Shown piece by piece: positions 1 through 30,207 of a stretch of DNA of 30,207 nucleotides; positions within the stretch are counted from its first letter, which is position 1; every line of letters starts with the position of its first letter. Origin of the DNA: a virus; IMG/VR virus record IMGVR_UViG_3300009504_000024, positions 1 to 30,207 of that record; one strand, given 5' to 3'. The notes beneath the pieces are model-generated. The model searched no databases and was not told the DNA's origin. It was given only the letters and a program-made list of their open reading frames with translations. The position numbers were made by a program, and so were the translations under genes.

Positions 1-3
1 GCT

Positions 4-501
4 CTAGAAGGGGATGTCTTCTGTGCTAGCGTCGTTCGCTTCCACCTGCGCGGCCAGCTCCGGGTAGTCGTCCAGGCGCCAGACGCGGTCTATCTTGTCG
101 GTGGGCTTGCCGCCGTACTCGTCCGCTATCACTTCGAGCACGACCAGCTTCCCGATGACCTCCTGCCGGGACCAGCGCACCTGCTGGTCGTATGCGTTAA
201 TGCCCAGCCCGGACAGTGTCTCGGCGACCTTCCACCGGGAATCCACGGTCCTGGCTACCCACATCCTGCGGGTCTGCCCGCGCACGTCCGCAGGCGCGAG
301 AATCTCGAACTCGAACTCGTATCGCTTGCCCGTGCGCGCCTTGTTCCAATCGAGCGACACGTCCACTAGCCGCGCGGGGTACCGTCCCGGTGGCAGTACA
401 GAAAACGTCTGCCCCTCCGCTACCCCGGTCAGGTCGTCTTCCCACGCGCCGCCGTCGTCAGCGACGGGGACGCCCAGGTCCTCTGGCTTGATTTCAGTCA
501 C
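4..501 (-). CDS. DUF669-like phage single-stranded DNA-binding protein
   Basis: A 165-residue protein that probably coats single-stranded DNA during phage replication and recombination. Seen: a central beta-rich segment (about residues 28-145: PPGRYPARL, RYEFEFEIL, IGKLVVLEVIADEYGGK) typical of DUF669 proteins, and an acidic C-terminus ending EDIPF, nearly the DDIPF tip by which bacterial SSB recruits partner proteins. The start is GTG with GGAGG nine bases upstream, and it overlaps the stop of the upstream Sak4-like gene (GTGA). It is the last gene in the window of the operon led by the promoter at 2706-2735. Family knowledge: DUF669 genes often sit beside Sak4/AAA ATPases in phages. The EDIPF tail supports the SSB role independently of the family call. 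Not tested: DNA binding. Confidence 0.8.
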   Translation of the reverse strand: MTEIKPEDLGVPVADDGGAWEDDLTGVAEGQTFSVLPPGRYPARLVDVSLDWNKARTGKRYEFEFEILAPADVRGQTRRMWVARTVDSRWKVAETLSGLGINAYDQQVRWSRQEVIGKLVVLEVIADEYGGKPTDKIDRVWRLDDYPELAAQVEANDASTEDIPF

Positions 502-1355
502 TGCGGGTTGCCTCCTTTTTCTATCTTCTGCTTAGTCAGCTCGGCGGCTTGCTTTAGGCGCTTCGCGTGGGCCGCCCGCCACGCGTCCAGTATCTTCGGT
601 ATGGTCGGCTCGTCCATCACGGCCATGTCCCTTATGAGTCGGTCTTTGGCCAGGTAAGGTCCATATGGCTGCAGTAAGAGGCGCCGCCTGGTCTTGTCCA
701 CTGTCTTGGCTGGGTCCTCGGCGCTGGCCTCCTTGTATGACTGCACGAACATGTATCCGACGATGTCCACGTAGCCCATCACCGACTTGGACGCCGCCGG
801 GGTCAAAGCGGGCATCACTTGGCGCCTGCCCTCCTTGTCATCCTCCCGCGCCAAGCAGCTAAAGAACACGTGCAAAGGCAGGTCACGGAACCACCGCGCC
901 AGTCGCTGCATCTGCTTGGTGGAGCGCCCGTAGTCATCCTGCCATAGCTCGTCGTCTTCGCGCTTGGGTCCGTCGGCCTTTTCCTTCTTCTTGCCGTCCA
1001 GCCGGATTTGCTCCAGCCCGCGCACCTGCATCTCGGACAGGGAGTCCAGAGCCAGGCTCTTGTACTCGTGCTTTCCCTTGACCAGCCACCAATAGACGCT
1101 CTCTAACTCGGCGACTGTCTGTACGCGGATGTAGTCAATATCGGTCCGGTGGGAAATGGATGCCATGCCGCCCTCCATGTCCAGGAACAGAAGCGGCTTG
1201 GTCAGCGCGTGGTCATGCGCGGTAGCCAGCAGCGTGGTCTTGCCCACGCCCGGCTCGCTGTAGAATATGGCCTTCAGCGTGCTAGCCTCTGGCCCTATTT
1301 TGTGGATGGTCGGTGGCTTGCCCGTGTTGGGCGCGTGCATGCTCATTGTGCTCAT
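498..1355 (-). CDS. Sak4-like RecA-fold AAA ATPase, phage recombinase
   Basis: A 285-residue ATPase. Seen: Walker A SEPGVGKTT at about residues 33-41, a FLDMEGG strand at about 57-63, and a Walker B-like LALDSLSE at about 100-107. The C-terminal half is rich in Arg/Lys (KTRRRLLLQPYGPYLAKDR) and ends in a basic helix. This matches the AAA_24/Sak4 group, phage RecA-core proteins that pair or anneal single strands, usually with a phage SSB. Its neighbours fit: a DUF669 SSB-like gene directly downstream (GTGA overlap) and a RecB-like nuclease upstream. The start ATG overlaps the stop of the preceding gene (ATGA) and has GGGAGG nine bases upstream. A second in-frame ATG lies three codons later. 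It could also be called simply an AAA family ATPase. Confidence 0.82.
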   Translation of the reverse strand: MSTMSMHAPNTGKPPTIHKIGPEASTLKAIFYSEPGVGKTTLLATAHDHALTKPLLFLDMEGGMASISHRTDIDYIRVQTVAELESVYWWLVKGKHEYKSLALDSLSEMQVRGLEQIRLDGKKKEKADGPKREDDELWQDDYGRSTKQMQRLARWFRDLPLHVFFSCLAREDDKEGRRQVMPALTPAASKSVMGYVDIVGYMFVQSYKEASAEDPAKTVDKTRRRLLLQPYGPYLAKDRLIRDMAVMDEPTIPKILDAWRAAHAKRLKQAAELTKQKIEKGGNPQ

Positions 1356-1669
1356 TGTGTGATGTCCTCCCTTGTTACCGTCCTGTCATAGTAGGTCCGC
1401 TCCTTGGCGTTGAAGATAAGGAGCTTAATCGACTCGAACCGGGTCAGCAGGTGCGCCACTGCCACCACGTTCGCCACGATGTTGCCTGCCAAAAGCAGAT
1501 AGTCGGTGGCTTGGAAGTCGCGCAGCTCCTCGGCTACCCGGAGTCCCAGAGCCGGGATGTCGAATGGGTTGGCGGTGCCTGGGATGGCCACCCGCACAAA
1601 GCCATATCCCTGCGCCGCCGTTAGGTCGTGCCGGGAGGCGTTGGCTACCCAGACGGTGTTTTCCCTCAC
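1352..1669 (-). CDS. Hypothetical protein in recombination operon
   Basis: A 105-residue protein that I do not recognise. The GTG start follows the stop of the nuclease gene by one base and has AAAGGAGG nine bases upstream. Alternating hydrophobic stretches (TVWVANAS, YGFVRVAIPG, YLLLAGNIVANVVAV, IKLLIFNAKE) read like a small alpha/beta, Rossmann-like domain. There is no signal peptide, Cys cluster or catalytic motif that I can name. It sits between a Cas4-like nuclease and a Sak4-like ATPase, overlapping the latter by ATGA, so it is translationally coupled to the recombination genes and may be an accessory factor. That role is inferred from position only. Confidence 0.75.
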   Translation of the reverse strand: MRENTVWVANASRHDLTAAQGYGFVRVAIPGTANPFDIPALGLRVAEELRDFQATDYLLLAGNIVANVVAVAHLLTRFESIKLLIFNAKERTYYDRTVTREDITQ

Positions 1670-1670
1670 G

Positions 1671-2660
1671 TTAGTGTCCTCCTTTCTGGTCCGTGGTGTT
1701 GGTAAATCGCTCTCTCCAGAGGAAGTCCACGTCGCCGCCCTTTAGGGACTCGATGCATGGCTCCCTATACGAACACCGGGGACACAAAAACCCGAAAGTG
1801 CGGTATATTCGCGTCTTTGGCCCCAGTAGGTCGTAAACAGCAGGCCAGATGCTCTCGGCCATGGTGCGCTTTATCTCGTTGGGTGGGCGGTAAAGAGGGA
1901 CGGCGCGCTTCATCGGCGGCGCCTGCTCTTCGTAATAGACCCTCATGTCGTCGTAGTCGGCTGGGTCCAGCCCGGCTTCCTGTAGGGCCGCTAGGTAAGT
2001 CGGCCAGTCGCAGATTATTTTGTTGCGCGCCATGGTGCCGCTCTTGGTCAGTTGCGGCTTGCGCGGTAGGACCGCGCGCACCTGGTTTACCACGGCGCCC
2101 ACAACCGGGAAGCCCAGTCGGTTCGCTGCGTACTGATAGATGGGGAGCTGCTCGGTGTACATCCATCGGTCGGGGTCGCTGAGGGATTCCTCGAATTTCC
2201 ATTCGTGCAGCCAGGCGCTGCCGTCGGCGGCGTCGGTCATCAGCCCGTCCCAAACACCGACCAGGACGGCGCTTCTCAAGCCCGGCACCGGAACCTCCCA
2301 CTTGTACTCAATCAGCGGGCGCCCTTCGGCGTCGGTCATCGGGCGCCAGTTTCCCATGGCGGGCGGCGCCACCGATTCGACCAGGACCAGCGCGTCACGC
2401 GCTAGCTCGGCGTAATCCACAAAGTCGGCGTCTTCGAATGCCTCTTGTGGCTGTTGGCTAAGCCAGTCGGATATGGCCGCTGCCGGGTCTTCGCCCTTGA
2501 GCATGGCGTCCACGCCACAATGGGCGGCGGCCCCTAAAGACGGCGCGCGTGGTGCGCGAATGGGGCGGTACCCCCACACGTACTTGGCTCGGTACATCCA
2601 GCGACACTGCAGAAAGTCCCTTATCTTGGAGTAGCTCACTCGCTGCTGGGTTGGTGCCAT
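1671..2660 (-). CDS. Cas4/RecB-like PD-(D/E)XK nuclease with Fe-S cysteines
   Basis: A 329-residue nuclease of the PDDEXK_1/RecB-like group. Seen: conserved H47 in GAAAHCG, D138 in LVGVWDGL, the E-x-K pair in HEWKF (E153, K155) and a QLPIYQYA helix (Q171, Y175). Cys19 near the N-terminus together with Cys293, Cys296 and Cys302 (C-x2-C-x5-C) reproduces the layout of the 4Fe-4S cluster of Cas4 and AddB nucleases. The start chosen is the ATG at 2660 with AGAGGAGA nine bases upstream. The longer in-frame reading runs back through the promoter -10 and is not real. It is the first gene of the operon that continues with a Sak4-like ATPase and SSB-like protein, so end resection for recombination is likely. 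No cas1 or cas2 is nearby. Confidence 0.85.
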   Translation of the reverse strand: MAPTQQRVSYSKIRDFLQCRWMYRAKYVWGYRPIRAPRAPSLGAAAHCGVDAMLKGEDPAAAISDWLSQQPQEAFEDADFVDYAELARDALVLVESVAPPAMGNWRPMTDAEGRPLIEYKWEVPVPGLRSAVLVGVWDGLMTDAADGSAWLHEWKFEESLSDPDRWMYTEQLPIYQYAANRLGFPVVGAVVNQVRAVLPRKPQLTKSGTMARNKIICDWPTYLAALQEAGLDPADYDDMRVYYEEQAPPMKRAVPLYRPPNEIKRTMAESIWPAVYDLLGPKTRIYRTFGFLCPRCSYREPCIESLKGGDVDFLWRERFTNTTDQKGGH

Positions 2661-2705
2661 GCTGCTATCTCCTCTCGCAGCGCCCGTGGCGGGCGCCGCA
2701 CCCCC

Positions 2706-2735
2706 AGTATACCACGCCGGGGGAACCCGTGTCAA
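2706..2735 (-). promoter_or_regulatory. Sigma-A type promoter for recombination operon
   Basis: Minus-strand TTGACA (2735-2730), an 18-base spacer and TATACT (2711-2706) preceded by TGG, giving an extended -10. The ATG of the nuclease gene is about 46 bases downstream of the -10. One of five promoters in the window with the same consensus and spacing. Confidence 0.8.
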
Positions 2736-2743
2736 TAGAGAAT

Positions 2744-2765
2744 GGGGCGAGCACGCGCCCGCCCC
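2744..2765 (-). terminator. Possible weak terminator hairpin
   Basis: The RNA would form GGGGCG / CGCCCC (six pairs), a one-base mismatch, two more G-C pairs and a four-base loop. It sits between the stop at 2775 and the -35 of the next promoter at 2735, where a terminator is expected. The bases after the stem (ATTCTCTATT) are AT-rich but not a clean U run, so termination may be weak. Confidence 0.4.
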
Positions 2766-2774
2766 GCTCGGTGA

Positions 2775-3317
2775 CTAATGGCCCGACGTCCATCCGGCCT
2801 TCTTACGACAGACGGGTCCCATCCCGGACTCGTGCGGCATGATATGGGCGCCGCACCGCGAGCAGGTGGTCAGCCGCTCCAGGGTCCCGCGCGGGATGTT
2901 GTCCTCAGACAGCAGCCCCTCTTCGACCTTCGCCAGTAGAACGTATAGCTTCCGGTCATGTCCTGGCAGGAAGCGCGACTTCCTGCGGCCTACCTGCTGC
3001 CCGCACCCGCACAAGCACATCGGGAGTGGCGCGTTTTCGCGCGCTTCGCGTTGGGCGGCGCGTGCGGCGGCCTGCTCGACTTTGGCCCTCTCCTTGGCCT
3101 CGCGCGCGGCCTCCTTCGCGGCGGCCCGTGCCTGCGCGCGTGCTTCCTTCTCGGCGGCTTTGGCCGCTTCTTTGGCTTCCCTCTCGGCGGCCTTGATAGC
3201 CGCGCTCGTCAATGCGACGTCCTGCTCATTCTCGGTCTGCTCAACGGTCTGCTCGACTTCGACTTCGACGGCCTGCTCGGTGGTCTGCTCGGTGGTCTGC
3301 TTCTTCTTCCTTGCCAT
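2775..3317 (-). CDS. Ala/Glu/Lys coiled coil plus zinc-finger protein
   Basis: A 180-residue protein in two parts. Residues 1-95 are a highly charged Ala/Glu/Lys/Arg stretch (repeats such as AAEREAKEAAKAAEKEA) that should form a long single helix or coiled coil. Residues about 98-180 carry CLCGCGQQVGRRKSRFLPGHD followed by CSRCGAHIMPHESGMGPVC, two Cys-rich motifs. The first motif is shared with the N-terminus of the amidoligase three genes upstream (CECGCGG ... FLPGHDAKL). The second resembles the GIGPxC ending of the Cys-rich protein at 25258-25764. The ATG has AGGAGG ten bases upstream. It is the last gene of the amidoligase operon. A binding or adaptor role is an inference. Low-complexity sequence limits homology calls. 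Confidence 0.8.
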   Translation of the reverse strand: MARKKKQTTEQTTEQAVEVEVEQTVEQTENEQDVALTSAAIKAAEREAKEAAKAAEKEARAQARAAAKEAAREAKERAKVEQAAARAAQREARENAPLPMCLCGCGQQVGRRKSRFLPGHDRKLYVLLAKVEEGLLSEDNIPRGTLERLTTCSRCGAHIMPHESGMGPVCRKKAGWTSGH

Positions 3318-3354
3318 GGTGTTGGTGCCTCCTCTTAGTCTATTTTGGTGGTGC

Positions 3355-3810
3355 TTAGAAAGCGGCTGGGAACGCCACTTCGCGGAGTGCGCCCGCCAGC
3401 TCCGTCAGCTCGTGCGCTAGGTCGGGAGAGCGAATCTCCAGCTCCTCGGCTATGCTCTCCAGGATGTTGGCCGCCGTAGCCGCCCGCATCCAGCGCGGCG
3501 CGCCCTTCTGCCCGTAAGGAGCTATGTCAGCATAAGTGATGGTCCGCTGACCGTATTCCTCGTCCAGGTCGAAGATGGCGTCTTGGACCGAAATCAGAGC
3601 GGACTCGATTTCCTCCATCTGGCCAACGACCTCGGACACCTCCTCGTATTTGGGAGTGTACTCTAGCCCGTCGCGACCCTCCATGTTTTCCTGCCATGTC
3701 TGCATTTCCTCTAGCAGCAGACTGGCCTCCGCGACCGCCAACCCAAACACGTCCTCGATGGCCCCCACCTGCGGTAAGGACCTGTGCGTCTTTCGCCTTT
3801 TCCTGGTCAT
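3355..3810 (-). CDS. Hypothetical acidic helical protein
   Basis: A 151-residue protein of unknown function. The start is the ATG at 3810, which overlaps the stop of the upstream gene as ATGA; a much longer in-frame reading upstream is the shadow of the amidoligase gene. After a basic N-terminus (MTRKRRKTHRS) the protein is mostly acidic helix (LLLEEMQTWQENME, EVVGQMEEIESAL, AHELTELAGALREV). No catalytic motif, Cys cluster or membrane segment is evident. It may be a structural or regulatory partner of its operon neighbours, but nothing in the sequence states this. Confidence 0.72.
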   Translation of the reverse strand: MTRKRRKTHRSLPQVGAIEDVFGLAVAEASLLLEEMQTWQENMEGRDGLEYTPKYEEVSEVVGQMEEIESALISVQDAIFDLDEEYGQRTITYADIAPYGQKGAPRWMRAATAANILESIAEELEIRSPDLAHELTELAGALREVAFPAAF

Positions 3811-4055
3811 GTTGTCTGCTCCTCTCCGTCTAGTATGTCCACCATGCCCGCATCGGCCAAGTGCGCGAAGAAAGCACGAGCCGAGCAGACGGTGGGTATC
3901 CTGGCTCCGGACCACCTGCGCGCCCGGATTGCCATTTGGCGCCGCAGCCCCCACCCGGTGGTGGGAGTCATCTGCACGCGCTGTAGGTTCTTTAGCAGCT
4001 CGGTCCAGGTCGGTGCGGTGTCGGTTTCTTTGTTTGGCCAGCGGATGGTCGGCAT
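3807..4055 (-). CDS. Small hypothetical protein downstream of amidoligase
   Basis: An 82-residue protein, basic in the middle (GLRRQMAIRARRWSGARI), that I do not recognise. The ATG is preceded by GGGAGGAGGAAAACAA, a very strong ribosome binding site. Its stop overlaps the next start (ATGA). It lies 27 bases after the amidoligase stop, so it belongs to the same transcript. A possible substrate or accessory of the amidoligase is only a guess from position. The C-terminus (DILDGEEQTT) is acidic and unstructured-looking, which would suit a modifiable tail but proves nothing. Confidence 0.65.
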   Translation of the reverse strand: MPTIRWPNKETDTAPTWTELLKNLQRVQMTPTTGWGLRRQMAIRARRWSGARIPTVCSARAFFAHLADAGMVDILDGEEQTT

Positions 4056-4082
4056 TTGTTTTCCTCCTCCCGCGATGGCGGC

Positions 4083-5024
4083 TTAGGCCGCCACCGCGAA
4101 TCTCGCGGCCCGCCGGAGCCAGTAGGCCCGGTCTTCCGCGGCGATGGTTATCTGAGCCAGCACGTCGGCGATGGTCCCCGCGTTGATGCGGGTCTGCGCC
4201 TTGGCCGCGTCCATCATGGCCTGTCCGAACCGGACCCACGCGCTGATTTTCGCATATTCGACGCTTCCACTGTGCTGCCGAAGCTCGACGGTCCCGTACT
4301 TCGGGTAGCTGCAGAGATTCACGGTCTTGTATCTGGTCGCCACGCGCGCCATGGCCTGGATGGTGGTGCAGTGATTCAGCTCCTCCACCTGGAATCCGGC
4401 CCACGGAGCTGCGTAGCTGCTGTTGTGGCGGCTCGCCGGAAGGATGCTGTTGATGGCCATTTGCGCTTCCGTGTAGTTGGCGACCATGGCCCGGACCGCG
4501 GCCACGTTCATGTCCCTGGCCTCGTGGTGGACGTGAAGTCCGCAGCTCCTGTTGATTTTCGCATTGACCGTGGCCAGCGCCGCGCATGCCTTCCGAAGCT
4601 GCTCGAATCCGTCGGCGCCTGCCATCGGCGGGCTGACCAGCTCCAGCCCCATGTCGCCGCGCGCCGCCCGGAGGCTCCCGTCCGTGACGAGCTTCCAGGT
4701 GCTCCGCACTTCGTGTGTGTACCCCGCGAAGCTGCAGGTCAGGCCCTGCGCGGCCAGCGCCTCGACGACGCCCGCGACTCCGATGTTCTGGCTGACCATG
4801 AACTCGATTTCCACACCAAATCGCCGGGCGCCATTCGCCGCGACCGTCCGGACCCAACCCCGCCGCTCTAGCTCGGCCTGCGCCGTGGTGTCACCCGCGC
4901 GCGCCCGTTGGAGAAGGATGCTCTTGAGCTTCGCGTCGTGGCCTGGCAGGAACTTGCCGCCTCTCGTCCAACCACCGCAACCGCACTCGCACTGCCTGCT
5001 CCTCTGGTATCTGGTCCGTGGCAT
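4083..5024 (-). CDS. Phage amidoligase (ATP-dependent, GCS/glutamine synthetase fold)
   Basis: A 313-residue enzyme of the amidoligase family, which uses ATP to join an amine to a carboxylate, usually forming a peptide or side-chain amide. Seen: FGVEIEF (69-75), KLVTDGSL (111-118), GLELVSPP (126-133), CGLHVH (161-166), RYKTVNLCSY (231-240) and TVELRQHSGS (245-254), the family's ordered motifs. Residues 10-35 form an added Cys finger, CECGCGG ... FLPGHDAKL, probably zinc binding. The start is the ATG at 5024 with CAGGAGG nine bases upstream; the longer frame runs through the promoter. It leads the operon from the promoter at 5061-5090 with three unknown genes. Family knowledge links such enzymes to peptide tagging or small-molecule synthesis. 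The substrate here is unknown. Confidence 0.88.
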   Translation of the reverse strand: MPRTRYQRSRQCECGCGGWTRGGKFLPGHDAKLKSILLQRARAGDTTAQAELERRGWVRTVAANGARRFGVEIEFMVSQNIGVAGVVEALAAQGLTCSFAGYTHEVRSTWKLVTDGSLRAARGDMGLELVSPPMAGADGFEQLRKACAALATVNAKINRSCGLHVHHEARDMNVAAVRAMVANYTEAQMAINSILPASRHNSSYAAPWAGFQVEELNHCTTIQAMARVATRYKTVNLCSYPKYGTVELRQHSGSVEYAKISAWVRFGQAMMDAAKAQTRINAGTIADVLAQITIAAEDRAYWLRRAARFAVAA

Positions 5025-5060
5025 TTGGCCCGCCTCCTGTCTGGTGTTCTTCCTACTTCT

Positions 5061-5090
5061 ATTATACCATGGCGCGCCGCATCGTGTCAA
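5061..5090 (-). promoter_or_regulatory. Sigma-A type promoter for amidoligase operon, A/T-rich upstream
   Basis: Minus-strand TTGACA (5090-5085), an 18-base spacer ending GGCGCGCCATGG, and TATAAT (5066-5061) with TGG before it. Upstream lie an ATATA tract, GTTGCAAC and a run of A residues, like an UP element. About 55 bases around it nearly match the promoter at 27610-27639. Confidence 0.9.
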
Positions 5091-5133
5091 TATATTTGTT
5101 GCAACGAGTTTGATTTTCTTTTTTTAATGCGTC

Positions 5134-6822
5134 CTATAAGCGACGCTTATGGCGCCAGCGCGCCATGAACCGGGTCAGCTCCTCGGCGATTTCGTTCGCT
5201 GCCCCCTGGTTGGCGCCACCGAACAACGCCGCGAAGACCGCCGCTTTGGTGGCCAGCAGGTCCTCCAGCCATTCGTCGATGCTGTCCTCAACCGATAGCT
5301 CGATGACCGTAACCGGGCGGGTTTGGCCGATGCGGTGAACACGGTCTGCTGCCTGGTTGTTGACGCCGGGGGTCCAATGACGGTCAATGAAAACCACGGT
5401 GGCCGCGGCTGTTAGCGTCACGCCATGGCCTGCCGCCTGGATGGTCCCCAGGAAGACCCTCGTGTCCTGGTCTTGCTGAAATCGCTCAATCAGAACCGGG
5501 CGCTCGTCCTGGTCCACGTCCCCGTCAATGCGAACATGCCCGATGCCGCGCTCGTTCAGCACCTCGGCCATGGCGTCCAGCGTCTTTTTGTACTGGCTAA
5601 AGACGACCACCTTATCGTCCGTGCTGTCCAGCAGCTCCGCGATGGCCTCTATCTTCGGCCCCGCGTCGGCCTCCGGGTCCAGCAGCCGCGGCGAAGCAGC
5701 TATCTGGCGCAGGTAGCCTAGCTGGGTCAGCACGATATTGGCCGTGACAGGCCCCGCCGCCGTGGTGACTTCCCAGTCATTGGCCATCTGGCGGTGCATG
5801 GCGGCCTGGACGTCGCTCATTTCCAAAACCCGCCGGACGGTCATCTTGGACGGCATGTCAGGCAGGACCTCGGTCTTGGTGCGCCGCAGGAAGTGCGGCT
5901 TGAGCAGCTCGCGAAACGCCGCCTCGTCCTTCAGCCCGCCCACCACGGTGCCGTATCCGTTGCGGTGGGTTTCGAAGTGCGCAAAGACGAAGTCCCAGTA
6001 TCGGGCGAATCGGGTCGGGTTGATGGCATGTAGCTGGGTCCATATCTCCTGCGCGCGGTTCAAGATGGGAGTGCCTGTCAGAAGGAAAAGGCGCTCGGTC
6101 TTAGCGGCCACGGCCAGAACGACCCGGCTCTGTTGCGCCTTTTGGTTTTTGATTAAGTGCGCCTCGTCCACGATGACTGCGCCCCAGTCACGTGCCATCA
6201 GCTCGGCCTCGTGGCCCCTGGCGCTTTCGTAGTTGATAATGAGGATGTCGGGCTTGCGCTCCATCGCGGCCAGGCGCTGCTTCTTGGTTCTGCTCCCCCT
6301 AATGCCTAGGACCTCGACGGTGGGCGCGTCACCCAACCACGCGCGGATTTCCTTTCGCCATGGGTCGATTTTGCACGTGGACTGGCAAACCACCAGCAGG
6401 GGAAAGGCGCCCTCTTCATGCACCGCGGTTAGCGCCTGCAGGGTCTTGCCAAGTCCCATGTCGTCCGCTAGGATGGCCCGCTTGGCGATGGTCAGGTAGC
6501 TAACCCCCGCGCGCTGAAAAGGGAAGAGGCGGTCAGCCCACGGCGCCGTGATGGTGGCGTCCTCGGCCTCCCGCGCTCCTAGTTGCCGTTGGTGCTCGGC
6601 GGTGATGCTCTCAACGAGTCGCCGGGCTGCCGGGGTTGCGGCCAGTCGGCCAGGGAATCTGTCTTTGATTGCGGCTATGGCGTCGATGGTCGCCGGGATG
6701 GTCCACGCACGAAGCGCGGAGTTGAACGCGCGCCCCGATATGGTCTTGATGGTGGCGTTGTCCTCGAACGCGCACCGCACGATGATGCGGTCTTCGCCCG
6801 CCCGGTGGTCTATCACTGGCAT
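5134..6822 (-). CDS. SNF2-family DNA helicase/translocase
   Basis: A 562-residue superfamily 2 ATPase. Seen in order: the Q-like LFPFQRAGVSYL (99-110), motif I DDMGLGKT (120-127), motif II VDEAH, motif III LLTGTPILN, then the helicase C half with VVFSQYKKTL, IDGDVDQDER, AAGHGVTLTAA and motif VI QAADRVHRIGQTRPV. The IGQ ending is typical of SNF2 proteins. Residues about 20-60 (SGRAFNSALRAWTIP) resemble the HARP-like region of SMARCAL1-type annealing helicases; that part is tentative. The ATG has AAGGAGG about nine bases upstream and a short leader from the promoter at 6858-6887. It stands alone in its transcript region, followed by another promoter. Probably acts in phage DNA replication or fork repair. 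Confidence 0.92.
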   Translation of the reverse strand: MPVIDHRAGEDRIIVRCAFEDNATIKTISGRAFNSALRAWTIPATIDAIAAIKDRFPGRLAATPAARRLVESITAEHQRQLGAREAEDATITAPWADRLFPFQRAGVSYLTIAKRAILADDMGLGKTLQALTAVHEEGAFPLLVVCQSTCKIDPWRKEIRAWLGDAPTVEVLGIRGSRTKKQRLAAMERKPDILIINYESARGHEAELMARDWGAVIVDEAHLIKNQKAQQSRVVLAVAAKTERLFLLTGTPILNRAQEIWTQLHAINPTRFARYWDFVFAHFETHRNGYGTVVGGLKDEAAFRELLKPHFLRRTKTEVLPDMPSKMTVRRVLEMSDVQAAMHRQMANDWEVTTAAGPVTANIVLTQLGYLRQIAASPRLLDPEADAGPKIEAIAELLDSTDDKVVVFSQYKKTLDAMAEVLNERGIGHVRIDGDVDQDERPVLIERFQQDQDTRVFLGTIQAAGHGVTLTAAATVVFIDRHWTPGVNNQAADRVHRIGQTRPVTVIELSVEDSIDEWLEDLLATKAAVFAALFGGANQGAANEIAEELTRFMARWRHKRRL

Positions 6823-6857
6823 TGGCCCCGCCTCCTTTGGTGGTGTCCTTCGACTCC

Positions 6858-6887
6858 ATTATAACACGGCGAGAGAGGCGCTGTCAA
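6858..6887 (-). promoter_or_regulatory. Sigma-A type promoter for helicase gene
   Basis: Minus-strand TTGACA (6887-6882), an 18-base spacer and TATAAT (6863-6858) with TGT before it (extended -10). The leader to the helicase ATG is about 30 bases. It lies in the 205-base gap between the holin and helicase genes. Confidence 0.88.
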
Positions 6888-6891
6888 GTGC

Positions 6892-6933
6892 CTGCATGGT
6901 GTCTGCATGGTGGCTGCCTGGGTCTGCTTCTTT
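6892..6933. repeat. Three to four 11-base direct repeats upstream of the helicase -35
   Basis: On the plus strand the units are CTGCATGGTGT, CTGCATGGTGG and CTGCCTGGGT, then a weaker CTGCTTCTTT. They are spaced 10-11 bases, one helical turn, and begin five bases upstream of the -35. This placement suits a regulator binding one DNA face. The rest of the 205-base gap (6934-7027) is GC-rich with no gene or terminator I can support. Confidence 0.6.
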
Positions 6934-7027
6934 GGTTACACGAGAGGCGCCGGACGGCCCCGCCCCGGCCCTCAGCCCGTGCCGCCCCGCTCTGGCGGCC
7001 ACCATACAGACACCCGCCGGGCGCTGG

Positions 7028-7315
7028 CTACGCTCCGCTAACCACGTTCGCCAGTCGGCCTAGCAGGTCATGGATGTAGTTGCTCCCCCGGCTAATAACA
7101 AAACCAGCCAGGACCGTGCCGACTAACGGGAGAACAAAATCGATGCCCATAAGCGCAAACAGGTCCTGCTGTGCACCGTAGGCCAGCACAAGACCGAACG
7201 CCAGTGACATAAGCTGCGCCCCCCTGTCCGCTACCGGGAAGATGGCCTTGCCCCACTCCGTCAGCGACTCGCACAACACCGACAACATCAACAGAATCAC
7301 GAACGCCTCCAACAT
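7028..7315 (-). CDS. Holin-like small membrane protein
   Basis: A 95-residue protein with hydrophobic segments at about 4-16, 33-48 and 58-75 (FVILLMLSVLC, LMSLAFGLVLAYGA, FVLPLVGTVLAGFVI), separated by short charged loops, and a polar C-terminus. The size and membrane layout fit phage holins, which form inner-membrane lesions that release the lysin. It follows the lysin gene after 15 bases with AAGGAGGAAC before its ATG, and it is the last gene of the late transcript before the helicase promoter. The family cannot be named from sequence alone. An antiholin or spanin-like role is less likely given the neighbouring lysin. Confidence 0.75.
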   Translation of the reverse strand: MLEAFVILLMLSVLCESLTEWGKAIFPVADRGAQLMSLAFGLVLAYGAQQDLFALMGIDFVLPLVGTVLAGFVISRGSNYIHDLLGRLANVVSGA

Positions 7316-7330
7316 AGTCTGTTCCTCCTT

Positions 7331-8596
7331 TTAGGCTACTAGGTCGCTTAGCCGCAGGCGCGACCCCGGACAGGTCGTGTCACCGTGCTGCTTGTGGATA
7401 GAGATAGTAACGCGCTTAACCCCCAGCAGGTAGTCGCGCAGCCAACGCCAAGACGCCATCTGCTTGCTCGTTGGGTAGGCCGCGTTGAAGTTCCCGGAGA
7501 ACACGACCCCCCAACTCCGCGGGTTGACCGCCGCGCCCGCGTGGGCGCCCCGCGTATAGATGCTGCGCCCCACCTCGATTAGACCGTCCCACCTAATAAC
7601 GAAGTGATACCCAATCGCAGCCCACGGCGGCGACTTCGCCCGGTGATATCGGTGGATTTCCATGGCCGTGGTGTCCCGGTGGACAGGCGCTCCGTTTCTA
7701 TCTTCGTCCCCCGTGTGGTGGACCACGATGGTGTCCACGTTATGCAGCGGCATGTGGTGGGTTTGAATGGAAACACCAAAACCCCCGCCCAGCCCCTCGT
7801 AGTCAGGACGACGAAAAACCGGAACACCCAAAAAGCCGGGGTCCTTCAGCACCGTGCGGATAGTATCAATGCCAATACAGAACCCCAGGCCCTCCAGCGC
7901 CAAGTGAACGAGCTTAGCCGAAGGGACGCCCGCTAGCTCGCCTCGTCTGTTCAGCGCCGCCCCGCCGCTGTTGCCGGGGTTGATGGCCGCGTCGGTTTGG
8001 ATTATCTGCTCAAACACGGCCCGATGGCCGCCCACGTTGTAGGAAAGCCCCCAGTCGGTCTTGGACACGATGCCGTGGGTCACTGTCCCTATGATGCCCA
8101 CGGGCGACCCGATGATGGTCAGCGGCTCCCCCACGCGCGGCTTGGTTTGCGCTAGCTGGAGCCGGGGTAGCTGGAGTCGGTTTTCCCCGATGTCGGCCCT
8201 TATAATCGCCAAGTCGCGCGTGGGTTCGCACCAGACCAGCGGCCCCATGGCGTAGCTCGGCAAGCCAGTGGACCAGTGTATGCCGTACATGGCCTCGTGC
8301 GTGCCGTCCTGGTTAAGAACCACGTGCGCGTTAGTCAGGATGTAGCCGCCTCCGATGCTGGAGCCGGAACCAAGCGCCCCGGTCCGCTCGTTGACTATCA
8401 TCACCACGGCCCGCTCCACTTCGGGTATGATGTCCTGTGGGACGTCCAGCGTCCGGTCATAAACCCGCAACGCCAGCACGGCGGCCTCGCCCCGTTTGAT
8501 TGGGTCCTCTGGCCGCAGGCTCCCGTCGGGGTCCCCCTGCAGCAGGCCCAGAGCGACCGCCCGTCTAAGTGCCTCGTCTGCCCAGTGGCTGTTCAT
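7331..8596 (-). CDS. Three-part lysin: SLH motif, trypsin-like protease, PGRP/amidase_2
   Basis: A 421-residue protein with three modules. Residues 5-48 form one S-layer homology motif (WADEALRRAVALGLLQG, DGSLRPEDPIKRGEAA), which binds secondary cell-wall polymer. Residues about 58-255 form a DegP/HtrA-like trypsin domain with the full triad: H91 in TNAHVV, D128 in TRDLAII, S210 in NPGNSGG. Residues about 288-420 form an N-acetylmuramoyl-L-alanine amidase of the PGRP type: HH293-294, Y330 in IGYHFVI, H404 and C409 in GDTTCPG as zinc ligands and catalytic residues. There is no signal peptide, so export through the holin is expected. The ATG has AGAAGGAGGG upstream. It lies between XhlA-like and holin genes. 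The protease may cut S-layer protein or process the lysin itself; this is inference. Confidence 0.92.
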   Translation of the reverse strand: MNSHWADEALRRAVALGLLQGDPDGSLRPEDPIKRGEAAVLALRVYDRTLDVPQDIIPEVERAVVMIVNERTGALGSGSSIGGGYILTNAHVVLNQDGTHEAMYGIHWSTGLPSYAMGPLVWCEPTRDLAIIRADIGENRLQLPRLQLAQTKPRVGEPLTIIGSPVGIIGTVTHGIVSKTDWGLSYNVGGHRAVFEQIIQTDAAINPGNSGGAALNRRGELAGVPSAKLVHLALEGLGFCIGIDTIRTVLKDPGFLGVPVFRRPDYEGLGGGFGVSIQTHHMPLHNVDTIVVHHTGDEDRNGAPVHRDTTAMEIHRYHRAKSPPWAAIGYHFVIRWDGLIEVGRSIYTRGAHAGAAVNPRSWGVVFSGNFNAAYPTSKQMASWRWLRDYLLGVKRVTISIHKQHGDTTCPGSRLRLSDLVA

Positions 8597-8614
8597 TTGC
8601 GCCCTCCTTCTAGT

Positions 8615-8914
8615 CTATTTTTGCGTAAGTATCCGCCAAAAGCCCCAGGCGGCGCCCAGCGCCGTGGCCAACCAGCCCAACAGGACAACCAACCAAAGCC
8701 GATGCAGGTCGTCTATCCTCTTGTGGGCGCGCGTTGTTTCGTTCACCGCGGTGGTTGCTGCTTTCAGTGACTCAGTAGCCACGTTCGATGGTTCGGCTAT
8801 GCATTTGTGCATATCCAGGCGCAGAGCGTGGATGGCCTCGGTGATGTTCATTTCTACCCGGTGCAAGGCGCCTAGAGTGGCAAACTCCCTGTTGTTTTCC
8901 TTGGTTTCCAGCAC
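8615..8914 (-). CDS. XhlA-like phage membrane protein
   Basis: A 99-residue protein with a long polar helical N-terminus (about 1-70) and one C-terminal membrane segment at about 73-94 (LWLVVLLGWLATALGAAWGF), followed by a short tail. This is the layout of XhlA (haemolysin-associated) proteins, which accompany holin and amidase genes in PBSX-type lysis cassettes. It has a GTG start. The ribosome binding site is modest (AGGGAGTGAGAG about 7-12 bases upstream). It directly precedes the lysin gene, supporting a lysis role. It could instead be a membrane-anchored tail accessory protein, but the position favours lysis. Confidence 0.72.
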   Translation of the reverse strand: MLETKENNREFATLGALHRVEMNITEAIHALRLDMHKCIAEPSNVATESLKAATTAVNETTRAHKRIDDLHRLWLVVLLGWLATALGAAWGFWRILTQK

Positions 8915-8928
8915 GCGGCTCTCACTCC

Positions 8929-10680
8929 CTAGGTTCTGCTAACTCGCGCTATAAGCTGGGCGATGATGGCCTCTGGCGGTGGAGCGTAATCACCCAGAAA
9001 CAGCTCCGTCGTTCCCTCGTCGATGTTGTGCACCTTCTTGGCTATTGCCAGTGTGTGGCTCTCTCTCTCGGTTGGTGCGAGCGTACTCCGGTCCCGGTCC
9101 CACCAGCCCACGACGACCCTCTTGCCAAAAGGCATGGTGACGGTCAGCGCAATCGGCCCGGATATCAACACCGGGCGCGCCTGTAGCGCGGCCAGGGCCG
9201 CATTCGCCGTGGCTTGTGCCTCCGACTCCGTAGTGTCTGCGGGTACTCCCAGCCAGTAATCTATCTTGCCCGCGTCAGGCACACCAGCCGCCGCCGCCGA
9301 CTTGATGGTGCTGGTTTCTCCTATCCTAACCAAGACCCGATTGGGACGCGGCCCTAGCTGGTGTTGCCATTGTGGTTCTTGCACGAAGTACGCCGGGTCG
9401 GTGTACTTGAAGGACCACGTCGGCCCCCACTCGACCTCCGTACCGTCAACCCCCACGCGCCAGTACCACGGCCCGTCGTTGGTTCCCAGGTCAATCAGGA
9501 CCGCCGGGCGGTCCCCGGTGTCAACCCCCAGTACAGTATCCGTGTCGAAGTCCGCGCCGTCGAACGTGTTTACAGTATCCCACTCGAACACGATGTCCAC
9601 TGGCTCGTCCGCGCCCTCGTACGTTGCTGACAGGGTCGGGGTTCGAATGCCAACCAGGTCAACAGGCCGCGGGTCGGAAAACAGGGGCGGGACGTACTCG
9701 ACGACAAAGTAGGTGGTCAAGCGGTCCCAGGTGGCTGCGCCGTGGGTTGCTCCCCGCCAGGTTTCGGCATCCTCCAGCGTTTCCTGCATCAGGACTCTGG
9801 TGGCGTACTGCCCGGAGCCAGTACTGTCATAGGACCGATTGGGCAGCACGGACACGGCAACGAATGCCTTGTCCAGGTCCACAGGGTCAATCGTCCGGTC
9901 AACGGAGGTTGCTCTGGTGTCCAGGTCCGATTCGCTCTGCACCAGGATGTCCGGGTGCGCCACCACGAAGCCCCGCCCGGTGATTGTGCCGAGTGTGGTA
10001 TGGCGAACCATCTGTATATTGTCCGTTGCCGTGAACTTCACCTGGGCGCAGTGATAGCCCCAGGAGGTGCTGCTGCTCGAAGAACCCCGGAACGTACCGA
10101 CATAGAACGTCTTGTCCAGGTCCACCGCGGTGATGGCCACGTCCTCCGAAGAGCCAGTACAGGCGAACTCCACGGCCTGGACGGAGGCGCCTTCCCAGGT
10201 GACCACGTACCAGGACAGCTTCCCGCCGTAGTTGCCTGTCATCCTCCACTCTAGGTTCGTGTCCGATGTGAGCGCCAGGGTCCCGGTTTGGTATTCGGAG
10301 TTGCCGCTGCTAGATGGTGTAAACTGCCCCACCACGAACGTCTTGGCCCGGTTCACGGCGCTGATAGTGATGTCCATCGGGTTGGCGTTTAGCGTGGTTT
10401 CCCCCTGTTGGACCGTAAACTCATCGCCCCAGATGACCTCATAGGCGACAACCAGGGAGTCGGAGGTGGTCGTTTTCCAGAACGTGACTTTGGTGTATTC
10501 GTCGTTGACCACGGTGTTGAGCACCGCCGTAGCCCGGAATCTACTCCAGTCCGAAACGGTTGTGCTGGCTATGCAAGACGCCATGACCCATGACTTGCCC
10601 ACCGGGACCGGGGTGGCCAGGTCAACGGTGACGCTGTGATTGGTGGCGATAATCGTTGCCTTGCCCCGCTGTACCTGCAT
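8929..10680 (-). CDS. Tail fibre/receptor-binding-type structural protein
   Basis: A 583-residue beta-rich protein with no enzyme motif. The N-terminal half carries four to five repeated modules marked by a D-x-x-K-[TA]-F-V phrase (NRAKTFVVGQFTPS, DLDKTFYVGTF, DLDKAFVAVSV) after ITI/VAITAV strands; this recurring unit also occurs in other phage surface proteins. A fibronectin/Ig-like module follows at about 345-430 (TPTLSATY, FEWDT, GPWYWRVGVDG, EWGPTWSF), and the C-terminus is a mixed domain ending in a helix. The start is an ATG one base after the stop of the hub gene. Placed after the tail hub and before lysis genes, it is most likely a fibre or baseplate-tip protein that touches the host surface. 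Confidence 0.72.
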   Translation of the reverse strand: MQVQRGKATIIATNHSVTVDLATPVPVGKSWVMASCIASTTVSDWSRFRATAVLNTVVNDEYTKVTFWKTTTSDSLVVAYEVIWGDEFTVQQGETTLNANPMDITISAVNRAKTFVVGQFTPSSSGNSEYQTGTLALTSDTNLEWRMTGNYGGKLSWYVVTWEGASVQAVEFACTGSSEDVAITAVDLDKTFYVGTFRGSSSSSTSWGYHCAQVKFTATDNIQMVRHTTLGTITGRGFVVAHPDILVQSESDLDTRATSVDRTIDPVDLDKAFVAVSVLPNRSYDSTGSGQYATRVLMQETLEDAETWRGATHGAATWDRLTTYFVVEYVPPLFSDPRPVDLVGIRTPTLSATYEGADEPVDIVFEWDTVNTFDGADFDTDTVLGVDTGDRPAVLIDLGTNDGPWYWRVGVDGTEVEWGPTWSFKYTDPAYFVQEPQWQHQLGPRPNRVLVRIGETSTIKSAAAAGVPDAGKIDYWLGVPADTTESEAQATANAALAALQARPVLISGPIALTVTMPFGKRVVVGWWDRDRSTLAPTERESHTLAIAKKVHNIDEGTTELFLGDYAPPPEAIIAQLIARVSRT

Positions 10681-10681
10681 A

Positions 10682-12289
10682 TCAGCCCACCTGCCCTCGG
10701 ACTATAAGTGCAGTAGGCGCGTCCAGGTCCTCTGGCTTGACCAGAAAGACCACGCTATCGGTGGACCGGACCCAGAACACCAGACCATATTGCTCGCGCA
10801 GCTCCTTGGCTACATCCAGCGCCGTCTTGCCTAGTGCGTCTACTGGCCGCTCAAACCCGGTGGCCGCATTGACCCCCGCGCTGTCTAGCGGCTCGCAGTA
10901 CGTGTCCACTATCTCTTGGAACGTCAGCCCGACGTCCTGGCTTGCGTAGTCAGCCAGAACATACCGCTCGGCCAAGATGCTGTCCGGGAGCTTCACGAAA
11001 CAGGCGAAGTGATAGGGACCCACTCGCTCCGGGTTGCCCTGCATCCATCCCTCGTACTGCTCCTCGTTGCCCGCTGCATCACGCACGGCCAGTATCGTGT
11101 AGTCCCCGTCTGAGGGTAGCTCGGACTCGTCAACCACCAGCTCAAACTCCATGCTGCCCAGCTCGCCGTTGGTCGTTTCGGACACGCGGATGTTGATGGC
11201 GCGCCCGCTAAAGTCCACGCCACCGATGTCCAGCGCGTACCGGGCGTCCAGGGACAAAACCACCCGGAACTGCCAGTTGGTGCTCCAGGCCCCCCACAAC
11301 TCCGTGTCATCGTCCCAGGCCCTAACCCGCCAGTACCAACGACCCACAAGCAGGTCACCGTCTATGGAGTACCTGCAGCGCGCGCCAATGGGCGCCCCCA
11401 CCGCGGTTAGTGCCTCCCATGTCCCGCCGCCGTCGTAAGTCCAGCGGCTCTGGCTCGTTTTGGAGTCGTATTCGTCGTAAGTGACCATGTCGGGGTCCTG
11501 GCCAATGCGAACAGCCGGGAACCACGCGGTGGGTGAAATAAGCGGGTCGGGGTCTTGGTGTGCGATTTCCAGATAGACCCCGCTGGGTACCATACGCCCG
11601 TACGCCTCCGGAGCTACGTGCACTCCCGTTAGCGCGGGCGCGTAAGTGACCTCGATTTGGACGTCGGCTCGGTTACTGCCTGCGATGTTGTGAGTGACTT
11701 CGTTGCTAACTCCAGGCAAGAAGCTATCAGCCGGGCAGTCATACCATGCCGACTCCACGCCGTGGTTCAGTGTCCCGGTGAAGCTAGTTTCCTTGCCATT
11801 GACCGTGATTTTGGGGTTCTGGGTCTGATAGGTCGTGCTAGACTCCCAGTAGGCTGTGGCACTTGCCGACCAGCCCGTGATGTTTATACCGTGGAAGTTG
11901 CCATTGGCCGAGCTATTTGTGTAACCAGGCGACCAGTTGGTGTGCGTGTGCGAGCCGGAGGTTCCGGTCCCGCTGTTGGCGCTTCCAGTCCCGCCTGCGT
12001 TGCATGCTACATCCCACGACCCGCTAGACGCACCGGACATGGACGCGGCGCAGGACACCCTAGTTAGCGACCAGCCGCCGCCGGGACTCGATGGAATCAT
12101 GCTCTTGCTATTGAAGGTAGAGCCGCCACTGCCACTGTCCGAATCGCTTGTGGTCGTGGTGTTGGTCACCGTCCGTTGACGTCCCTTCCACCGAACCCGC
12201 GCGCTTATGACCTTCCCCTCTGGGACCACCACCTGGGTCTTTTGGCCGTTGCTGCTTATGTAAACCCAACCAGTATCAAGGACGGGCAT
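10682..12289 (-). CDS. Tail hub/tip protein with Gly-Ser-rich and fibronectin-like modules
   Basis: A 535-residue structural protein. The start is the ATG at 12289, sharing a base with the preceding stop (TAATG); the longer reading lies in the previous gene. Residues about 45-130 are rich in Ser, Gly and Thr (DSDSGSGGS, GGTGSANSGTG). A fibronectin-like module follows around 220-330, ending WYWRVRAWDD ... WGAWSTNWQF. The C-terminal 200 residues (NIRVSETTNGELGSMEFELVV, FQEIVDTYCEPL, ALDVAKELREQYGLVFWV) look like the domain of siphovirus tail-associated hub proteins that sits under the tail tube. Position directly after the distal tail gene agrees. The precise family is not certain. Confidence 0.7.
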   Translation of the reverse strand: MPVLDTGWVYISSNGQKTQVVVPEGKVISARVRWKGRQRTVTNTTTTSDSDSGSGGSTFNSKSMIPSSPGGGWSLTRVSCAASMSGASSGSWDVACNAGGTGSANSGTGTSGSHTHTNWSPGYTNSSANGNFHGINITGWSASATAYWESSTTYQTQNPKITVNGKETSFTGTLNHGVESAWYDCPADSFLPGVSNEVTHNIAGSNRADVQIEVTYAPALTGVHVAPEAYGRMVPSGVYLEIAHQDPDPLISPTAWFPAVRIGQDPDMVTYDEYDSKTSQSRWTYDGGGTWEALTAVGAPIGARCRYSIDGDLLVGRWYWRVRAWDDDTELWGAWSTNWQFRVVLSLDARYALDIGGVDFSGRAINIRVSETTNGELGSMEFELVVDESELPSDGDYTILAVRDAAGNEEQYEGWMQGNPERVGPYHFACFVKLPDSILAERYVLADYASQDVGLTFQEIVDTYCEPLDSAGVNAATGFERPVDALGKTALDVAKELREQYGLVFWVRSTDSVVFLVKPEDLDAPTALIVRGQVG

Positions 12290-12681
12290 TAATAAACCAC
12301 CCCGCCCGCGGTCTTCCACGTCGGCCTCGGACTCGGACACAAGAAGGTGACGTCGGCGCGCTTACGACCAGTCGGCGATAAATGCCAGCTCACTGGCCCG
12401 TACACCATGGCGTCTGCGTAAACCCAGGCATCGGTCCCCTCCGGTATCTCCAAATCGCCAATGACGCCACTGTCGAACAGAGCCGACAGCATCTCGTACT
12501 CGGCGTCGTCTTCGGCCTGGACCGTGGCGGTTATGAGTGCGGGCAGGCGCCCGTCTGGAATCGGCGCCAAGGCACCGTCGTATCCGGGCGGCTGAAAGAC
12601 AATCTGTCTGTACCCGCTCACCCGGACGGGTCTAGACGCCGTCGTAACCGATATCGGCTCGGTTGCAAAAACCCAACCCAT
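12289..12681 (-). CDS. Distal tail/baseplate small protein
   Basis: A 130-residue protein. It begins three bases after the tape-measure stop and overlaps the next gene by one base (TAATG). It contains RVSGYRQIVFQPPGYDG, LITATVQAEDDAEYEMLSALFDSG and DAWVYADAMVYGPVSWHL, a beta/alpha pattern seen in small baseplate-like proteins located after tape-measure genes. It is short compared with classical Dit proteins (about 250 residues), so it would supply only the N-terminal ring domain. The role is judged mainly from position and length. Confidence 0.6.
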   Translation of the reverse strand: MGWVFATEPISVTTASRPVRVSGYRQIVFQPPGYDGALAPIPDGRLPALITATVQAEDDAEYEMLSALFDSGVIGDLEIPEGTDAWVYADAMVYGPVSWHLSPTGRKRADVTFLCPSPRPTWKTAGGVVY

Positions 12682-12684
12682 GCG

Positions 12685-14886
12685 CTATCCCACCAATCCG
12701 TTTTGCCTTAGAACGCGCATCAAGGCATTCCCAGTTTCCATTCCTGCGCGCGTCGCTTGCTCCGCGGACATGCCGGGCGGCAAGTGAACGTGGACAGTAA
12801 ACTCGCCCATGGCCCGCCCGCCCGGAGCGCCCGCCGCCGCTGGTGCTGGCATAGCCTGCCTGGTGGCTGCCTGTACCTGGCTGGCCGCGCTCTTGATGCC
12901 CTCGGCTAGCCCCAGGGATACCTGCTCCCCCAGGCGCCGGAAAACGCGCGACGGGGACTGAATCTCCAGCTCCGCGCGCGCCGCGCTCTCAACCCCCGCC
13001 GTGGTGTCCGCAATCGCTTTCCGCGCGGGAGAAAACATGCTCTTTACGCCGTCGATGAACCCGGTGATGACGTTCTTTCCCCAGTCCACGGCGCTAGTCA
13101 CCAGGGAGCTGAACCAGCCGCTTATGTAAGACCACAACACCTCAAACGCCGTCTTGAGCAGGTCCCAGGCCCCCTCGACGATGGCCTTTATGCCTGTCCA
13201 CAACCCGGACCACACCCGCTTCAGCCCGTCCGAGAACCGCTCCCAGTCCCCCGTGATTAGGCCGATGACCATGTCCAGCAGGCCCCGGACTACGTCCAGC
13301 GCCGCTTTCACGATGGTCTTTATTTTGTCCCAGGTGCTCTTCCCAACCGCCACCAGGCGCTCGCCCCATGTTTCCCAAAACGCCCTGGCCCAGCCCAGAA
13401 CGACTCCGATTATCTCTTTGACTTGCCCCAGGACAGCGCCTACAGTGTAGGCCCAGCCGGACAGGTCGTCCCCGGCCTCTCCCAGGCCGCTTTTCCATCC
13501 CACGACGAAAAATGCCAGGACGTGGTCTTTGAACCAAGAGAAGGCGTCTTGAACGCGTCCGAAGACCGTCTGGACGCCTTCCCACACAGAACCCAGCGCG
13601 TCCCAGATACCTTGCGCGGTCACTCCGAATGCGACGCCAAGAGCCACCGCAGCGCCGACGGCCAGTCCGATTGGTGACGTTAAGAACAGGACGAGCTTCG
13701 CTAGCTTACTGAAAATCAACAGCGCAGGCCCCATCGTAGCCACCAGAGCGGCTATCTTCACGATGTTTTCCACCACGTGGGGCGGTAGCTCCGCGAAGCG
13801 CCCGGCCATTACTGCAATCCAGTTGGCTGCCTTCTCGACGTGCGGCATGAATTGGTCGGCCAGCGTAATGGCGGCGCCTTCGATGGCCGACTTCATCAGT
13901 GTAATAGCCCCGTGTAGCCCCTCTAGCTGCTGTTTGGCTATGCGCTCGGCTATGCCCCCCGCGCTCCCTAACTGTTCTGTCATGTGACGCAGCGCGTCGG
14001 CTCCTTGGTCTACCAGGGCCGCCATAGCAGGCCCGGCTCTTGTTCCAAACAGGCCCATGATGTCTGCAGCCGAAGCGCCCTTCTTTTCGAGCTGCTCGAT
14101 GATGTCCACCAGGGGGAGGAGCTTGCCCTGGCTGTCGGTGGTAGACAGCCCCAGTTTCGCTATGTACTCGCTAACTTCCTTGGTGGGCTTGAGTAACCGG
14201 GTTATCGCGCCACGAAGCGCGGTACCCGCCATGCTTCCTTGGATGCCCGCATTACCCATCATACCGATGGCCGCCGCCGCCTCTTCAAAAGCCATGCCCG
14301 CTGCTTTGGCCAGCGGCCCCGCGTACTTGAACGACTCGCCCAGCATGTTCAAGTCCACGTTCGTGCTGGTCATGGCCTTGACCAGGACGTCGTTGGCGTG
14401 TGCTAGCTCGGACACGCTCATGCCGTACCCGGTCAGGATGTTGCTGGTGATGTCCGCTGCCCTGGCTAGGTCGATTTGAGCCGCCGCCGCTAGCTGCAGG
14501 ACAGACGGCATGGCCTCGATTATCTGATTGGCCTCGAAGCCCGCCATCGCCAAGAAGCCCATGGCGTCTGCCGATTGGGACGCGCTAAATACCGTGGTGC
14601 GTCCCAGCTCCTTGGCCTTGTCCTCCAGCGCGGTAAAGTCGGCGCCCGTTGCTTGGGTCAGTGCCGCCACCCGGTTCATCTGCTTTTGGAAGTCGGCGCC
14701 CATCTTCGTAGCCGCCGCCGCTATACCCACCAGCGGCATGGTGACTTTCATGGTCAGCGACTTACCTAAAGCACCTGCTTGGTCGGCTAGCTTCCCGAAG
14801 CTAGCACGCGCGCTTTGTAACCCGCTATCGAACGCGGTCTTGTTTAGGCCCAGAACCGCATGCAGCTCGCCTACTTTCAACGACAT
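12685..14886 (-). CDS. Tail tape measure protein (TP901 type)
   Basis: A 733-residue protein that sets tail length and is ejected with the DNA. Seen: the N-terminal FGKLADQAGALGKSLT and MGADFQKQMNRVAALT ... LGRTTVFSASQSADAMGFLA region of TP901-type tape measures (about 30-320); hydrophobic segments at about 375-430 (IAALVATMGPALLIF, LAVGAAVALGVAFG); and the usual C-terminal phrase ELEIQSPSRVFRRLGE. At roughly 0.15 nm per residue the tail would be near 110 nm, an estimate only. The ATG is nine bases after the stop of the frameshifted chaperone frame, with TGAGGG upstream. Neighbours on both sides are tail genes. Confidence 0.95.
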   Translation of the reverse strand: MSLKVGELHAVLGLNKTAFDSGLQSARASFGKLADQAGALGKSLTMKVTMPLVGIAAAATKMGADFQKQMNRVAALTQATGADFTALEDKAKELGRTTVFSASQSADAMGFLAMAGFEANQIIEAMPSVLQLAAAAQIDLARAADITSNILTGYGMSVSELAHANDVLVKAMTSTNVDLNMLGESFKYAGPLAKAAGMAFEEAAAAIGMMGNAGIQGSMAGTALRGAITRLLKPTKEVSEYIAKLGLSTTDSQGKLLPLVDIIEQLEKKGASAADIMGLFGTRAGPAMAALVDQGADALRHMTEQLGSAGGIAERIAKQQLEGLHGAITLMKSAIEGAAITLADQFMPHVEKAANWIAVMAGRFAELPPHVVENIVKIAALVATMGPALLIFSKLAKLVLFLTSPIGLAVGAAVALGVAFGVTAQGIWDALGSVWEGVQTVFGRVQDAFSWFKDHVLAFFVVGWKSGLGEAGDDLSGWAYTVGAVLGQVKEIIGVVLGWARAFWETWGERLVAVGKSTWDKIKTIVKAALDVVRGLLDMVIGLITGDWERFSDGLKRVWSGLWTGIKAIVEGAWDLLKTAFEVLWSYISGWFSSLVTSAVDWGKNVITGFIDGVKSMFSPARKAIADTTAGVESAARAELEIQSPSRVFRRLGEQVSLGLAEGIKSAASQVQAATRQAMPAPAAAGAPGGRAMGEFTVHVHLPPGMSAEQATRAGMETGNALMRVLRQNGLVG

Positions 14887-14895
14887 AGCGCGCCC

Positions 14896-15503
14896 TCACT
14901 TTCTTGGTCTGCCAAAAGCCGCCGTCAACACCCGCTCACCCTCTACGGGGTCGGACACTAACCGCGCGCGGGTGCCTAAATAGGAAGCTAGGCGCGATTC
15001 GCCGCTTAAGCCGCCCAGCAGCACCGCGAACTCGCGCCAGCTCATATCCCCGATGCACTCCGTGAGCCGCAGTCCGTACTCTCTGCGAAAGTCGGCCTCA
15101 ATCAGCGCCCAGCGGCTTAGCAGCTCCTCCGGCCTGGTCCCCGCCTCTACGGGCGGGAATCCGGGTTTCCCGGTGCGTCTTCCTCAGCGCCTGCAAGCCC
15201 GGCCCCGTACATGCCGAAAGCCCAATTCAGCGCGTCTTTTAGTTGCTCGATGTCCATGCCCCTGTTAGCCCACGCGCGCACCCGCTCGCGCCCGAAGATA
15301 TCGATGGACATGCCCAGTATCTTAGCCTCGGTTACGTCGTCAATGCCCTGCGCCTGCAGCTCCAGCAGCTCCAGCACCACCAGGGCCGGGAGCGCGGGCG
15401 GTAGCTCCACGTCCTCGCCCATGATGCGTGCGCGCAGCGGCTCCCGCTTCTGCTCAGCCCAGAACGCGTCAAAGTCCCTGAATCGCTTTTGCTCCTCTGC
15501 CAT
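14896..15503 (-). CDS. Tail assembly chaperone, -1 frameshift product (gpGT-like)
   Basis: A predicted fusion of about 202 residues. Ribosomes read 113 codons from 15503 to the slippery site at 15171-15165, step back one base, and continue in the second frame to the TGA at 14896. The second part has no start codon near its beginning but is clean coding sequence (EELLSRWALIEADFRR, MSWREFAVLLGGLSGE), with the look of the downstream half of siphovirus chaperones. Family knowledge: in phage lambda and most siphoviruses the short and frameshifted forms together load the tape measure. The coordinates cover both frames; the frames change at 15165, so a simple translation of the interval fails. Confidence 0.85.
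15140..15185 (-). promoter_or_regulatory. Programmed -1 ribosomal frameshift signal
   Basis: Three elements in the right order on the minus strand. An SD-like GAGGAAG (15185-15179) lies seven bases before the slippery heptamer G-GGA-AAC (15171-15165), which is in the correct X-XXY-YYZ phase with the chaperone frame. After a seven-base spacer comes a six-pair hairpin CCCGCC / GGCGGG (15157-15140) whose loop holds the zero-frame TAG. Frame phase was checked by codon counting. Confidence 0.9.
15147..15503 (-). CDS. Tail assembly chaperone, short form (gpG-like)
   Basis: A 118-residue acidic helical protein, the unshifted product. The start chosen is the ATG at 15503, where AGGGGG lies about nine bases upstream; a GTG three codons earlier would place the SD directly against the start. 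The sequence (FRDFDAFWAEQKRE, LPPALPALVVLELLELQAQG) matches short tail chaperones encoded between tail tube and tape-measure genes. The stop TAG sits in the loop of the frameshift hairpin. It is expected to be made in excess over the fusion form and to keep the tape measure soluble before tail tube assembly. Confidence 0.85.
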   Translation of the reverse strand: MAEEQKRFRDFDAFWAEQKREPLRARIMGEDVELPPALPALVVLELLELQAQGIDDVTEAKILGMSIDIFGRERVRAWANRGMDIEQLKDALNWAFGMYGAGLAGAEEDAPGNPDSRP

Positions 15504-15520
15504 TATACGCACCCCCTAGA

Positions 15521-15958
15521 CTACGCTGGCTTTGCCAAGCCGCCAGAAACCACGAGCGTGGCACTCCAGCGCCCGTGTGCGTTGCGGTCCCCCGTCGGCC
15601 CGTCCATGTGGACGCTCGCCTCGAAGCTCCATACCTTGGAGCCTGGCGACGTTAGCTGGAACAGGTACAACGAGTCGGCGCCCATCTCTTCGGACGCGTC
15701 CAAGAGCAGAGCCTGCCCTTCGTCTATCGCGCCCCCGTCGGTTTCCATCCAGAATCCCTCGATGGCCACTTCCGCGCCGCGCTCCACCACGGCGTGTTCG
15801 GCCAGGCCCTCGCTGTCCCAGTCGGTGGTTTCATCACGGATGGCGCTGCGCGTCACGCCCAAAGACAGAAGACCCGCGATGTCCTTGTACGCCGGGGTCG
15901 TGGCTGGTACGGCTATTTTCAATACCCAATCCCGCATCAGTACCTTGAGTACAGACAC
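15521..15958 (-). CDS. Major tail tube protein
   Basis: A 145-residue beta-rich protein placed between the connector genes and the tail chaperone, the usual position of the tail tube gene. Seen: VLKIAVPATTPAYKDIAGLLSLGV at the N-terminus (quoted in part: VPATTPAYKDIAGL), EVAIEGFWMETDGG in the middle, and a C-terminal strand pair GRWSATLVVSGG. N-terminal phrases in which the input is 'PAYKDIAGL' are common in short siphovirus tail proteins. It uses a GTG start with AGGGAG nine bases upstream, seven bases after the previous stop. Length is typical for a single-domain tube protein. Confidence 0.8.
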   Translation of the reverse strand: MSVLKVLMRDWVLKIAVPATTPAYKDIAGLLSLGVTRSAIRDETTDWDSEGLAEHAVVERGAEVAIEGFWMETDGGAIDEGQALLLDASEEMGADSLYLFQLTSPGSKVWSFEASVHMDGPTGDRNAHGRWSATLVVSGGLAKPA

Positions 15959-15964
15959 TCGCTA

Positions 15965-16369
15965 TCACTCCCTATGCGTGGTTTTCGCCCGGACTTCCAG
16001 GCGCATGTTCATTGTAAACTCGTGCCTGCCGTTTTTGTCCTGCCCGATGTAACCGGGCGGGAAAGACCAGCAAGCCACTAGGTAGGTGCTCCCCAGAGCC
16101 TCTTGTCGCAACCCAATCAGCTCGTCGTATAGGCTATACGCCCAGTCCGACGCGTCGGTTAGGTCCTTAGACCGAACCCGCGCTTGCACGTACCGCATGT
16201 CGTACCCGTGCTCCAGATGGCCTTCCTCGCCGCCAGTGTCAGCGAGTACCACGGCCCGGTCCGGCCCGCTCGGTATCAACCCGATAAAGCAATCGCCCCC
16301 CGCCGTGGTGGGGCGGTAGTCAACCAGGCCCTCCCCGTCCAGATACGTTGCTACTGCGTCTGCCAACAT
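15965..16369 (-). CDS. Tail terminator-type/minor capsid protein
   Basis: A 134-residue protein, fourth in the connector block. It begins MLADAVATYLDGEGLVDY and contains IPSGPDRAVVLADTGG, YVQARVRSKD and STYLVACWSFPP, a pattern seen in the phage minor capsid group (PF12691-like) and in tail-terminator proteins, which are related folds. The ATG has GGGGAG eight bases upstream. It lies five bases after the preceding gene and directly before the tail tube gene, where the tail terminator is expected. The exact Pfam assignment needs a profile search. Confidence 0.7.
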   Translation of the reverse strand: MLADAVATYLDGEGLVDYRPTTAGGDCFIGLIPSGPDRAVVLADTGGEEGHLEHGYDMRYVQARVRSKDLTDASDWAYSLYDELIGLRQEALGSTYLVACWSFPPGYIGQDKNGRHEFTMNMRLEVRAKTTHRE

Positions 16370-16373
16370 CGGC

Positions 16374-16721
16374 CTATCTCCCCAGGTACGCTTTCAATCG
16401 CCCGGCTACGTAGTTTACCAAGGCGGTGCGCCTTTCGTCCAGTGTCAACGACAGCCAGCGGGCGCGCCTGCCGGGGTTGTGGTGGTACCCTAGCTCCTCG
16501 TGCTGACGGCGCGCGTATGGCGTGTCGTAGCTGACCACCGCCATCAGCGTGTTTCGGTCTAGACTCACGTTCCCACTCCGCTGCATGTCCCCGGTTTCGT
16601 GGGGTATCGTTCGATTGGCCTGCTCCAGCAGGTGGTCGGCTGCGTCTTCCAGCGCCCCCATACACACTGGCACCATCTCGGCGCTTATCTTCCCACCATG
16701 CCAGATGACCTTGCCTTTCAT
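16374..16721 (-). CDS. Head-tail connector/tail completion protein (HK97 gp10-like)
   Basis: A 115-residue protein. The start is the ATG at 16721, overlapping the previous stop as ATGA; the longer frame upstream is a shadow of the neighbouring gene. Seen: a short strand KGKVIWHG, a helix MGALEDAADHLLEQANRTIPH, then ETGDMQRSGNVSLD and VSYDTPYARRQHEELGYHHNPG. The 'I.P.ETG.L..S' and 'Y..P.YA..Q' phrases are hallmarks of the minor capsid/HK97 gp10 connector group. It is third in the four-gene connector block. Confidence 0.8.
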   Translation of the reverse strand: MKGKVIWHGGKISAEMVPVCMGALEDAADHLLEQANRTIPHETGDMQRSGNVSLDRNTLMAVVSYDTPYARRQHEELGYHHNPGRRARWLSLTLDERRTALVNYVAGRLKAYLGR

Positions 16722-17026
16722 TGTAGCTCCACCACCGCGTGGGAGTCCATCAGGCCCACCTGCGGGCGGGCTGTCAGAACCCGGTGCATGTTCACTCCGT
16801 AAGCCACCATACTCTCCGGGACCATCTTCTCTAGGTCCTCCGGAGCGCAAAACAGCCGCGCGCTGGATATCACTTCGTTGCCCTTAGCGTCCAAGACCGC
16901 GCGCACCCCGTACTCTATCCGACAGCGCACCGGGACCGAGTCCGCAAACTCCACGCCCGTCCCGGTTGCCCCTAGGTATGTCTGCACCTCCACGGAGTGC
17001 GGCATCAGCCACTTTGGGAGCCTCAC
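16718..17026 (-). CDS. Head closure (stopper) protein
   Basis: A 102-residue beta-rich protein. Seen: WLMPHSVEVQTYLGATG at the N-terminus, PVRCRIEYGVRAVLDAKG and ISSARLFCAPE in the middle, matching the small head-tail stopper group that closes the portal after packaging. The GTG start overlaps the upstream stop as GTGA, and the stop overlaps the downstream start as ATGA, so the connector genes are translationally coupled. It is second in the connector block, the usual place for a stopper. Confidence 0.75.
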   Translation of the reverse strand: MRLPKWLMPHSVEVQTYLGATGTGVEFADSVPVRCRIEYGVRAVLDAKGNEVISSARLFCAPEDLEKMVPESMVAYGVNMHRVLTARPQVGLMDSHAVVELQ

Positions 17027-17379
17027 CGAATCGACACCCCCCGGTGCAACAACCCGGCCAAGAGCAAGTAAGACCGCGCACGTGGTGCGAGTCGGTTCGG
17101 CTCTCTAGCGTGTGCGCCGAAAGTCATGCTGAAATTCCCTATGGAGAAAGCGGCGGGCTTGCCCGTGACGTCGATAGACTCGTCCATAGATAGCCATTGT
17201 TCCACTTGAGCACACACTGCCTTTTCCGCAGCGGCCAGATGCTCTTCGTTGTTTGGGTCTATCTTGCCGAAAGTCGCGTAGTCTATAAGCTCACTGGCCC
17301 TAGCCAGCAGGCGGTCCACACCGGGCGGCCCCGGTTGCCCTGTATACGCGTCCAACGCCGCCCCGTCTGCGTAAACCAC
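17023..17379 (-). CDS. Head-tail adaptor protein (gp6/gp15-like)
   Basis: A 118-residue helical protein. Seen: VDRLLARASELIDYATFG at the N-terminus, HLAAAEKAVCAQVEQWLS in the middle, and a C-terminal LAPRARSYLLLAGLLHRGV. The pattern of an N-terminal 'LL..AS..ID..T' helix followed by 'A...AVC.Q.E' is typical of the adaptor that docks below the portal ring. The GTG start has AAGGGGGG seven to nine bases upstream. It is first in the connector block, after the capsid genes. Confidence 0.8.
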   Translation of the reverse strand: MVYADGAALDAYTGQPGPPGVDRLLARASELIDYATFGKIDPNNEEHLAAAEKAVCAQVEQWLSMDESIDVTGKPAAFSIGNFSMTFGAHAREPNRLAPRARSYLLLAGLLHRGVSIR

Positions 17380-17401
17380 GCGCGCACCCCCCTTACTCAG
17401 T

Positions 17402-17425
17402 GGGGCGGCCCCTTAGAGCCGCCCC
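17402..17425 (-). other. Strong RNA hairpin between capsid and connector genes
   Basis: Perfect eight-pair stem GGGGCGGC / GCCGCCCC with an eight-base loop. It lies eight bases after the stop of the capsid-associated gene. No U run follows on either strand, so it is not a standard terminator. It could stabilise the upstream capsid mRNA or lower read-through. Confidence 0.7.
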
Positions 17426-17432
17426 GTTGCCC

Positions 17433-18071
17433 TTACTCGACGCTGTCAGTCGGCCAGAAGAACAGCACCCCGATTGGGTTCGTGCCGTCCATTGTGGCTT
17501 TGCCAGTAACGTCGAAGGTATTCATGGCGACCTCGTTGGGGTCGATATCGACCTCCGTACGGACCACGATGTCGGCGATGTCCTCGCCGTTGTAGATGGC
17601 CAGTACGCTGTTTAACTGCAGAGCCACGGGCAGTCCGAAGATGGACTGGTTGCCCGCCGTGAAAGTCCCCGCTGTCCCGCCGTGCGCGGGCGCCGTGATA
17701 GCCAGAACCCGCGCAAAGGCGCCCGCCGTACGCCCGGAGTTGTTCTTAGCGACGACCACGTCCTCGTCGTACGCCTCCCCCGCGGCATTCAGCCCAGCGA
17801 CGTTGAAAGTCAGGTCCCCTTCCGGCCCGTTGTCGGCCCTCAGGATGCCTACAGACCGCGGAACGTCCTGCTCGTTGGCGAAGTCGTCGGTGTCATAAAC
17901 GACGGCCGCTACTTCCAGGTCCGTGGCTGGCAAAAAGCGCGTGGCAGACACCGCCACTGGGACTATCTCGTAATGCGCTAGGTGCCGATGGAATGCCTTG
18001 ACGGTCCCAGAGATGCCCTTTCCTAGCTGTATCTTCTGGTGTCCGGTCAATGGCCCGAATGGATAACGCAT
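17433..18071 (-). CDS. Capsid-associated (decoration-like) protein
   Basis: A 212-residue beta-rich protein directly after the major capsid gene, with AAGGAGG before its ATG. Seen: strands TDLEVAAVVYDTDD, GDLTFNVAGLNAAGE, VLAITAPAHGG and DIVVRTEVDIDPNEVA, and a C-terminal GVLFFWPTDSVE. No enzymatic motif, membrane segment or signal peptide. The strong ribosome binding site and position suit an abundant virion protein such as a decoration or head-fibre protein. I cannot tie it to a named family, so the role is inferred from position. Confidence 0.6.
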   Translation of the reverse strand: MRYPFGPLTGHQKIQLGKGISGTVKAFHRHLAHYEIVPVAVSATRFLPATDLEVAAVVYDTDDFANEQDVPRSVGILRADNGPEGDLTFNVAGLNAAGEAYDEDVVVAKNNSGRTAGAFARVLAITAPAHGGTAGTFTAGNQSIFGLPVALQLNSVLAIYNGEDIADIVVRTEVDIDPNEVAMNTFDVTGKATMDGTNPIGVLFFWPTDSVE

Positions 18072-18083
18072 AGCCGCCCCTCC

Positions 18084-19112
18084 TTACGCCGTCAGTACGG
18101 CAAACGGGTACCTCAGCGCCCGGTTTGGCTGCAGGGCAGTAATCGGGTTCGGCACTGCCCAACCCATACGCAGGACCACGCGCATGGCGACCATGTCCTG
18201 CTGCATTAGGTTCACGATGACCGACCCGTCGGAGTCGGTGATGACGCCCTCGGTGAATAGCTTCCAGGTCATGTCCTGACGGATGGAGTACACGGCCTTG
18301 CTCATGTCCCCCGTCACCATGTGCGCGTTGGCTACGCGCCAGGCGCCGTTTTTGACATAGTCCATTGGCAGGCCGTACAGCGTGCTCGGTGTACCCGCCT
18401 GCAGGCTCGGCTGGAAGAGCAGGCCCCCGTTTAGGTCACGCAGACCCCGGAGCCGCGATTTCACGCTAACGTCCCCGAAGAAGCCCGTGGGGTCAAAGCC
18501 AACCGCCTCGATGGTGGCCATTAGGTCACTGACATCCTCGGCCAAGTCAGCCCCGGCACCCTCAGCAACCGAAAAGCCCCTAGCGATGGCCGTCGGAACG
18601 ATGCCGCTCGGCCACGTGGCCGGGCGCCCTTGTCCGAACACGACAGCGTCGTCGATGGTGGCTCCGAACGCCTCGACAATCCGTGGCCGCATCTCAGCCC
18701 ATAGGTCGTAGCTGGCGTCGGCGATGACCGCCTCCGGTATGGGTAGGATGATGGCTATCTCTTCGGCCACGATATAGACGTTCTTCCACTCCATCTGGTG
18801 GGTTTGCTTGTACCCCGGATATGTTTCGTTCGGAACGCCCGCCGGGACCTCGTTGTGCTCATCATCTTCACCCACTGCCAGGTCATCGTCTACCGTAGCC
18901 GACACAAACTCGGCCCGGCCCAACGAGTCCAGCACGGGCATCCGGTAGAGCCTGCGCGCCATGTTAGGCAGGCGCCTGAACTGCCGGAGCGTGACCGCCC
19001 CTTCAGCGATGCCGTCCACTATCTCCCGGCTGACTTCCTCCGGTATCAGCGGCCAGGCATCGGCCTCTGTGGTCATGAATGTATCAATAGCGCCCTCGTT
19101 GATTTTAGTCAT
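18084..19112 (-). CDS. Major capsid protein (HK97 fold)
   Basis: A 342-residue protein in the canonical place after the scaffold gene. Seen: an N-terminal helix, then FRRLPNMARRLYRMPVLD, the E-loop-like GVPNETYPGYKQTHQMEWKNVYIVAEEIAIILPIP, the spine-helix region YDLWAEMRPRIVEAFGATIDDAVVFGQ (quoted here in shortened form: EAFGATIDDAVVFGQG), and C-terminal LYGLPMDYVKNG and QDMVAMRVVLRMGWAV, all typical of HK97-type capsids. The ATG follows AGGGAG at 12 bases. A promoter upstream of the scaffold gene would raise expression of scaffold and capsid. Confidence 0.9.
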   Translation of the reverse strand: MTKINEGAIDTFMTTEADAWPLIPEEVSREIVDGIAEGAVTLRQFRRLPNMARRLYRMPVLDSLGRAEFVSATVDDDLAVGEDDEHNEVPAGVPNETYPGYKQTHQMEWKNVYIVAEEIAIILPIPEAVIADASYDLWAEMRPRIVEAFGATIDDAVVFGQGRPATWPSGIVPTAIARGFSVAEGAGADLAEDVSDLMATIEAVGFDPTGFFGDVSVKSRLRGLRDLNGGLLFQPSLQAGTPSTLYGLPMDYVKNGAWRVANAHMVTGDMSKAVYSIRQDMTWKLFTEGVITDSDGSVIVNLMQQDMVAMRVVLRMGWAVPNPITALQPNRALRYPFAVLTA

Positions 19113-19138
19113 GCTGACTTACACTCCCTCTTTGGGAG

Positions 19139-19696
19139 CTAGAGCCGACTACGCGCCGCTCGCTCCCTGATTAACTCGTTCATGGTCTTTTTACCCCGCG
19201 GCCCGGACCCGCTGAACTCGGCGCCCCCCGTGGTCATGGCGGCGGTCGCCTTGAGTTTCGCGTTGTGCTTAAGAGCCTCTTTGACCACGCCAGTCACTTC
19301 GGACTGCAGCCCCGCTTCGGCGACATCGATGTCTTCTAGTCGGTTATTAGCCACCAAGAAAGCCCACGTCAGCTCCGCGTCCGCGCCCTCTTTGGCCGCC
19401 ACGCGCAGGAACGTGTTGTGCAGTCGCTCCTGGCGATACTGCGTCTTGATGGTGTTCAGCTCCTCGACTAGCCGGGCTGGGTCTTCCGTGTCCTGGCCCA
19501 GCGCCTTAGCGAACAGGCTCTTGATGCTGGCCAGCTCGTTCTCAAGCCGCCTCTGTCCAGTGCGGTACTTGGCCGCCTCACGTCGTAGCTTCGCCACTTC
19601 GTCGCCAGCTTCCGGCTCCCGGCCTTCGGCCTGCGGCTCCGTGTTTTCTTCCTCCACGTCCTCCTGGGACGCGTTGGCTTTCTTCTGTTCGTCCAC
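19139..19696 (-). CDS. Capsid scaffold protein (gp20-like)
   Basis: A 185-residue acidic, coiled-coil-rich protein. Residues 1-35 are Glu/Gln/Asn-rich, residues about 35-110 form a long heptad helix (VAKLRREAAKYRTGQRRLEN, LVEELNTIKTQYRQERL), and the end is basic and Gly-rich (GSGPRGKKTMNELIRERAAR). This is the layout of phage scaffolds, with a C-terminal basic region that contacts the capsid subunit. The GTG start has GGGGGG seven bases upstream. It sits just before the major capsid gene and just after a promoter-like sequence at 19741-19770. Confidence 0.85.
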   Translation of the reverse strand: MDEQKKANASQEDVEEENTEPQAEGREPEAGDEVAKLRREAAKYRTGQRRLENELASIKSLFAKALGQDTEDPARLVEELNTIKTQYRQERLHNTFLRVAAKEGADAELTWAFLVANNRLEDIDVAEAGLQSEVTGVVKEALKHNAKLKATAAMTTGGAEFSGSGPRGKKTMNELIRERAARSRL

Positions 19697-19740
19697 CTGG
19701 GACCCCCCTATTCGCCCACCTGGGGCTGGTTCTTTATCCC

Positions 19741-19770
19741 ATTATAACACGGCAACCCAGCGACGGGAAG
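19741..19770 (-). promoter_or_regulatory. Probable extended -10 promoter for scaffold and capsid genes
   Basis: TATAAT (19746-19741) preceded by TGT gives an extended -10, but the expected -35 site reads TTCCCG or CTTCCC and does not match TTGACA. A palindrome CGGGAAGTCCCG (19764-19775) covers the -35 position and could bind an activator or repressor. It lies between the small gene ending at 19779 and the scaffold start. Confidence 0.6.
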
Positions 19771-19778
19771 TCCCGACC

Positions 19779-20015
19779 CTACTTGAGCTGCCCCTTGAAA
19801 TCGACCTCCACCGCCGCGGCTAGGTGCTTTTTCAGCTCCTCAGCGGGCAGGGTGTCCAGCTCCCAGTAACCCCACTTCAGGATGGCCTGCAGGTGCTGCT
19901 CCGGGTATAGCTTCTTGTCCGCTATGTTCAGGATGCGCGCCTGTTGGTCCGGCTCGTCCGGCCTCTCAGCCACCACGAACACGTTACTGTCCAGGCTCCT
20001 AGCTACTACGACCAT
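19779..20015 (-). CDS. Small hypothetical protein between head and scaffold genes
   Basis: A 78-residue protein that I do not recognise. The ATG directly follows the stop of the minor head gene and has GGGGG about eight bases upstream. It looks like a short alpha/beta domain: strands VVVARSLDSNVFVVAE, ILNIADKKLY, then helices LQAILKWGYWELDTL and AEELKKHLAAAVEV. Small genes at this location in siphoviruses are often unassigned. No motif suggests a function, and it is not predicted to be in the membrane. Confidence 0.75.
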   Translation of the reverse strand: MVVVARSLDSNVFVVAERPDEPDQQARILNIADKKLYPEQHLQAILKWGYWELDTLPAEELKKHLAAAVEVDFKGQLK

Positions 20016-21950
20016 CTAAAACGCCCCCACTATGTACTTGATGCCTAGCTTCAACATGATAGATACCAAAGACGGGCTGGGTTGGTACGGAAAGGCAATC
20101 TCCTTGATTAGACTCACCGGGACTCCCCCATGCATTTGAACCTCCGCGTACTGCCCGGTCAGGTGGTCCAACCCCAACGGCACGCCCGACTCCGTGGCGT
20201 CTGTTGCCGCGTCCTTCAACCAATTCAGCGGGTCCCCGTATGGGTTGTCGGCGTGATAATATCCTTTGTGTGCCTCAACCCAGGCAAACGCCCCCGGCTT
20301 GTTCAGCATGTGCGCGGTGGCTACCCGCTGCCCCTCTTTGCCGCCCCCCGCGGCTAGGCTATCACCCAAAGTCACGGTGGTCCGGTTGGCCACGGCGCCG
20401 CGGTCTATCTTGACCATGATTTTGCCGTATCCCTGCCCGTGCCAGGCAGCCGACTCGTCGTATAGCATGCCGTAAATGGGACGGTCAGCCGCCGGGAGGT
20501 TCTTCTCGGCACCGAACAGGCTCTGCTCGACATTGGTTCGAATCTCCGGGCTGTTTATCCCGCTTGAGGTGCCTGTTTCGAACTGGCTTTTCAGGCGCCC
20601 GCTGTCCAGTATCTTCTCGATGGTAGCCTCGTCCCTGTAGCGCACGATGATATCGGCCTTGTCGGTGACTTCCTTCAGGCGCTTGGTTACTTCGTTCTGA
20701 TACGCTGTCGGACTAAGGCCGTGGTTGGCGGCCCACTTATCCAGTAGCTGCCTTTCCCTGTCCCCGTAGACGCCCTTCATCGGGTACTTGACTTGCACCC
20801 GCGGCACGCCGGGAGTTGACGGGGTCACGGGCGGCTGTAGGGACAGATTCGCTCCTCCGGTGCCTGGTGTGCCTGTCATGTATCGTTCGCGGTCATACAT
20901 GCGGCGCCGCCCGGTCTGCTCGTGGAAGCTGGCACTCCGCTCGTTCCACTCGTCTGCTTTGGCTCTGGCCCTGGCCTTAGACTCCGGGGTCATGGCTACG
21001 GACTCGCGCCTGCGCCACTTCCGGATGTTGCGCTCCAGCTCACGCTGCCTTTGCCGCTCCTGGTAGCCCATGGGGTTTTGGGTCTGCTTCATGGGGAGCG
21101 TCAGTCCGGCTATGTACGGATTGACGTCGTGGGTGCAGTTGGGATGAAACAGCCCGTCCTCTATGGCCTCGGACAGAGTGCCAGCCACGTGCACCCCCTT
21201 GGGCAAACCCGCCGCGTGGTAGTCCCCCACGGCCAAAATCCGGCCCTCCCACGGCCTGCACAGAGGGCATTCGTCTGGACTGTCTGACACGATAACCAGA
21301 CTGCGCCCGCTCTCGGTTATCCGGGCGAGCTTGCCTTCCACGTGCGCCCTGGCCATGGCCGTCCGTGACGCCATTTCACAATAGGAACTTATTTCCCAGC
21401 GACGCCCGGCTTTGTCCATAAACCCCGATATGCCCATATCGGCCCATCGGTTAAGCGCGGCTTGCATGGCCTGCTTCCGGGTCATGGTCCCCACCGTACT
21501 ATGAAACACGGTGTCGGCTATCACGCTCCGATACCCGTCCTCCATAGAGCGCAGGATGTTGGCGTGGGTGCCATTCATCACGCGCATGGTTTCGGCGGCC
21601 AGCCGGGTTGCCGCCTCCGCGTTGGTCCTAAAAAACATGCTAGGATGCGTGGCCACCGTCCGAAGGGAAGCAAACGCCCCCAGGTCGCCCATGTACCCGG
21701 ACCCGTACGAAGCGACCACGGCCTTGCCCGTTGCGACGTTGACCTTCTGGAGTTTCGCTATCTCAGACAGAGCCTCTTTGCGCACCCGCGCGATGTCCCG
21801 GTGCTTCATAACCGCCCAGTGGCTCGTGTCCAGAGCCTCCAGACCACGCTGGTTGGCCAGACGCGCGGAGTACCGAAGCAGATATTCCTCAGACCGGGCA
21901 TACTGCCCCATCACCCACGCGCCCATCTGCTCTATCTGCTCAGGCCCCAT
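20016..21950 (-). CDS. Minor head protein (phage_min_cap2/MuF type) with enzyme-like C-terminus
   Basis: A 644-residue protein. Residues 1-300 match the minor capsid protein 2/MuF head morphogenesis group: helical N-terminus, then SSYCEMASRTAMARAHVEG, DECPLCRPWEGRIL and GLFHPNCTHDVNPYIAG, the Cys/His metal-binding core. Residues about 300-400 are a basic helix and a Pro/Thr-rich linker. Residues about 405-644 form an added domain with DIIVRYRDEATIEKIL, LKSQFETGTSSG, DRPIYGMLYDES and VANRTTVTLGDSL. The 'SQFETGTSxG ... RPxYGxL ... RTTxTxGDSL' series resembles DUF3626-like/ADP-ribosyltransferase-type domains fused to MuF proteins elsewhere; this is recognised from memory and needs profile confirmation. 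The start is ATG with GAAGAGGAA upstream. It likely enters the virion and possibly the host cell. Confidence 0.82.
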   Translation of the reverse strand: MGPEQIEQMGAWVMGQYARSEEYLLRYSARLANQRGLEALDTSHWAVMKHRDIARVRKEALSEIAKLQKVNVATGKAVVASYGSGYMGDLGAFASLRTVATHPSMFFRTNAEAATRLAAETMRVMNGTHANILRSMEDGYRSVIADTVFHSTVGTMTRKQAMQAALNRWADMGISGFMDKAGRRWEISSYCEMASRTAMARAHVEGKLARITESGRSLVIVSDSPDECPLCRPWEGRILAVGDYHAAGLPKGVHVAGTLSEAIEDGLFHPNCTHDVNPYIAGLTLPMKQTQNPMGYQERQRQRELERNIRKWRRRESVAMTPESKARARAKADEWNERSASFHEQTGRRRMYDRERYMTGTPGTGGANLSLQPPVTPSTPGVPRVQVKYPMKGVYGDRERQLLDKWAANHGLSPTAYQNEVTKRLKEVTDKADIIVRYRDEATIEKILDSGRLKSQFETGTSSGINSPEIRTNVEQSLFGAEKNLPAADRPIYGMLYDESAAWHGQGYGKIMVKIDRGAVANRTTVTLGDSLAAGGGKEGQRVATAHMLNKPGAFAWVEAHKGYYHADNPYGDPLNWLKDAATDATESGVPLGLDHLTGQYAEVQMHGGVPVSLIKEIAFPYQPSPSLVSIMLKLGIKYIVGAF

Positions 21951-21953
21951 GCG

Positions 21954-23447
21954 CTATTCCTCTTCTGCTTCGTATAAGACGCTCTCCGGGTTCGGCATGT
22001 CACCAATACCCAACTCGCTCCCTAGCTCCTGCGCTTCGTTTTCGACTTCCACTTCGGTCCACTCCGGGTGCGCCATGCGTATCTTGGTCCGAAGCGAAAC
22101 CGCCTGCGCGCGGTGCAGCATCTCTATCGTGTCGGCGGCCTCCTTGGGGTCCGGCACGACACTGTCTGCCATTTCGACTCTCGGACGCATGGGAGTCGCG
22201 CCGCCGTTGAAGATGGTCTTATCAATGACCAACATCAACTCCAGGACCTCCTCGGCGGCCCGGACGAAATATCCCTCTTTCTTCTGCCTGGTGGTTAGTG
22301 ACTTTCGCTCCCGGATGCGCAGCGCGGTCCCCGACTCCGCTCGACCCTCAATGCGAAGTCCAAACGACTGCGGCGAGTAACCCGCCGCACTTACGATGCG
22401 CTCAATCAAAGCCAGCATGGTCCGCTCATGCTCCTCAGCCCGCACCTCGAACTGACTTAGCGTCAGCCCGCCGTCCTTAGCAGACTGCGGGTCCATGTCC
22501 AGCGCCACAAACGCCTCCCGGTCAATGTCGAAAGAAAAACCCCCAGAACCGCGGCGCTCCAGGAACATGTCCGGCACGATGATGCGCCCCTGCCCCAGTC
22601 GAATGTCCCGAATCCAGGACGACATGACCTCGTCTAGCGAATCGAACAGACCCTCGGACGCTGCGTAGTCCGACTGGCCCAAAGAAGAGCCACGGCGCCG
22701 CCTGTTGGGTCGCATGTTGGGTACGTATCTAACCAGCAGGTCGTCTATGCCCGTTTGTACAGTGTCGGGCAAGTCCGCGGTTTCCGGTAGCGTAGCCATG
22801 GGGACGCGCCTGCCTATTTTGTCATCGGTCCCCCGATACAGAGCGTGCTCAATCAGCCCGCGGCTATGCCGCTCCAGGTGGCGCCAAACGACACCGCGGT
22901 CATCCTCCAGCACGACCCGCCAAAAGACCACGGACCGCAGAATGCCCCACCGGAAGTCCGGAATGGCCTGGTCTACTTGGCCCAGTGTCAGTATCGGGTG
23001 ACCCGCCAACTCCGTGTCCCAGTTGGGCTTGAGAAAAACCCCGCCCATGGCGGCGGCTACTTCGGCGGCCTCCAGGAACTTCGAAAAGACATCAGCGTCC
23101 TGCACTAGCTGGTCCAGGCGCGCCTGGGTAGCCCGGACGTCCGAGGACGCGTTGGCTTCGTCGGCACCTGGTATCACTATGGTGGGTGGCTCGGAGAAGA
23201 GCAGGTCCGCGCTGGCCCCCGCGATGTCTGCCGCCAGCGGCACGTGCACCATGGTGCGCCGCTCCTCTGCCACGCGCCGCGCCCAAAAGCGCCCGCGCTC
23301 GGTTGGAGTGAAAACCGCGCTCGAATAGACACTGGCTAGCTGGTTGGGGTCGCCCCCGTACCAAGCCGCGTGCTCCGCGTACTCATTGTACACGTCCGAC
23401 CACGCATCGGGTGGCCAGGGTATGTTTTCTGTCGGTAAAGCCAACAT
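21954..23447 (-). CDS. Portal protein (SPP1 gp6-like)
   Basis: A 497-residue portal subunit, twelve of which form the DNA entry ring. The start is the ATG at 23447 that overlaps the terminase stop (TGATG), with GGGGG eight bases upstream; an in-frame reading 13 codons longer lies inside the terminase gene. Seen: WPPDAWSDVYNEYAEHAAWY, VPLAADIAGASADLLFSEPP (typical early portal phrase), RWGILRSVVFWRVVLED, the stem-like GTALRIRERKSLTTRQKK and an acidic C-terminus. Position between large terminase and minor head protein is canonical. Confidence 0.92.
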   Translation of the reverse strand: MLALPTENIPWPPDAWSDVYNEYAEHAAWYGGDPNQLASVYSSAVFTPTERGRFWARRVAEERRTMVHVPLAADIAGASADLLFSEPPTIVIPGADEANASSDVRATQARLDQLVQDADVFSKFLEAAEVAAAMGGVFLKPNWDTELAGHPILTLGQVDQAIPDFRWGILRSVVFWRVVLEDDRGVVWRHLERHSRGLIEHALYRGTDDKIGRRVPMATLPETADLPDTVQTGIDDLLVRYVPNMRPNRRRRGSSLGQSDYAASEGLFDSLDEVMSSWIRDIRLGQGRIIVPDMFLERRGSGGFSFDIDREAFVALDMDPQSAKDGGLTLSQFEVRAEEHERTMLALIERIVSAAGYSPQSFGLRIEGRAESGTALRIRERKSLTTRQKKEGYFVRAAEEVLELMLVIDKTIFNGGATPMRPRVEMADSVVPDPKEAADTIEMLHRAQAVSLRTKIRMAHPEWTEVEVENEAQELGSELGIGDMPNPESVLYEAEEE

Positions 23448-24670
23448 CACGCCGCCCCCTTCTTGGCTGTCAACCACCGGGACCAAAGCAGCCGGAGTCC
23501 GTTTATGCCGTACCGCAGCGCGTCCGGCCCGTGGTCTTCTCGTTTCAGCGGCGCGTCTTCGCCGCGCTCTTGTGCTTTAGGGTCCCACACGTAGTTGCTC
23601 AGCTCCTGCACCGTAGCCTCCGCGCGTCGGTGGAATCGGAGCAGGTCGTTGCTCAGTAGCGTGGCTATGGACCGGATGCCGCCCAGGACCTCGTTGTCGG
23701 CGTCCACCACGTGCGGGACGTTGTCCCTCCATAGCTGCACCTGGAAGGATGCGGCGCTTGGGTCAATGAAAACCCGCCGCAGTTGCACCTGATGCTGGCC
23801 AATCCACCGCATAAACGCCCGGCTGTACTCGGTGTCTGTCATCTGTCGCAGCTTCTGTCGGCTGTCCCAACGCCACTCGTCCACTACGTACAAGCGCCCG
23901 TCTTTCCCCTCACCCAACAACAAAAAAACGCACGGATTGGTCGTCCCGTAGTCAATCGCCGCCCAGTATCGGTTCATGGCGGGCAGGATGTCCACCACGT
24001 GGCGCCGCGGGTCCAGCATGTCGTAGATGGCTCCCTCGGCCTGCACCCAACGACCCAGGACAAATCGCTGGTACCAAAGACCAACGTACTCCCGCTTAAG
24101 CGCGTTAACGAACGCCGGGGACAGGGACGGGTTGTCATCTAGCCGAAACCGGAACCTCCTCAGGTCCAGCTCGTCTGCCCGCTCCAGGTATTTTTTGTTT
24201 AGCCAGTGATGCGGCCCGTCTGGGTTGGTTGTACCGATTAACTGCGCGCCATCCAGGGACAGGCGGCTCAGCGCCATGGTGAAGAACGACTCCGGCCAGA
24301 GGGTCAGCTCGTCCCCGTATAGCTTCCGGAGAGTCAATCCGCGTATCTTGCCCTCGGCCCGCTCGTCGTTCGCCCCGGCCAGATAGACCACCTTCCCGAA
24401 CAAAATGCACTCGCCGCTTCCGGACTTCAGGTCGAACCGCTCCTCACCGACCAGGTCCCGAATGGGGTCCAGGATGTTCCTCTTGAGAGTGCGCTCGGTC
24501 TTGCCCACCATCATCAGCTCGCCGCTCTTAGCCTCCTTGACGGCCTTAAGCCAGCGCAGGAGGCTAGAGAATGTCTTTCCAGAACGGACCGCCCCGTCCC
24601 AGATGCAGATGCGGGCGGTGGATTGCTGAAAAGACCATAGCTGTTTGTTGCTCAACGGCACCAAAATCAC
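23447..24670 (-). CDS. Terminase large subunit (PBSX type)
   Basis: A 407-residue DNA-packaging motor and nuclease. Seen: Walker A GAVRSGKT (26-33), an adenine/lid region with MMVGKTERTLKRNIL, Walker B-like KLYGDELTLWPE with D120-E121, coupling motif LIGTTNPDGP, and the RNase H-like nuclease with D240 (AAIDYGTTNPC), D303 (FIDPSA) and D379/D383 (REDHGPDALRYG). Length is standard for the PBSX/SPP1 group. The start overlaps the small subunit stop (ATGA). Confidence 0.95.
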   Translation of the reverse strand: MILVPLSNKQLWSFQQSTARICIWDGAVRSGKTFSSLLRWLKAVKEAKSGELMMVGKTERTLKRNILDPIRDLVGEERFDLKSGSGECILFGKVVYLAGANDERAEGKIRGLTLRKLYGDELTLWPESFFTMALSRLSLDGAQLIGTTNPDGPHHWLNKKYLERADELDLRRFRFRLDDNPSLSPAFVNALKREYVGLWYQRFVLGRWVQAEGAIYDMLDPRRHVVDILPAMNRYWAAIDYGTTNPCVFLLLGEGKDGRLYVVDEWRWDSRQKLRQMTDTEYSRAFMRWIGQHQVQLRRVFIDPSAASFQVQLWRDNVPHVVDADNEVLGGIRSIATLLSNDLLRFHRRAEATVQELSNYVWDPKAQERGEDAPLKREDHGPDALRYGINGLRLLWSRWLTAKKGAA

Positions 24671-25179
24671 GCGTCTGGATTCTCCTCGTCTGGTGGCGGT
24701 GTGGCTTCGCGGCTCTCCAGGTGCGTAAGGAACTGGTCAATGGCGCTCATTTCGGATTGACCGCCCGTGACCAGGTCACCCCGGCTCATGCGCTCAACCC
24801 GTACGGACACGTCCAGGAGCTTAGCCAGCTCGATGGTCCCTATCTCCAGCGGGTCCAGGAGCTTAACCCGGCTGGCTATCTTGGTGACGGCGTCCATGCC
24901 CAGAGCCGCGTGTCGTTGGAACATGGCGACGCGCTCCTTTTCCCACGCCCGCCGCTTTTCGCCCTGCTCCCAGTCATCGTACGCGCGCGCGCGGTCTGAC
25001 CATCTGTACCTGGAGCTGTACTTGACCGCGCGCCGGAGCGTCACCCCGGCTTGCGCCGCCGCTTTGCGGATGGTGCGCGCGCTGCCCATCATCAGGTAAA
25101 TGAGAAAGTAATCATACGCAGCTCGCGGCTCGCCCGGCTGCCTCTCCCAGTGATGCCTGTATTCGTCTTTGTTCGTCAC
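24667..25179 (-). CDS. Terminase small subunit
   Basis: A 170-residue DNA-recognition subunit. Residues about 10-60 (WERQPGEPRAAYDYFLIYL, RTIRKAAAQAGVTLRRAVKY, YRWSDRARAYDDWE) form a helix-turn-helix domain of the type found in phage terminase small subunits, followed by a central oligomerisation helix and a disordered acidic tail. The GTG start has AGGGGG nine to eleven bases upstream, just after a terminator. It overlaps the large subunit by ATGA. It opens the head gene block. Confidence 0.88.
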   Translation of the reverse strand: MTNKDEYRHHWERQPGEPRAAYDYFLIYLMMGSARTIRKAAAQAGVTLRRAVKYSSRYRWSDRARAYDDWEQGEKRRAWEKERVAMFQRHAALGMDAVTKIASRVKLLDPLEIGTIELAKLLDVSVRVERMSRGDLVTGGQSEMSAIDQFLTHLESREATPPPDEENPDA

Positions 25180-25197
25180 TTCGTGGTCCCCCTATAA

Positions 25198-25226
25198 ATA
25201 AAAACCGGGACCGCCCCCGGCCCCGG
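25198..25226 (-). terminator. Intrinsic terminator upstream of the terminase genes
   Basis: Minus-strand RNA CCGGGGCC, six-base loop, GGTCCCGG (eight pairs with one G-U; 25226-25205), followed by UUUUUAUUU. It ends the one-gene transcript from the promoter at 25803-25832, 30 bases after that gene's stop. No clear promoter lies between it and the terminase start, so late genes may depend on read-through or an unrecognised late promoter. Confidence 0.85.
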
Positions 25227-25257
25227 CCAGCGCCTGGCTTTCGAGATGACGATGCAC

Positions 25258-25764
25258 TTACTCGCCCCGCACCTCCACGAATCGCTTGGGGAGCCAGCCA
25301 GCGTACCGGATGGCCTGAATCCGCTTTCGAATTTCTTCAACCGCATCAACCCCCTGAGGCGCTATGTGCCAATGGCCGCCGCACTCTGGCCCGATGCCGT
25401 AAAGGACCGACACCGGGTGGGTCAACGCCCGCCCGCAGGCCCGGCACCGGGTGGTTGGCGTGGCCAGCCCCTCGCCCTCGAAGTAGATGGCTTTGGCCGT
25501 TTCGCGCGTAACCACGCCCGCCATCTCATTTAAAACGCCGTTTTTCTTAGCCAGCCAAGGCGCCAGAGCAACGACCACGCGCGGCGCCTCTGCGGGTGCG
25601 ACTGCGGGCGCTGGTTCGACTGCGCGCGCGGTGCGCCCCTCTGCCGCGCACCAGATGCACCCCGGACCCCCGCCCCAAAAAGCGATTTCCTGGCCCGGCT
25701 CCAGCTTCCTGTCGCAGTAGCCGCACTCCACCGGGCGCTTTGTGATTTGCACGCTAATGGCCAT
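25258..25764 (-). CDS. Cys-rich zinc-binding protein (DUF6011-like C-terminus)
   Basis: A 168-residue protein with two Cys clusters. The N-terminus has CGYCDRKLEPGQ ... PGCIWCAA, probably one zinc site. A Pro/Ala-rich linker (about 45-62) follows. The C-terminal part has CRACGRALTHPVSVLYGIGPEC, close to the DUF6011 signature seen in phage and actinobacterial proteins. The ATG has AGGAGGG seven bases upstream and a 30-base leader from its own promoter. It is the only gene between that promoter and a strong terminator. The function is unknown. The same GxGPxC ending recurs in the coiled-coil protein at 2775-3317. Confidence 0.85.
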   Translation of the reverse strand: MAISVQITKRPVECGYCDRKLEPGQEIAFWGGGPGCIWCAAEGRTARAVEPAPAVAPAEAPRVVVALAPWLAKKNGVLNEMAGVVTRETAKAIYFEGEGLATPTTRCRACGRALTHPVSVLYGIGPECGGHWHIAPQGVDAVEEIRKRIQAIRYAGWLPKRFVEVRGE

Positions 25765-25802
25765 CGGTGTCCCTCCTGTGCTAGTGTGTCTTTCTTAACT
25801 CG

Positions 25803-25832
25803 ATTATACCATGGCGCGCTAGGTCGTGTCAA
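25803..25832 (-). promoter_or_regulatory. Sigma-A type promoter overlapping an upstream stop codon
   Basis: Minus-strand TTGACA (25832-25827), an 18-base spacer ending GCGCGCCATGG and TATAAT (25808-25803) with TGG before it. The TGA inside the -35 hexamer is the stop codon of the gene that ends at 25829. Confidence 0.9.
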
Positions 25833-26041
25833 GTCCCGCCAGTGACCCGCCGGATGCGGCGCCCCACCAGCATGCACACCAGCCCGACAGAACGAAGGGC
25901 CGGGACGCTCAACGCGTCCGGCCCTCCGCGGTCATATGCTCCGACTTGCCGGGTTAGCTGGTCTAGCTGCGCGCCCAGAGCCGCCCGGATGTCGTCTAGC
26001 TCCTCCCCTAGCGTGGCCAGACCCCCATTCTCCAATTCCAC
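25829..26041 (-). CDS. Small hypothetical protein
   Basis: A 70-residue protein if started at the GTG at 26041. A GTG at 26095 would give 88 residues but adds a Gly/Cys-rich stretch that overlaps the neighbouring membrane peptide and looks non-coding. Seen: an acidic helix GEELDDIRAALGAQLDQLTRQVGAYD, quoted in part (LGAQLDQLTRQVGAYD), then a short hydrophobic and basic end, VGLVCMLVGRRIRRVTGG. The stop codon lies in the -35 of the next promoter. No function is recognised; a helical DNA- or membrane-associated role is possible but unsupported. Confidence 0.6.
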   Translation of the reverse strand: MELENGGLATLGEELDDIRAALGAQLDQLTRQVGAYDRGGPDALSVPALRSVGLVCMLVGRRIRRVTGGT

Positions 26042-26124
26042 GCCCACACCACCAGGGCCGACCCCACCAAGCCCGTCGCAATCAATGCAGCACACTCGAC
26101 CAGCACCCCCCGGAGCTTCTTCAT
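26008..26124 (-). CDS. 38-residue single-pass membrane peptide
   Basis: A short gene whose ATG overlaps the previous stop as ATGA (26124-26121). The product has a basic start (MKKLRG), one hydrophobic helix (VECAALIATGLVGSALVVWAW) and a short basic tail (NWRMGVWPR). The charge pattern suggests an N-terminus in the cytoplasm, although it could be a cleaved signal. Small phage peptides of this kind include holins, lysis regulators and exclusion factors. No family can be assigned. Translational coupling and clean membrane character support that it is real. Confidence 0.55.
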   Translation of the reverse strand: MKKLRGVLVECAALIATGLVGSALVVWAWNWRMGVWPR

Positions 26125-26381
26125 GCCTTCCTCGCCCAGCGGCTCTTGCCGCTCGCTGCCAGCGCGCCGGGCGCTAGGTAGTCTATAATCGCCTCGGCCA
26201 TCCCGCACGGGCTGCACACCATGGTCTTGTTGTCCACGCGGCTTAGCGCGTTGAACGCCTTCACCGGGTGCAGTGGGTTGTCCCCACACCGCGGACACGG
26301 CCTCTTGGCCTCTTCCTGCCACTCGGCGCTTTCCGCGGTGGCGGCCCCGTTGTTTGGCGCTATCTGGTCCCAGTACAACAT
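26121..26381 (-). CDS. Zinc-ribbon protein
   Basis: An 86-residue protein with one clear zinc ribbon: CPRCGDNPLH at about residues 29-38 and CSPCGMAEAI at about 56-65. The N-terminus (MLYWDQIAPNNG) and the C-terminus (GKSRWARKA) are polar. The ATG has AAGGAGGAAC about seven bases upstream, one of the best ribosome binding sites in the window. It lies in the small-gene operon from the promoter at 27610-27639. A nucleic-acid or protein-contact role is likely for a ribbon, but the partner is unknown. Confidence 0.85.
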   Translation of the reverse strand: MLYWDQIAPNNGAATAESAEWQEEAKRPCPRCGDNPLHPVKAFNALSRVDNKTMVCSPCGMAEAIIDYLAPGALAASGKSRWARKA

Positions 26382-26406
26382 GCTCTGTTCCTCCTTGTTA
26401 GTGTGA

Positions 26407-26568
26407 TTATGCCTCGTCCTCGCTCACGCTCTCGGTCCGACAGATGGGACAGTACCAGAGGGAGTCATGGCCCGCTAGCTGACACCGTCCCAGCTCCTCC
26501 ACCATCGTCACGTCCCAGGTATGCTCGCACTTGGGACACACCCGCGTCTGCACGAAGTACCTGGCCAT
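26407..26568 (-). CDS. 53-residue zinc-ribbon protein
   Basis: A short gene with ATG at 26568 and TAA at 26407-26409. Translation gives MARYFVQTRVCPKCEHTW at the start, a middle LGRCQLAGHDSLWYCPICRT and an acidic end SVSEDEA. The two C-x2-C knuckles (CPKC, CPIC) form a small zinc ribbon. A further Cys and His lie between them. It starts five bases after the stop of the preceding gene, with AGGGGAAG about 9-12 bases upstream. It is probably a DNA- or protein-binding accessory factor; no name applies. Confidence 0.75.
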   Translation of the reverse strand: MARYFVQTRVCPKCEHTWDVTMVEELGRCQLAGHDSLWYCPICRTESVSEDEA

Positions 26569-26573
26569 GGCGC

Positions 26574-27002
26574 CTACTTCCCCTGCTTGGGCGCCAACGC
26601 GATATGCAGAACCCGCTGGCGCATCAATGCGACCTGAAGGAGGTTGGTCGTGCTGACGCTCGCCAAGTCGGTGGTGGCTAGGTGCTGCAGGTACTCGTCC
26701 AGATGCTTTAGCTCACGCCAAAGCCGAGAGGCGTACGCCTCGGCCACTTCGCGCGCGATGTCCTTGTATCCCTCGTCCACGCCGTGGTCAAACGCCGCGT
26801 CCCCCATGTCAATCAGGAGCTGGCTCACCATGTTCAGCACGTCCACAATCGGGTGGTTGTCATTCACCATGTGCTTGGCGTCTGCCAAGATGCTCATGGC
26901 CACGCACCGCATGGCCTCCTCGTGCGACTCGTCGTAACGAGCCATCCGCTCGGCCACCGCGTTTCGCGTGTTCAGTGCCACTTCCCTCTGCTTGCCATTC
27001 AT
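26574..27002 (-). CDS. Hypothetical helical protein
   Basis: A 142-residue, almost entirely helical protein (NAVAERMARYDESHEEAM, DVLNMVSQLLIDMGDAAF, YKDIAREVAEAYASRLW, LHIALAPKQG). It has no membrane segment, Cys cluster or catalytic motif. It follows the previous gene after 27 bases and has GGAGG upstream of its ATG. It belongs to the small-gene operon. It may be a DNA-binding or anti-host factor like many phage early proteins, but the sequence gives no sign of which. Confidence 0.8.
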   Translation of the reverse strand: MNGKQREVALNTRNAVAERMARYDESHEEAMRCVAMSILADAKHMVNDNHPIVDVLNMVSQLLIDMGDAAFDHGVDEGYKDIAREVAEAYASRLWRELKHLDEYLQHLATTDLASVSTTNLLQVALMRQRVLHIALAPKQGK

Positions 27003-27029
27003 CTGTTTGGCCTCCTATCCTTCTATTAT

Positions 27030-27575
27030 CTATGCCATGAGGACGGTCACTGGGACCGCGCCCCACGCGCCCTGCACCATCCAAAAGCCCCGGCCCTCGA
27101 CGACCTTCAGGCCGTCGTCCATCATGCTGTCCAGGCCGTCTTCGACCAGAGCCTGTATCCGTCTGCGGAACCTCATTGTGGCGTTGTCTGCCTTCAAGAT
27201 GGTGGCGTCGAACGGCCCGGCTCCGACTTCCACCCGGACCGTGACCACGCAGTTGGTCTGGTTGGTCAGGACCAGATGGCCTTCGGCGTTGATGCCGATT
27301 CTCCAGAATGCGCCAACGGCCTCGACCTCGCCCATCAGGTACTCGGTGATTGCCTGCTTGGTGACCTGGTCCTTTGTTTTGTTGAACGACTTCTTGAGTT
27401 CGGGGTAGTCCGCCAGCAGTTGCGCGCGAAGCTGTAGGAAGTAGCTCGCGCACTCGTCCCTGTTGCACTGTCCGTTGTACTTGCAGTCCCTGCATGGTTC
27501 GTGCGGTGCCTTCGCGCCAACGGCCCCGGCCTCGATGCTTGCCTGCTTGGTGACCTGGTCCTTTGTGTGTGTCAT
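27030..27575 (-). CDS. Hypothetical protein with Cys cluster and internal duplication
   Basis: A 181-residue protein. The start is the ATG at 27575, with GAGGGGG about nine bases upstream; an ATG 12 codons earlier has no comparable site. Seen: KDQVTKQA occurs twice, at about residues 5-12 and 68-75; CRDCKYNGQCNRDEC is a compact Cys motif that may bind zinc or an Fe-S cluster; and the C-terminal half is a beta/alpha region (HLVLTNQTNCVVTVRVEV, GRGFWMVQGAWGAVPVTVL). It is the first gene behind the promoter at 27610-27639. I do not recognise a family. Confidence 0.8.
   Translation of the reverse strand: MTHTKDQVTKQASIEAGAVGAKAPHEPCRDCKYNGQCNRDECASYFLQLRAQLLADYPELKKSFNKTKDQVTKQAITEYLMGEVEAVGAFWRIGINAEGHLVLTNQTNCVVTVRVEVGAGPFDATILKADNATMRFRRRIQALVEDGLDSMMDDGLKVVEGRGFWMVQGAWGAVPVTVLMA
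27351..27566. repeat. 27-base direct repeat inside a small early gene
   Basis: The plus-strand string beginning TGCCTGCTTGGTGACCTGGT occurs at 27351-27377 and again at 27540-27566, with CGCCAACGGCC also repeated nearby. It encodes the doubled TKDQVTKQA phrase, so a partial gene duplication is likely. Confidence 0.85.
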
Positions 27576-27609
27576 TTCGTGCGCCCCCTCTTCTCTCTCT
27601 CCTACTTCC

Positions 27610-27639
27610 ATTATACCATGGCGAGGCGCATCTTGTCAA
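27610..27639 (-). promoter_or_regulatory. Sigma-A type promoter for the small-gene operon
   Basis: Minus-strand TTGACA (27639-27634), an 18-base spacer ending GCCATGG and TATAAT (27615-27610) with TGG before it. An A/T-rich upstream tract with TTGCAAGAAATATA closely matches the amidoligase promoter. Confidence 0.92.
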
Positions 27640-27660
27640 TATATTTCTTGCAATCGATTT

Positions 27661-28113
27661 TTATCGGTTTTTGTCCCACGCCAGATGGACCCTGCGCACG
27701 TACGCGCCCACGCGCGGGCGGGCGGGTCCCTGGTTGTAAGCGGCCAGCCCCAGGTCCACACAACCGAATCGGTCAATCAACCCGGACAGATAGGCCGCCG
27801 CGGTTTCGATTTGGCCCGACACCCCGCCGCTCGTGTCATGGTACCTGGGATGGAGCTGCATCAGCCCGACCTCGCCCAATGCGCCAACCACGGCGGGGTT
27901 CATGCTCGACTCGACCCACGCCACGGCGTGCAGGATGCCGTCGGGCAGGCCATGCCGGACCTCCGCGGCTGTCAGCAGCTCCTCCAGCGTCGGTTCTTCC
28001 ACTCCGGTTATGTCCATCGGCTCGACATGGTCCACCCGCGGCGGCATCGAAACCGGGACCGGGACCGACACCCCGGCCAGGAACACCACCAGCGCCGTCA
28101 ATGCGGCCAGCAT
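27661..28113 (-). CDS. Exported or anchored SLT lytic transglycosylase
   Basis: A 150-residue protein. Residues 1-24 are a hydrophobic signal or anchor (LTALVVFLAGVSVPVPV). Residues about 42-150 form an SLT/goose-lysozyme-like domain: catalytic E68 in VAWVESSMNP, GLMQLHP (83-89) and AYNQGP (125-130). It cleaves peptidoglycan glycan strands. The ATG overlaps the stop of the fibre gene (TGATG), so it is coupled to a virion protein. That placement and the N-terminal segment suggest a cell-wall penetration or accessory lysis enzyme, distinct from the three-part lysin 19 kb away. Short for a transglycosylase, but all motifs are present. Confidence 0.88.
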   Translation of the reverse strand: MLAALTALVVFLAGVSVPVPVSMPPRVDHVEPMDITGVEEPTLEELLTAAEVRHGLPDGILHAVAWVESSMNPAVVGALGEVGLMQLHPRYHDTSGGVSGQIETAAAYLSGLIDRFGCVDLGLAAYNQGPARPRVGAYVRRVHLAWDKNR

Positions 28114-30206
28114 CAGCCCGGAAGCACGTCCACTTGGACGCGGCGCCTCAGGACCTTGTTAGTACCGTCGATGTTTACTGTCATCCACGCGTAATAGGTC
28201 CGGCCCGCTTCGTAGATGGCCTTGGTAGCGTCGAAGACAAAATAGACATCAGGAGCCACTATCTCGGTGACGCCGCTCTCAACCGCAACCCCCGCGCTGT
28301 CCCGGACCTCGTACGCCCCGGAGCTTATGGTGTAGCTGCTAGTCACTCGGCGGCTTACCGTGACGCCGATGTTTCTCTTTTCCCCCTTGATGACATGCCT
28401 CATTGTCTGCCCCTCCAGTATAAAGTCCGCGCGCAGCTCGTTCGCCAGGAAGTGCGGCGCCATGTCAAACAGAGCGAAGTCGGCGCGTAGCTCCGTCAGG
28501 TCCAACTGCAGGAAGACGAACTCGCTTACTAGGCGCCGGAGCGTGTCCGATAGGTACTCGGTGTCGGCTACAGCCCGCCGGAGTGCGTCCGCGGAGTAAA
28601 CCAGGTCCCCCAACACCGTGCGCAGCAGGTCCGCTCCGTACTGCCCCGCCTCGGCCAGGCGCCGGAGCGTGTCCGCGGTCCAGTGGCTTGCTTCGGTTAA
28701 CCGCCGGAGCGTGTCCGCGGCAAACACACTATCTGCCCACAAGACCCGGACCGTGTCGGCCCCGTACGCCACCGCCTCGACCACGCGGCGCAGCGCGTCG
28801 GCCTCGTAGGTCAGGTCCACCACCTGGCGCCGCTCCGTGTCGGCGCTGGTGTCTTGGTCAGCAACCAACCGCCGCAGCGCGTCGGCCACGAAGACATCAA
28901 CCAACCCCAGCTCCCGGAGCGTGTCCGCTCTGTATAGCTCGTCGGCAACCAAGAACCGGAGCGCATCGGCCCCGTAGACCGCATCAGCCTCCACGCGCCT
29001 GAGGGAGTCGGCCCCCAACACCATGTCCTCGACCACGCGCCGGACAGCGTCTACCGTGTGCACCATGGTGGCTGCCAACGCCCTAACCGCGTCCGCTGCG
29101 TGCTCCTGGTCTTGCTTCAGAACCCGGAGCGTGTCCGCTCGGTACGTGTCCAGGACCACCTCAATGAGAACCCGGAGCGTGTCAACAGCAAGAACCTGGT
29201 TGGCCGTTAGCCGCCTAAGTGCGTCGGCGGTCTGGCTTTGGTCTTGTATCAATGCGCGGAGCGTATCTGCCTCGTGCTCCTGCGACTGCGCCAAGGCGCG
29301 GAGTGTGTCTGCCCTGTGTAGGACGTCCCCCGCTAGCTGCCGGACTGCGTCGGCGCCGTGGCTCTGCGTTTCAACCACGGCGCGGAGCGCGTCGGCTACT
29401 TGGCTCTGGTCTTGCGCCAGCGCCCGGACCGCATCCCCCGCGCCCTGCTGGTCCTGCGCCAAAGCACGGACCGCGTCAGCTAGGTGCGCCTGGTCCTGGG
29501 TCAACGTACGAAGCGCGTCCCCCACGTGCGCTTGGGCTTGAGCCAGCCGCCGGAGCACGTCGCCGGGGATGCTTTGGTCCTGCGTCAGCCTCCGAACCGA
29601 GTCACCGAAGCCGCTCTGGTCTTGCATCAGCTCCCGGACCGCGTCGCTGAGGCTGCTCTGGTCCTGCACCAAAACCCGAAGCGCGTCCCCCGCGCTCGCC
29701 TGGCTCTGTGCCAGCGCGCGGAGCGTGTCCCCCGCGCTCGCCTGGTCCTGCGTCAGCTCCCGCAGCACATCCCCGGCATAGCTCTGCGCCTGGGTCAGCA
29801 CCCGGCTGGTGTCGGCTGGATAGGTGTCCTCCTCCTCCACGTGGGCAACGGACACGACCTCCGACCAATCCCCATACGCGCCCGATTCGTAGTGGCGGCC
29901 CCGGTAGTAGTAGGTCACGCCACCGCTGAACGGCCCCGCATTATCATAGGTGTCCGGGTCAGGGTCGTCATCGTACACCCGCGCCAAGAAGGTCCATGTG
30001 CCTTCGCTACCCTCTCGCCACTCCAGCTCTACATGGTCTGCGTAGAGGATTGTGCGCCTGGTGTCTGCCGTGTAGGTCTGGTCTTGGACCAGCCTGCGCC
30101 GGGTATCTGCTGGATATTCGTCCGGCTCCGGCTCAACCTCATACTCTAGCTCAATGGCACCCGGTGCGCCTGCGCCGCCTGCGTTGTTCCCGCCGCCCGA
30201 ACGCCT
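28113..30206 (-). CDS. Fibre-like protein with 14-residue tandem repeats (5' end outside window)
   Basis: The reading frame is open to the right edge; 697 codons are visible and the start lies outside. Order seen: a Gly-rich stretch, two 14-residue repeats (30130-30040 region), a fibronectin-like module (LEWREGSEGTWTF ... YGDWSEVVSVAHV), about 31 tandem repeats of the form [AG]-D-x-[LV]-R-x-[LV]-x-x-x-x-x-x-x (28509-29816), two ELRADF phrases, and a C-terminal Ig-like domain (ISSGAYEVRDSAG, GRTYYAWMTV). No catalytic motif. The repeat region is probably an elongated shaft, so a tail fibre or surface spike is the best guess. It sits far from the other tail genes and is coupled to an SLT enzyme. 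Confidence 0.8.
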   Translation of the reverse strand, partial: RRSGGGNNAGGAGAPGAIELEYEVEPEPDEYPADTRRRLVQDQTYTADTRRTILYADHVELEWREGSEGTWTFLARVYDDDPDPDTYDNAGPFSGGVTYYYRGRHYESGAYGDWSEVVSVAHVEEEDTYPADTSRVLTQAQSYAGDVLRELTQDQASAGDTLRALAQSQASAGDALRVLVQDQSSLSDAVRELMQDQSGFGDSVRRLTQDQSIPGDVLRRLAQAQAHVGDALRTLTQDQAHLADAVRALAQDQQGAGDAVRALAQDQSQVADALRAVVETQSHGADAVRQLAGDVLHRADTLRALAQSQEHEADTLRALIQDQSQTADALRRLTANQVLAVDTLRVLIEVVLDTYRADTLRVLKQDQEHAADAVRALAATMVHTVDAVRRVVEDMVLGADSLRRVEADAVYGADALRFLVADELYRADTLRELGLVDVFVADALRRLVADQDTSADTERRQVVDLTYEADALRRVVEAVAYGADTVRVLWADSVFAADTLRRLTEASHWTADTLRRLAEAGQYGADLLRTVLGDLVYSADALRRAVADTEYLSDTLRRLVSEFVFLQLDLTELRADFALFDMAPHFLANELRADFILEGQTMRHVIKGEKRNIGVTVSRRVTSSYTISSGAYEVRDSAGVAVESGVTEIVAPDVYFVFDATKAIYEAGRTYYAWMTVNIDGTNKVLRRRVQVDVLPG
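28509..29816. repeat. About 31 copies of a 42-base repeat within the fibre gene
   Basis: The DNA repeats every 42 bases (one 48-base unit), encoding 14-residue units. Asp at position 2 and Arg at position 5 are present in nearly every unit. Units near the N-terminal end share QDQ at positions 9-11, while later units share VAD or VED and an aromatic residue, suggesting two expansion blocks. Confidence 0.9.
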
Positions 30207-30207
30207 A

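Follow-up and report, generated by a model that had tools for sequence, protein, structure and literature searches.

Variable-length spacer repeats are already known, as a kind, from phage adhesins. Among viral fibres, the adenovirus-type triple beta-spiral is a short-period shaft of variable repeat number, built from a repeat of ~15 residues with a conserved Gly/Pro turn. The triple-stranded beta-helix of T4 gp5 is a phage shaft built of short repeats that can be altered in number, and it carries an N/D ladder and salt bridges (PMC4576200). Tentaclins have DUF6273, a C-type-lectin-like domain, at the N-terminus; one to four Ig/Fn3 domains follow, and the Ig domain at the C-terminus is the proposed virion anchor (PMC10743442).

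We analyzed a 30,207-base virus record from IMG/VR (IMGVR_UViG_3300009504_000024, apparently a fragment; hereafter, the window), in which one gene encodes a long array of 14-residue units with Asp at position 2 and Arg at position 5. The new element is the repeat itself, for which the only database home that we found is a PHROG of unknown function; no description or name of a 14-residue D..R phage repeat was found in the open-access literature. Unlike the triple beta-spiral, the array has a period of 14, with Gly at no more than 8% and Pro at no more than 4% at any position in 392 units. The YadA-type left-handed beta-roll, with its 14-residue repeat of the NSVAIGxxSxAxG type, fits the period, but the array lacks the NSVAIG/Gly pattern. 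The T4 gp5 repeat is eight residues long (VxGxxxxx), whereas the array has no conserved Gly or VxG; we cite gp5, despite its different repeat, as an earlier example of a phage shaft lined with ladders and salt bridges (PMC4576200).

In layout, the likeness to tentaclins lies in an N-terminal binding domain, an elongated spacer and a C-terminal Ig-like domain, as we read the array protein, and one array-bearing relative (L203) carries the tentaclin DUF6273. The window protein differs in having one Fn3-like domain and a 31-unit array in place of the Ig/Fn3 spacer, its N-terminal domain lies beyond the contig, and its C-terminal domain is Ig-like by predicted fold (pLDDT ~65-88). BppU_N (PF10651, baseplate upper protein domain) ends the L203 protein, and at the level of fold the window C-terminal domain is similar to BppU-type models; it is, however, C-terminal rather than N-terminal, its sequence does not align to the BppU_N of L203, and the window protein has no match to Pfam BppU_N at E up to 1. 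The PHROG that holds the same 14-residue D..R repeat, phrog_24491, does so at profile positions ~28-191, and its C-terminal two thirds are a different domain where the window has the Ig-like one. L204 matches phrog_24491 end to end (E 2e-273) and L227, L019, L003, L048, L198 and L200 match it in part; the window protein gave no match to it at E up to 1.

The array-bearing gene is a 5'-truncated minus-strand ORF that runs in from the window end (30206). Its features and the adjoining gene, in window coordinates, are as follows.

27661..28113, minus strand: SLT lytic transglycosylase gene (PF01464, E 1.3e-12), whose start overlaps the array-gene stop by one base
28113..30206, minus strand: array-bearing gene, 697 aa visible, with the stop at 28113, the 5' end past the contig and the ORF open at the window end
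28116..28424, minus strand: C-terminal Ig-like beta-sandwich domain, predicted from AlphaFold2 (pLDDT ~65-88) and Foldseek
28425..28508, minus strand: transition segment after the array, QLDLTELRADFALFDMAPHFLANELRAD, read from the sequence
28509..29816, minus strand: main array of 31 units of 14 residues (42 bases), D2 and R5 fixed, from a D..R scan
29832..30026, minus strand: Fn3-like domain, flanked by the isolated pair of units and by the main array, from BLASTP to the L039 domain
30027..30110, minus strand: two isolated 14-residue units, ADTRRRLVQDQTYT and ADTRRTILYADHVE, at residues 34 and 48, from the D..R scan
30165..30206, minus strand: possible end of a Gly-rich domain, SGGGNNAGGAGAPG, read from the sequence

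The Gly-rich stretch at the contig end is the likely cause of an assembly break. Contig L050, the sole close relative, shares 99.991% identity with the window across 11,189 bases and ends where the window does, to the base; because these two near-identical contigs share one end base, the N-terminus of the array protein is unseen, and for the same reason L050 is uninformative on copy number. An assembly break plausibly explains the shared end, which may alternatively be the true genome end. The Fn3-like domain has 27.5% identity to the domain preceding the array in L039 (E 2e-4, single-pair BLASTP), had no Pfam match, and appears as low-confidence strands in the AlphaFold2 model. Short-repeat segments analogous to the transition segment also follow the array in L003, L026, L055 and L042. 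The C-terminal domain, a candidate virion anchor, matched Ig-like folds in PDB and, in BFVD, small phage proteins, with 'Baseplate component' and 'BppU domain' models, in Foldseek searches that used the whole low-confidence model and were informative for this domain only. The C-termini of L003, L043 and L190, candidate Ig-like domains as well, gave a weak profile match to it (hhalign E 3e-4, probability 40%). The SLT gene also matches PHROG families of lytic tail (fibre) protein and transglycosylase.

Translation of the minus strand and a listing of every D..R gave 33 genuine units in the 697-aa protein, two isolated and 31 in the main array (residues 132 to 567; window 29816-28509). A preliminary description had counted about 33 units with D2 and R5 in the visible gene, had placed the array at 28509-29816, where exactly 31 of the 33 lie, and had called the 42-base spacing near-exact, which holds for every step except one of 16 residues (48 bases; residues 342 to 358, ~29139-29186). 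The 100% fixation of D and R follows from the design of the scan, but the 14-residue register does not: the longest unbroken run is 16 units, whereas none of 2000 residue shuffles went beyond 3, and a four-unit, in-register DNA pattern matched 20 times in the window and never in 100 dinucleotide shuffles. Since Asp is encoded by two codons in the array (GAC/GAT) and Arg by four (CGG/CGC/AGG/CGT), D2 and R5 are kept by constraint at the protein level and not by recent DNA copying.

Two sub-types of unit had been reported, with the suggestion of two rounds of expansion. The sub-types are present, as Q/D-rich units 3-20 and V/aromatic units 21-33, but we reject the two rounds, as the unit-identity matrix is gradual and nothing dates the sub-type blocks as rounds. 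The highest DNA identity between any two window units is 76%, and unit similarity drops gradually from 0.57 at lag 1 to ~0.50 at lags 13-15, a pattern that fits an origin of the window array by old, continuous, repeated local duplication.

The repeat family was assembled from three pattern scans of IMG/VR and a subsequent profile search; the scans required D..R, and the D/R conservation across the family is therefore partly by construction. Of 63 IMG/VR contigs that hold three or more in-register units, ~60 look genuine, several of them near-duplicates of one another; the count is approximate because L028, L194 and L249 look like unrelated repeats. By the xD[TA]xR definition of the family, at least four consecutive 14-residue D2/R5 units, the window contributes 31 + 2 units. 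Members carry from 4 units (L019, L015) to ~69 (L043), on contigs that span 25% (L200) to 62% (window) GC. A profile built from 15 array segments found L203, L204, L222, L227, L229, L039 and L196 outside its training set (E ~1e-12 to 1e-30), and L050 scored E 3e-111 with a profile built in part from window rows.

The window array had no meaningful match in sequence searches of Pfam, PHROGs, NCBIfam or PDB. We took weak tape-measure, SMC and designed-bundle matches of the window protein as compositional, and a PDB profile search with 61 aligned rows returned only matches of coiled-coil composition. Searches by tblastn found nothing with the window protein in INPHARED phages and PLSDB plasmids, or with the L026, L003, L048 and L204 proteins in phages. 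In a pattern scan of GTDB genomes, almost all of the matches listed were low-complexity or heptad-like repeats on arbitrary frames, and we rejected them. A profile search of ~400 Bacillota genomes gave two matches: L254, which is genuine and has the same architecture as L204, and L255, rejected when a frame check showed a low-complexity frame only.

Relatives differ by whole units, as a unit-by-unit DNA alignment revealed. In one clade the array has 26 units in L026, 29 in L005 and 22 in L055, and one unit present in L008, L005 and L055 is missing from L026; the relatives are metagenome assemblies, and ambiguous bases in L005 and L202 call for caution over single-unit differences there. The cleanest case is the clade with 24 units in L040, 24 in L027, 22 in L060 and 21 in L013: at one of the deletions, L013 carries the unit NDILRVLLNSDILN, which agrees at 42/42 bases with a chimera made from a pair of L060 units, the better single parent matching at 40/42. 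At the L026 deletion a chimera also beats either parent, imperfectly (38 vs 36 of 42). Adjacent near-identical units were found in L026 (41/42) and L202 (40/42). These observations bear out two earlier proposals, that the array grows and shrinks by recombination and that copy number varies among related phages; a change in fibre length would be the presumed physical consequence.

Partner domains differ widely among the relatives. LamG lies N-terminal to the array in L227, L019 and L229 (Pfam), and Fn3-like N-terminal partners occur in L042, L039 and the window (by alignment; the similarity of L042 is weak). In L203 (2-1693), DUF6273 is followed by ten 14-residue units and a C-terminal BppU_N (Pfam; BppU_N E 7e-7). 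On the same strand as the window array gene, further on, are structural genes of siphovirus type, for portal, minor capsid, HK97-type capsid, major tail protein and tape measure; L196 contains a tape measure, and tail-protein and tail-fibre PHROGs are matched in L040 by the gene that lies upstream of the array gene. Gene neighbourhood and domain partners thus both back the fibre or virion-surface context first suggested for the array. No reverse transcriptase, which bears on a DGR hypothesis, was found in nine virus records (the window and eight array-bearing relatives, L203 among them), some of which are fragments.

We propose, with a probability of roughly 0.6, that the gene product is a modular virion-surface adhesin or tail-fibre protein in which the array serves as a variable-length spacer. 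We read the array as a spacer mainly because L203 has the tentaclin layout with ten 14-residue units replacing the Ig chain, and the adhesin reading is supported because the partner domains (LamG, DUF6273, BppU_N) suit adhesins. The array would form an elongated, stiff or semi-stiff spacer between the N-terminal part and the C-terminal Ig-like domain, each unit adding one structural step. The N-terminal part (the Fn3-like domain and whatever lies upstream) is presumed to be the host-binding tip, and the Ig-like domain probably anchors the protein on the virion; the tentaclin-like layout of L203 suggests, by analogy, an anchoring role for the C-terminus. Salt bridges probably join the invariant Asp and Arg, either inside a unit or from one unit to the next, and also from chain to chain should the shaft be oligomeric; such bridges may build a continuous ladder that tolerates variation at other positions. 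With interchangeable units of 42 bases, unequal recombination could add or remove whole units in frame, and reach, if set by unit number, could change fast without disturbing tip or anchor.

More tentatively, and at somewhat less than even odds in our judgement, the xD[TA]xR unit may represent an unrecognised fibrous fold, a stackable, salt-bridge-laddered and interchangeable ruler, employed by diverse phages between tips and Ig-like anchors, whose length evolves by whole-unit recombination; that the 14-residue unit is a new fibrous fold is a possibility. As to its form, a beta-rich shaft, probably oligomeric, seems to us more likely than a coiled coil. Across the family, hydrophobic residues of the V/I/L type occupy positions 7 (80%) and 13 (71%), polar residues (K/R/N/S/T/D) positions 9-10, and small residues positions 1 and 3. 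Among steps of 15, 16 and 17 residues, those of 16 are the most frequent, and units of these lengths often show an alternation of hydrophobic residues (DTLRNVTLITVVVIQ). In most members the propensity for strand is higher than that for helix, and L204 has a G+P content of 10%, the highest value. The window array itself stands at the helical end of the family (Pa 1.09, Pb 1.02), which counts against a beta shaft.

The principal competitor, which we consider unlikely, is an alpha-helical coiled-coil shaft of two heptads per unit, with L4/L7 and positions 11/14 as a/d, oligomerising like phage fibre stalks. An AlphaFold2 monomer of 8 window units (61 rows) came out as a single 110-residue helix at pLDDT 77, but with pTM 0.29 and pLDDT ~25 in three of the five models, and the whole-protein monomer (10 aligned rows) instead yielded one 9-10-residue strand per unit in the first half of the array (pLDDT ~50-58) and a meaningless extended chain in the later half. 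Both runs were monomeric, and an oligomeric shaft may be out of reach that way. The composition of the window array (rich in A, L, Q and R), some 3.5-residue hydrophobicity power (0.21) and the weak PDB matches to designed helical bundles and coiled-coil proteins all point toward helix, as does the D2-R5 spacing, an i,i+3 acid-base pair of the sort that helices favour. Despite that periodicity, positions 11 and 14 proved polar or mixed in the heptad a/d register check, and homologous arrays are rich in V/I/T/N, with the strand bias and Gly/Pro content noted above. Position 14 holds Asn, Gly or Pro, and the frequent +1, +2 and +3 insertions in relatives break the heptad phase. Disorder or some other state of the array is improbable.

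If the protein were instead a decoration of the head (Hoc-like), or a virion-surface adhesin of another kind, and not a tail fibre, the array would be a spacer on the capsid; to this explanation we give about one chance in four. The N-terminal part of L203 matches phrog_10993, 'Hoc-like head decoration', and a comparison with Hoc-like proteins has been drawn for tentaclins, which share this layout (PMC10743442). The window gene lies upstream of the terminase and not directly after the tape measure, which favours this explanation and counts against our best reading. Against it stand the occurrence of the array in phrog_24491 proteins, or ones of the same layout, in L227, L019, L222 and L204, the position of the L040 array beside the tail-fibre and tail-protein PHROGs, and the 'Baseplate component' among the BFVD matches of the window C-terminal domain. 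That the array is non-mechanical, each unit binding a host surface polymer or wall with unit number tuning avidity, is doubtful: an invariant charged pair amid variable residues, the varying unit number and the adjoining lytic transglycosylase gene would suit it, but relatives already have dedicated binding domains (LamG, DUF6273) on the N-terminal side of the array, the searches matched it to no known binding repeat, and the spacer position between domains is constant.

Under the spacer reading of the adhesin, the array would be a simple length-tuning system that works in 42-base steps and leaves tip and anchor untouched, in phages that must fit adhesin reach to capsules, S-layers and wall thickness. 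The repeat occurs in dozens of viral contigs across the GC range given above, with quite different partners, and we found neither a named family nor a solved structure for it; such a structure would annotate a PHROG family of unknown function and could supply a length-programmable protein shaft.

Elsewhere in the window, the terminase and portal genes (21954-24670, minus strand) are nearest to those of Streptomyces phages of the Raleigh/Picard type, with ~42-53% identity in the best matches. A lysis-type protein (7331-8596, minus strand) combines S-layer-homology, trypsin/HtrA-like protease and Amidase_2 domains, an unusual fusion, and its SLH domain may suggest that the host bears an S-layer. 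The host signals differ: the terminase and portal are Streptomyces-phage-like, whereas the SLH domain of the lysin is more typical of other Gram-positives. Two large proteins (552 and 583 aa; 8929-12340, minus strand) that follow the tape measure had no Pfam or PHROG match and are candidate tail-tip proteins. The minor capsid protein (20016-21950, minus strand) has a C-terminal stretch like DUF3626 (E 6e-6, under the Pfam cut-off).

Three features of the relatives were noted in passing. The array proteins of L026 (1295-3412), L005, L055 and L202 carry, judged by eye, N-terminal LRR-like repeats (SLTSLDVPDTSGLTSVGNYFM...), the number of which also differs among relatives. In L204 (1231-3684) and L254, the 14-residue array comes after a second repeat, (T)AYISWxPxGxIxxxP, which in L204 interrupts the array as well. 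Three unrelated contigs (L040:11038-11433, L196:10519-10938 and L190:9108-9596) have a small phrog_23562 gene (of unknown function) shortly upstream of the array gene.
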